From positions 1 to 45,960 of the forward strand of contig JAMPDQ010000012.1 in NCBI GenBank assembly GCA_023665575.1: a stretch of 45,960 nucleotides of DNA, given 5' to 3'. The position numbers and the translations under genes are program-made. Positions 1 through 45,960 of this stretch are shown here, piece after piece. Position 1 is the first letter of the stretch, and every line of letters starts with the position of its first letter. The notes below the pieces were generated by a model. The model ran no database searches and was not told the DNA's origin. It saw only the letters and a program-made list of their open reading frames with translations. Source of the DNA: Candidatus Amulumruptor caecigallinarius (lineage in GTDB: Bacteria; Bacteroidota; Bacteroidia; Bacteroidales; Muribaculaceae).

Positions 1-53
1 ATAACCTCTAACCTCATTGCTTTTCGCAAGTTGCAAACTTGCGAAAGTTGAAT
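1..53. repeat. Left terminal palindromic repeat
   Basis: Bases 3-53 are identical, as reverse complement, to 45910-45960 at the other end (51 of 51 positions). Inside lies a near-perfect palindrome: TTTCGCAAGTT (22-32), loop GCA, AACTTGCGAAA (36-46). A degenerate third copy is at 10644-10670. The two copies exactly at the ends suggest that assembly stopped in a dispersed repeat. A mobile-element end or an inversion site is possible but less likely. Confidence 0.85.
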
Positions 54-74
54 AATCAATTTCAAATATTGATG

Positions 75-103
75 GTTTATAGTTTATGGTTTATGGTTTA
101 TGG
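75..103. repeat. Heptamer tandem repeat GTTTAT(G/A)
   Basis: About four head-to-tail copies of a 7-bp unit (GTTTATA then GTTTATG three times). The array overlaps the last codons and stop codon (84-86) of the GT87-like gene, so the C-terminal tail of that protein is partly encoded by repeat units. A related array is at 7606-7640. Confidence 0.7.
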
Positions 104-1295
104 CTGATGGATTTGGGAGTCCGGATTTGAGTAGTTGGAATATTAGTGTAAACCAAATCAGCATAACGGGAAGCGCCTTGAGTGCGTATGCTCTGATTAT
201 TTCTTTTCTTATATATGAGGGCATGAGATCGCTGCCTCCAAATCCGCAAATCAATAGTGCAAATACAAGAAGAAAAACATAATATGGTTGTATATTCTTA
301 TCATTTAGTATATACCATATTGCGATGCCGAGAAAAGCAATTACATAACCGCTCGATTCGCTTCCTGTGCTGAATAATATTATACACATGAGTGCTGATG
401 CAAGTATTCTCCAACGAAATCTGAAGTCGGCATACATACGGATTCTCAATAAAGGCAAAAAGAATATTATTGCAGCGGGCACAAGAATAAGCAAATCGGA
501 AAATTCCAATCTTGAAATCCTGTGAATCATTCCTATTGCCGATATATTTTGAAGCACACTTGATGTTTCTGCATTCTGTAGATTCTTTTCTGACAGTGCG
601 TCTATCCATGCGCCATATTGCGAAAATATATATTCCGGTGAAGATATCAACATTGGGAGTGCAAAAAGTATGGATCCCCATATGGCAAACCAAAGCAGTG
701 AATCTTTTTTTCTATTAGTAAAGAGAATAAATACAATTCCCACTATTCCGTATAACTTGGTAAGAGTGCCTATAACAACTAAAAAAGCGAAGAGTGAGGG
801 TTTGTTTTTGGTGGCGGCTATCAGCGATCCGGCCACTGTGGCAGCAATAATAAGATTGAATTGTTGCATTTGAAGAGAACTGAGCACTTCAAGTGATATA
901 ATCCAAAAAACAGTGATTTTTTGTTTCCGGGAAAATGGAAATTTAAGTATGGTGTAAAAGAGTGTAGCAGCCAGAAAAGTTTGCCATAAGAAGAGTCCGG
1001 CCAATCTTGGAAGCAATGCGAAGGGAGCAATAATAAGTGAGAAAAGGGGGCCATAATGATTCACATCCTTATATTCGTCGGGATATGCATCGAAAAGTGG
1101 CAATTGGTCGATGGTGTGAAAAAACACACCTCTGAATATCATGAAATTGTTACATTTTTCCGGATTAAAGGCTCCTTTGGTAAGAAAGGTGATAATAACA
1201 AGAATGAACCAGAGAGCGGCAATAGTGCGATAATCAGAAAAAAAAGGCTTGCTGAAAAAGTTGCCAATTTTTCTTGAAGTGATAAACTTCTTCAT
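84..1295 (-). CDS. GT87-like polyprenyl-phosphate mannosyltransferase family membrane protein
   Basis: About 403 residues with 9-11 hydrophobic segments spread along the whole length. The shape matches the GT87/DUF2029 family, integral membrane enzymes that move a sugar from a polyprenyl-phosphate donor to a glycan on the outer face of the inner membrane. The loop after the first membrane segment is acidic and polar (FDAYPDEYKDVNHYGP, roughly residues 70-85), the usual place of the catalytic Asp in GT-C enzymes. The ATG at 1295 is preferred over an in-frame TTG two codons upstream. It is a single gene with a terminator hairpin upstream at 1353-1385, so it is probably transcribed alone. The 3' end runs into a heptamer repeat. 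The GT-C fold is fairly sure; the acceptor and sugar are unknown. Confidence 0.6.
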   Translation of the reverse strand: MKKFITSRKIGNFFSKPFFSDYRTIAALWFILVIITFLTKGAFNPEKCNNFMIFRGVFFHTIDQLPLFDAYPDEYKDVNHYGPLFSLIIAPFALLPRLAGLFLWQTFLAATLFYTILKFPFSRKQKITVFWIISLEVLSSLQMQQFNLIIAATVAGSLIAATKNKPSLFAFLVVIGTLTKLYGIVGIVFILFTNRKKDSLLWFAIWGSILFALPMLISSPEYIFSQYGAWIDALSEKNLQNAETSSVLQNISAIGMIHRISRLEFSDLLILVPAAIIFFLPLLRIRMYADFRFRWRILASALMCIILFSTGSESSGYVIAFLGIAIWYILNDKNIQPYYVFLLVFALLICGFGGSDLMPSYIRKEIIRAYALKALPVMLIWFTLIFQLLKSGLPNPSAINHKP

Positions 1296-1304
1296 TTCCA
1301 ATAT

Positions 1305-1332
1305 AAATTTTATGAAACGAATCTTAAATTTT
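1305..1332 (-). repeat. Dispersed hairpin element, copy 1
   Basis: On the plus strand the loop-like core reads TGAAACGAATCT, flanked by AAATTTTA on the left and TAAATTTT on the right. It lies directly upstream of the GT87-like start. This is a diverged member of the family whose consensus is TTTTA-TGAAACAGACTC-TAA. Confidence 0.55.
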
Positions 1333-1352
1333 CAAAAATAATAAAAAATAGT

Positions 1353-1385
1353 GAAGGAGGCTAATCTCATCGATCCACCTCCTTC
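1353..1385 (-). terminator. Intrinsic terminator, minus strand
   Basis: GAAGGAGG (1353-1360) pairs perfectly with CCTCCTTC (1378-1385) across a 17-nt loop. Read on the minus strand the stem is followed by a T-rich run (CACTATTTTTTATTATTTT). It would stop minus-strand transcription arriving from the 2-2.6 kb gene. Confidence 0.55.
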
Positions 1386-1768
1386 TTAATTAAAATTAGG
1401 TTGAAACAAATCGTTTTATTCCTATGAGAATAGAACAACTTTTGAATGAGTCATATATTAAAAAATGACTCGTAATCCGCATTGTAAGTAACAATCATCA
1501 AATTTATGACACATCAAATGTCATATTGCAACAACTATTTTATTTAAAAAATTTTTCTTAAACGGAATTTTAATTATATAAGAAAGAAAACAGTTTTAAA
1601 TACTTTCAAACTTTTATTTTTCGCATATGATGCAAAAATAAATAAAAAATTGTAAAATCCAAACAATAATTCAAAGAAATATGAAATAGATAAAAAATAG
1701 TTTTTTTTCTGTCTTTATGGCTAAATTTTTTTTGACAGAATGTATTTGTAATAAGTGGAAAAATGACA

Positions 1769-1847
1769 TTAAGGCCCCTTTTTATAAAAAATGGCGGTCG
1801 CCGGGGTCATAGCCTTGACCGCTATTTTTTATGAAACGGGGCCTTAA
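1769..1847. repeat. Long stem-loop element, 31-nt arms
   Basis: The left arm 1769-1799 and right arm 1817-1847 pair over about 31 positions with few mismatches, around a 17-nt loop. The arms begin and end with TTAAGGCCCC / GGGGCCTTAA. The right arm contains TTTTTTATGAAACGGGGCC, a variant of the dispersed element, so this looks like a larger relative. It may terminate transcription in both directions or be a small non-autonomous insertion. Confidence 0.6.
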
Positions 1848-1997
1848 CCTCATAGAAAAAACAGTTCGTCAAATCCAATTCTCTGGACTTGGCAAACCGT
1901 TTATTTTAGCTCTTCGAAGGGATAATTTCTGAATTTAATCCACTTTTTCAGTACCCTCCTCTTCTGGATGGCTATTTTTATAAAAGGGTTCTTGAGT

Positions 1998-2645
1998 TTA
2001 GAAATTTATTGAGTCGAGTGTTTCTGCTTCCACATCAGTAGTGATTGTGGGATCGAAGCTTTCCTCCGGATTAATTGCATCCGGATCGGTAAGGTCGGTC
2101 ATTGTGTCAGCAACCGGTTCTTCGGGTGTATTGTCCTGATATGTAAAAATTGGCTCTTCCTCTACATAATTTTCTTCTGTCACGGTAGTATCCACTTCAT
2201 CAGTGACTCCTGCGTTAGGGTTAAGATTTCCGCTGTTTACAGTGGTGAGCATCATAAGAAGTCCAAATAAAAAGAAGAGTGCGCAGCAAATGAATAACAA
2301 TATGTCAATTCCAAGCATTTTAGGATTATGCGGCGTTGCATTGCCGGTATGCATTGTGCGTGCAATGACAGCCGCTATCGGAACAATGGATGCCAGAATC
2401 CATATTATGGCAATAGTTTTTATAATTGAAAATCCCACTTCCGGTCCGAGAAGACCCACCTGACCCATCAGAATTCCGGCAATTCCGAATGAAAGTATAA
2501 TCCATGTAAGTATTGACCGGAGACAGTCTTTTGGGGTTTCGCCCGACTTAAAATCGGCATAATGATGGCAGAATGGACGTATGAAGTAAGATTCAAAATA
2601 TCCTTCGTATACTTTTTTGGGGTTGTATATTCGTTTCAGATCCAT
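1998..2645 (-). CDS. Small membrane protein of unknown function with acidic tail
   Basis: I do not recognise a family. The protein is about 215 residues: a polar N-terminus (MDLKRIYNPKKVYEGYFESYF), then three to four hydrophobic segments (about residues 45-70, 72-95, 110-135), then a long acidic, disordered-looking tail rich in Glu, Asp, Thr and Pro (about 150-215). The length and two paired membrane hairpins resemble Yip1-type proteins, but this is only an impression. The ATG at 2645 is preferred over a frame opening further upstream, because the extra 21 residues are hydrophobic, unconserved-looking and cross the AT-rich leader. It is divergent from the flippase-like gene that starts at 2838. 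Confidence 0.6.
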   Translation of the reverse strand: MDLKRIYNPKKVYEGYFESYFIRPFCHHYADFKSGETPKDCLRSILTWIILSFGIAGILMGQVGLLGPEVGFSIIKTIAIIWILASIVPIAAVIARTMHTGNATPHNPKMLGIDILLFICCALFFLFGLLMMLTTVNSGNLNPNAGVTDEVDTTVTEENYVEEEPIFTYQDNTPEEPVADTMTDLTDPDAINPEESFDPTITTDVEAETLDSINF

Positions 2646-2762
2646 GTTTGCCAGGGATTTTGATAAATGTACATGCAAATTTACAGAAAAAATCATTACA
2701 TACGGCAAAATTGGTGTAAAATCAAACCAATAATTTGTGGGACACGTTAATAAGGATGAGAT

Positions 2763-2784
2763 ATGAGGTATAAGGTATGAGGTG
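2763..2784. repeat. Short imperfect tandem repeat
   Basis: TATGAGGTATAAGGTATGAGGT consists of related 7-8 bp units and lies in the divergent promoter region between the genes at 2645 and 2838. It is one of four short tandem arrays placed at gene edges in this window. Confidence 0.45.
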
Positions 2785-2837
2785 TTGGTTTGGGATTTGA
2801 TATTTTTAAATGGTTAATGTGGAATTCCGGTGTGTTT

Positions 2838-3905
2838 ATGAATAGTCAGGATAAAAAAGACAAGAAAAGCGTCATGGCCGTGGTGGTCAAAATTATAGAT
2901 TACATAATTCCTGTGGCAATATCGGCCGGCTTGGTGGTGTGGCTGTTTCATAAGGTGAATTTCAAAGATATGATGGGTGTGATTCGTGAGGGGTGCGATT
3001 TCCGCTATGTCGTATTAATGATGGCCATAACCACACTGTCGCACATGGTGCGTGGTATAAGGTGGGGAATTCAGTTGCGGGCGGCCGGAGTGCCGCGTAT
3101 GAGTGTGAATGCCGAAAGTGTGTCAATATTCGGAGCCTATTCGCTCAATCTGGTGTTTCCTCGCCTTGGAGAGGCTTGGAGGTGTCTGTATGTGAGCCGT
3201 AGGGAGAATGTGTCTTTATCAACTGTGGTTGGCACTGATATGGGCGACCGCGGATCAGACATGATTGTGGTGCTGTCGCTGTTTATTTTATCGTTGATAG
3301 TGGCACATCCGGCAATGATGAAATTTATCAGTCATTATTCGGTGGGAAAAGATATTCGTCACATTGTGGATGATCCGATGCTGTGGATTGGTATTTCTGC
3401 TGTGGTCGGAATAATGTGGTATGTTTGTCATTACAAGCGCAAATATAAATTCGTCAAGGAGATAGATGGTAGTCTTGACAAAATGTGGGGAGGATTCAAA
3501 GTTCTTTTCACAATGCGCGGAAGAGGCATGTATGTGGTGCTTACACTTTTAATATGGACATGCTATTATATGGAAACATACGTGATGTTTTATGCGTTTT
3601 CATTCACACGCGAGCTGATAAGCGAGCCGGGCATGGCGGCAGGATTTATTCCCGGCCTTGTGGTGTTTGTGTTCGGTTCGTTTTCCATGGCGATTCCAAG
3701 CAATGGAGGTCTGGGACCGTGGAATCTTGCGGTGATGTTTGCATTGTCATTATATGGAATACCTAATGAGCAGGGCACCGCTTTTTCTATGGTGATGTGG
3801 AGTGCGCAGGCGGCCTGGCTGGTGGTGCTTGGAATTTATAGTGCGGGATATGTAATGCTCACCAAGACGTCAGTGCGCAATAAAGCGTCAGGCTCTGTTT
3901 CATAA
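2838..3905 (+). CDS. UPF0104/LPG_synthase_TM family flippase-like membrane protein
   Basis: About 355 residues with 7-8 membrane segments. It shows the family signature FPRLGEAWRCLYVSRRE followed by a DRGSD motif (near residues 110-145) and, near the C-terminus, a AIPSNGGLGPWN segment. The family (YbhN/AglD-like, TIGR00374) includes the membrane domain of lysyl-phosphatidylglycerol synthase, which flips lipid, but most members have no assigned substrate. There is no aminoacyl-transferase domain here, so it is a stand-alone translocase-like protein. An ATG at 2838 giving MNSQDKKDKK is preferred over a TTG at 2790. The TAA stop lies inside a copy of the dispersed element (3891-3907). It converges with the glucosaminidase gene. 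Confidence 0.75.
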   Translation: MNSQDKKDKKSVMAVVVKIIDYIIPVAISAGLVVWLFHKVNFKDMMGVIREGCDFRYVVLMMAITTLSHMVRGIRWGIQLRAAGVPRMSVNAESVSIFGAYSLNLVFPRLGEAWRCLYVSRRENVSLSTVVGTDMGDRGSDMIVVLSLFILSLIVAHPAMMKFISHYSVGKDIRHIVDDPMLWIGISAVVGIMWYVCHYKRKYKFVKEIDGSLDKMWGGFKVLFTMRGRGMYVVLTLLIWTCYYMETYVMFYAFSFTRELISEPGMAAGFIPGLVVFVFGSFSMAIPSNGGLGPWNLAVMFALSLYGIPNEQGTAFSMVMWSAQAAWLVVLGIYSAGYVMLTKTSVRNKASGSVS

Positions 3906-3907
3906 AA
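3891..3907 (+). repeat. Dispersed hairpin element, copy at convergent gene ends
   Basis: GGCTCTGTTTCATAAAA, the opposite orientation to most copies. It encodes the last residues and stop codon of the flippase-like gene and faces the 3' end of the glucosaminidase gene 15 bp away. Confidence 0.5.
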
Positions 3908-3922
3908 AATGAAGGCGTGGGG

Positions 3923-4816
3923 CTATCTGAGTTTTATTACACTTCCCGGAGAATCAGGAACATCTTTGTTAAGTTGTTCAATAGTTTTTAATTTCATTCC
4001 ATATCTTTGTGACACAGAATGAAAAGATTCACCTTCACCTATAGTGACATTCAACACACCTTGGGGTGCCGACTCATGTTTGGGCTCGAGATATACTTCC
4101 TGCCAATCCTTCACGATTCCGTTGCGGGAGCGGTCGTTATAGCTCAATAGATTTTTGGGTTTTATATTAAATTCTTTTGCGATAGACTCATAGGTGTCGT
4201 TCGGAGCTGCAATTACATAATGTAATCCGCGGAAGCGTCTCACAGGATGTGTGGAGCGCAGCGAACTGAGAATAAAATCTGCCGCATCATCTCTCTCATC
4301 GGCATTATGAGAATCATAAGTGTAGAGTGCATATCGCTCTATAATTGTGATGAGTCGGGTGGCATAATTAGGGTCGGTGGCATAACCGCAGCTTTTAAGG
4401 CCATTGGCCCATGCCGCGTAGTCGAGAGGGTCAAGAAGAAAAAGGGAGGAATATCGCTTTCGAAGCAGAAACCGGGAATGGTCGAGGAAACTTTCTTCGG
4501 GGGTGGCATAGGCGCGGAAACATTCATTGGGGGCATCATCGGATCGGAGAAGAGTGTCGCCGGTCCATTCGTTGTGGCATTTAATGCCGAAATGATTGTT
4601 TCCGCGTGTGGCCAGCGTGGAGCGACCGGCGGCACTTTCAAGCAATCCTTGGGCGAGAGTTATGGAGGCCGGAATGCCATATGCCGACTGTTGCTCAATT
4701 GCAATCGGAGCGTAAGTTTCAATATATGAGGAATAGGCATCCGCCCTTAAAATGAGTGGGAAAGAAATGGAAAATATAAATAGGAGGCAGATAAATTGGT
4801 TTATGTAATGAGTCAT
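3923..4816 (-). CDS. Secreted glucosaminidase with two LysM domains
   Basis: 297 residues. A signal peptide covers residues 1-25 (hydrophobic core LLFIFSISFPLIL, cut near ADA). A FlgJ/glucosaminidase-type hydrolase domain spans about 30-165, with the catalytic Glu at 60 in GLLESAAG and the family blocks NNHFGIKC and FRAYATPEESFLDHSRFL. Two LysM repeats follow at about 199-245 and 254-296, which bind peptidoglycan. It should cut the glycan between GlcNAc and MurNAc in the periplasm during wall remodelling. It is transcribed alone and is divergent from the acyltransferase gene. The domain calls are strong; the physiological role (division or turnover) is inference. Confidence 0.88.
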   Translation of the reverse strand: MTHYINQFICLLFIFSISFPLILRADAYSSYIETYAPIAIEQQSAYGIPASITLAQGLLESAAGRSTLATRGNNHFGIKCHNEWTGDTLLRSDDAPNECFRAYATPEESFLDHSRFLLRKRYSSLFLLDPLDYAAWANGLKSCGYATDPNYATRLITIIERYALYTYDSHNADERDDAADFILSSLRSTHPVRRFRGLHYVIAAPNDTYESIAKEFNIKPKNLLSYNDRSRNGIVKDWQEVYLEPKHESAPQGVLNVTIGEGESFHSVSQRYGMKLKTIEQLNKDVPDSPGSVIKLR

Positions 4817-4833
4817 GTGTCAAAAATAAGTGA

Positions 4834-4861
4834 TTTTACTGATTATTTTTTACTATCTTTG
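4834..4861 (+). promoter_or_regulatory. Bacteroidetes-type promoter
   Basis: TATCTTTG (4854-4861) fits the -7 consensus TAnnTTTG exactly. A TTTT at 4834-4837 lies at the right distance for the -33 TTTG box. Transcription would start near 4868, about 70 nt ahead of the GlsB-like start codon. Confidence 0.6.
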
Positions 4862-4885
4862 CAATCTATGCTCTAGGAGACACTG

Positions 4886-4933
4886 ATGGAAATTTTTAAC
4901 TTTCATAAAAAAGCCGGGTTTCCGCATAATTAA
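4886..4933 (+). CDS. Possible 15-residue leader peptide
   Basis: ATG to TAA encodes MEIFNFHKKAGFPHN and ends 4 bp before the GlsB-like start. An AGGAGA sequence lies 8 bp upstream of its ATG. It lies within the predicted transcript. It may be a chance frame; only the position and the purine-rich stretch speak for it. Confidence 0.25.
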   Translation: MEIFNFHKKAGFPHN

Positions 4934-4937
4934 CGAT

Positions 4938-5861
4938 ATGGTGAAAGTAATTGAAAAAATCAATCCTGACCTTGTTGAGGCAGAACTTACACACGACAAG
5001 TTGCTGAGAGAGTCAAACAAAGGAGGCAACCGGATTTATGTGGTTGACGCGTTTAATTCACCCAACACCATGCGTGAGATAGGGCGTTTGCGCGAGATAG
5101 CATTTCGTGATGCCGGCGGAGGCACCGGACTTGAGTGTGACATTGATGAATTCGACACAATGGATCCCCCTTGCAGGCAGATGATTGTGTATAATCCGGA
5201 AACTCGGGAAATTGTGGGTGGTTATCGTTTCATTCTCGGTGAAGATGTAAAGATTGAAAATGGTGTTCCAAGAATTGCAACATCTCATATGTTCCGTTTT
5301 TCCGAACGCTTCATCAATGAGTTTCTTCCCAACACTCTTGAGCTTGGGCGCTCTTTTGTGGTGCTCGACTATCAAAACACAAAGGAATGTCCGAAAAACA
5401 TCTATGCTCTTGACAACCTTTGGGATGGTCTTGGTGCGCTGACAGTGAAATATCCCCAAATCAAATATCTTTTTGGCAAGGTCACCATGTATCCGAATTA
5501 TGGTGCTGAATGCCGGGATATGATATTGGGATTCATGCATAAACATTTTCCCGATTACGACAAGCTTGTAGTGCCAATCAGTCCGTTGTCATCGCGGGCC
5601 GATTCAGCGGCAGTGCAGGAAATATTGTCGGGAGAAGATTTCAAGGAGGATTACAAGATATTGAATCATTTTATCAGAGAGCACGGAAAAAAGATTCCGC
5701 CGCTTGTCAATGCCTACATGGCCTTGTCTCCGACTATGAGGATGTTTGGCACGGCCATCAACACTGAATTCGGTGATGTGGAGGAGAGTGGCATATTCCT
5801 TACTATATCGGAGATTTTTCCCGACAAAAAGAAGCGCCACATCGACACCTATCATCAGTAG
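4938..5861 (+). CDS. GNAT/hemolysin-like N-acyltransferase (GlsB/OlsB-like)
   Basis: 307 residues matching the Acetyltransf_5 type of GNAT fold. The pattern is visible as LREIAFRDAGG, then CDIDEFD, then the strand REIVGGYRFILG (about 90-103), then LELGRSFVVLDYQ (about 135-148). In Bacteroides such enzymes (GlsB) put a 3-hydroxy fatty acid on glycine, the first step of glycine lipid and commendamide synthesis; OlsB does this for ornithine lipids. In Bacteroides glsB is next to glsA, the O-acyltransferase. No glsA-like gene is adjacent here, so either glsA is elsewhere or the product stays single-acylated. It has its own promoter at 4834-4861. The substrate is inference. Confidence 0.7.
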   Translation: MVKVIEKINPDLVEAELTHDKLLRESNKGGNRIYVVDAFNSPNTMREIGRLREIAFRDAGGGTGLECDIDEFDTMDPPCRQMIVYNPETREIVGGYRFILGEDVKIENGVPRIATSHMFRFSERFINEFLPNTLELGRSFVVLDYQNTKECPKNIYALDNLWDGLGALTVKYPQIKYLFGKVTMYPNYGAECRDMILGFMHKHFPDYDKLVVPISPLSSRADSAAVQEILSGEDFKEDYKILNHFIREHGKKIPPLVNAYMALSPTMRMFGTAINTEFGDVEESGIFLTISEIFPDKKKRHIDTYHQ

Positions 5862-5873
5862 CGGTCGGCCGAT

Positions 5874-5909
5874 GTTCACGTTTTATGAAACAGACTCTAA
5901 AACGTGAAC
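5874..5909. repeat. Dispersed hairpin element with perfect 12-bp stem
   Basis: GTTCACGTTTTA (5874-5885), loop TGAAACAGACTC (5886-5897), TAAAACGTGAAC (5898-5909). The stem is perfect. It lies between the convergent ends of the GlsB-like gene and ychF, where it could act as a bidirectional terminator, though no long T tract follows. This is the best-formed copy of the family. Confidence 0.75.
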
Positions 5910-5923
5910 AAAGAGGCCTGATT

Positions 5924-7027
5924 CTATACGTTGAAACGGAAGTGCATCACATCGCCGTCCTGCACCACATATTCTTTTCCTTCCACTCCCATTTTTCCGG
6001 CCTCTTTTACGGCAGCTTCCGATCCGAAGTTCACATAGTCATCATATTTAATCACTTCGGCTCTTATGAATCCTTTTTCGAAGTCTGTGTGAATAATTCC
6101 GGCAGCTTTCGGGGCTTTGGTGCCGCGGATAAATGTCCAAGCCCTCACTTCATCGGGTCCGGCGGTGAAATATGTCTGCAGGTCGAGCAGCGCATAAGCG
6201 GAGCGTATGAGACGATTCACACCGCTTTCCTCAAGACCGGCAGCCTCCAGAAATTCCCGGCGTTCTTCATATGTCTCAAGTTCGGCTATTTCGCTTTCAG
6301 TCTTTGCGGCCACAATCATCAGACCGGCATTTTCGCTTTCAATAGCTTTTCTCACGGCATCTACATATGCATTGCCGTTGACAGCAGAATCTTCATCAAC
6401 ATTGCAGACATACATCACCGGTTTGTTAGTGAGTAGAAACAAGTCGCGGGCGAAGCGCTGCTCTTCCTTCCCTTCAATCTCCACACTGCGTGCCGGCTTT
6501 CCCTGTTCGAGAGCAGTCTTATATGCCTGCAACACACCAAGCTGCATCTTTGCAGTTTTGTCAGCGCCCGCCTTTGCCGCCTTTTCCGTTTTTGCAAGGC
6601 GACTCTCCACAGTTTCAAGGTCTTTTATCTGAAGCTCATAGTTTATTACCTCCATATCGCGTACGGGGTCGATTGTGGTGTCAACATGAGTGATGTTGTC
6701 ATCATCGAAGCAACGGAGCACATGCAGAATGGCATCCGTTTCACGGATGTTGGCAAGGAATTTGTTTCCCAATCCTTCACCTTTTGACGCACCCTTCACC
6801 AGGCCGGCGATATCCACAATTTCCACGGTTGCGGGCACAACTGATTTGGGTTTGCAGAGTTCAACAAGATGGTTTAGCCGCTCGTCGGGCACAGTGATTA
6901 CACCCACATTGGGCTCAATTGTGCAGAACGGAAAATTAGCCGACTGGGCTTTGGCATTACTTAAACAATTGAAAAGGGTTGACTTTCCGACATTCGGCAA
7001 ACCAACAATTCCACATTTCAAAGACAT
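5924..7027 (-). CDS. ychF: Ribosome-binding ATPase YchF
   Basis: 367 residues, the normal length. The P-loop GLPNVGKST is at 9-17, and a switch-type [10 protein letters not shown] block follows. The nucleotide-specificity segment YVCNVDE stands where GTPases have NKxD, as expected for YchF, which prefers ATP. A C-terminal TGS domain covers about 283-366 and ends in [11 protein letters not shown]. YchF is an Obg-family P-loop protein that binds ribosomes and is linked to oxidative-stress responses. A promoter -7 box lies at 7092-7099 and a perfect hairpin (7065-7090) sits at the predicted 5' end of the mRNA. It is transcribed alone and converges with the GlsB-like gene. Confidence 0.97.
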
Positions 7028-7064
7028 ATTCTGAAGCTGTTAGGGTCTGTTTAACGAATTTATA

Positions 7065-7090
7065 AATGGCGAACGTTTATGTTCGCCATT
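7065..7090 (-). promoter_or_regulatory. Perfect hairpin in ychF leader
   Basis: AATGGCGAAC (7065-7074), loop GTTTAT, GTTCGCCATT (7081-7090): a perfect 10-bp stem. It sits immediately downstream of the -7 box, so the ychF transcript would start with or inside this hairpin. It could protect the 5' end of the mRNA, or serve as terminator for the lipoprotein gene upstream. A TTAGGGTCTGTTTAA sequence next to it (from 7030) is a weak relative of the dispersed element. Confidence 0.6.
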
Positions 7091-7091
7091 A

Positions 7092-7099
7092 CAAAATTA
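7092..7099 (-). promoter_or_regulatory. -7 box of ychF
   Basis: On the minus strand TAATTTTG matches TAnnTTTG exactly. No convincing -33 box is visible. The same octamer precedes prfB and lysS. Confidence 0.5.
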
Positions 7100-7126
7100 C
7101 TAAATAAAAGTGTTTTTTCCAATAAG

Positions 7127-7597
7127 TTACCAAGGGGCGCGGTATACCCGGTCATAAACATAAGTCTGCACTCGGCCTCCGGATGTGCGCCATTGCATCC
7201 ACAATGTGTTGTCGCCATGAGTAAACCAATAGCTCATCGTGCTCGCGCCGCCATATTGATATTGTATGTTTATCTGAAAGTTGGATGCTCCCGTATTGGA
7301 ATTCTGACACCAATAGCGCAATGATTCCCTTTCATTGTATCCATTTTCGAGGTAATAGTAAGTGCCATAGCCATTACCATTGAAATACATATAGTTGGCA
7401 TCCGCTGCACTGACATTTTCACTATTATATTGCACGAGAGCCCAATATCCGGTCAGGCGGTTGTCAATATAATCATAACCCTGAGGCGGATTCCACCAGT
7501 CATCGTTGTCATCAACACATGAACTCAATCCAAACGTCATCACGCAAAGCAGACATGCGCACAAAGAATGCATGCGGTTAATCCTTCCAACTTTCAT
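7127..7597 (-). CDS. Small lipoprotein, lipocalin-like size, unknown function
   Basis: 156 residues with a type II signal peptide (hydrophobic stretch 11-23) and lipobox LSSC, the lipidated Cys being residue 27. The mature part starts with Asp residues (CVDDNDDW), which fits Bacteroidetes lipoproteins exported to the cell surface. The rest is rich in Tyr, Trp, Asn and Gly and probably all beta. The block RLTGYWALVQY with later YWFTHGDNTLWMQWR resembles the small lipocalin-like/DUF proteins common in Bacteroidales. An internal Met at 9 is an alternative start. It is transcribed alone. Function unknown. Confidence 0.65.
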   Translation of the reverse strand: MKVGRINRMHSLCACLLCVMTFGLSSCVDDNDDWWNPPQGYDYIDNRLTGYWALVQYNSENVSAADANYMYFNGNGYGTYYYLENGYNERESLRYWCQNSNTGASNFQINIQYQYGGASTMSYWFTHGDNTLWMQWRTSGGRVQTYVYDRVYRAPW

Positions 7598-7605
7598 ATC
7601 GGCTC

Positions 7606-7640
7606 GTTTATTATTATTGTTTATTGTTTATAGTTTATAG
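7606..7640. repeat. Heptamer tandem repeat, second array
   Basis: GTTTATT/GTTTATA units in a row, in the gap between the lipoprotein and the membrane glycosyltransferase. It uses the same unit as the array at 75-103. Confidence 0.5.
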
Positions 7641-7687
7641 TTGCCCCAATTCCTAATTATTAAACCATGATATAAGGTTTTTGGTTT

Positions 7688-9346
7688 TCAGGGTTCCTTA
7701 TATATTTTTTTATGGAAATAATCTTTATATCGTTTGAGATTGGTGATTGGTGGAATTTCACAACTGATTTTTTCAGCTTCTTCTTCGCTTATTTCTATCA
7801 TGGGGAAATTAGGCCACTGGTTGTAAAGCCAGTTATAGTATATTTTATCCCGTTCTATTTTGTCTGTCTCTGTCCATTTTATGTTGTGTTCCATAAGCAG
7901 GCGTTGCATCTGTGCGGTCATGTTGTAAACACGCACGGAGCGTCCGGATACAGCCGTATAAAAACGATTGTGTGATATCGTACACAGACCGGAGGTAACA
8001 ACCGTGAATCCCATCGCCATTATGCCCGTAAGAATTCCCATGGCAGCCATTGCCTGCCAGATGAACTTTGTTGTGGTTTTTCGGGGAATCATACTCAATG
8101 AGCCGGCAACTACACATGGAGCGAGCCATAATTGGGCAATATAGCGTGACCACCATGACTGTTCAAATATAAAACAACTTGCGATTATGGCAAAAAATAC
8201 CCAATAAGTCAGTGCCGGAATTTTCCGATGCCATATAATCAGGGCTGCAACCGACATAATAAGCAGTACCGGCATAAAAATTCCGAATCCTCCTATTCTC
8301 ATGTCGCACCCGATTCCTGTGTGGGGATTAAAGTATGAAATGAAAAAATTAACAATCCGGTTGTGTCCCCAATATATTTCAGGCGTATTGTGTGTCATTA
8401 TATCCTCTGCTCCTTCCCCCATAAGCGGGTACAGAGGATGGCCTGCAACAATAATATTGGTTACATATGGATGATACGACAATGCGAGACCTGCAATCAA
8501 TCCCGCAGCGGATGCAATGAATATTTTTCGAGAAAGGGCATATTTTTTCCGGCACAAACACCATGTCAATATCAGCAAAATCCAGAGTCCTTCAAAGAAG
8601 AAGATATTGAATTTAATTGTTATGGCCAGCACAACAGTAGCTCCAAGCATCATGGAAAAAGCTTTGGAATCCGGTTGCGAATATAAAAGATATGAGAATG
8701 CGATTGTGAGCAGCAACAGAAGGTAGAGTGGATAATCCGTATAAAAAACAATCGATTGGGTGACCACAACTATATTCGATATTGCCATGAGTGTAAGCAA
8801 CAAGGCATATCTGTTTCTTTTCTTCTGCGGCCACATCTTTTGCCCATATTTTTTCAGACAAAAATAAATTATGAGTGCAGCAGACATAATGAATACAAGA
8901 TTCATTCCCTTTCCGCTTTCGATGTGGTTAGTCGACAATGCCGATGCCGCGCAGATTGTTTCCAGTCCCTTTGTGTAATGTGGAGTCCATAATGTGGTTT
9001 CCGGCAGAGGATAGGACAAGTCGAAAGGATTCCATCCGGCCATCAACAAGGCTACTATTTCCTGATGATACCAGTTGCCGTCAAATGAACAATCGTCAAC
9101 AAGACTTGTGAGCGATATGAACAATGTGATGAGCAGCAGGGCGCATGCCCCGGAATCAACCACACTTTTTAAACTGCTTTTGCGAAACATCGCACCGGCA
9201 ATAATCACAGACAACAGAAAAGATACAGGCGCATGCCATATACTCAATTTCAGACCGCATAAGAATCCAACCGCGCAGATGGAATATGTGCAAAACAGGA
9301 AAAGAAACAATATGATTCCTGTCAGAAAATATTTCGGATACTGCAT
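7688..9346 (-). CDS. Polytopic GT-C glycosyltransferase-like membrane protein
   Basis: 552 residues. About eleven hydrophobic segments fill residues 1-440, followed by a soluble C-terminal part of about 100 residues. The large loop after the second to third segment carries acidic residues (VDDCSFDGNWYHQEIVALLMAGWNPFD, roughly 82-108), the pattern seen in GT39-type and O-antigen glycosyltransferases that use polyprenyl-phosphate sugars. The phrase GWNPF after this loop is common to many Bacteroidetes proteins of this type. It lies just downstream of cdd, wecG and ugd on the same strand, with 27 bp to cdd, so it may be in one polysaccharide-related transcript. A substrate cannot be read from the sequence. 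Confidence 0.55.
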   Translation of the reverse strand: MQYPKYFLTGIILFLFLFCTYSICAVGFLCGLKLSIWHAPVSFLLSVIIAGAMFRKSSLKSVVDSGACALLLITLFISLTSLVDDCSFDGNWYHQEIVALLMAGWNPFDLSYPLPETTLWTPHYTKGLETICAASALSTNHIESGKGMNLVFIMSAALIIYFCLKKYGQKMWPQKKRNRYALLLTLMAISNIVVVTQSIVFYTDYPLYLLLLLTIAFSYLLYSQPDSKAFSMMLGATVVLAITIKFNIFFFEGLWILLILTWCLCRKKYALSRKIFIASAAGLIAGLALSYHPYVTNIIVAGHPLYPLMGEGAEDIMTHNTPEIYWGHNRIVNFFISYFNPHTGIGCDMRIGGFGIFMPVLLIMSVAALIIWHRKIPALTYWVFFAIIASCFIFEQSWWSRYIAQLWLAPCVVAGSLSMIPRKTTTKFIWQAMAAMGILTGIMAMGFTVVTSGLCTISHNRFYTAVSGRSVRVYNMTAQMQRLLMEHNIKWTETDKIERDKIYYNWLYNQWPNFPMIEISEEEAEKISCEIPPITNLKRYKDYFHKKIYKEP

Positions 9347-9373
9347 TATCGAATAAATTCTGATAATATGTGC

Positions 9374-9871
9374 TCAAAATTTTGTGAAGCAGAATGGAAG
9401 GAGAGAGGCCACCGAGGGGAAGATTATTATTCTGTTTTTGCCATATAGAATCACCTCGATTCTGCCATAGGCGTTCTCATATTCAAGAAGCGACTGGCGG
9501 CATGAGCCGCAGGGGCTGATGGGCTCGGCCTGGAAGCATTCTTCCCATGCGGCTTCGTCATCGTGTCCTTCACGCGTCCAGGCTGCTATTGCTATCTGCT
9601 TCATGGCAACTCCCGGATAGAGTGCCGAGGCTTGGAAGCATGCTGTGCGTTCGGCGCATGTGCCTGACGAAAATGCGGCATTTTCCTGATTGCTGCCTCT
9701 CACAATTTCACCATTGGCCATTCTTATGGCGGCCCCCACATGAAACTTGGAATAAGGCGCCATGCTCGTGCGGGTCATTTCCCGGGCCAAATCAACCAGC
9801 TCCCGGTCGTCATGACTCAGTTCCTCATATTTACACTCACTGACGGTTACACTAATCGTTTTATCCTTCAT
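9374..9871 (-). CDS. cdd: Cytidine deaminase
   Basis: 165 residues from the chosen start. The zinc site is complete: TCAERTA (ligand Cys72, catalytic Glu74) and PCGSCRQ (ligands Cys121 and Cys124). The enzyme converts cytidine and deoxycytidine to uridine and deoxyuridine in pyrimidine salvage. The ATG at 9871 shares bases with the TAA stop of wecG (TAATG), so translation is probably coupled; an in-frame ATG eight codons further upstream would overlap wecG by 25 bp and is less likely. The C-terminus is somewhat hydrophobic (FPSVASLLPFCF), as is usual for this short tetrameric type. The pairing with wecG looks like chance operon packing rather than a shared pathway. Confidence 0.93.
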   Translation of the reverse strand: MKDKTISVTVSECKYEELSHDDRELVDLAREMTRTSMAPYSKFHVGAAIRMANGEIVRGSNQENAAFSSGTCAERTACFQASALYPGVAMKQIAIAAWTREGHDDEAAWEECFQAEPISPCGSCRQSLLEYENAYGRIEVILYGKNRIIIFPSVASLLPFCFTKF

Positions 9872-10611
9872 TATTTGCTGTTTTTTCTTTGCCATTCATT
9901 CCACAGAATCATTGGCAGCGTCCCAATGATGTGACGGCATCTTCTGATTTGTTTCTTCGGTTCCACTATAATCCGGTGGATGAATTCCATGTGATTTCTG
10001 ATCATCCATTCAGGGGCGCGTCTCACATCGGTGTTGCTGTGAAATTTGAATGCTGCCCCCACGGCTATCATGATGCCATGATGGAGATATGGTTTCAGAT
10101 GCGACATGAAATATTCCTGTTTGGGTGCCCCCAATGCCACCCATATAATTTCGGCACCATCGTTATCCACCATTTCTGCGATTGCCGGATAATCAAACTC
10201 CTCCACCGGCAAGAACGGAAGCTCATAAAAGAGCATGTTTTTCACATATGGATTATGCTTCACAAGAGATTCCTTGAGCCCGTCAAGCACATTTTGCTGT
10301 GCTCCGAGAAAGGCCATGCGGTATTTGCACATTTTCACGATATCCATGAATATCTGCGAACCCGAATATTGTTTGTATTTGATGCCATGAATCAATCTGA
10401 TATACACGGGCACATATCCGGAATCGCAAATTGCAAACATTCCATTGTTGATTACATCAAGATATTCCGAATTGCTGTTGGCGGTGGAAAGAATCACACC
10501 GTCGGCAACACTTATATAATCGGAACCCGGCAGGGAAAGGCGATAGTTAATATGTTTAAACACCTCATCCTTGTCGAATTCATAATTAATATTGAAATAT
10601 GATTTAACCAT
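9871..10611 (-). CDS. WecG/TagA/CpsF family glycosyltransferase
   Basis: 246 residues. Family blocks are visible: the conserved Asp and pocket near SVADGVI (35-41), FLGAQQNVLDGL (101-112), ALGAPKQEYF (159-168) and RRAPEWM (197-203). These enzymes (GT26) transfer ManNAc, ManNAcA or a similar sugar from UDP to an undecaprenyl-PP-GlcNAc acceptor on the inner leaflet, an early step in surface polysaccharide or teichoic-type glycans. The neighbouring ugd would supply UDP-GlcA-type precursors, which supports a role in capsule or LPS assembly. It overlaps cdd by one base triplet. A degenerate palindromic repeat lies 33 bp upstream. Confidence 0.9.
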   Translation of the reverse strand: MVKSYFNINYEFDKDEVFKHINYRLSLPGSDYISVADGVILSTANSNSEYLDVINNGMFAICDSGYVPVYIRLIHGIKYKQYSGSQIFMDIVKMCKYRMAFLGAQQNVLDGLKESLVKHNPYVKNMLFYELPFLPVEEFDYPAIAEMVDNDGAEIIWVALGAPKQEYFMSHLKPYLHHGIMIAVGAAFKFHSNTDVRRAPEWMIRNHMEFIHRIIVEPKKQIRRCRHIIGTLPMILWNEWQRKNSK

Positions 10612-10643
10612 CAGTATGTATCCATATAAGACGGAGTCTGAGA

Positions 10644-10670
10644 TTTCACGAGTTGAAAACTTGCGAAAGT
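10644..10670. repeat. Degenerate internal copy of the terminal palindrome
   Basis: TTTCACGAGTTGAAAACTTG then CGAAAGT. The right arm AACTTGCGAAAGT is identical to the end repeats, while the left arm has decayed. It lies between ugd and wecG and shows that this palindrome is a dispersed genomic family rather than a pair of ends. Confidence 0.6.
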
Positions 10671-10707
10671 CAGAGAGATAGGTTGAGTTCCAAACTATTG
10701 CATTGTG

Positions 10708-12018
10708 TTATCCGATTTTATAATATGAGAAGCCGTGCTCGGCAAGCTCATCGGAATCATATATATTGCGTCCGTCAATTATTAAGCGTGTTTTCATAAG
10801 AGATTCAAGGGCTGCATATGATAGCACACGGAATTCATTCCATTCAGTGACAAGAATAAGCGCGTCGGCATCTTTCACTGCGTCATATTTGTCGTTGGCA
10901 TAAAGCACTTTATTGCCTACGCGGCGGCGGCATTCATTCATGGCCACAGGATCATAGACTGACACTGTCGCTCCTTTTTCAACAAGCTTGTTGATGATTA
11001 CCAATGCCGGAGCCTCTCTCATATCATCGGTTTCCGGTTTGAAGGCCAGCCCCCATAGGGCAATTCGCCTGCCTGAGATGTTGCCATCGAAATGTTTCAG
11101 CAATTTCTCCACAAGGATGGATTTCTGATGCTCATTAACATCTTCAACCGCTTTCAGCACACGCATTTCATAGCCGTTCTGCTCAGCTGTCTTTATCAAG
11201 GCTTTTACATCTTTAGGGAAGCAGGAGCCGCCATAGCCGCATCCCGGGTAAAGGAATTTTTTCCCGATTCTTGTGTCAGAACCTATTCCCTTTCGAACAT
11301 GATTCACATCCGCACCCACGAGTTCGCACAAGTTTGCGATGTCGTTCATGAATGAAATGCGTGTGGCAAGCATGGAATTTGCTGCGTATTTAATCATTTC
11401 TGCAGAGGGAATATCTGTGAATATCATTCTTTCTCCACTCAGCATAAATGGTTTGTAAAGACGTGATATTGTTTTCCTGGCTCTTTCTGAATCTGTGCCT
11501 ACCACCACACGGTCTGGAAACATGAAATCTTTTATGGCCGCGCCCTCCTTGAGAAATTCCGGATTTGATGCCACATCAAATTCTATATCAACACCGCGCT
11601 GACGCAACACCTCCGACACAGTCTCCTTCACCTTGTTGGCAGTGCCCACCGGAACGGTGGATTTAGTGACGAGAATGGTGTATTTCTTGAGATTTTCGGC
11701 AAATGTGCGTGCCACTGAAAGAACATATTTGAGGTCGGCCGACCCATCTTCATCAGGCGGTGTGCCCACAGCTGAGAACACCACTTCCACATCATCAAGC
11801 ACTTCGGCCAGGTCTGTTGTGAAATGCAGGCGCCCTGCTTCCATGTTCTTTTTCACGAGTTCATCAAGTCCGGGCTCGTAGATGGGTATTATTCCCGATT
11901 TAATTGATTCAATCTTTTTTGCATCCACATCCACGCATGTCACATTCACACCCATCTCTGCAAAACAGGTGCCTGACACCAGCCCGACATATCCGGTTCC
12001 AACTATTGCTATATTCAT
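10708..12018 (-). CDS. ugd: UDP-glucose/UDP-N-acetyl sugar 6-dehydrogenase
   Basis: 436 residues, typical length. The NAD-binding loop GTGYVGL is at 7-13, the block STVPVGT at 120-126, SNPEFLKEGAA at 151-161, and the catalytic Cys266 lies in YGGSCFPKD. A C-terminal UDP-binding domain includes WGLAFKPETDDMREAP. It oxidises UDP-sugar C6 twice to the uronate with 2 NAD+. UDP-glucose is the default substrate by the overall pattern, but the close relatives acting on UDP-GlcNAc cannot be excluded by eye. Two tandem copies of the dispersed element precede it (12042-12086). The genomic pairing with wecG and a PorZ-like gene points to surface polysaccharide. Confidence 0.93.
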   Translation of the reverse strand: MNIAIVGTGYVGLVSGTCFAEMGVNVTCVDVDAKKIESIKSGIIPIYEPGLDELVKKNMEAGRLHFTTDLAEVLDDVEVVFSAVGTPPDEDGSADLKYVLSVARTFAENLKKYTILVTKSTVPVGTANKVKETVSEVLRQRGVDIEFDVASNPEFLKEGAAIKDFMFPDRVVVGTDSERARKTISRLYKPFMLSGERMIFTDIPSAEMIKYAANSMLATRISFMNDIANLCELVGADVNHVRKGIGSDTRIGKKFLYPGCGYGGSCFPKDVKALIKTAEQNGYEMRVLKAVEDVNEHQKSILVEKLLKHFDGNISGRRIALWGLAFKPETDDMREAPALVIINKLVEKGATVSVYDPVAMNECRRRVGNKVLYANDKYDAVKDADALILVTEWNEFRVLSYAALESLMKTRLIIDGRNIYDSDELAEHGFSYYKIG

Positions 12019-12041
12019 AACTATTAAATGTCAACCAATTT

Positions 12042-12086
12042 AAATTTTATGAAACAGACTCTAAAATTTTATGAAACAGACTCTAA
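12042..12086 (-). repeat. Two tandem copies of the dispersed hairpin element
   Basis: TTTTATGAAACAGACTCTAA occurs twice with a 22-bp period. In the first copy AAATTTTA and TAAAATTT form a perfect 8-bp stem around the loop TGAAACAGACTC. Both lie in the leader of ugd, 24 bp or more from its start. Confidence 0.75.
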
Positions 12087-12124
12087 GTAACAAGAAAAAT
12101 AAATGAAGTTATTTTTTCAGCTAC

Positions 12125-14770
12125 TTATCTTGTTACAAATATTTCCAATGGTTTCATATCAGTGTTGGCATCCGAGATGGTATAGATTCCCGATTTCACC
12201 AAAGCACCATCGGAGTCACAAAGATTCCAATATGTTTTTCCCTCCTTTGCCATTGGAAGCTCGCAGATTATGGAGCCGGAAGTGGTTCTGACCAACATGC
12301 GGCTTGATGTGCCCACATTGTATACGGCAACCACTCCCGAGAAGTCGGCATCCACTTTTGCCGGCATGGCATAGGGGAGAGATGTATCTGCAACATTATC
12401 TGTTTGCGGGGCGTCGGGGAAGAATTCGGCAAGGCCATTTTCCGTTGACACGAAAAGCGACTTTGTTTCCGGATTCCATCCCAGGCCATATATATTGTCT
12501 GATGGAATTATTGAGTTAGATGTGTTTTGCTGAGCGATAATTTTGCTTCTGTCTGCGCTTATTCCTACAAGTCCGCCACCGAGCAGTCCGAGCCATAACC
12601 GGCCATATTCATCAAAGCAGGCGTCTACAACTGTTGCAGAGGGGCAGACAGGGGTGCTGTTGCCATATTCATCTGTAATGCACAGTCTGTCTACACGAAT
12701 CTGGTTGTTGCTCACCGGATTGTTGGGATTAAGCAGATACGGCCCCGTTTCTGTACACATCACCACATCGCCGGTCACAGGGTCTTCCACGAATGCATCT
12801 AGATATAAGAAGCTCAATAAAGCTCCCTTCTCATTCACAAAGCGTGTCGCTATCTCCACATTATCGTCAGAGTTGTCGGCAATTGTGCCTTTATGGTCAT
12901 AGATGGCCACGGAATAATTACCTTTTATGAAAGAAATGAGTTTGTTTTTGTTGTTGGGATGTTTCAACACTATTGCGTATGGTGAAAGAGGCGTTGAAGC
13001 TCCGACGGGCAATGACATTGTAATCCATTCACCGGCCTTTTGAACATCGCATGATTCGAGCGCGGCCTTTCGGGCTTCGGGTGTCCAGCACCAGAAAGAG
13101 ATGTGATCTGTCATGGAGTCATCCTGATTCCATGCATTGTCTGTCATCACCCAGATATTATTGTCGGCATCTGCACCGGCTAAATATGCCCCGGTGTAAG
13201 AATTCCATGTTTGCGCGGGGAATGTCACCTTTTTCGGCATGCCGGAAAAAGGTGAGCTGGTGTGACTTATAAATAGTAACGGCATTTTTTTTGTATCTGC
13301 CAGATTCATTGCAACAGCACCGTCCCATAATGAAGCCGTATAAATATAGTCGGGATAAAGAGGGTCTACCAGCAATCCCTGCGGATCGCACGCAGGGAAG
13401 CGGTTTCTATACTTAGTGTAGGTAGGCGTGTAGAAAGGATCATCAGTCATCAGCGACGGCGGATTATAATAATATGACAGATCTGTCCATTTGCCGTTGC
13501 GATATGTTGCCGGGAAGGGTGCCGTTATTATACTCGATGTTCTGTTTTTCAAATCCGGTCCCTGATTCAATGCTATGAAACCTACAGTGGGAGAATAATC
13601 GAATTTCATGGATCCGGCAGCAAACACTGCCTCAGGCACAAGAGACTCCGTAAGATCTTTCCATGCGCCGTTTTCAATTCTTGACTGCACCATTGCGCTG
13701 TCATTCCATCTCCAAAAACTTTCGAAATCACCGGTGGCCGAATATCTTGTGCCGGCGGGGAGGGTAACAATTGTGATTACGGGGTCAGACTCCTCATTTT
13801 CGGGAAATTTCAGGAATCTTGCTTTTGTTTCCGAATGAAGCAAATATCCATTTATGGTAGGAATTACTGTGGATTCCAACGGAGTGGTTGACACTTGTGA
13901 CTGAAGAAGAAGCGTGTTTGTTTCAAGATTTGCAGATGACATTGTCCAATTGTCACCGCTTTTTTTCACAATTTTAAGAAAAGAGGTGTAGTCTTTGCTG
14001 CCGTTTTTCTTTGCTGTGATGAATGCAAAACTGTTTTTGCCGAGCGGCATGACTGATCCAGGCTGCGGCTCATAATCGAGTGAGAAATCAGTTATCTCCG
14101 CAAAGTTTGACAATATGCCCGGATTCGCCTCTTTGTCGGCCTGATACAATTTGTTGCCGAATGATGCGATAATTTTGTCGCCCACGGTTGTGATAAATGC
14201 CATGTTCTCCAATCCGTCTTTAAACGATTTGACGCTGAAGGAATTGCCATCAATGCGAAGAAAGCCGCTTTTGGTGCATATCCATGCATCGGGCGAATCT
14301 ATATCGAAATTGATGGTCTGAATGTCGTGCGCACCGGGAACTTTTCTGCCCTTCAGCACATCAATTGTTTTCACATTGAAATTTTTATCAACAAAATCCA
14401 CCACTCCGTCTTCATATCCCACCACAAGGTATTTATACATGGGATTATAATTCACAGTCATGATATTCCTGCCCGACAGGTTTGCGAGCTGCTTTATATC
14501 GCGGATTCCGCGGTCGGGATTGGAGGCGTCGTAATAAAAAAGGGCGCCGGTGGCTGTTTCATAATAATGATCATAGCCACCATTGTTGAAAAAATTCTGG
14601 TGAACAAAGAGGAAGAAGCCATTGTCGGTGGCCATTACACGCCTCGGAGTGCGCGAAAAAGTTGAATGTAATTTCCACGATCCGGCCGGTTGGGCATATA
14701 TCGCAGGTGCAACACCCAACAGACATAAAAGCATAACAATTATCGTGTTTCGTAGCGTTCTGGAATTCAT
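12125..14770 (-). CDS. porZ: PorZ-like double beta-propeller protein with T9SS-type C-terminal domain
   Basis: 881 residues. A Sec signal peptide ends near AIYAQPA (about residue 26). The following 750 residues are rich in short beta repeats with propeller-like phrases (VTTVGDKIIASFGNKLYQ, RLWLGLLGGGLVGIS, ETKSLFVSTENGLAEF). The last 75 residues (from about 805) look like a type IX secretion/sorting domain: VVAVYNVGTSSRMLV, then SDGALVKSGIYTI. This layout fits PorZ, a surface subunit of the T9SS attachment complex that binds anionic LPS in Porphyromonas gingivalis. The alternative is a periplasmic two-component-type propeller protein without the kinase. The adjoining ugd would fit an A-LPS link, but that is inference. 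The symbol is tentative. Confidence 0.6.
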   Translation of the reverse strand: MNSRTLRNTIIVMLLCLLGVAPAIYAQPAGSWKLHSTFSRTPRRVMATDNGFFLFVHQNFFNNGGYDHYYETATGALFYYDASNPDRGIRDIKQLANLSGRNIMTVNYNPMYKYLVVGYEDGVVDFVDKNFNVKTIDVLKGRKVPGAHDIQTINFDIDSPDAWICTKSGFLRIDGNSFSVKSFKDGLENMAFITTVGDKIIASFGNKLYQADKEANPGILSNFAEITDFSLDYEPQPGSVMPLGKNSFAFITAKKNGSKDYTSFLKIVKKSGDNWTMSSANLETNTLLLQSQVSTTPLESTVIPTINGYLLHSETKARFLKFPENEESDPVITIVTLPAGTRYSATGDFESFWRWNDSAMVQSRIENGAWKDLTESLVPEAVFAAGSMKFDYSPTVGFIALNQGPDLKNRTSSIITAPFPATYRNGKWTDLSYYYNPPSLMTDDPFYTPTYTKYRNRFPACDPQGLLVDPLYPDYIYTASLWDGAVAMNLADTKKMPLLFISHTSSPFSGMPKKVTFPAQTWNSYTGAYLAGADADNNIWVMTDNAWNQDDSMTDHISFWCWTPEARKAALESCDVQKAGEWITMSLPVGASTPLSPYAIVLKHPNNKNKLISFIKGNYSVAIYDHKGTIADNSDDNVEIATRFVNEKGALLSFLYLDAFVEDPVTGDVVMCTETGPYLLNPNNPVSNNQIRVDRLCITDEYGNSTPVCPSATVVDACFDEYGRLWLGLLGGGLVGISADRSKIIAQQNTSNSIIPSDNIYGLGWNPETKSLFVSTENGLAEFFPDAPQTDNVADTSLPYAMPAKVDADFSGVVAVYNVGTSSRMLVRTTSGSIICELPMAKEGKTYWNLCDSDGALVKSGIYTISDANTDMKPLEIFVTR

Positions 14771-14778
14771 TGTTGAAG

Positions 14779-14803
14779 AAGTTTTATGAAACAGGCTCTT
14801 AAG
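14779..14803 (-). repeat. Dispersed hairpin element, copy before porZ-like gene
   Basis: AAGTTTTATGAAACAGGCTC then TTAAG. The loop has one change from the consensus (A to G). It ends 9 bp upstream of the start codon, so it would lie in the 5' UTR and could mask the start region. Confidence 0.6.
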
Positions 14804-14939
14804 TCATATAAAAACAAATAATCCTGTATATAGCAATTAAACCATTTTGAAGGGAAAAGAATCAGGCATACCAATTCGTAACCAAATAACGCGACATATT
14901 ATGTGTATAGTATTTAAAAATGCTTAAAATTGCAAATTT

Positions 14940-15551
14940 TCACGAATCCACCGCCCATGGGAATCTTATTAGAAACTGCCCCTCGGGGTATATAGAATAA
15001 TCGGGTATGATTGAAGGATTGCGGCGGGTCACTACTATTACGGCAGTGCGTATTTCCGGAATTATGCCGAAATCGGGTGTGATGGCATTATTGAGCGATA
15101 TAGCCACATCAAGCAGTGTGCCACCACTGTCCACCGCGTCATCCACAATCAGTATCCGCCGGGATTTTCCCGTGCGCATCAATGAAATCAGTTCTGCGGG
15201 AATTTCAACGGGATTGAATTTATATTTGTTGAATTTGCCGGCAAGTGCATAGAATTTGCTTTCGGCTATTCTCAGAAGATTGCATATGCCACGCGGCATC
15301 ATGCTTATAAGGGATTTTAAATTTCCTTTTTTAAGAGATGAGCCTTTTCTCCGGCGTTTCACAGAGAAGTGCGCCGGAATTTCTTTGCCGTTGTGCGCAA
15401 TATTCCGGATAACAGCCTCGGCTACATAGTCTCCTCCGGCAGCTATCGACACGATTGTGTCAAAATTGTAGCCATCGGCTGTAACCATTTTTTGAAGCTC
15501 CGAGCATTTGTCGGCAAACATATTTTCGCACAATGTCAAAACTTTCATCAT
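14940..15551 (-). CDS. Phosphoribosyltransferase-domain protein
   Basis: 203 residues. The PRPP-binding loop RRILIVDDAVDSGGTL (131-146) is clear: two Asp residues after a hydrophobic strand, then SGGT. An earlier loop, IVSIAAGGDYVAEAV (33-47), matches the pyrophosphate-binding position. The fold is type I PRTase, but the base specificity is not evident and the basic insert KRRRKGSSLKKGN (65-77) is not typical of hpt or xpt. Its ATG overlaps the LD-carboxypeptidase stop by 4 bp, so it is coupled to that gene. It could be an orphan regulator or a salvage enzyme. Fold sure, substrate unknown. Confidence 0.75.
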   Translation of the reverse strand: MMKVLTLCENMFADKCSELQKMVTADGYNFDTIVSIAAGGDYVAEAVIRNIAHNGKEIPAHFSVKRRRKGSSLKKGNLKSLISMMPRGICNLLRIAESKFYALAGKFNKYKFNPVEIPAELISLMRTGKSRRILIVDDAVDSGGTLLDVAISLNNAITPDFGIIPEIRTAVIVVTRRNPSIIPDYSIYPEGQFLIRFPWAVDS

Positions 15552-16495
15552 TTCGCTGCTCTTTGGGAAAATATGATTTTACCTTCTTCGGCCTTAATGC
15601 GTGTGTACGCTCCCTCTATCAGCGGAACATTGTCGGGAGTGTGACCCACCGGAAATGACAATATCATCGGCACAATGTCCGAGAGTTGCCGGCGAATCAT
15701 GGCATACATGCTGTCATAATTTCTGTCGGCCTTGTAATCTGTGAAACTCCCCACAATTAGCGCCTTGATATTTTGCAGTTTTCCTGAAAGCGTCATTCTG
15801 ACAAGCATTCTTTCCACAGCATAGATTGCCTCGGAAATATCCTCTATAAAGAGAATAAGGGGTGTGGTTTCGCTATTGCGCAGGAAGTCGAAGGGGGTGT
15901 CGGCGAGTCCATTCATCACTGCGAGATTTCCACCAACCAATACACCCTCAATCGTGGGGAATGATTCGCGCTGATGTTGCGGGGGCAGGGAGAGTTCCAC
16001 TCCCGCAGGCCGGAGCGGAGAGGCCACCGGAATTTCAAATGTTTGTGCGCCGCCATCTTCCCAGGAGTGCAGCAGGTTGTAAAGCATGCGGGAGCAATAG
16101 TGGCCGGGAGCCTCAAGTGTGAGATGTTTTGCCATTGGCGCGTGTATGGAGGGCACACCGGCGCGATACATCATGGCATGGAGTGCGGTCACATCTGAAA
16201 AGCCGATTACGGGTTTCGGATTGCAACGGATAAAATCGAGGCTGATTTTGTCAATCAGATGGTTGCATCCATATCCTCCGCGTGCGCATAATATGGCATC
16301 TGTTTCGGGGTCGGCAAAGGCAGCAATCAAATCCTGGAGGCGTCCTTCCGGGCTTGAGGCGTAAGAGCCGCAGGCCGGACCTTTGGCGTGAGGCATTATT
16401 TTGACGCCGAAACCCTCTTCCGTGAGTCGGCGTGCCGCCCCGTCGATATATTCCTCTCTGACTTGTGTGGCCGGTGATATGATTGCTATATTCAT
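15548..16495 (-). CDS. ldcA: LD-carboxypeptidase (peptidase S66)
   Basis: 315 residues, standard length. The S66 pattern is visible: ARGGYG at 71-76, the nucleophile Ser100 in IGFSDVTALH, the GGNLAVMNGL block, LFIEDISEAIYAVERML with a catalytic-type Glu, and FPVGHTPDN with the His. It removes the terminal D-Ala from L,D-tetrapeptides of murein in the recycling pathway, in the cytoplasm. It has no signal peptide. It is first-to-middle in a three-gene run (radical SAM protein, ldcA, phosphoribosyltransferase) with gaps of 1 bp and -4 bp. Confidence 0.92.
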   Translation of the reverse strand: MNIAIISPATQVREEYIDGAARRLTEEGFGVKIMPHAKGPACGSYASSPEGRLQDLIAAFADPETDAILCARGGYGCNHLIDKISLDFIRCNPKPVIGFSDVTALHAMMYRAGVPSIHAPMAKHLTLEAPGHYCSRMLYNLLHSWEDGGAQTFEIPVASPLRPAGVELSLPPQHQRESFPTIEGVLVGGNLAVMNGLADTPFDFLRNSETTPLILFIEDISEAIYAVERMLVRMTLSGKLQNIKALIVGSFTDYKADRNYDSMYAMIRRQLSDIVPMILSFPVGHTPDNVPLIEGAYTRIKAEEGKIIFSQRAAK

Positions 16496-16496
16496 C

Positions 16497-17273
16497 TCAA
16501 AATGACATTACATTTATGCCGGCATCTCTCACTTTGCCTGCAATCTTCATCAGTTCCTCATGGCTCACTTTTTGAAGATGTTCCTCCGGAGTGGCACGGT
16601 CGATGCTGTAGAGCATCACCTCGCGTGGTTTGATTTCCTTATAAGCGGCAATCAGAGCGTCTGTTTCTTCGGGCGTGGTGTTGTCAATGCCAACTCCATT
16701 GTGTTCGCCGCGGAGCATCATTGTCTGGATGATTGCTTGCCCTTCAAACTGCTTCAGGGCTTCCACCACTTTTTTCACAGAGAACCCCGGAGAATTTGGC
16801 CTGTCAATCAGTTGCATAGTGGATTCTATGGCTGAATCGAGTTTTAGGATATTGTTGTCAACGCGTTTGAGTGCCGAAACAACTTGAGGATCAAAAATTC
16901 TTGTGGAATTTGATAGCACTGATATTTTTGCTTCCGGATAATATTTATTGCGCAGTCTGATCACTTCATCCACCACACGGGGGAATTCAGGGTGAAGCGT
17001 AGGCTCGCCGTTTCCCGAGAAGGTGATGACATCAAGAGGCTCATTTTTTGATTTCATGTCAGAAAGTTTCTTCTCCAGATCTTGCACAACGCTTTGCACG
17101 GAAGGGATACCGGCTTTTCCCGGACCCTGCGCATTATATCCGGCTTCGCAATATAGACAGTCGAACGAGCATATTTTGCCATCGGCCGGCATTAGATTCA
17201 CTCCCAGCGACACCCCGAGGCGTCTGCTGTGAATTGGGCCGAAGATTGTTGAATGAAAAATAACTGTATTCAT
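16497..17273 (-). CDS. Radical SAM protein (COG0731-like)
   Basis: 258 residues. The iron-sulfur cysteines Cys35, Cys39 and Cys42 are in CSFDCLYCE, directly after the subfamily opening GPIHSRRLGVSLGVNLMP (12-29). A SAM-binding FSGNGEPTLHPEF segment follows near 100. This is the short TYW1/wyosine-like group (COG0731) present in many Bacteroidetes; its reaction there is not known to me. There is no second cluster motif at the C-terminus. The gene leads the run with ldcA and the phosphoribosyltransferase, 1 bp apart from ldcA, so these three are co-expressed. Confidence 0.85.
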   Translation of the reverse strand: MNTVIFHSTIFGPIHSRRLGVSLGVNLMPADGKICSFDCLYCEAGYNAQGPGKAGIPSVQSVVQDLEKKLSDMKSKNEPLDVITFSGNGEPTLHPEFPRVVDEVIRLRNKYYPEAKISVLSNSTRIFDPQVVSALKRVDNNILKLDSAIESTMQLIDRPNSPGFSVKKVVEALKQFEGQAIIQTMMLRGEHNGVGIDNTTPEETDALIAAYKEIKPREVMLYSIDRATPEEHLQKVSHEELMKIAGKVRDAGINVMSF

Positions 17274-17302
17274 GATTCAATATTAATGCCACTTACATGT
17301 TG

Positions 17303-19909
17303 CTAACTTTGTTTTCCTGTGAGCAGAGATTGCAGGTCGTGCAGTGTCGACAGCGACTGCATCGGTGTGAGGTTGTTGATGTCGAGAGTGAGGAGCCGGT
17401 CGCGGATTTGGCTCAGCAGCGGATCATCAAGCTGAAACAGCGAGAGCTGATAGCCATCGCGCTTGCGGGCAATGTCCGACACATCGGCTTTTCCCTCGCC
17501 GCTCGTTTCAAGCCGCTCAAGCACTTGGTTGGCTCTCCGCACAATGGAGGGTGGCATGCCGGCAAGTTTGGCCACATGGATTCCGAAACTGTGTTCGGCC
17601 CCCCCTTTTTCAAGTTTGCGGGTGAACACCACTTTGCCGTTGATTTCTTTCACCGACACATTGTAATTCACAATACGCTTGAAAGTGTTTTCCATTTCAT
17701 TGAGTTCATGATAGTGTGTGGCGAAGAGTGTTTTGGGATGAGTGTCGGGATTTTCATGAATGTGTTCCACAATTGCCCATGCTATGGAGATGCCGTCATA
17801 AGTGGATGTGCCGCGGCCAAGTTCGTCGAAAAGTATGAGCGAGCGGCGGCTCATGTTGTTGAGAATTGAGGCGGCCTCATTCATTTCCACCATGAAAGTT
17901 GATTCGCCGGAGGAGATGTTGTCGGAAGCTCCCACGCGGGTGAATATTTTGTCAACAAATCCGATGCCGGCGCTATTGGCCGGCACAAAGGAGCCAATCT
18001 GAGCCATGAGAGTGATAAGGGCGGTTTGACGCAGCAGGGCGGATTTACCACTCATGTTGGGACCGGTTATCATCATGATTTGGGTTTTGTCGCAGTCGAG
18101 TTTCACGCTGTTGGCTATATAAGGCTCTCCGGCCGGGAGACGGCGTTCTATCACGGGGTGTCTTCCCTCTTCGATAGATATTTTGAGAGAGTCGTTCACT
18201 TCGGGGCGCACATAGCGGTAGCGTTCGGCGACAGTGGCGAGCGAAAGCAGGCAATCGATATGCTCCACAATGTGATTGTGTCGCTGCATGTCGGGAATCA
18301 GATGGGTGAGTGCGCGGGTGAGCTCTTCAAAAATATGGTTTTCAATTGCCTCTATTTTCTGCTGTGCGCCTGTGATTTTCTCTTCATATTCCTTAAGCTC
18401 GGGAGTGATGTAGCGCTCTGCCTGGGTGAGTGTTTGGCGGCGAATCCAGGCTGCGGGCACCTTGTGTTTGTGAGTGTTTCTCACCTCGATGTAATAGCCG
18501 AACACATTGTTGAACGAGATTTTCAGAGAGGGAATGCCGGTGGCTTCCGATTCGCGGGCCTGAATTTCCTTGAGTGCCTGGTGCCCGTTGTCGCGCAGTG
18601 AGCGGAGGCTGTCGAGTTCGGCATCCACGCCGTCGGCGATAAATCCGCCGGCTGATGCTCTTGCGGGGGCATCGGAGCGCATTGTGTCAGCGATAGAGCG
18701 CACGGCATTCCTGCAGTCGGGGATTCCGGCTGCCATCTCTTTCAGAATAGGTGAGTCGGAACAGGCGAGAGCGTTGACCAGTGCGCCGGATGCATTGAGG
18801 GCTGTTCCGAGGGCCACGCAGTCGCGCGGGCCGAGGCGTCCGGCGCCAACTTTGGTGATAAGCCGCTCGAGGTCTCCAATGTGTGAGAGAGCTTCGTGCA
18901 CACGTTCGCGGGTGACCGGGTCGCGAAAGAAATATTCCACGATATCGAGGCGGCGATTGATTTTGTCAATGTCAACGAGAGGGAAGAGGATCCACTGGCG
19001 CAAACGGCGCGAACCCATTGGGGTGCATGTCTTGTCAAGCACGTCAAGAAGCGACATGCCATCGCGCGACACTGCATTCACAAGCTCCAGATTTCTCACC
19101 GTGAAAGGGTCGAGAGCCACATATTTTGTGGAATCTATTCTGCCCAAAGTGGTTATGTGTGCCAGATTGCTGTGATGAGTGATGTCAAGATAATGCAGGA
19201 TGGCTCCGGCGGCGATTGTGGCCTCCGGCATGCCGTCTATGCCGAAGCCTTTAAGGCTGATTGTGCCGAAATGCTCCGACAGCCTTGACTGTGCCGACTC
19301 CGGGGTGAAAATCCAGTCGTCAAGATCGTAGGAGGCACATTTGTGGGAAATATTGTCGGCTACCCATTGTCGCATTCCTGTCATGCGCAGCAATTCGCGC
19401 GGCGCGATGTTGGAAATGAGTTTGTCGATATCCGGAGTGTTGGCCCGGGTGCAGAGAAATTCTCCGGTAGAAATGTCGAGGAATGCCACGCCAGTGAAAT
19501 TTTTCCCCGGGTGGATTGCGGCCAGGAAATTGTTTTCGCGCGAGCAAAGAGAGTTGTCATTTAGGTTTACGCCGGGAGTGACAAGCTCTGTTATGCCGCG
19601 CTTCACAAGCTTTTTGGTGAGCTTCGGATCTTCGAGCTGTTCGCAGATAGCCACGCGTTTTCCGGCTCTTACGAGCTTTGGCAGATATGTGTCGAGGGCA
19701 TGGTGGGGGAATCCGGCAAGCTCCACAAACGCAGCCTTTCCGTTGGCGCGGCGTGTAAGCGTTATGCCCAGAATCTCACTTGCCGTCACGGCATCTTCGG
19801 AGAATGTCTCATAGAAGTCGCCCACCCGGAAGAGGAGGATTGCATCGGGATGTTTTTTCTTCATCTCGGCATATTGCGACATAAGCGGCGTTTCAGCTAT
19901 CTTGGCCAT
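17303..19909 (-). CDS. mutS: DNA mismatch repair protein MutS
   Basis: 868 residues. The mismatch-recognition motif GDFYETF (the Phe wedge and Glu) is near residue 32. The connector, lever and clamp domains fill the middle (e.g. [20 protein letters not shown]). The Walker [10 protein letters not shown] is near 614 and Walker [14 protein letters not shown] near 690. The dimer-forming C-terminal end is present ([15 protein letters not shown]), which is typical of Bacteroidetes MutS1. MutS binds mispairs and small loops and starts repair with MutL. The ATG at 19909 ([10 protein letters not shown]) is preferred over a TTG two codons earlier. It follows mgtE by 21 bp on the same strand. Confidence 0.98.
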
Positions 19910-19930
19910 AATCAATGCGAAATTTCATAA

Positions 19931-21295
19931 TCAATGAGTGAACACGGAGAGCATCCAGATTGACATCCCCACATAAATCAACAGTCCCACCACATCATTG
20001 GTGATTTGAATGAAGGGGCCGGTGGCGAGTGCCGGGTTGATATGCAGTTTTTCGAGTGTGAGGGGCACGAGTGTGCCGAAGACTGTAGCGAAAATCACCA
20101 CACAGAAAAGCGAAAGAGTCACAGCCAAAACCAGAGCGTAGTCGCCCGGTTCTGTAAGTAATATATATGCGAACACCACTCCGGAAATCACAATGGCATT
20201 GAGCAGGGCTATGCGCACGCCGCGCCATATCTGATGCCAGAAGTCGGTGAGTTCGAGGCGACCGTTGGCGAGTCCCTGCACCACAATTGCGGAGGCCTGC
20301 ACGCCGACATTTCCGCCGGTGCCCCCAATCAGGGGGATAAAAAACGCAAGTGCGGTGACAGCCTGCAGCTGGTTTTCAAATCCCCCTAATATCAGAGAAT
20401 TCACGAGCCCCCCTATAATACCGATCAGCAGCCATGGCAAGCGGGCCTTTGTCTGGGCGAATATGGAGTCGTCTGCATCAATGTCGGATGAGATACCTGA
20501 AGCGAGCTGGTAATCACGTTCCGACTGTTCGCGCACCTGATCCATTACGTCGTCAACCGTAATCTGGCCTACAAGGCGTCCGATGCTGTCAATCACAGGC
20601 ATTGCCACAAGGTCATATTTTTCAAAGTCGATTGCCACCTCCTCGATCGGGGTGTCGGCTTTCACCGACACGGCATCCGTCTCCATCACATGCTTGATTT
20701 TCGACACCGACGGGTGAGTGATCATCTTTTTCAGAGGCAGCACACCCTTGAGCCGGTTTTCGTCGTCGACAACATATACATAATAGATGTCATCAAGGTC
20801 TTCAGCCTGATGGCGCATTTCGCGCAGGCAATCGGGCATGGAAAGGTTTTCATTCACAGAAATCAGCTCTGTGCCCATGAGTCCGCCGGCGGTGTCTTCA
20901 TCATATTGCAGAAGATCCACAATGTCGCCGGCTTGCTCCACATCCTCGATGTTTTGGATCACCTCCTCGCGGTCTTCTTCGTCAAGTTCCTGAATAAGGT
21001 CAACGGCATCGTCGGTGTCGAGCAAGTCGATGAAGTGTCCGATTTGTTCGTGATTCATACCTTCGAGGAGCTTTTTGCGGTCTTCCTCATCAAGCTCCAT
21101 GAGCACATCGGCTTTCATCTCCTTGTCGGGGATAAGGTCGAAGAAGAATTCTGCCTGGCGCAGGTTAAGCTCCTGGAAGAGTTCGGCGATGTCGGCCGGG
21201 TGCATGTGCTCTATATCGGAGATAATAGCCTGTTTGTCGCCGCTTTCGATGCTCGCCACAATGCGGTCGATATCTTCGTGGGTGAGTTCTTTCAT
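19931..21295 (-). CDS. mgtE: Magnesium transporter MgtE
   Basis: 454 residues. The acidic N-domain covers about 1-130 (repeats of HPADIAELFQEL, ELDEEDRKKLLEGM). Two CBS domains follow (about 135-255, with MGTELISVNENLSM and VSVKADTPIEEVA), then a plug-like helix and five membrane helices from about 283. The membrane part includes IPLIGGTGGNVGVQASAI, the pore signature. MgtE is a homodimeric Mg2+ channel that the N and CBS domains close when cytoplasmic Mg2+ is high. It is separated from the upstream nucleoside kinase gene by 5 bp and from mutS by 21 bp, so the three are probably one operon. Confidence 0.97.
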   Translation of the reverse strand: MKELTHEDIDRIVASIESGDKQAIISDIEHMHPADIAELFQELNLRQAEFFFDLIPDKEMKADVLMELDEEDRKKLLEGMNHEQIGHFIDLLDTDDAVDLIQELDEEDREEVIQNIEDVEQAGDIVDLLQYDEDTAGGLMGTELISVNENLSMPDCLREMRHQAEDLDDIYYVYVVDDENRLKGVLPLKKMITHPSVSKIKHVMETDAVSVKADTPIEEVAIDFEKYDLVAMPVIDSIGRLVGQITVDDVMDQVREQSERDYQLASGISSDIDADDSIFAQTKARLPWLLIGIIGGLVNSLILGGFENQLQAVTALAFFIPLIGGTGGNVGVQASAIVVQGLANGRLELTDFWHQIWRGVRIALLNAIVISGVVFAYILLTEPGDYALVLAVTLSLFCVVIFATVFGTLVPLTLEKLHINPALATGPFIQITNDVVGLLIYVGMSIWMLSVFTH

Positions 21296-21300
21296 TAAAG

Positions 21301-22983
21301 TCAGTATTTGAATGAGGAGCCGCCGAGGAATTCGCGCAGAAGAGATGTGGAGGGCACTTGCTCGGCCGGCACCGCGCGGAAAATTTTAAGGAATCGCATG
21401 AGCCGGTAGGCCATGGTGTATTCAGGCGAAGTGTGCGGCACATTTTCGAGAAGAGGCAGGAGGAAAGGTTTCATCACCGCCAGTTCAAACAAAAGGGAAG
21501 AATTAAAGGTGGCATCGGCGTTTTCCTGGAAAGGAAAAATCCATTTCTCTTCACCGGCTCTTACGCTCGGCCAGCGTCTGATGGTTTCGGCCGGAGAGGT
21601 GTGCCGGTATTTGAAGTCGCGGATAATGCGTCGCAACAGCCTGTTGTCGGAGGTGGAAATCCAGTTGTGGGCATCGATATGGAGTGTGGTCAAGGCCGAA
21701 ACATAGATTTTGAACAGCGAATCTGAATCCACACCCGAGGTCAATTCAGGATTTAAGCCGTGAATGCCCTCTATAATCAGCACATCGTTTTTGCCCAGGC
21801 GCATGGGGCGCTCGCGTTCAATCCGCTTCCCGAATTCAAAGCTGTAGGTTGGGATGTTGACGGTTTCGCCGGCGATGAGTTTGTTGAGGTCTGAATTGAA
21901 GCGATAAAGGTCGAGTGCATGCAGGTTTTCATAATCATAATCGCCCGAAGCATCGCGCGGGGTTTTTTCGCGATCCACAAAATAGTCGTCGAGCGAAATC
22001 ACTTTCGGCACAATCAGGTTTGTCATCAGCTGGATTGCCAAACGCTTGGAGGTGGTGGTTTTTCCTGACGATGAGGGCCCGGCAATGAGGATGATTTTGG
22101 CATTCCCGACATTGTGGCGTTCGAGTATTTCATCCGAAATGCGTGAGATTTTCTTATCGTGGAGAGCTTCTGCCACATTGATAAGGCGGCCGGATTCCCC
22201 CTTGTCGATTGCCTTGTTGAGCTTGCCGACATTGTCGATTCCGACAATATAGTTGAATTTGAGATTGTCGGTGAATGCCTTGAACATTTTCTGCTGCACC
22301 ACCGGAGTTGCCGGCATAGCGGAATTTTCCGCATCCGGACCAAGCAGGAGCATTCCGTCGTTCCATTTCACGAGGTTGAACACCGTAATTAGTCCGGTGG
22401 AGGGAGCCAATGGTCCGGAATAGCTGTCGGCTACGCCCTTAAGAGTGTAATAGGGTGTGTAGAAGTCGGGGATGGTCTCAATCAGTTCCACCCTTTGGTC
22501 AAGATGCTGACTTTGGAAAATCCGCATCACCTCGGAGGTTCTTTCCTCATGATGGCGCAAGGGGATGTCAGCTTCGGAAAGGCGTCTCATTTCTGCAAGA
22601 ATTGTGTCAACGAGCTCTGCGGAAGGCTCCACTTGTTCGCCTGAGGCATTGAACAGACGGCAGAAATATCCTCTTGAAATGGAATGTTCGATTCGGAAAT
22701 TGAGCGACTCGTCGGTGGCTACAACCGCGCAATAAGCCATCATGCAGAGTGAGCGGATATACACATGTTGCCCCGGGGGTGTGGAGGCATCGATAAATTC
22801 TATATCCTTCGGCGCAAAGATGGGAAAACCGAGATGTTCGGTTTTGTTGTTTACGAGCGCGCATATTGGTGAGAACCCGAGATTGAGTTCGGGAATTTTA
22901 GACAGTTCCAGCAACGTAGTGCCCCCTTCCACCTCAAAGTGGCGGCCGGCATTTCTGCAAAATATTCTGATAAATTTACTCAT
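21301..22983 (-). CDS. Nucleoside (uridine) kinase fused to TGS/SAD-like domains
   Basis: 560 residues. The N-terminal 60 residues look like a TGS domain. A threonyl-tRNA-synthetase-like second domain follows (about 65-200). The kinase part starts near 290 with Walker A AGPSSSGKTTTSKRL, then DDYFVDREKTPRD, the DYDYENLHALD block and VLIIEGIHGLNPELT. Such fused kinases are common in Bacteroidales and phosphorylate uridine or cytidine in salvage, while the role of the front half is unknown. It is the first gene of a run with mgtE and mutS. A diverged copy of the dispersed element lies 13 bp upstream of its start. Confidence 0.88.
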   Translation of the reverse strand: MSKFIRIFCRNAGRHFEVEGGTTLLELSKIPELNLGFSPICALVNNKTEHLGFPIFAPKDIEFIDASTPPGQHVYIRSLCMMAYCAVVATDESLNFRIEHSISRGYFCRLFNASGEQVEPSAELVDTILAEMRRLSEADIPLRHHEERTSEVMRIFQSQHLDQRVELIETIPDFYTPYYTLKGVADSYSGPLAPSTGLITVFNLVKWNDGMLLLGPDAENSAMPATPVVQQKMFKAFTDNLKFNYIVGIDNVGKLNKAIDKGESGRLINVAEALHDKKISRISDEILERHNVGNAKIILIAGPSSSGKTTTSKRLAIQLMTNLIVPKVISLDDYFVDREKTPRDASGDYDYENLHALDLYRFNSDLNKLIAGETVNIPTYSFEFGKRIERERPMRLGKNDVLIIEGIHGLNPELTSGVDSDSLFKIYVSALTTLHIDAHNWISTSDNRLLRRIIRDFKYRHTSPAETIRRWPSVRAGEEKWIFPFQENADATFNSSLLFELAVMKPFLLPLLENVPHTSPEYTMAYRLMRFLKIFRAVPAEQVPSTSLLREFLGGSSFKY

Positions 22984-22995
22984 CTATAATCCTCA

Positions 22996-23020
22996 TATTT
23001 GTATGAGACAGACTTCAAGT
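22996..23020 (-). repeat. Diverged dispersed element before nucleoside kinase
   Basis: ATTTGTATGAGACAGACTTC then AAGT. The loop TGAGACAGACTT differs from the consensus TGAAACAGACTC at two positions. It is in the leader of the nucleoside kinase gene, in the same orientation relative to the gene as the copies before ugd and the porZ-like gene. Confidence 0.5.
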
Positions 23021-23093
23021 GGCAAACCTGTAAATCGGCATGGCACTTCCGAACCTCAAAAATAACAAAAAAACCGCAAAGATATTAAATCAG

Positions 23094-23125
23094 TCTGCCT
23101 CTTATTAAAAAAATAATTATATTTG
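23094..23125 (+). promoter_or_regulatory. Promoter of the DUF4254-GT9 pair
   Basis: TATATTTG (23118-23125) is an exact -7 box. TCTG at 23094-23097 stands 20 bp upstream as a one-mismatch -33 box. Transcription would begin near 23132. This rules out a GTG codon at 23125 as the start of the next gene. Confidence 0.6.
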
Positions 23126-23178
23126 TGGATAAAACAACATGCAGAAATGATTTTTCTGTGACACAACATTCGGAATAT

Positions 23179-23787
23179 ATGGCAACTATTTCAGAAATCT
23201 CAAACAAGGTGTTCGATCGCAGCGTGGCCGATTATCATGTCAGCAACCATGTTGATGCGGCAGAAGTAAATCCCTATGATGCAGACTCTTTCGAGAGTAT
23301 TCTCTATTCAAAGAATTGGGTTGATGCAGTGCAGTGGCATCTTGAAGATATAATTCGCGACCCGGATATTGACCCTGTGGAGGCTCTTGCGCTTAAACGC
23401 AGAATTGACAAATCCAACCAGGTGCGCACAGACATGGTGGAAGATATCGATTCCTGGATGCGCGACAAATATAAGGAAGTGGAGGTAAGGCCGGATGCCA
23501 CCATAAATACCGAGAGCCCCGCCTGGGCGCTCGACCGTCTATCTATTCTGGCGCTTAAAATCTGGCATATGCGCGAACAAGTGGAACGCAATGATGCCGA
23601 TGCAGAGCATATCGCAAAGTGTCAGGCAAAGCTCGATGTGCTTTTGGAGCAACGCAAAGACCTCTCTTCTGCAATCGACAGTCTGGTGGATGATATTGCG
23701 GCCGGACGCAAATACATGAAGGTATACAGGCAGATGAAGATGTATAACGACCCTGCCACCAATCCCATTCTCTATGCCAAAAAATAG
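23179..23787 (+). CDS. DUF4254 domain protein
   Basis: About 202 residues, predicted mostly helical, soluble, acidic at the start and with heptad-like spacing in the second half (about 115-175). The phrase NWVDAVQWHLEDIIRDPDI (about 40-58) followed by ALALKRRIDKSNQVRTDMVEDID fits DUF4254, a Bacteroidales family of unknown function often found next to a GT9 glycosyltransferase. The ATG at 23179 is chosen because the promoter ends about 23125. Its stop codon lies inside the next gene (14-bp overlap, with an A6 run), which argues for joint translation and a shared job, probably in LPS or glycan synthesis. Confidence 0.85.
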   Translation: MATISEISNKVFDRSVADYHVSNHVDAAEVNPYDADSFESILYSKNWVDAVQWHLEDIIRDPDIDPVEALALKRRIDKSNQVRTDMVEDIDSWMRDKYKEVEVRPDATINTESPAWALDRLSILALKIWHMREQVERNDADAEHIAKCQAKLDVLLEQRKDLSSAIDSLVDDIAAGRKYMKVYRQMKMYNDPATNPILYAKK

Positions 23788-24829
23788 GGAGCGGCGCGCG
23801 GTGCTTATATCTCGATTTTCCGCTCTCGGTGATGTCGCCATGACATTGCCCACTGTCTATGATGCCTGCGCGGCCAATCCGGACACACAATTTTATTTTC
23901 TGACGCGTCATCATCCGGCCCGGGTGTTCATCAACCGTCCCGACAATCTGACAATGGCGACCGTCAACCTTGACAACTATAAAGGAATTCCGGGTCTGTG
24001 GCGGCTCGCAAAAGCGCTCAGAAAGCGTTATGGAATCACTGATTATGTGGATCTCCATGATGTGTTGCGCACAAAAGTGCTCCGGCTGTTCATGCAGATT
24101 GCCGGAGTGCGCACTAACCGCATCCGCAAGGGAAGACGAGCCAAAAAGCAGCTGACGAGAAGAAATCAGAAAGTGCTCGTGCAGCTCAAACCCACTGTCG
24201 ACAGATATAAGGAGGTGTTTTATGCCGCCGGCATCCCGCTGGCTAATGATTTTCGCAGCCTTTATGGTAATGGAAAGGGCGACCCGAATGAGTTTGCCGC
24301 TGTGACGTCTCCCAAGCGTCCGGGCGAAAAATGGCTCGCCGTGGCTCCCTTCGCAAAACATAAGGGCAAGATTTATCCCTTCGAAAATATGGAGCGGGTG
24401 ATTGCCCATTTCGACCATACCGGAGAGTATAAGATTTTTATATTCGGATTCGGAAAAGAGGAAACGGAGTTGATTGGCATGCTGGAGAAGAGATATGCCC
24501 ATGTAGTGAATATGGCCCGGGCCAATATCGGCATTCCGGCAGAGTTGTCGTTGCTTAGCCATTGTGACACAATGCTTTCAATGGATTCGGCCAATATGCA
24601 TCTGGCCTCGCTTGTGGCATTGCGCACGGTGAGTGTGTGGGGAGCAACACATCCTTATACGGGATTCCTTGGCTGGCAACAGCGCACACGCGATGTGGTG
24701 CAACTTGATATGACATGCCGTCCTTGTTCCGTATTCGGTGACAAGCCCTGCTTCCGTGGCGATTATCATTGTCTTAACGGCATCACACCAATGATGATTA
24801 TCAACAAAATAGAAAAACAAAGCTTCTGA
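23774..24829 (+). CDS. GT9 family (heptosyltransferase-like) glycosyltransferase
   Basis: 351 residues, GT-B fold. The opening VLISRFSALGDVAMTLP (10-26) is the GT9 signature with a conserved Asp. Later blocks are LAVAPFAKHKGKIYPFENM (about 175-193) and MSMDSANMHLASLVALRTVSVWGATHPYTGF (about 272-302), the nucleotide-sugar site. Such enzymes add heptose or another sugar to lipid A core on the cytoplasmic face. The start codon lies 14 bp inside the DUF4254 gene. The final codons form the left arm of a strong bidirectional terminator (24815-24854). The exact sugar is unknown; heptose is only the family default. Confidence 0.9.
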   Translation: MPKNRERRAVLISRFSALGDVAMTLPTVYDACAANPDTQFYFLTRHHPARVFINRPDNLTMATVNLDNYKGIPGLWRLAKALRKRYGITDYVDLHDVLRTKVLRLFMQIAGVRTNRIRKGRRAKKQLTRRNQKVLVQLKPTVDRYKEVFYAAGIPLANDFRSLYGNGKGDPNEFAAVTSPKRPGEKWLAVAPFAKHKGKIYPFENMERVIAHFDHTGEYKIFIFGFGKEETELIGMLEKRYAHVVNMARANIGIPAELSLLSHCDTMLSMDSANMHLASLVALRTVSVWGATHPYTGFLGWQQRTRDVVQLDMTCRPCSVFGDKPCFRGDYHCLNGITPMMIINKIEKQSF

Positions 24830-24854
24830 ATCCGAAGAGTCAGAAGCTTTGTTT
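24815..24854. terminator. Bidirectional intrinsic terminator
   Basis: AAACAAAGCTTCTGA (24815-24829) and TCAGAAGCTTTGTTT (24840-24854) form a perfect 15-bp stem around a 10-nt loop. On the minus strand the stem runs into GTTTTTCTATTTTG, so it stops prfB well. On the plus strand it overlaps the last codons of the GT9 gene. Confidence 0.85.
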
Positions 24855-24864
24855 GGTTTATGGA

Positions 24865-25977
24865 TTATTCCGATTCGGAAAATTCCATCAAATATGCCTT
24901 GATGAAATCATCAATTTCTCCATCCATCACGCCATTTACATCCGACGTCTGATAGTTTGTGCGATGGTCTTTCACACGGCGGTCGTCAAACACGTAGCTG
25001 CGAATCTGCGAGCCCCACTCTATCTTTTTCTTTCCGGCTTCCACCTTTGCCTGCTCCTCCATTCGATGCTGCAATTCTTTCTCATACAGTATGGATTTGA
25101 GCTGGCGCATCGCGTTCTCCTTATTCTTGGGTTGGTCGCGCGTTTCGGTGTTTTCAATCAGAATCTCCTCCTCTTCTCCGGTGTAGGGGTCCTTAAACTG
25201 ATAGCGCAAGCGCACACCCGATTCCACTTTGTTTACATTCTGGCCGCCGGCTCCACCGGATCGGAAAGTGTCCCACGACACTCTTGCGGTTTCCACTTGA
25301 ATATCGATGGTGTCGTCAACCAGCGGAGTGACAAACACGGATGCGAACGAAGTCATGCGTTTCCCCTGTGCGTTGTATGGGCTCACTCTCACAAGCCGGT
25401 GCACCCCGTTTTCGCTTTTCAGGAATCCGTATGCATAATCACCTTCGATGTTTATGGTGACAGATTTTATGCCGGCTTCATCTCCATCGAGCAGCTGTGC
25501 GATAGAAGTCTTGTAGCCGTGTCGCTCTGCATAGCGCAGATAGAGCCTCATCAGCATCGAGGCCCAGTCCTGGCTCTCGGTGCCGCCTGCTCCGGAATTG
25601 ATTTTCAGCACAACTCCGAGTTTGTCTTCTTCGCGTCGCAGCATATTGCGCAATTCAAGATTCTCGACATCCTTCACTAGAGTGGAATATTGTGTTTCAA
25701 TATCCTCCTCGGTCACGAGTCCTTCCTTTATAAAATCCATTGCAAGCTCGAGCTCGCCGAGCTGCTTCTCTATGTTGGTGTAGGAATCAATCCAGAAATG
25801 AATTCCTTTAATTTTGCGCATCTGTGCCTCCGCCTTCTCCCGGTCGTCCCAAAAGTCGGCCACATGTGTGCGCAACTCCTCCTCTTCCACCTCAATCTTC
25901 TTTGAGTCAATGTCAAGATATCTTTTGAGGTCGGCAATACGCGTTTCTATGCCTTTGAGTTGTTCGGCTGTTATCAT
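24865..25977 (-). CDS. prfB: Peptide chain release factor 2, no frameshift site
   Basis: 370 residues. The GGQ motif that enters the peptidyl-transferase centre is at 244-246. The stop-codon recognition tripeptide, SPF in E. coli RF2, reads SPY here (199-201, in RLVRVSPYNAQGKRMTSFAS). RF2 reads UGA and UAA. The front part is in one frame: at Tyr20-Leu21-Asp22 the codons are TAT CTT GAC, whereas in many bacteria the sequence is CTT TGA C, which needs +1 frameshifting for autoregulation. The leader between the -7 box and ATG is almost only an octamer repeat. It is a single-gene transcript ended by the terminator at 24815-24854. Confidence 0.97.
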   Translation of the reverse strand: MITAEQLKGIETRIADLKRYLDIDSKKIEVEEEELRTHVADFWDDREKAEAQMRKIKGIHFWIDSYTNIEKQLGELELAMDFIKEGLVTEEDIETQYSTLVKDVENLELRNMLRREEDKLGVVLKINSGAGGTESQDWASMLMRLYLRYAERHGYKTSIAQLLDGDEAGIKSVTINIEGDYAYGFLKSENGVHRLVRVSPYNAQGKRMTSFASVFVTPLVDDTIDIQVETARVSWDTFRSGGAGGQNVNKVESGVRLRYQFKDPYTGEEEEILIENTETRDQPKNKENAMRQLKSILYEKELQHRMEEQAKVEAGKKKIEWGSQIRSYVFDDRRVKDHRTNYQTSDVNGVMDGEIDDFIKAYLMEFSESE

Positions 25978-25978
25978 T

Positions 25979-26007
25979 GAGTTGATGAGTTGATGAGTTG
26001 ATGAGTT
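25979..26007 (-). repeat. Octamer tandem repeat in prfB leader
   Basis: GAGTTGAT three times plus GAGTT on the plus strand (ATCAACTC on the coding strand), ending one base before the prfB start codon. A change in copy number would move the start codon relative to the promoter without changing the protein. Confidence 0.75.
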
Positions 26008-26011
26008 TTTG

Positions 26012-26019
26012 CAAAATTA
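26012..26019 (-). promoter_or_regulatory. -7 box of prfB
   Basis: TAATTTTG on the minus strand fits TAnnTTTG. The -33 box is weak. The start point would be near 26005, so the transcript would open inside the octamer repeat. Confidence 0.5.
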
Positions 26020-26076
26020 GCAAAAAAATCATAAGTAGCTAAGAAAAATAAATGAGCAGTCTCTAAGGCTGCATAA

Positions 26077-27906
26077 CTATGCGAGCGGATAGCTGTCGGA
26101 ATACATTTTTTCTATCTTGTCAGCATAATTGCGCGCCACAACAGGGCGTCTCACTTTCATTGTGTTGGTGACTTCTCCATTCATTATTGAAAAATGGTTG
26201 GGAAGCAATGTGATGCGCTTTATCTTCTCGAAGTCGGCAATGTCGCGCTGATATTCGTTGATATGATCCATTATAAATTTTATCGTCACCGGGTTGTCCA
26301 TCAGGGCATCTGTGTCGGAAGCATCCACATTGTTGTTGTCTGCCCATTTGCGAAGTTGCGAAAGGTTGGGCACAACCAATGCCGACACGAATTTCCGCCG
26401 GTCGCCAATCACAGCCACTTCATCGATATATTTGCATTCGGCGAGCCGCGCCTCCATCATTTGAGGCGCTATATATTTTCCGTTGGATGTTTTGAACAGG
26501 TCTTTCACGCGTTCGGTAAGCACCAGTGCGCCCGAAGGAGTGAAATGACCGGCATCGCCGGTGCGGAAATAGCCGTCGTCGGTAAAGGCTTTTGCGTTAG
26601 CTTCCGGATTGTTGTAGTAGCCGGGGGTCACCGTAGGCCCTTTCACAAGAATTTCACCATTGGTGTCAATCTTCACTTTGAGCCCCGGCAATGGAATGCC
26701 CACGGTACCGATTTCATATCCTATTTCCGGGAAGCAGGACACGGTGGCGGTGGTTTCGCTGAGTCCGTAGCCTATTATTATATCGATGCCGACAGAGCGG
26801 AAGAATTCGCAGATGCTGTCGCTCAATGGAGCGCCGGCGGTTGGAAAGAAATTGGGATCGGGGATGCCGATTGCATTTTTCAGCTTGCTGAACACTCTCT
26901 TGTTCCAGAATTCATATTCTTTCTCAAGTAGCCAGGGCACATTCTTGCCGAGACGGCGGTAAAACAGATTCCGCTTTTTTCCCACATGGATGGCGTGATT
27001 CACCATCATGCGCGACAACGGCGGCATGGCTGCAATCTTTTCGCGCACTCCGGCATATACCTTTTCCCAGAAGCGAGGCACTGCACACATCAGGTTTGGA
27101 TGCACATCATGTATCGTGTCGGCAATCAGTCTCGGGTCATAGTTCACGGCAATGGTAATGCCGCGGTTTATGCAGAAATAACACCATGCTTTCTCCAATA
27201 TGTGCGACATCGGCAGAAACGACATGGAGATGTCATCGTTGTTGATGCCGTGAAGCATCTTGAGATGTGCCTCGATTGCATAGTCATAGTTGGCGTGTGA
27301 AATCACCACACCCTTGGGCTCACCGGTGGTGCCGGAGGTGTAGATAAGGGTGGCTGTGTCATCGGGCAGACCTCTTTCGGAGCGTGACTTCACAATCTCC
27401 CCGATTGAGCTGTCGGCTTCCATGCCCAGTCTTATAAAATCATCCCAAAAGATTGTTACGGTGTCATCATCAAAAAGCCTGATTCCATCGTTTTTGAACA
27501 CAATGATTTTTTTTATCCCGGGATTCTTTTTCCAATGATTGTAGGCAAGCGGATACTGGTGTTTGTCGCCTATGAAAACAACTGTTGCCCCACCGTTTTC
27601 AACAATGTAGTCAAACTGTTGCTGCACACTGCTTGCGTATATCGGAATCACCGCGATGCGGTTGCGAAAGGCTCCGAACTCTGTGATCAGAATTTGCGGG
27701 GTGTTGGGCGAACAAATTGCTATTGTGTCTTTTTCCGGAAGGCCGAGGGTGGCGAGCGCTTTGGCGGCCACATCTGTCTGCACTGCGAATTCCTTCCATG
27801 ATGTGGAGAGCCATTCGCCATCTTTGCGCCAGCAGAATCGGTAAGCTTCGCGGTCGCCTGAATTCCGGGCATTCTTTTCTATAATATTTACCAGTCTGTT
27901 TCCCAT
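26077..27906 (-). CDS. Long-chain acyl-CoA (or sterol-acid-CoA) ligase
   Basis: 609 residues, ANL superfamily. The AMP-binding P-loop is TLIYTSGTTGEPKGV (about 186-200); later come GYGLSETTATVS, the hinge and adenylate block YFRTGDAGHF and the C-terminal lysine region ISNGK-like FKTSNGKYIAP. It activates a carboxylic acid as acyl-AMP and then acyl-CoA. Close relatives in Bacteroidales are called long-chain fatty acid CoA ligases (FadD/FAA1 type). Here it is the last gene behind SDR, OYE and steroid 5-alpha-reductase genes on the same strand, with 94 bp to the SDR, so bile-acid or steroid-acid activation should be considered. An element-like sequence in the gap (27954-27974) may separate it from them. 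Confidence 0.88.
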   Translation of the reverse strand: MGNRLVNIIEKNARNSGDREAYRFCWRKDGEWLSTSWKEFAVQTDVAAKALATLGLPEKDTIAICSPNTPQILITEFGAFRNRIAVIPIYASSVQQQFDYIVENGGATVVFIGDKHQYPLAYNHWKKNPGIKKIIVFKNDGIRLFDDDTVTIFWDDFIRLGMEADSSIGEIVKSRSERGLPDDTATLIYTSGTTGEPKGVVISHANYDYAIEAHLKMLHGINNDDISMSFLPMSHILEKAWCYFCINRGITIAVNYDPRLIADTIHDVHPNLMCAVPRFWEKVYAGVREKIAAMPPLSRMMVNHAIHVGKKRNLFYRRLGKNVPWLLEKEYEFWNKRVFSKLKNAIGIPDPNFFPTAGAPLSDSICEFFRSVGIDIIIGYGLSETTATVSCFPEIGYEIGTVGIPLPGLKVKIDTNGEILVKGPTVTPGYYNNPEANAKAFTDDGYFRTGDAGHFTPSGALVLTERVKDLFKTSNGKYIAPQMMEARLAECKYIDEVAVIGDRRKFVSALVVPNLSQLRKWADNNNVDASDTDALMDNPVTIKFIMDHINEYQRDIADFEKIKRITLLPNHFSIMNGEVTNTMKVRRPVVARNYADKIEKMYSDSYPLA

Positions 27907-27953
27907 CTCAGTCTTTATGCATGTAGCACAATGTTTTTCAGATTCACAGAGTT

Positions 27954-27974
27954 AAATTTTTTATGGAGCCTTAA
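27954..27974 (-). repeat. Short variant of the dispersed element
   Basis: AAATTTTTTATGGAGCCTTA followed by A. It keeps the TTTTTATG and CC-TTAA ends but lacks the middle of the loop. It lies in the 94-bp gap between the SDR and acyl-CoA ligase genes. Confidence 0.35.
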
Positions 27975-28000
27975 TCTGTTCGTATACTTAATAACAATTG

Positions 28001-28798
28001 TCATCGTGTAATTCCCTTGTCGAGCATTCTGTGTTTTATCATCATCCTGACGGATGTGGGGGCTATTCCCACGATTGCAATGGCAATGCGGTTGATAAAT
28101 CCGTTAATATATTGCATTTTCCCATTCAGAAGATGTTTGATTGCCTTGCGGGTGAATTTTTCAGGTGTCTGCACAGCTCCTATTGCAACAGCAATCTTCA
28201 TCAGCTTGTCTGATATTCCGAAAAGGTTTGTGGCTATGCCTCCCGGACATGCCGCCATGACATGCACACCGTAATCGCGCATCTCATAATGCAATGCGCG
28301 CGTGAACACCCTTATGTATGCCTTTGTGGCCGAATACATAGCAATTCCCGGCATTGGTGTCCAGCATGACAGCGACGACATGTTGAGGATATAGCCTCCT
28401 CCCTGATGCTTGAATCTTGCCGCAAACGCCTTGGAAAGTTCTGTCACCGAGCGCACATGCAAATCTATGAAGCATTCAATCTTGCGGTCGGGGGTGTCAA
28501 GAAGATTGCTGAAAGAAAAAATTCCGGCGTTGTTAATCAGAATCGATGGCTTCACCGCCACCATGTCGGCAAGCCGCGTGATTTCATCAACAGCGTTCCG
28601 GTTGGTCAGGTCGCATACGAGAGGTGAGGCCTCAACGCCATATTCCGAGGTGATGTTGCGTGCACATTCATATAGCTCTCGCTCCTGGTTGCTCACCATA
28701 ATCAGGTTGTAGCCCAGGTCGGCGAGGGTTTTGCAGAAGCAGAGTCCTATGCCGCTGCTTGCACCGGTGACAATGGCGCATCTGCGCTCTTTTTCCAT
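28001..28798 (-). CDS. Short-chain dehydrogenase/reductase, candidate hydroxysteroid dehydrogenase
   Basis: 265 residues, classical SDR. The cofactor loop TGASSGIG is at 11-18, NNAG at 89-92, and the catalytic Ser142, Tyr155 and Lys159 (YSATK) have the right spacing. The overall style resembles the HSD17B3/12-like group of 3-ketoacyl or hydroxysteroid reductases. The ATG at 28798 is chosen because the OYE gene stops at 28800: the junction reads TAA-A-ATG, so the two are translated together. With an OYE reductase and a steroid 5-alpha-reductase upstream, reduction of a 3-keto steroid or bile acid (3-beta-HSDH activity) is the leading idea. A fatty-acid 3-ketoreductase is the alternative. Stereospecificity cannot be read by eye. 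Confidence 0.85.
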   Translation of the reverse strand: MEKERRCAIVTGASSGIGLCFCKTLADLGYNLIMVSNQERELYECARNITSEYGVEASPLVCDLTNRNAVDEITRLADMVAVKPSILINNAGIFSFSNLLDTPDRKIECFIDLHVRSVTELSKAFAARFKHQGGGYILNMSSLSCWTPMPGIAMYSATKAYIRVFTRALHYEMRDYGVHVMAACPGGIATNLFGISDKLMKIAVAIGAVQTPEKFTRKAIKHLLNGKMQYINGFINRIAIAIVGIAPTSVRMMIKHRMLDKGITR

Positions 28799-28799
28799 T

Positions 28800-30032
28800 T
28801 TATTTTCTGACACTGTTTCTGAGCTTGATTTCATTTATTTCCTTCAGTATTTTCGGAGGCAGGTCTTTGCAGTGTTTGTGACAAGCCATTTCCAGCGAAT
28901 ACATTTTTGCAATGCAATAGTTTACATGGTCGCATCCGCAGCGATGGTTGCCGGAGCTTTCGCGCATGCGGTTCACAAAGTCGGGTTCATTGAGCAGTGC
29001 GCGTCCCATCTGCACAAACTGGAAATCGTTGGCAAGCACCTTTTCCGCCCCGTCCCTGTCAATAACGCCGCCTACATAAATCAGAGGGAGTTTCAGCTCA
29101 CTGCGGAATTTCTTTGCATCTTCAAGAAAATACAGCGGTTCGAACGGCACTTTCGGTATCATATATTTCCCGGCCATGCGCACGCAATATTTCATCCACC
29201 ATGGTTTCATGTAATGAGTCAGTGAATAAACCGGCATTTCCCCCCTCATCACATACATCGGGGCTTTGCTGACAAATCCTCCCGACAGCACAATGGCGTG
29301 TGCTCCGGCGCGCTCTATTTCTCGGGCCACCGTCAGACAGTCGTCAATTTCAAGGCCTCCTTTGAAGCCGTCGCGCATATTGGTTTTGACAATCACTCCC
29401 ATGTCGCCGCCGGCTGCGCGGAGCACCTCGTCAAGACACATGCGCATAAATGTCATGCGGTTTTGCAGCGGGCCGCCGAATTCATCGTGGCGATGGTTGG
29501 TGTAGGGAGAAAGAAATTGCGAGATGAGATATCCGTGGCCGGCATGCACCTCCACGCAGTCGAATCCGGCATCACGGGCGGTGCGCACCGCATCGCCGAA
29601 ATATCCGGCTATTTTCTTTAATTCATCTTTTTTGAGTCCGCGCACGAAGGTGGGTGAATACATGTTGAATCCGGTGGAGGCTCCCACCGGTATGCCGCCG
29701 GCAGTGGAAGGGTGTGTCATATTGCCGCAATGCCCAATCTGTATTGAGGCTTTTGCTCCATGGGCGTGCACACCATCGGTGATCTCCCGCAGAGGAGACA
29801 CAATCTCCTTGCGAAGCCATAATTGTGATTTGAATGACAATGCGGAACGGCACACTCCGGCGTAAGCCAGTGTTGTCATGCCAACTCCGCCGCGAGCCAC
29901 TGAAATGTGATAATTGCGGAGCATCTCCGTGGGATTATTGTTGTGTCCCATACCCTCGAAGGCCGCTGATCTAATAGTGCGGTTGCGGAGTTTCACGGGT
30001 CCGATTTCTCCCGGTGTGAACAGTTTTGACAT
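28800..30032 (-). CDS. Old Yellow Enzyme-type flavin oxidoreductase (candidate steroid 5-beta-reductase)
   Basis: 410 residues. The FMN barrel covers about 1-355 with canonical motifs: QIGHCGNM (98-105), the substrate pair region VHAGHGYLISQFLSPYTNHR (162-181), DEFGG (183-187) and YVGGVIDRD near 319. A Cys-rich tail (Cys365, 367, 373, 384, 388) resembles the iron-sulfur site of 2,4-dienoyl-CoA reductase and BaiCD types, but the NAD-binding half of those 640-residue enzymes is missing, so this is the short form. OYE enzymes reduce activated C=C bonds; relatives in bile-acid clusters of gut Bacteroidales reduce the delta-4 bond to the 5-beta product. It is coupled to the SDR (1 bp). Confidence 0.88.
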   Translation of the reverse strand: MSKLFTPGEIGPVKLRNRTIRSAAFEGMGHNNNPTEMLRNYHISVARGGVGMTTLAYAGVCRSALSFKSQLWLRKEIVSPLREITDGVHAHGAKASIQIGHCGNMTHPSTAGGIPVGASTGFNMYSPTFVRGLKKDELKKIAGYFGDAVRTARDAGFDCVEVHAGHGYLISQFLSPYTNHRHDEFGGPLQNRMTFMRMCLDEVLRAAGGDMGVIVKTNMRDGFKGGLEIDDCLTVAREIERAGAHAIVLSGGFVSKAPMYVMRGEMPVYSLTHYMKPWWMKYCVRMAGKYMIPKVPFEPLYFLEDAKKFRSELKLPLIYVGGVIDRDGAEKVLANDFQFVQMGRALLNEPDFVNRMRESSGNHRCGCDHVNYCIAKMYSLEMACHKHCKDLPPKILKEINEIKLRNSVRK

Positions 30033-30091
30033 TAAGATTGGAATCTAATAGATTGATTTATAGTCTTTTTTTATAAAAAGCTTAAACCGTT

Positions 30092-30859
30092 TCAGTATAT
30101 GAATGGAATTATATATTTTCTGTTAAGCGATTTATATTCGTTGCCGAATTCACTGACATAACGGCTGTGGAGCTTTTTGGCTCTTGGAGCGAGGTTGGCA
30201 AATGTCCACATCAGGAATGCGAGCGAGCCGATATTCCACGACAACACTGCATATCCCAGCCATTCAAGCGTTTCTCCAAAATAGTTGGCGGATGTGACAT
30301 AGTTATACATTCCGCCGCGCGGAATATAGTGGCGTGTGTCGCCCGGCATTCTCAAATGCCTGATTATATTATCGGAATGAAGGTTTATCCCCATGCCGGC
30401 AAAAAATATCACCGTGCCGAGGATAAAAAGCGGACTCATGAGCCATGAAGATGAATAGTATGCGCTTCCCACATGGAAAAGCCATCCTCCTATCATATAC
30501 ACGTTTATGATGTTGAAGAGTGCGCCGCTTGCAATTATGGCCAGCGGCATGCGGCTCTTTCCCCGCATGGCCAGCGGAAAGATGAACGATCGCTGGAAAT
30601 AGTGCAGTTCAAAAAGAGAGGCCATCACAATTAGAGCCGGATTGCCCCGGTGTTCGCTCAGCAGCCACATCAGAAGCATGCCGACAAAAGCCGGAGTCTC
30701 CATCATAATCCAGCCGATACGGTTGCTCACTGACGGCCCCCATTTCTTGTTATACATCATGCCGTAGCCGGCTGTGATGCGCTGCAGCGCGAAAAACACC
30801 ACTACAGACAATACCATCATTGCTCCGACTACGGCATAATATATTATGGGATTAAACAT
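30092..30859 (-). CDS. Steroid 5-alpha-reductase (SRD5A) homologue
   Basis: 255 residues, about seven membrane helices, the usual length for SRD5A1/2. The C-terminal half is strikingly like the vertebrate enzyme: NLHSDNIIRHLRMPGD (159-174), then YIPRGGMYNYVTSANYFGE (178-196), then an RAKKLHSRY region and a final KYIIPFIY. Glu54 and Tyr87 (in ELHYFQRSF) fall where human SRD5A2 has its catalytic Glu57 and Tyr91; Asn192 and Glu196 fall at NADPH-binding positions. The enzyme should reduce a delta-4-3-keto steroid or bile acid to the 5-alpha (allo) form. Its ATG is 3 bp after the pgi stop, and the OYE gene follows after 59 bp. The family call is strong; the substrate is inferred. Confidence 0.92.
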   Translation of the reverse strand: MFNPIIYYAVVGAMMVLSVVVFFALQRITAGYGMMYNKKWGPSVSNRIGWIMMETPAFVGMLLMWLLSEHRGNPALIVMASLFELHYFQRSFIFPLAMRGKSRMPLAIIASGALFNIINVYMIGGWLFHVGSAYYSSSWLMSPLFILGTVIFFAGMGINLHSDNIIRHLRMPGDTRHYIPRGGMYNYVTSANYFGETLEWLGYAVLSWNIGSLAFLMWTFANLAPRAKKLHSRYVSEFGNEYKSLNRKYIIPFIY

Positions 30860-30862
30860 GCT

Positions 30863-32167
30863 TTAATATCCCGGTTTCTTCAGCAGCTTAAACATGTTTC
30901 TCTTGTAGGCTTCCACGCCGGGCTGGTTGAAGGGATTCACACCCAACATGTATCCGCTGATTCCGCAGGCTTTTTCAAAGAAATAAATCAGACCGCCAAG
31001 GGTGTATTCGTCAAGCTTCTCAATTTCAATATGGAGGTTGGGCACGCCACCATCTACATGTGCCATCTGAGTGCCCAGCTCCGCCATCTTGTTGACCTCG
31101 TCGATTCTCTTGCCTGCAAGATAATTCAGACCGTCAAGGTTGGCCTCGTCAGAGGGCACGCGCAGCTCCACTGCCGGCTTGGCGATGGATATCACAGTCT
31201 CAAAGATTGTGCGTTCACCCTCCTGGATCCATTGTCCCATCGAGTGGAGGTCGGTGGTGAAATCAACAGATGCGGGGAAGATTCCCTTGCCATCCTTGCC
31301 CTCGCTCTCGCCATAAAGCTGTTTCCACCATTCTGACACGTAATGGAGTTTGGGATCAAAATTCACCAGAATCTCGATTTTTTTACCATCCTGATAGAGG
31401 GCGTTTCTCATTCTGGCGTATGTCACGGCGATATTGTCGGAATTTTCGCGCAGAGTCTCCTTTTCCATGTCGGCAGCCCCGGCAATAAGTTTGTTTATGT
31501 CGTGTCCGGCCACAGCTATGGGAAGAAGGCCCACCGGTGTGAGCACAGAGAAGCGGCCTCCCACATTGTCGGGAATCACATATGTTTCGTAACCCTCCTG
31601 ATTGGCCAGTGTGCGGAGTGCCCCTTTGTTGGCATCGGTTATGGCAACAATAAGATTTTTTGCAGTCTCTTTGCCGGCCTGCTTTTCAAGCAGCTCCTTG
31701 AGGATTCTGAATGCAATTGCAGGCTCGGTGGTTGTGCCTGATTTGGAAATGACTATGATGCCGAATTTTTTGCCGGTCAGCAGTTTCTGCAATTCGGCGG
31801 TATATTCTTCGCCAATGTTTTGTCCGGCGTAGAGCACTTTAGGCTCCTTCGGATTCGGGGCATAATAATATTCGAAATTATCGGCAAGGGCGGTGTTCAC
31901 GGCTTTTGCTCCGAGGTAGCTTCCGCCAATGCCTATGCAGACAACATATTCGCAGTTTTCGCGCAAGCGATTTGCTGTGGCGTTGATTCTGTCGAGCAGT
32001 TCTGCGGATGTTTCCGACGGGAGTTTCACCCAGCCGAGGAAGTCATTGCCGGCTCCGGTGCCCTCTTCAAGTGTAGTGATTGCCTTTACAGCGGCATCCT
32101 TGTTTGCGTTGAATTTCTCTTCCGCAAAAAAGATCGCCTTGTCAATGTTTAATTTAATGGATTTCAT
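30863..32167 (-). CDS. pgi: Glucose-6-phosphate isomerase
   Basis: 434 residues, the short bacterial form. Visible motifs are [15 protein letters not shown] (about 76-90), [14 protein letters not shown] (about 139-152), [15 protein letters not shown] (about 201-215) and the C-terminal [14 protein letters not shown]. It interconverts glucose-6-phosphate and fructose-6-phosphate in the cytosol. It follows gpsA by 98 bp and lysS-gpsA before that, a gene order I recall from Bacteroidales. Its stop lies 3 bp before the steroid 5-alpha-reductase ATG, so that gene rides on a housekeeping transcript. A hairpin copy of the dispersed element lies 18 bp upstream of the start codon. Confidence 0.97.
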
Positions 32168-32185
32168 ATTGAATTAAATTAGTTA

Positions 32186-32210
32186 GTGTCTGTTTTAGGA
32201 AACAGACTCT
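32186..32210 (-). repeat. Dispersed element forming a hairpin before pgi
   Basis: GTCTGTTT (32188-32195), loop TAGG, AAACAGAC (32200-32207): a perfect 8-bp stem. The core GAAACAGACTCT of the family is kept, but here it pairs with a neighbouring GTCTGTTT and not through the flanks. It lies in the pgi leader. Confidence 0.6.
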
Positions 32211-32251
32211 GATTCCCTGTAGATTATATAACGTTTAGTAATAGTTGCCGG

Positions 32252-32269
32252 TTGAAGCGGACGCTTCAA
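32252..32269 (-). terminator. Hairpin at the gpsA stop codon
   Basis: TTGAAGCG, GA, CGCTTCAA: a perfect 8-bp stem overlapping the gpsA stop (32266-32268). No T run follows, so it may be a processing or pausing site more than a full terminator. It separates gpsA from pgi. Confidence 0.4.
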
Positions 32270-33267
32270 GTGAAGCAGCCGGTGACTGCATCGATTGCCT
32301 TGCGCGGACTCACTCCTTTGTATAGAATTCGATATACGGCGCTTAATATAGGCATGTCAACCTTAGGGCCGTTTTCGTTAATCCGGTATATGCAGTTGGT
32401 GCCATAGTAGCCTTCGGCCACCATTTCCATTTCCATCATGGCTGCTTTCACACTGTATCCCTTGCCAATCATCGAGCCGAAGTTGTGATTGCGGGAGAAT
32501 TTGCTGTAGGCAGTCACAAGCAGATCGCCCAGATATGCCGACTTGCAGATGTTACGGTCGGTGAGGGGAGAGATGGTGTCGACAAAACATTCCATTTCGC
32601 GGATTGCATTGCACACCATCATTGCCATAAAATTGTCGCCGGCCTTCATTCCGCTGATGATGCCGGCTGCTATGGCATATACATTTTTGAGCACTGCCGC
32701 ATATTCAATGCCGTCAACATCGCGCGAAGTGATTGTCTTCATTTTCTTCCCGGAGAGCAGATTCGCAAAGTCTCCGGCTTTGCTGATGTCATGACATCCT
32801 ATTGTCAGATAGCTGAGCCTTTCGAGTGCCACCTCCTCGGCATGGCAGGGGCCGCCGATCACGAGCATGTTGTTTTCTCCGCAATTGAAGTGCGACTTGA
32901 AATATTCAGTCACAATCATGTTGGAGTCAGGCACAATTCCCTTCACGGCCGACACGATGTTTTTCTGCGAGATGTCTTCCGTAATCATGTCAAGAGTCGA
33001 CTTTAGATAGGGAGAGGGCACCACCACCACCATAGTGTCTGCCCGGCGGCACACCTCATTGATGTCGGATGTGAAATTGATACGCATCGGGTCAAACGAA
33101 ACATCGCTCAGATACACCGGGTTGTGCCCAAGTCGGATAAATTCATCGATTCGGTCGGGATTATGAACGAACCATGTGATTCTGTCGCAATTCAGCAGCA
33201 GCAGCTTTGCCAGCGCTGTGGCCCAGCTCCCGCTGCCAATCACGGCTATTTTGCCCATTTGATTCAT
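32266..33267 (-). CDS. gpsA: NAD(P)H-dependent glycerol-3-phosphate dehydrogenase
   Basis: 333 residues. The Rossmann loop VIGSGSWATALAKLL begins at residue 7, the block VVVVPSPYL follows near 75, and the catalytic-region signature AAVLKNVYAIAAGI with its Lys is near 190. It reduces dihydroxyacetone phosphate to sn-glycerol-3-phosphate for phospholipid synthesis. The ATG at 33267 (MNQMGKIAVIG) is 13 bp after the lysS stop; a longer frame to 33306 would run into lysS and add a basic tail foreign to the family. It is second in the lysS-gpsA pair. Confidence 0.96.
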   Translation of the reverse strand: MNQMGKIAVIGSGSWATALAKLLLLNCDRITWFVHNPDRIDEFIRLGHNPVYLSDVSFDPMRINFTSDINEVCRRADTMVVVVPSPYLKSTLDMITEDISQKNIVSAVKGIVPDSNMIVTEYFKSHFNCGENNMLVIGGPCHAEEVALERLSYLTIGCHDISKAGDFANLLSGKKMKTITSRDVDGIEYAAVLKNVYAIAAGIISGMKAGDNFMAMMVCNAIREMECFVDTISPLTDRNICKSAYLGDLLVTAYSKFSRNHNFGSMIGKGYSVKAAMMEMEMVAEGYYGTNCIYRINENGPKVDMPILSAVYRILYKGVSPRKAIDAVTGCFT

Positions 33268-33280
33268 ATCTGTAATCAAA

Positions 33281-34828
33281 TCATTGCGCCTCTGCGGCCT
33301 CTTCATCTTTCTGCTGCTTCTTCTCGGGGCGCATCTGAGGGAAGAGGAGCACTTCCTGAATGGTTGATTGTCCGGTGAGAAGCATTGCCAGCCGGTCCAT
33401 GCCTATGCCCATTCCCGATGTGGGGGGCATGCCGTATTCAAGTGCGCGGATAAAGTCGGCATCAATAATCATGGCCTCGTCGTCGCCCTTGTCGGCAAGC
33501 CGCATCTGCTCCACAAACCGCTCATATTGGTCGATGGGGTCGTTGAGCTCGCTGTAGGCGTTGGCAAGTTCCTTGCCGTTCACCATAAGCTCGAAGCGCT
33601 CTGTGAGCTGTGGATTCTCCCTGTGGCGCTTTGTCAGCGGCGACATCTCAATTGGATAATCGATAATGAAGGTGGGCTGGATATAAGTGCCCTCGCATTT
33701 CTCACCGAAAATTTCATCAATAAGCTTTCCTTTGCCCATTGAAGGGTCCACATCGATACCCGATGATTTGCAGAAAGCGCGCAGCTCCTCTTCTGTCTTT
33801 CCTTCAATGTCGAAGCCTGTTTTGTCGAGAATTGCCTCACGCATTGTAACACGCGGATAGGGGGCTTTGAAGTCTATCTCGTTGTCGCCGACCTTCACCT
33901 TCGTTGTGCCGTTCACATCCATGGCTATCTTCTCAAGCATGCGCTCCGTAAAGCTCATCATCCAGTTGTAGTCTTTATATGACACGTAGATTTCCATGCA
34001 GGTGAATTCCGGATTATGGGTGCGGTCCATTCCTTCGTTGCGGAAATTGCGCGAAAATTCATATACACCTTCAAATCCGCCTACAATCAGACGTTTCAGA
34101 TACAGCTCATCCGCTATTCTCAAATAAAGAGGAATGTCGAGCGCATTGTGGTGAGTGATAAATGGACGAGCCGATGCGCCTCCGGGGATTGCCTGAAGCA
34201 CCGGGGTCTCCACCTCCAGATAGCCGAATGAATTGAAATATTCGCGCATGGAGTTGAACATTTTTGTGCGCTTCACAAATATGTCTCTTACGTCCGGATT
34301 CACCACCAAATCAACATATCTCCGGCGGTAGCGCAATTCCGGATCTGTGAAAGCGTCATATGCCTTCCCGTCTTTCATCTTCACAATGGGAAGCGGACGC
34401 AGGCTTTTGCCGAGCACCGTAAGCTCCTTGGCATGTATGGTGATTTCTCCCATCTGTGTGCGGAACACATAACCCTTGATTCCGATGAAGTCACCGATGT
34501 CGAGCAATTTTTTGAACACCACATTATAGAGCTCTTTGTCCTCGCCCGGGCAAATGTCGTCGCGGCTCACATACACCTGTATTCTTCCTTCGGCGTCTTG
34601 CAATTCCATGAAAGAGGCTTTGCCCATGATACGGCGGCTCATAATTCTTCCGGCCACCGACACTTCGCGAAGCGGCTCCTCATCATCCTTGAAATTCTCC
34701 TTGATTTCCGCCGAGTGTCCGGTCACCGGATATTCGGCAGCCGGGTAGGGTTCGATTCCACGTGCGCGAAGCGCTTCCATGCTGTTGCGGCGAACAATCT
34801 CCTGCTCGCTTAGTTCGTGATTTGCCAT
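33281..34828 (-). CDS. lysS: Lysyl-tRNA synthetase, class II
   Basis: 515 residues. The N-terminal OB-fold anticodon domain (about 50-150, with [19 protein letters not shown]) is followed by the class II core: motif 1 around [11 protein letters not shown], motif 2 [15 protein letters not shown], and motif 3 [14 protein letters not shown]. The C-terminus has a short Glu/Lys/Gln-rich tail ([15 protein letters not shown]) beyond the usual end. It charges tRNA-Lys. The ATG at 34828 ([10 protein letters not shown]) is preferred over an opening 22 codons upstream, which lies beyond the likely transcription start region. gpsA follows after 13 bp. Confidence 0.98.
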
Positions 34829-34872
34829 ATGGTATGATATTATATTCTGTATGAAGTTTTTTTCCCAATCCG

Positions 34873-34903
34873 CAAAATTAACAAAAAAATGCAAATTATG
34901 AAA
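34873..34903 (-). promoter_or_regulatory. lysS promoter
   Basis: On the minus strand TAATTTTG (34873-34880) is an exact -7 box and TTTC at 34900-34903 stands 19 bp upstream as a near -33 box. Transcription would start near 34866, giving a leader of about 40 nt. Confidence 0.55.
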
Positions 34904-35641
34904 CGTGGCACAATCTGCTGAAGCCTGCTGACGAACATCCCTTTTTCATAGCTGTTAACATTTTTTTTTAATTATTTCAATCCAAACTATTGCAAAATGC
35001 AATGAAATGCATTTATTTTGCATTCACAAACATGAGATGACGATTGTAAAATCAGAATCTTCTTGGTATTTATTAACCTATTTAGTTTTCGAGAAACGAC
35101 AAATTCAGGACTCAAAGAGAAATTTTGTTTCAAGCTGATGCACGTTGTCTTATTTTTGACCTTTTAATTCGTTTCAAAATAAACTTAAATTGATTTTTTA
35201 AGTGGCATACTAATTTACATTTTACTGATTATCAAAATAAAAAAGGTCTTTCATAAATTGAAATAGTTTGACTCTTAATTTGTAAATACTATAAAAACCT
35301 CTCTTTATTTATAAATACTATAAAAACCTTTTGTAGTTATAACCCGAAACCAAATCAAGTTTTAGATTATCAACAGCTTTTAAGATTAAGAATGCAATGC
35401 ATATCACAAGGATAAATTACCCCCCCCAATGTGCTATATAATGCACCTTTGATATGTTGTGGAAATGCGTGCAGCAACCACAGTTGCATGGCTGATTTTC
35501 GAGGGTGTGGGTTATTAATGTCAAATCTTAATTGCAATGCAGGATTATGGAAAACTGAAGTTTGAGTTGCCCGGTGTAACTCAAAATTATAGAAACACAA
35601 TCTGAGATAAAACCAATAAATATAACCTTTAAGAAACAAAC
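34904..35641 (+). promoter_or_regulatory. Regulatory region and long leader of the pilus operon
   Basis: About 740 bp without a credible gene. It holds: an inverted repeat TGCAAAAT (34991-34998) / ATTTTGCA (35015-35022); a candidate promoter with TTTC (35128-35131) and TATTTTTG (35151-35158), spacing 19 bp; an 18-bp direct repeat TAAATACTATAAAAACCT at 35283-35300 and 35312-35329; and a run of eight C at 35420-35427. If that promoter is used, the leader is about 475 nt. The direct repeats, 29 bp apart centre to centre (close to three helical turns), could bind a regulator. The C8 tract is the kind of run that slips. None of this is proven. Confidence 0.5.
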
Positions 35642-37357
35642 ATGAAACAAATTGCAAAGTATGCCCTTGGTGCGGCAGCACTCATGATGGGCGCCTGCTC
35701 GTCAGACGAACCGAGCAACTCCAACAATGGCACTGAAAGCAAAGGCGGCGATTTCTACGCCACCCTGACACTCAGTCTTCCCACCGGCGGCGGCACGAGG
35801 GCCGAAAACTCCGATGTGGCGGGCGAGGAATATGGCCAGGACAATGAGAACTACGTGGGCAAAGTGCTCATCGTGCTTGCCGAGAAGGATGAGCAGGGCC
35901 GTTTCCATACCGTTACCTACGCCGAAAGCGATGCCCGCCCCGGCACAGCCGTTAGCGGCACAAACCAGATCTCATACACTCTCAGCTTCGATTCAAAGGC
36001 TCTCAAGGATGATCCCCTTTCGGGCGGCTCCACCATCCCCGGCAAGCAGAATCTCTATGTGTTTGCATATTGCAACCCCACCAACCAGATTCTCACAACA
36101 TTCAGCGGAAATGAAGACTTCCCCCTCGGAGGCACCATGGGATCGATCTCAAGCGGTGACAACGCCGACATCTGGACTCCCAATTCATTCCTGATGACCA
36201 ATTCAGAGATAAGCGAGCCCGTGAACATGCCCAGCCGCGATGAACTCGTGAACAACCACAACACCCCCCAGACAGCCGTGAATCTCGGCACTGTCAAGGT
36301 GGTGCGTGCGGCTGCCCGTTTCGACTTCCAGACCACCAACGACAATCGTTATGACATAAAGGATATCGACGGCAAAACATCTGTCGGAACCGTGGAGCTC
36401 ACTCAGATGGCCATGTTCAACATTGCCAAAAATTACTTCCATCTTCCCCGCACAAGCAGCACATGGGACTGGACAACATGCAACAGAACCGGAGCTCTCA
36501 ACTATGAACTCTGCGGAAATCTTGAAGGCTTCGTGATGAGTCCCAACGAGAATAATTTCAAATCGAAGTCAAACCTCGATGCTGCCACGCTCAACGGCAA
36601 ATATTTCTGCAGCATCCTCAACAACAACCTCACCGGAACTTCCGGCACCGACGGCAAGGCTCTGAAATGGACCTCAATCAAGCCCTTCGACTGGAACAAC
36701 CGCACCGACGACAACCACAACACCTGGAACGGCGCCGACGGCACCAACTACAAGATTTGGCGCTACACCACCGAGAACACCATTCCCGGCAGCACCGGCA
36801 ACCAGAAAGTCGGCATCACCACCGGCGTTGTCTTCAAGGGTGAGTTCACTCCGGCCAACCGCGAAGTGTGGAACGGCAATGTGATCTACGTCTACAACAA
36901 CACCGTATACGGCGATTTCAACGCCCTCAAGGCTTATGTCGACAAGAACCCCTCAAGCGTGGTGGCTCAGGCATTCAATGACCTTGACGCATTCAAGTCG
37001 GAAAGCGTTTCCGACCTCAGCAAGAACCTGCTCAAGGGAATCAAGGCCGCCGACTGCAACGGCTTCACCGCCTACGAGCCCGAAGCAACCGGAATGGGTG
37101 CGAACGCCAAATATGTGATGTATTATTTCTACTACAACCGCCACCACAACAACGGCAACAACAACCTTATGGGACCCAACGAGTTCGGCGTGGTTCGCAA
37201 CAACGTCTACAAGCTCAGCGTCACCAAGGTCGGCGCGCTCGGCAGCCCGACAAGCCCCGATGACCCCGACACCCCCGACGAGGAGGAAAGCGCTTACTTC
37301 ACAGTGAACTGCCTCGTGATGCCCTGGACAGTGCGCGTGAACAACATCGAGTTCTAA
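35642..37357 (+). CDS. Mfa1/FimA-type major pilin
   Basis: 571 residues. Lipoprotein signal peptide with lipobox MGAC (Cys19). The N-terminal strand region ends at Arg53 in GGGTRAENS, the place where type V pilins are cut by a trypsin/gingipain-like protease so that the A1 strand is lost. The middle (KVVRAAARFDFQT near 221) is the usual pilin domain linker. The C-terminus TVNCLVMPWTVRVNNIEF is the presumed donor strand that fills the groove of the next subunit. Longer than FimA (about 340) and close to Mfa1 (about 560). Codons ending in C are dominant, as in highly expressed genes. It is the first gene of a seven-gene run. Confidence 0.85.
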   Translation: MKQIAKYALGAAALMMGACSSDEPSNSNNGTESKGGDFYATLTLSLPTGGGTRAENSDVAGEEYGQDNENYVGKVLIVLAEKDEQGRFHTVTYAESDARPGTAVSGTNQISYTLSFDSKALKDDPLSGGSTIPGKQNLYVFAYCNPTNQILTTFSGNEDFPLGGTMGSISSGDNADIWTPNSFLMTNSEISEPVNMPSRDELVNNHNTPQTAVNLGTVKVVRAAARFDFQTTNDNRYDIKDIDGKTSVGTVELTQMAMFNIAKNYFHLPRTSSTWDWTTCNRTGALNYELCGNLEGFVMSPNENNFKSKSNLDAATLNGKYFCSILNNNLTGTSGTDGKALKWTSIKPFDWNNRTDDNHNTWNGADGTNYKIWRYTTENTIPGSTGNQKVGITTGVVFKGEFTPANREVWNGNVIYVYNNTVYGDFNALKAYVDKNPSSVVAQAFNDLDAFKSESVSDLSKNLLKGIKAADCNGFTAYEPEATGMGANAKYVMYYFYYNRHHNNGNNNLMGPNEFGVVRNNVYKLSVTKVGALGSPTSPDDPDTPDEEESAYFTVNCLVMPWTVRVNNIEF

Positions 37358-37415
37358 GCAACCCCCATACATTCGCGGCGACCGCTGATGGCCGCGGCGA
37401 CAACACAGAAGTCAA

Positions 37416-37433
37416 GGGAGGGGTGACCCTCCC
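37416..37433 (+). promoter_or_regulatory. GC-rich intercistronic hairpin
   Basis: GGGAGGG (37416-37422), loop GTGA, CCCTCCC (37427-37433), perfect and all but one pair G-C. No T tract follows, so it is not a normal terminator. A second GC-rich inverted segment lies just upstream (about 37376-37399). Placed between the stalk and anchor genes it could protect the stalk mRNA or cut down read-through, giving more stalk than anchor. Confidence 0.5.
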
Positions 37434-37478
37434 CTGGCTGCCAACTAACCGAATACGTAAGTAACAATCGACAGGAAG

Positions 37479-38573
37479 ATGACAATCCATAATATGAAAT
37501 CAGTGAGCGGAAGAATCGGCAAATCGGCCCGCGGGCTGATGATGCTCTGCATGGCAATCGCCGCAATGCTTTCATTATCCTCATGCGACAAGGGCATGGG
37601 CGTTTACGACGACCTCGCCCCCTGTCCGAGCGGAATGAAGATGCGCTTTGTGTTTGACTACAACCTGGAGTTTGCCAACTCTTTCCACAACCAGGTGGAC
37701 TGCCTCTCGGTGTATGTCTTCGACAAGGCCGGAAATCTTGTGGAGAGCCGCACGGAAACCACCGAAGTGCTTGCCGACGAGAACTGGCGCATGACCTTCG
37801 ACCTCCCGGCCGCCGAATATCAGGTGGTGGCCTACGGCGGGCTTGAATGCGAGCTGGCTTCTTTCGCACAAACGGTGAAAAGGGAGAATGTGGCCCGCAT
37901 AGAGGATCTGCGGGTGCTGATCAACGAGGAGCACATCGGCGACGAGGCCAAGCGTCCGGCGCGCCCGCTCCACGACCTTTACCACGGATATCTCGCTTTC
38001 GAGGTGACCAACGGTCTTGACTACAACGAGTGCACGGTGAAAATGATGCGCGACACCAACCACATCCGCATCGTGCTCCAGCACATCGACAACTCCCCGG
38101 TCGACGACAGGGATTTCCGTTTCGAGATTGTTGACGACAACGTGTTGTTGAACCATATGAACGATGTGGTGCCCCGCGGCACCGTCACCTACACCCCCTG
38201 GACTACCGGCACCGCCAACACCGGCGTGAGCCGCGGCGAGCCCGTGCAGGTGGCCTTTGCCGAGCTCAGCACCTCGCGCCTCATGCGCGATTCGAAATTC
38301 GTATGGACCGACCCCGATGGCAAGAGCCAGAACGGCCCCAGGCTGCGGATCACATCCGTCAAAAACGGCCGAATGGTGTGCGACCTCCCGCTCAACAACT
38401 ATCTCGTGCTGATGAAGAGCGAATATCTCGCGCAGATGGGAGAGCAGGAATTCCTCGACCGTGCCAACAGATACAACATGGTGTTCTTCCTCGACAAAGA
38501 CAATTTCTGGGTGCAGATGAACATCATCGTAAACGATTGGACCGTCCGCATCGACAACATCAAGTTCCAATAA
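37479..38573 (+). CDS. FimB/Mfa2 family pilus anchor
   Basis: 364 residues. Lipobox LSSC with Cys36, then the family opening CDKGMGVYDDLAPCPSG, and strands around MRFVFDYNLEF and DCLSVYVFDKAGNLVESR. FimB and Mfa2 stay lipid-anchored in the outer membrane, start the fibre and limit its length. In line with this it lacks the Thr-Arg-Ala/Gly cleavage site seen at residues 53-55 of the other three subunits. Its C-terminus IIVNDWTVRIDNIKFQ mirrors the last strand of the major pilin (WTVR, then NI, then F). A second Met at codon 6 is an alternative start. It is 121 bp behind the stalk gene. Confidence 0.87.
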   Translation: MTIHNMKSVSGRIGKSARGLMMLCMAIAAMLSLSSCDKGMGVYDDLAPCPSGMKMRFVFDYNLEFANSFHNQVDCLSVYVFDKAGNLVESRTETTEVLADENWRMTFDLPAAEYQVVAYGGLECELASFAQTVKRENVARIEDLRVLINEEHIGDEAKRPARPLHDLYHGYLAFEVTNGLDYNECTVKMMRDTNHIRIVLQHIDNSPVDDRDFRFEIVDDNVLLNHMNDVVPRGTVTYTPWTTGTANTGVSRGEPVQVAFAELSTSRLMRDSKFVWTDPDGKSQNGPRLRITSVKNGRMVCDLPLNNYLVLMKSEYLAQMGEQEFLDRANRYNMVFFLDKDNFWVQMNIIVNDWTVRIDNIKFQ

Positions 38574-38589
38574 TCCTACGACCATTACA

Positions 38590-39666
38590 TTGAAAACATT
38601 AACATACATACTAATGCTTGTGGCGGGAGCGCTTCTCACTGCCTGCTCCGGAGAGGAGCGGCAGCCCGACGCGCCCCCCGCGACGGACGATGTGTGTGAG
38701 CTGGTGTTTACTCTGAATACCGGCACACCCTCCGCGCAATCGCAGCAGACGCGTGCCGACGGCGTGTGGGGAGACGATCCGTCGCCCGAGCCCGGAATCG
38801 ACATCGAGAATGTGCTCGACAATGTGTCGCTCTATCTTGTGACGCCTGGCGGCAACTGTCCGCTGACACTCGTGGGGCAGGACATCTCCGAAGGAAAATA
38901 TGAATACAAGGTGAAGGTGGCCCTGGGCGTGGTCAACGCCGTTCCCGCCGGCATGAACCAGTATCGCATCAGCGGTCGGCTTGTGGCCGTTGTCAACCAT
39001 ACCGCCGACTTCGAATTCTCCAATCCCTTCAACACCGATGCGATGGATATCGCCGACATACAGAAGAAGCTGTATATCCCCATGTGGGGTGTGAAGACCC
39101 TTTCGGGGGTGCTGGTTGCCTCCAACACAACCATGCATATCGGCGAGGTGAAGCTGCTCCGCGCCCTTCCGAAAATCACCGTGAAAATCGATGATGACCT
39201 GAAGAACGAATACAAAATCACCGCAATCCGGGAAGACCGCCAGGTGTTCCGCAGATACGCTCTCTGCACGCCTAAAGGTGCGGAGACGGCCGCATCCACC
39301 GAGGCGCTGCTGAGGGAAGGCTGCTTCAATCCGGTTGCCGAGGTCGCCACAAGTCCTTTGAAATTCAAGGGCGTGGGCACATCGGAGACATGGTGCTATC
39401 TTCCCGAAACGCCGCTGGCAACCACCGGCGGTGTGCCCGAGTCGCTGACAGTGACCCTGGAGCGCAGGGACGGCACGGCGGCCCCCTTCACCGGAAAGGT
39501 GTATCTCTGTGACTATGAGGGGGGAAATCCGAAGTTCGACACGGCCTTCCCCGGCCTTGTGCGCAACCACGACTATCAGTACCGCATTTCGCTCAGGGAG
39601 CTGCAGTTTGTCGTGTCGGCCAGGCAATGGATCTACGGCGGCAAAGTGCATCTCGACATGGAATAA
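38590..39666 (+). CDS. Minor pilus subunit (Mfa3/Mfa4-like position), TTG start
   Basis: 358 residues. It begins with TTG: no ATG is available before the signal sequence MKTLTYILMLVAGALLTAC, whose lipobox LTAC gives Cys19. A later in-frame ATG at codon 9 would halve the signal's front. The mature protein has Arg55 in QQTRADG, the probable protease site, and a pilin-like region LLRALPKITVKIDD near 190. The C-terminus FVVSARQWIYGGKVHLDME may be the donor strand. It is 16 bp after the anchor gene. By gene order it should be an adaptor between stalk and tip; the sequence alone only shows a fimbrillin-like protein. The TTG start would lower its output. Confidence 0.7.
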   Translation: MKTLTYILMLVAGALLTACSGEERQPDAPPATDDVCELVFTLNTGTPSAQSQQTRADGVWGDDPSPEPGIDIENVLDNVSLYLVTPGGNCPLTLVGQDISEGKYEYKVKVALGVVNAVPAGMNQYRISGRLVAVVNHTADFEFSNPFNTDAMDIADIQKKLYIPMWGVKTLSGVLVASNTTMHIGEVKLLRALPKITVKIDDDLKNEYKITAIREDRQVFRRYALCTPKGAETAASTEALLREGCFNPVAEVATSPLKFKGVGTSETWCYLPETPLATTGGVPESLTVTLERRDGTAAPFTGKVYLCDYEGGNPKFDTAFPGLVRNHDYQYRISLRELQFVVSARQWIYGGKVHLDME

Positions 39667-39700
39667 CCACCGACAGAAAAAACAGCAACAAACCAATCTG

Positions 39701-42700
39701 ATGAAATCAAACAGACTGACATATATATCCGTTTCACTGCTAGCGGGGATGCTCCTCACGGGGTGTCGCGATGATTCTTTCCTTGAGGATTCGAATCCCG
39801 TTGGCGACCCCAACGCCGTGACCTTCGAGGCCGGTGTGGATCTCGGCATGCTCACAACGCGCGGCGGCGACGGCGAAAAGAAATTATATGATCCCCTTGA
39901 ACTAAGCGACGAAAAGGGCACGGAGACGCTCTATCTCCACACATACGATTCGGAGGTGATCGGGGAGTCGGCCCGCGATCTCCGGTATGCAGCCGGCCGG
40001 CCGGAAACCCGCGCCGGGCAGGTGCAGACAGTCGACGACCTTATCAAATACAACACCGATTTCAAGGTGCACGCCCAATATCAAGATACGGCTGAAGAAT
40101 ATATCGAATGGACAAATGGAAAGCAGGCGGGCACCGGGGGGCAAATCTGGGCCACTGAGCGCACGCGCTACTGGCCCGGCGAGAAAATGTTGAGCTTTCA
40201 TGCCGTTTCTCCGGCTGCTGAATTTGCCGCCCTGCAGAAGCAGAGCATAGCCAATAATGAATATCGCTTCTCATACACCGCAAAAAAGGGCGCGTCGGCC
40301 AATCGCGATGCCGAAACCCAGAAGGATCTGATGTTTGCAACATCCGTTTGCAACAAGCAGGGGAGTGTTAACGGACGCGCCCCTCTGAAGTTTCATCATG
40401 CGCTGTCGGCAATCAAGTTCGCGGTGCGTGATGTGCTCAACGGTGAGATTGTCAACATAAAGATAAAGGGTGTCTACGGTTCGGGCGACTGTGTGTTCAC
40501 CGCCGACAACAGCGGCGAAAACGGCGCCTTTGCCTGGAGCAACCAGGCCGGTGTCACCGACTATTCCCAGAATTTCAACTATGTTGTCAACGAGCGAGGA
40601 GAGTATGTGAACCCTGGCGATGAGAGCAAGGATATCGTGCTCAACGCGAAGATGCCCGAGAAAACATTCATGCTGATTCCGCAGGCCATCCCCGAAGGCG
40701 CCGAGATTGAAGTGACGATGAAGCGTACGGGGCTTGTGTCGGGTTCCGGCGCACAGGCCACAATCACAGTGAAGGCCCGCATCGACCAGAACTCGCTGAA
40801 GGAGTGGCTTCCCGGTCACGAATATATCTACACGATATCCACCAGCAAGGACAACTGGGTGTATGTGCTCGAGGCGTTCGGCAACCACAATTCGGCCAAC
40901 GGACGCCACGACAAGGACATCTCCAATTTCCGCAATGCCGACCAGATATATGTGTATTCCCCGGTTGCCGAGGCCTACGACACATATGAAGCAAAAGCCT
41001 ATTTTCAGGTGAGCAGCTACCGCTACCGTGCCAACGATGCCAACTATCGCGAGGCGTGTCCCTGGGTGGCATCGCATGGCGATGCAAAGCAGTATCGCCC
41101 GGTGGGCACTTCCACGCAATGGGGACAATATGTCGGCAAGGAGCGCGACCTGAAGGCCGCCGACTGGATCACTGATCCGAAAAAACTCCGGGGAGCCGGC
41201 AATGCCGACAAGTCTTTTGAAAAGCATAATATCACCATGGCCGAGTCGCATCTGATGACCGACTGGGCCGGCGACACCTGGATGCAGGACAACGCACCCT
41301 ATTCCGGCAACTCGAAGTCAAAACCCTGGGACCTCGCCACCGCCGGCGGCGCGCTGAGCCAGAACACAGCCAACACATATGTGATCGACCGCGAGGGATG
41401 GTACAGCTTTCCGCTTGTATATGGAAATGCAAAGAAAAACGGCGGAAACAATAAGAAGGCCTACGAGGGTAATGTGTTTGTGGATCATGCCGGAAATTCA
41501 ATTGTCAAGCCGGCGATTGATGGTGTGGTGGATGCCGCCATCGTGTGGTCGGACGTGTTCAATGCAATCAGCGATGTGCAGGTTAAAGACAACAAGGTGT
41601 TGTTCAAGGCCAACAAGGGCAACCTTCAGCAGGGAAATGTTGTGATAGCCGTTTATGACAAGGCCAACAACAATAACGGGTCTAACAGCGGAACCGTGTT
41701 GTGGAGCTGGCATATATGGATCAACGAGCATTGGCTCGACCCGGAAACCGGCCAGCCGAACGCCTTCAACTCAAGCGGCTTCAAAACCGTGGAGTATGCC
41801 AAGGGGAGCGGGTGGCGTCAGCGCGGCGACCTGAAAATCAACAACAAGCATGTTGATGGAAGTCTCAAATACTTTATATCGCCATATAATCTGGGATGGT
41901 GCGACCCCAAGAATGTGGATTATCTCCGCCGCCCCGGCACAATGAAGTTTGTGCAGTATATGCCCGGCACCGCCGTTAACGCGCTTGAGAAGGAGGGCAG
42001 GGTGACCGGCAAGACCGCAAGCCTGCCGATTCTGCAGGAGGGGGAGCGCGTGTCATACAAATTCGGAAACAACACCTACTATCAGTGGGGACGCAAGGAT
42101 CCGATGGTGGGGTTTGTGGATCATTCGAGCAATGTGAAACGCAACTTCGGCCCAATGCGGTATAAGGTTTCATCCAAAGCGGATGGCAGGGCCATCAAGG
42201 AGGGTATCCTTAACCCGCACATACTCTTTGCCAGCGATGACAAGAATGATGATGACTGGTTGAAGACTTCGCGAACGATGTTGTGGGACAATGACGATAA
42301 CACTGGTCAGAACAATAAGAAAGTTGTTAAGACTGTATATGATCCCTCTCCTCCGGGATACGTGGTTCCCCCGGCTTATTGTCTGCGCTTCATCGGCACG
42401 GATGCCAATGACAGTTACGAAAACAGCAGCAGCGACCAGAAGAACCTTTCCAAATTCAACGGCAAGAAGGGTAGTAATAATTTCACATTCATCGCGTGTG
42501 TTGTGGATAAGGCTAACCAGACCAAGGAAAATTCCGTATGGCTCACAAGCACCGGTCACCGCTGGTATACCGACAAATACGGCAAACTCCCCGACGGTTC
42601 GACATGGAAGGCCGGCGATAACTTCAATCCCAAGATTGTGTATCTGGGTTCCTCCACGCCTGTTAAGGATAAAATAAGCAATGCCTACGGTATCGCGCTT

Positions 42701-42799
42701 GGTTATGACGAAACCTATGACAAATATGTGATCACATCATTTTTCTTCGGACGAAAGGCTATGGCCCGCCCCATCAGGGCAATCCGCGAATTGGAATAA
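39701..42799 (+). CDS. Large fimbrillin-family tip protein / adhesin candidate
   Basis: 1032 residues. Lipobox LLTGC with Cys22, then Arg54 in LTTRGGDG, a likely processing site. The first 420 residues follow the fimbrillin/Mfa_like pattern, with PLKFHHALSAIKFAVRD (about 230-246) and a closing LKEWLPGHEYIYTIS. The remaining 600 residues look like an all-beta module rich in Asn, Gly, Trp and Tyr and end in ARPIRAIRELE, an ending I associate with surface fimbrillin-like proteins of Bacteroides. Size and position fit a tip adhesin of the Mfa5 kind, but no von Willebrand A motif (DxSxS) is visible, so the adhesive part is a different type. The ATG at 39701 is 34 bp after the previous stop. Ligand unknown. 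Confidence 0.7.
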   Translation: MKSNRLTYISVSLLAGMLLTGCRDDSFLEDSNPVGDPNAVTFEAGVDLGMLTTRGGDGEKKLYDPLELSDEKGTETLYLHTYDSEVIGESARDLRYAAGRPETRAGQVQTVDDLIKYNTDFKVHAQYQDTAEEYIEWTNGKQAGTGGQIWATERTRYWPGEKMLSFHAVSPAAEFAALQKQSIANNEYRFSYTAKKGASANRDAETQKDLMFATSVCNKQGSVNGRAPLKFHHALSAIKFAVRDVLNGEIVNIKIKGVYGSGDCVFTADNSGENGAFAWSNQAGVTDYSQNFNYVVNERGEYVNPGDESKDIVLNAKMPEKTFMLIPQAIPEGAEIEVTMKRTGLVSGSGAQATITVKARIDQNSLKEWLPGHEYIYTISTSKDNWVYVLEAFGNHNSANGRHDKDISNFRNADQIYVYSPVAEAYDTYEAKAYFQVSSYRYRANDANYREACPWVASHGDAKQYRPVGTSTQWGQYVGKERDLKAADWITDPKKLRGAGNADKSFEKHNITMAESHLMTDWAGDTWMQDNAPYSGNSKSKPWDLATAGGALSQNTANTYVIDREGWYSFPLVYGNAKKNGGNNKKAYEGNVFVDHAGNSIVKPAIDGVVDAAIVWSDVFNAISDVQVKDNKVLFKANKGNLQQGNVVIAVYDKANNNNGSNSGTVLWSWHIWINEHWLDPETGQPNAFNSSGFKTVEYAKGSGWRQRGDLKINNKHVDGSLKYFISPYNLGWCDPKNVDYLRRPGTMKFVQYMPGTAVNALEKEGRVTGKTASLPILQEGERVSYKFGNNTYYQWGRKDPMVGFVDHSSNVKRNFGPMRYKVSSKADGRAIKEGILNPHILFASDDKNDDDWLKTSRTMLWDNDDNTGQNNKKVVKTVYDPSPPGYVVPPAYCLRFIGTDANDSYENSSSDQKNLSKFNGKKGSNNFTFIACVVDKANQTKENSVWLTSTGHRWYTDKYGKLPDGSTWKAGDNFNPKIVYLGSSTPVKDKISNAYGIALGYDETYDKYVITSFFFGRKAMARPIRAIRELE

Positions 42800-42831
42800 C
42801 CCTCGTCTCTCTAACCTGTGACCTTCAAACT

Positions 42832-42857
42832 TTTTTCAAGCTTTTTGGGTTGAAAAA
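42832..42857 (+). promoter_or_regulatory. AT-rich hairpin between tip and accessory genes
   Basis: TTTTTCAA (42832-42839) and TTGAAAAA (42850-42857) form a perfect 8-bp stem with a 10-nt loop, in the 71-bp gap. It may attenuate or process the message between the structural and accessory genes. Confidence 0.4.
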
Positions 42858-42870
42858 TTAAAAATATATT

Positions 42871-43467
42871 ATGAGTCTGAAAAGGATTACAATAACACTG
42901 GCGGCTGCGGCGGCGCTGCTTTTCCCCGCCGCCCGCAGCTTTGCAGAAACAAAGGTTGGCGTGAAAACCAATCTTGTCAGCGATGTCGCGCTGAGTCCCA
43001 ACCTCGGCGCCGAGGTGGGCCTCGCCCCCAAATGGAGCATGGAGCTTGTGGGGCAGCTGAATCTGTGGGAGATAAGCGGCCACAGCTGGAAACATGCCTG
43101 TCTGTTGCTCGAACCACGCTACTGGTTTTGCGAGCGTTTCGCCGGCCATTTTGTCGGACTGCACGTATTGGGCGGAACCTATAACTTCGGCAACCTCAAC
43201 ATCCCTTATGATTTCCTGGGATCAAACCTGAAGGAGCTGAAAGACAAACGCTATCAGGGTTGGGCCTATGGAGCCGGAGTGTCTTACGGATATGCATGGC
43301 CGCTTGCCAAGCACTGGAACATCGAGGCGGAACTCGGCATAGGATGGCTGCATACCGAATTCGACAGCTACCCCTGCACTGTTTGTGGCACTGCCATTGA
43401 GAAAGATAAACCCCACGACTATTTCGGCATCACAAAAGTTGCCGTGAATCTTGTTTACTTGTTTTAA
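42871..43467 (+). CDS. DUF3575 outer-membrane accessory protein
   Basis: 198 residues. A Sec signal peptide ends near SFAET (about 26). The rest alternates like a small beta-barrel and ends in an aromatic residue (VNLVYLF), as outer-membrane barrels do. The DUF3575 pattern is visible: KTNLVSDVALSPNLGAEVG and EPRYWF. It has four cysteines, Cys77, Cys87 and a CTVC pair at 169 and 172. DUF3575 genes accompany Fim/Mfa-type pilus operons in Bacteroidales; the function is unknown, and a role in display or assembly is assumed. It is 5 bp ahead of the DUF3868 gene. Confidence 0.85.
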   Translation: MSLKRITITLAAAAALLFPAARSFAETKVGVKTNLVSDVALSPNLGAEVGLAPKWSMELVGQLNLWEISGHSWKHACLLLEPRYWFCERFAGHFVGLHVLGGTYNFGNLNIPYDFLGSNLKELKDKRYQGWAYGAGVSYGYAWPLAKHWNIEAELGIGWLHTEFDSYPCTVCGTAIEKDKPHDYFGITKVAVNLVYLF

Positions 43468-43472
43468 TAATC

Positions 43473-44927
43473 ATGGATATAAAGAAATATCTTTTTACAG
43501 CGGTTGCCGTCATAACCTTGGGTTTCGGTGCATTTGCATGGGATAGTCCGCGTTACGGCATCTCCGGTCTGGAAGTGAAGGTGGAACATGGATTGGTGAA
43601 TCTCAACATGCAGCTTAATCCTAAGAATTTTCATGTGAAATATAATCAGAATGTGGAAATAACACCGGTGCTGAAATCGGTTGAGGGGAATGATTCCGTA
43701 GTTTTCCCCTCTGTCATAGTGGCCGGCAGAAATTCATATTACACGATTCAGCGTGAAGAAGCATATAAGGATTTCCTTCTGCGCTCGGGCAGCGGAAAGA
43801 TGCTCAATTATAAACAGTCATGCGAATGGCGCAACTGGATGGAGCGAAGCCGTCTCGAACTGCAGGAAAAGGTGGCCGGATGTTGTGGAAAGCTCAAAGG
43901 AGATACTGAGGAAAAGCCGGTGGCAAGTCTCGACTTCACTCCGGTGGAGTTCGCTCCCTCTTTCCATTATGCCGCCGCCGCACCCGAAATGGTGAAGGAA
44001 CGCAAAATCGAGGGAAAGGCCTATGTAAATTTCCCTGTGAACCGCACTGAGATTTATCCCGATTATTTGAACAATCCGGTGGAGTTGCGCAAAATCACAA
44101 ATTCAATTGACAGTGTGCGTATGAATCCGGATGCGACAGTGAAACAAATCACACTCACCGGTTTCGCATCGCCCGAAGGCCCTTATCTGAACAATGTTCG
44201 TTTGGCGAAAGGCCGCACGGAAGCTGTCATGAATTATGTGAAGAGTCAATATTCTTTCTCCGGCAGTGTGTTCAAAACCAATTCCGTGCCCGAAGACTGG
44301 GAGGGATTGCGAGATTCTGTTGCTCATTCCATCCTTCCCGACAGGGCTGAAATTCTCAGCTTTATCGACAACGGCAATGTGCCCGTTGAGAGGCGCAACG
44401 ATGAGTTGCGGGCAAAATTCCCCGTGAGTTATGCGTTTCTTTTGAAGCATGTCTATCCATGGTTGCGACACACCAATTATCGCATTGATTACGATATTCG
44501 CTCATATACCGATATTAATGAGATTCGCCGCGTGCTGAGCGAGCGCCCGCAAAATCTGAGTCTGAATGAGTTCTTCCTTGCGGCCGAGAGCTATCCTAAA
44601 GGGAGTGCGGAATATGACAAGGTGTTTGAGACGGCAGTGCTTTATTATCCCGATAGCGAGGTGGCCAATTTGAATGCGGCCAATTCGGCGATGAACGAGG
44701 GCGATCTGAAGCGTGCCCGCGTGCTGTTGAACCGCGTGAGCGGCACCCCCTCCGGCAAATATGCAATGGCCATCCTCGATGCTCTTGAGGGAAATTATGA
44801 TGCGGCGCAAGCCGGTTTTGAGGAGGCCGTGAAAAATGGTATTCCTGAGGCTCCGGCGGCTCTCGAGGAATTGAATAATGTTCGTGAAAAGAAAAATGGC
44901 ATTGTTTATGCGCCGGTTGCAGAATAA
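43473..44927 (+). CDS. DUF3868/OmpA-like pilus accessory protein with TPR-like tail
   Basis: 484 residues. Signal peptide 1-22 (FGAFAWDSP). DUF3868 covers about 23-150 (LEVKVEHGLVNLNMQLNP). An OmpA-like segment lies near 200-270, with TLTGFASPEGPYLNNVRLAKGRTEAV, which in OmpA domains binds peptidoglycan. The last 110 residues have helical TPR-like periodicity (VANLNAANSAMNEGDLKRARVLL). Cysteines are Cys117 and a CC pair at 137-138. It probably ties the pilus base to the wall. The TlpA-like gene starts 20 bp inside its 3' end. Codon use returns to the level of the rest of the window, unlike the structural genes. Confidence 0.85.
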   Translation: MDIKKYLFTAVAVITLGFGAFAWDSPRYGISGLEVKVEHGLVNLNMQLNPKNFHVKYNQNVEITPVLKSVEGNDSVVFPSVIVAGRNSYYTIQREEAYKDFLLRSGSGKMLNYKQSCEWRNWMERSRLELQEKVAGCCGKLKGDTEEKPVASLDFTPVEFAPSFHYAAAAPEMVKERKIEGKAYVNFPVNRTEIYPDYLNNPVELRKITNSIDSVRMNPDATVKQITLTGFASPEGPYLNNVRLAKGRTEAVMNYVKSQYSFSGSVFKTNSVPEDWEGLRDSVAHSILPDRAEILSFIDNGNVPVERRNDELRAKFPVSYAFLLKHVYPWLRHTNYRIDYDIRSYTDINEIRRVLSERPQNLSLNEFFLAAESYPKGSAEYDKVFETAVLYYPDSEVANLNAANSAMNEGDLKRARVLLNRVSGTPSGKYAMAILDALEGNYDAAQAGFEEAVKNGIPEAPAALEELNNVREKKNGIVYAPVAE

Positions 44928-45414
44928 GATATTGCTGTGTATGGCAGGCTTTGTGATGAGTCTGCTTTTTGCAGAATGCGTCACCGACAAGGATGAGCCC
45001 GGCTCCGGGCTTGGTGTCGGTGACGCGATTCCTTATTTCAGCATTGTCATGAACGATGGGAGCACTCTGACATCTTACGATTTGCTCGGCCGCGAGGCTG
45101 TGATTTGTTTCTTCAACACGGAATGCCCCGACTGTCAGCGCGAATTGCCAATGCTTCAGACTGAATATGATAAATCGCTTGCCACACCCGGCAGCAACAT
45201 GATATATGTGTGTATCTCGCGCGAGGAGGATGCTGAAAGTGTGGATAAATACTGGCGTGAGCACAGTTTAACGCTGCCATGGTCTGCGCAGACTGACAGA
45301 AGCATATACAATCTTTTTGCAGACACCGGAATTCCGCGCGTCTACCGCATCTCCCCTGACGGCCGAATCATCTTCGTGGAAAAAGGTCGCCAAACGTACC
45401 CTTTAAATCACTAA
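44908..45414 (+). CDS. TlpA-like thiol-disulfide oxidoreductase
   Basis: About 168 residues. Export signal in the first 24, with a poor lipobox (LFAEC, Cys24). Thioredoxin fold with active site CPDC (73-76) in FFNTECPDCQREL and the cis-Pro143 in TGIPRVYRISPDG. CPxC-type TlpA/ResA proteins move electrons in the periplasm and keep thiols reduced. It overlaps the DUF3868 gene, so it is part of the pilus operon; two earlier ATG codons would extend the overlap. The two proteins before it carry paired cysteines that could be its clients. The C-terminus ends abruptly beside a transposase remnant, so a few original residues may have been lost. Confidence 0.8.
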   Translation: MRRLQNKILLCMAGFVMSLLFAECVTDKDEPGSGLGVGDAIPYFSIVMNDGSTLTSYDLLGREAVICFFNTECPDCQRELPMLQTEYDKSLATPGSNMIYVCISREEDAESVDKYWREHSLTLPWSAQTDRSIYNLFADTGIPRVYRISPDGRIIFVEKGRQTYPLNH

Positions 45415-45691
45415 TGCGGACAGCAGGTAATGCCCGACAGTGACTTGGCTCGTCGCGCAGCATCACTTTCGTTGGCTTCACGTGCCCCGGTTTTGTATAG
45501 GTCAGGGCATACATTGTCTTGACAAGTTCACGAGCATTGTTTATAGTCAAGTTGGAATTGGCAGCTTTGAGCAATCGCTCTGTCTCGAGTTGGAGGACAT
45601 AGGCGCAGAAACAAATACAGATGTGACCTTCTATACGATTTCGTAGTCTGTGGAACATCGGTCGTATCTGCAGATCTCCTGTTTTCGTCAC
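45415..45691 (-). pseudogene. IS1634-like transposase, C-terminal remnant
   Basis: The minus strand encodes DLQIRPMFHRLRNRIEGHIC and then ICFCAYVLQLE, the C-terminal DDE-transposase block with the RI-x-AHI-like motif of IS1634/IS4-type elements, followed by LTINNARELVKTMYALTYT. Directly upstream is a stop (TGA AAA GTG), and the first 80% of the gene is absent. The remnant reaches to within a few bases of the TlpA-like stop codon. It shows that an insertion sequence once sat here and decayed. No intact ends are recognisable. Confidence 0.7.
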
Positions 45692-45797
45692 TTTTCAGGG
45701 CTGAAAAATCTACCAAGTTATTTTTTAATCGTCACTAAATTGGTTCGGTTTATCACGGATGTATAGCCGTGAACCGAGTTAAACTATTACAAAAAAA

Positions 45798-45828
45798 CAA
45801 AGCCATGACGTATTATGCCATAGCTTTG
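45798..45828 (+). terminator. Hairpin downstream of the pilus operon
   Basis: CAAAGC (45798-45803) pairs with GCTTTG (45823-45828), extended by ATG/CAT inside, followed by CTTTATAATG. It may end the pilus operon transcript after the IS remnant. The T run is short. Confidence 0.45.
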
Positions 45829-45909
45829 CTTTATAATGAAGTGATTTAAACTTTTTACAAAAATTAAAGAAGTGTTTAAATATGTTTTCTTCAAACGCAA
45901 TATTTATTA

Positions 45910-45960
45910 ATTCAACTTTCGCAAGTTTGCAACTTGCGAAAAGCAATGAGGTTAGAGGTT
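45910..45960. repeat. Right terminal palindromic repeat
   Basis: Exact reverse complement of 3-53. It contains the same palindrome with core TTTCGCAAGTT / AACTTGCGAAA. See the entry at the left end. Confidence 0.85.

Follow-up and report, generated by a model that had tools for sequence, protein, structure and literature searches.

Known Bacteroidales clusters

The described system closest to the locus studied here is the Bacteroidales cluster encoding a 5-alpha-reductase (5AR), a 5-beta-reductase (5BR), and a 3-beta-hydroxysteroid dehydrogenase (3-beta-HSDH), for which the primary papers are Sato 2021 and Li 2021. That this cluster lies behind isoallolithocholic acid (isoalloLCA) is already in print in PMC9645264, PMC12697870, and PMC10672800, and the 5BR-5AR-3-beta-HSDH route to isoallo acids is likewise given in these three and in PMC11271093. 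The published scheme leads from 3-oxoLCA through 3-oxo-delta4-LCA and 3-oxoalloLCA to isoalloLCA, and two of these reviews (PMC9645264, PMC10672800) have 5BR, an OYE-type enzyme, open the route in Bacteroidota by oxidizing 3-oxoLCA or DCA; one sentence on DCA in PMC10672800 gives the two reductases reversed, apparently swapped. For H. hathewayi and Lachnospiraceae, PMC12692668 lists a 5-beta-reductase in the reductive direction, and carriers are listed in that article and in PMC12789469. Activities reported for P. distasonis in PMC11647740 are those of a 5-beta-reductase and a 3-alpha/3-beta-HSDH, with 3-oxoLCA, isoLCA, and LCA as products. Because effects on regulatory T cells and inhibition of Gram-positive pathogens are reported for isoalloLCA and related acids (PMC11271093), identifying the gut lineages that have these genes is of value.

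The locus and its surroundings

The window analyzed here is a stretch of 45,960 nucleotides from Candidatus Amulumruptor caecigallinarius (Muribaculaceae; contig JAMPDQ010000012.1), in a genome assembly of 93.96% completeness. An earlier note on this DNA had described four same-strand genes in the order 5AR, OYE, SDR, and ligase with gaps of 59, 1, and 94 bp, and both the order and the gaps hold when open reading frames and Pfam matches are examined. All lie on the minus strand. The first gene (30092..30859) encodes an SRD5A-type membrane 5-alpha-reductase of 255 amino acids (PF02544 Steroid_dh, 1.7e-41; 142.1 bits against a cut-off of 22.6). It is followed by a short-form OYE-type flavoenzyme of 410 amino acids (28800..30032; PF00724 Oxidored_FMN, 7.6e-50), proposed as the 5BR or delta-4 oxidoreductase, and by an SDR (28001..28798; adh_short, 2.3e-41), proposed as the hydroxysteroid dehydrogenase. 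The open reading frame of the latter (28001-28834) gives 277 amino acids from its first start and 265 from the ATG at 28798; it is from this ATG, one base past the OYE stop codon, that the 1-bp gap is counted. The fourth gene (26077..27906) encodes an AMP-binding acyl-CoA synthetase of 609 amino acids (AMP-binding, 1.2e-64).

Two neighbors were absent from the earlier note. Upstream, pgi (30863..32167, minus strand; NF010697, 650.1 bits, cut-off 443) lies outside the trio and belongs to a lysS-gpsA-pgi run, with 3 bp between its end and the start of 5AR; on the 3' side of the ligase lies prfB (24865..25977, minus strand; TIGR00020, 441.9 bits, cut-off 370). No RNA elements or tRNAs were found in the window, and scans for promoters and terminators returned consensus matches only (23 against a shuffled mean of 15.1, and 22 against 11.6), which were not used. 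The genome encodes one choloylglycine-hydrolase-family protein, which reaches neither the bile salt hydrolase cut-off nor that of penicillin V amidase.

The 5AR and OYE proteins

The window 5AR is the sole Steroid_dh match in its genome and matches the solved SRD5A structures in phmmer searches (7c83, PbSRD5A, 1.1e-51; 7bw1, human SRD5A2, 6.2e-39). Its closest named records are Muribaculaceae MAGs with at most 67% identity. Conservation was analyzed by aligning the window sequence with the chains of human SRD5A2 and PbSRD5A and with 44 relatives, which were drawn from the 51 loci L002-L052 after an open reading frame filter dropped seven (L013, L025, L026, L028, L032, L040, and L050); the 44 contain two duplicate pairs and are without the P. 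merdae sequence. The window and each of the 44 relatives retain the equivalents of human W53, E57, Y91, R94, N160, D164, R171, N193, E197, R227, and Y235, among which E57 and Y91 are the catalytic Glu and Tyr. The window protein is thus like the SRD5A of 7bw1 and 7c83 in its Steroid_dh domain, in its catalytic Glu and Tyr, and at most cofactor positions. At the position of human Q56, next to the catalytic Glu, human SRD5A2 and PbSRD5A have Gln but the window and 44/44 relatives have Met, such that the Gln-Glu-Tyr active site of the human and PbSRD5A type is altered in the window 5AR. Differences are also seen at human R179, which is replaced by Tyr, and H231, which is replaced by Leu, Ile, or Thr across the alignment (Leu in the window). 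Because 5AR of Bacteroidota is reported to be active, the Met at the Q56 position is probably tolerated.

The OYE protein scores 181.1 bits against the BaiCD model NF041087, far below the cut-off of 825. This model spans 642 positions and is named for an Fe-S flavoenzyme, whereas the window OYE, with its 410 amino acids, aligns to only part of it and has an altered Cys motif. A Cys/His tail is present on the window OYE. The OYE family, to which the window protein also belongs, includes BaiCD and the Clostridial 5-beta-reductases described in Arp 2025 (PMC12238238), which act on delta-4-3-ketosteroids; the main text of that article contains no word starting with "bacteroid".

Conservation of the trio across Bacteroidales

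The surroundings of 5AR were compared across 70 loci: the window, 23 loci from a GTDB scan (L002-L024), 26 loci from the other 5AR-bearing genomes among 79 Muribaculaceae genomes searched (L027-L052), and 20 stretches from 18 more genomes of the order (L068-L087). The GTDB loci were found with patterns built from the window 5AR, so that the set is biased to close relatives; two Flavobacteriales loci (L025, L026) and the distant 5AR genomes G112, G137, G169, G191, and G195 lie outside the 70. Records of Bacteroides fragilis, Phocaeicola massiliensis, and Alistipes are included.

OYE follows 5AR on the same strand within 450 bp in 59 of the 70 loci, window included. The commonest layout is 5AR-OYE-SDR1-SDR2, where SDR1 and SDR2 are the two families described below (29/70, or 27/68 distinct once the duplicates L046 = L012 and L049 = L014 are removed), followed by 5AR-OYE-SDR1 (13/70), 5AR-OYE-SDR2 (9/70), 5AR-OYE with no further match (6/70), and the 5AR-OYE-SDR1-ligase-prfB layout of the window (2/70, one genus). 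In the other 11 loci 5AR has no adjacent OYE, the OYE being about 4 kb away in L035 and L037. The tally was made by script, with two loci in which overlapping genes had been split (L032, L033) corrected by eye and L003 counted as the four-gene layout; the contigs of L015, L016, L034, L042, and L077 stop shortly past the last gene, so that layouts there cover the upstream part.

A 5AR was found in 25/119 genomes in the order-wide search. Within Muribaculaceae it was found in only 27 of the 79 genomes, and the function is therefore dispensable. Taken together, 5AR-OYE-SDR is, in gene content and order, a set kept in Bacteroidales, of which the window probably holds a Muribaculaceae copy. The earlier note had recognized the known Bacteroidales trio here, and this identification stands: the order is kept across the relatives compared, and the OYE and SDR1 of the window match an adjacent pair in P. 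distasonis.

Two SDR families at the dehydrogenase position

The presence of two distinct SDR families at the position of the cluster's HSDH is an addition of this analysis. Single-linkage grouping (thresholds 38% identity and 150 bits) of 56 motif-filtered SDR-like open reading frames, taken from L002-L052 and including the window SDR, gave two clusters: SDR1 (n=31; the window SDR and 30 from other loci) and SDR2 (n=25). The window SDR1 and SDR2 share about 25% identity over their length. SDR2 is the only one of the two in the Bacteroides, Phocaeicola, and Mediterranea loci L017, L019-L022, and L024, a statement about the stretch read in each and not about whole genomes. Neither the window nor the rest of its genome showed a remnant or copy of SDR2. 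SDR2 queries hit the window inside the SDR1 gene alone, and at 1e-20 they had no match in the window's genome or in three others of its genus (G000, G030, G050, and G069), while 6 of the 11 genomes searched were matched.

In L003, a near relative, SDR2 lies behind SDR1 in two overlapping frames, which could reflect either decay or an assembly error. From this split gene and the lack of SDR2 matches in the window's genus it may therefore follow that the window lineage has lost SDR2. Assignment of the window SDR as a 3-beta enzyme is unproven, since the gene at this position can come from either family and the window has a member of one. It could be speculated, although we regard it as somewhat unlikely, that SDR1 and SDR2 are hydroxysteroid dehydrogenases of differing specificity at C3 (or another position) and that their gain and loss sets the bile-acid isomers released by a Bacteroidales strain. 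If so, clusters with both could epimerize at C3, and the window genus with SDR1 only and the Bacteroides and Phocaeicola clusters with SDR2 only would each halt at one epimer. The "HSDH of the cluster" can be either of two genes, which matters when products are predicted from genomes.

Proposed pathway and alternative substrates and directions

We consider it probable that the locus is a Muribaculaceae copy of the Bacteroidales 5AR-5BR-HSDH set, that this set inverts host bile acids at the A/B ring junction, and that the ligase is a separate gene. By analogy with the described systems, the OYE enzyme would most likely convert a steroid or bile acid back and forth between its 5-beta 3-oxo and delta-4-3-keto forms. 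The latter would be the substrate of 5AR in the membrane, which would reduce it to the flat 5-alpha 3-oxo product using NADPH as the predicted cofactor, and the SDR could then reduce (or reoxidize) the 3-keto group, with a C3 stereochemistry that is likewise predicted; the net outcome would be a ring junction opposite to that of the host compound. The following observations count against this pathway: the score of the OYE protein far below the BaiCD cut-off, the lack of Gln beside the catalytic Glu of 5AR, the 11 loci without adjacent OYE, and the restriction of 5AR to about a third of the family genomes.

The earlier note had proposed that the organism can send its substrates to either the 5-alpha or the 5-beta form. 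This would apply if the OYE enzyme were a true reductive 5-beta-reductase competing with 5AR, an arrangement that we hold to be a serious but minority prospect. Its strength is P. distasonis, which has an OYE-SDR1 pair and no 5AR match within the 117-kb record NZ_OY725754.1 (a part of the genome) and which forms 3-oxoLCA from 3-oxo-delta4-LCA according to PMC11647740. However, the oxidative entry step assigned to 5BR in Bacteroidota by the cited reviews (PMC9645264, PMC10672800) sets OYE before 5AR, and the direction may simply follow the redox state, in which case this possibility overlaps with the pathway above. A free choice between ring forms is doubtful: the published scheme is mostly one from 5-beta 3-oxo acid through delta-4 to 5-alpha.

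It is also conceivable, though unlikely, that the main substrates of the trio are other delta-4-3-ketosteroids (steroid hormones or sterol products) or another enone lipid, and not bile acids. The SRD5A and OYE families are promiscuous, and two Flavobacteriales MAGs carry a 5AR of 37-38% identity with no OYE match within their short contigs. Against this, a review states that Bacteroidota strains convert 3-oxo-delta4-LCA and that disruption of the P. merdae 5AR abolished alloLCA derivatives.

The ligase as a neighbor

The earlier note had also placed the ligase as a possible fourth member that traps or tags the acid as a CoA ester. With an ortholog defined as a near full-length match at E < 1e-150, the gene is found in 61 of the 79 Muribaculaceae genomes (G045, in which it is split across two contigs, is excluded), 39 of which have no 5AR match. 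Conversely, it occurs in 22/27 5AR-bearing genomes, and the other 5 have no full-length match. In the window and 22 others of the 61 genomes it lies directly 5' of prfB at a gap of 14-245 bp, a count that may be too low as broken contigs could conceal further pairs, and 8 of these 23 genomes have no 5AR match. Adjacency to the trio is confined to 2/70 loci, namely the window and G069 of the same genus, which keeps the full lysS-gpsA-pgi-5AR-OYE-SDR1-ligase-prfB run; in G030 and G050, also of this genus, the trio, the ligase, and pgi each occupy a contig of their own. The best NCBIfam match of the ligase is FadD11 at 301.6 bits, below the cut-off of 950, and a literature search listed no paper that names acyl-CoA ligase, 3-oxoLCA, isoalloLCA, and Bacteroidetes together.

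Participation of the ligase in activating or trapping the remodeled bile acid as a CoA ester, which its strand, its distance of 94 bp from the SDR, and the same order in G069 would favor, is highly improbable given its presence in many genomes lacking 5AR, its absence from some that have it, its pairing with prfB irrespective of 5AR, and its location apart from the trio in G030 and G050. A conserved link between ligase and trio is refuted, and the ligase, a widespread acyl-CoA synthetase, is most likely an unrelated neighbor. The most parsimonious account would be that, in this genus, the trio ended up between pgi and a pre-existing ligase-prfB pair; because the ligase is not beside prfB in G030 (separate contigs) or G050 (12 kb apart), the ancestral pair is something that we infer. 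In L080, from a distant lineage with two 5AR copies, a ligase of 31% identity lies 1.2 kb from a 5AR with an opposite-strand gene in between, and this proximity was taken as chance.

Comparison with known systems

The locus is real, conserved, and largely known, and the two-SDR pattern is the point worth following up. The survey identifies carriers of the genes among Muribaculaceae and takes the ligase out of the set. The pair in P. distasonis (NZ_OY725754.1), which served as a partial proxy for the P. merdae genes, resembles that of the window: its OYE is 62% and its SDR1 40% identical, and the two genes adjoin in the order seen in the window. It has TolC-RND efflux genes beside it; its SDR matches 31/31 SDR1 sequences (median 201 bits) and 11/25 SDR2 sequences (at most 60 bits). 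The Phocaeicola massiliensis locus L020 also keeps the order, with 5AR 55% and OYE 65% identical to those of the window, but has SDR2 as its third gene, and the SDR2 from L089, of the same species, shares 25% identity with the window SDR. Like the clusters of P. merdae, Odoribacter, and Bacteroides, the window has an SRD5A-type 5AR, an OYE flavoprotein, and an SDR adjoining on one strand. It differs from the described Bacteroidales cluster in its Muribaculaceae host, in having SDR1 without SDR2, and in its location between pgi and ligase-prfB.

Genomic context

In the P. distasonis record, the pair formed by the flavoenzyme (OYE) and first short-chain dehydrogenase (SDR1) genes directly follows genes for TetR, TolC and RND efflux proteins (L088, 256-6955), an arrangement that hints at a link of the pair to the export of steroids or bile acids. 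The second dehydrogenase family found at such loci, SDR2, lies 3' of SDR1 in a near relative as two overlapping frames (L003, 6131-6855), a split reflecting either decay or an assembly error. Two genomes from another genus of the order, G079 and G186, each carry two copies of the 5-alpha-reductase (5AR) gene (L079, L080, L083 and L084), and an adjacent OYE gene is absent for every one of these copies.

The only choloylglycine-hydrolase-family match in the window's own genome (L067, 1396-2448; G000:C11) has a signal-like start and scores under the cut-off for bile salt hydrolase as well as under that for penicillin V amidase. Within the window, 35642-44927 (+) holds a fimbria-type locus made up of fimbrillin C-terminal, Mfa2 anchor and DUF3575 genes, a 484-aa ORF matching DUF3868 below its cut-off and a 1096-aa ORF with no match in the Pfam search.

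Active-site and possible cofactor residues

Alignment places Met in the window 5AR (30092-30859) and all 44 relatives at the position of human Q56, the Gln beside the catalytic Glu.

The tail of the window OYE (gene at 28800-30032; protein residues 367-385) reads C367-x-H369-x-N-Y-C373-x10-C384-H385. This motif is near-invariant (at least 95%) in the alignment of 44 relatives, and one Nocardia and one Sphingobium homologue carry CxxCxxC...C at the same position. From its sequence, the tail resembles an altered version of the Fe-S or metal site found in FadH/BaiCD-type enzymes.
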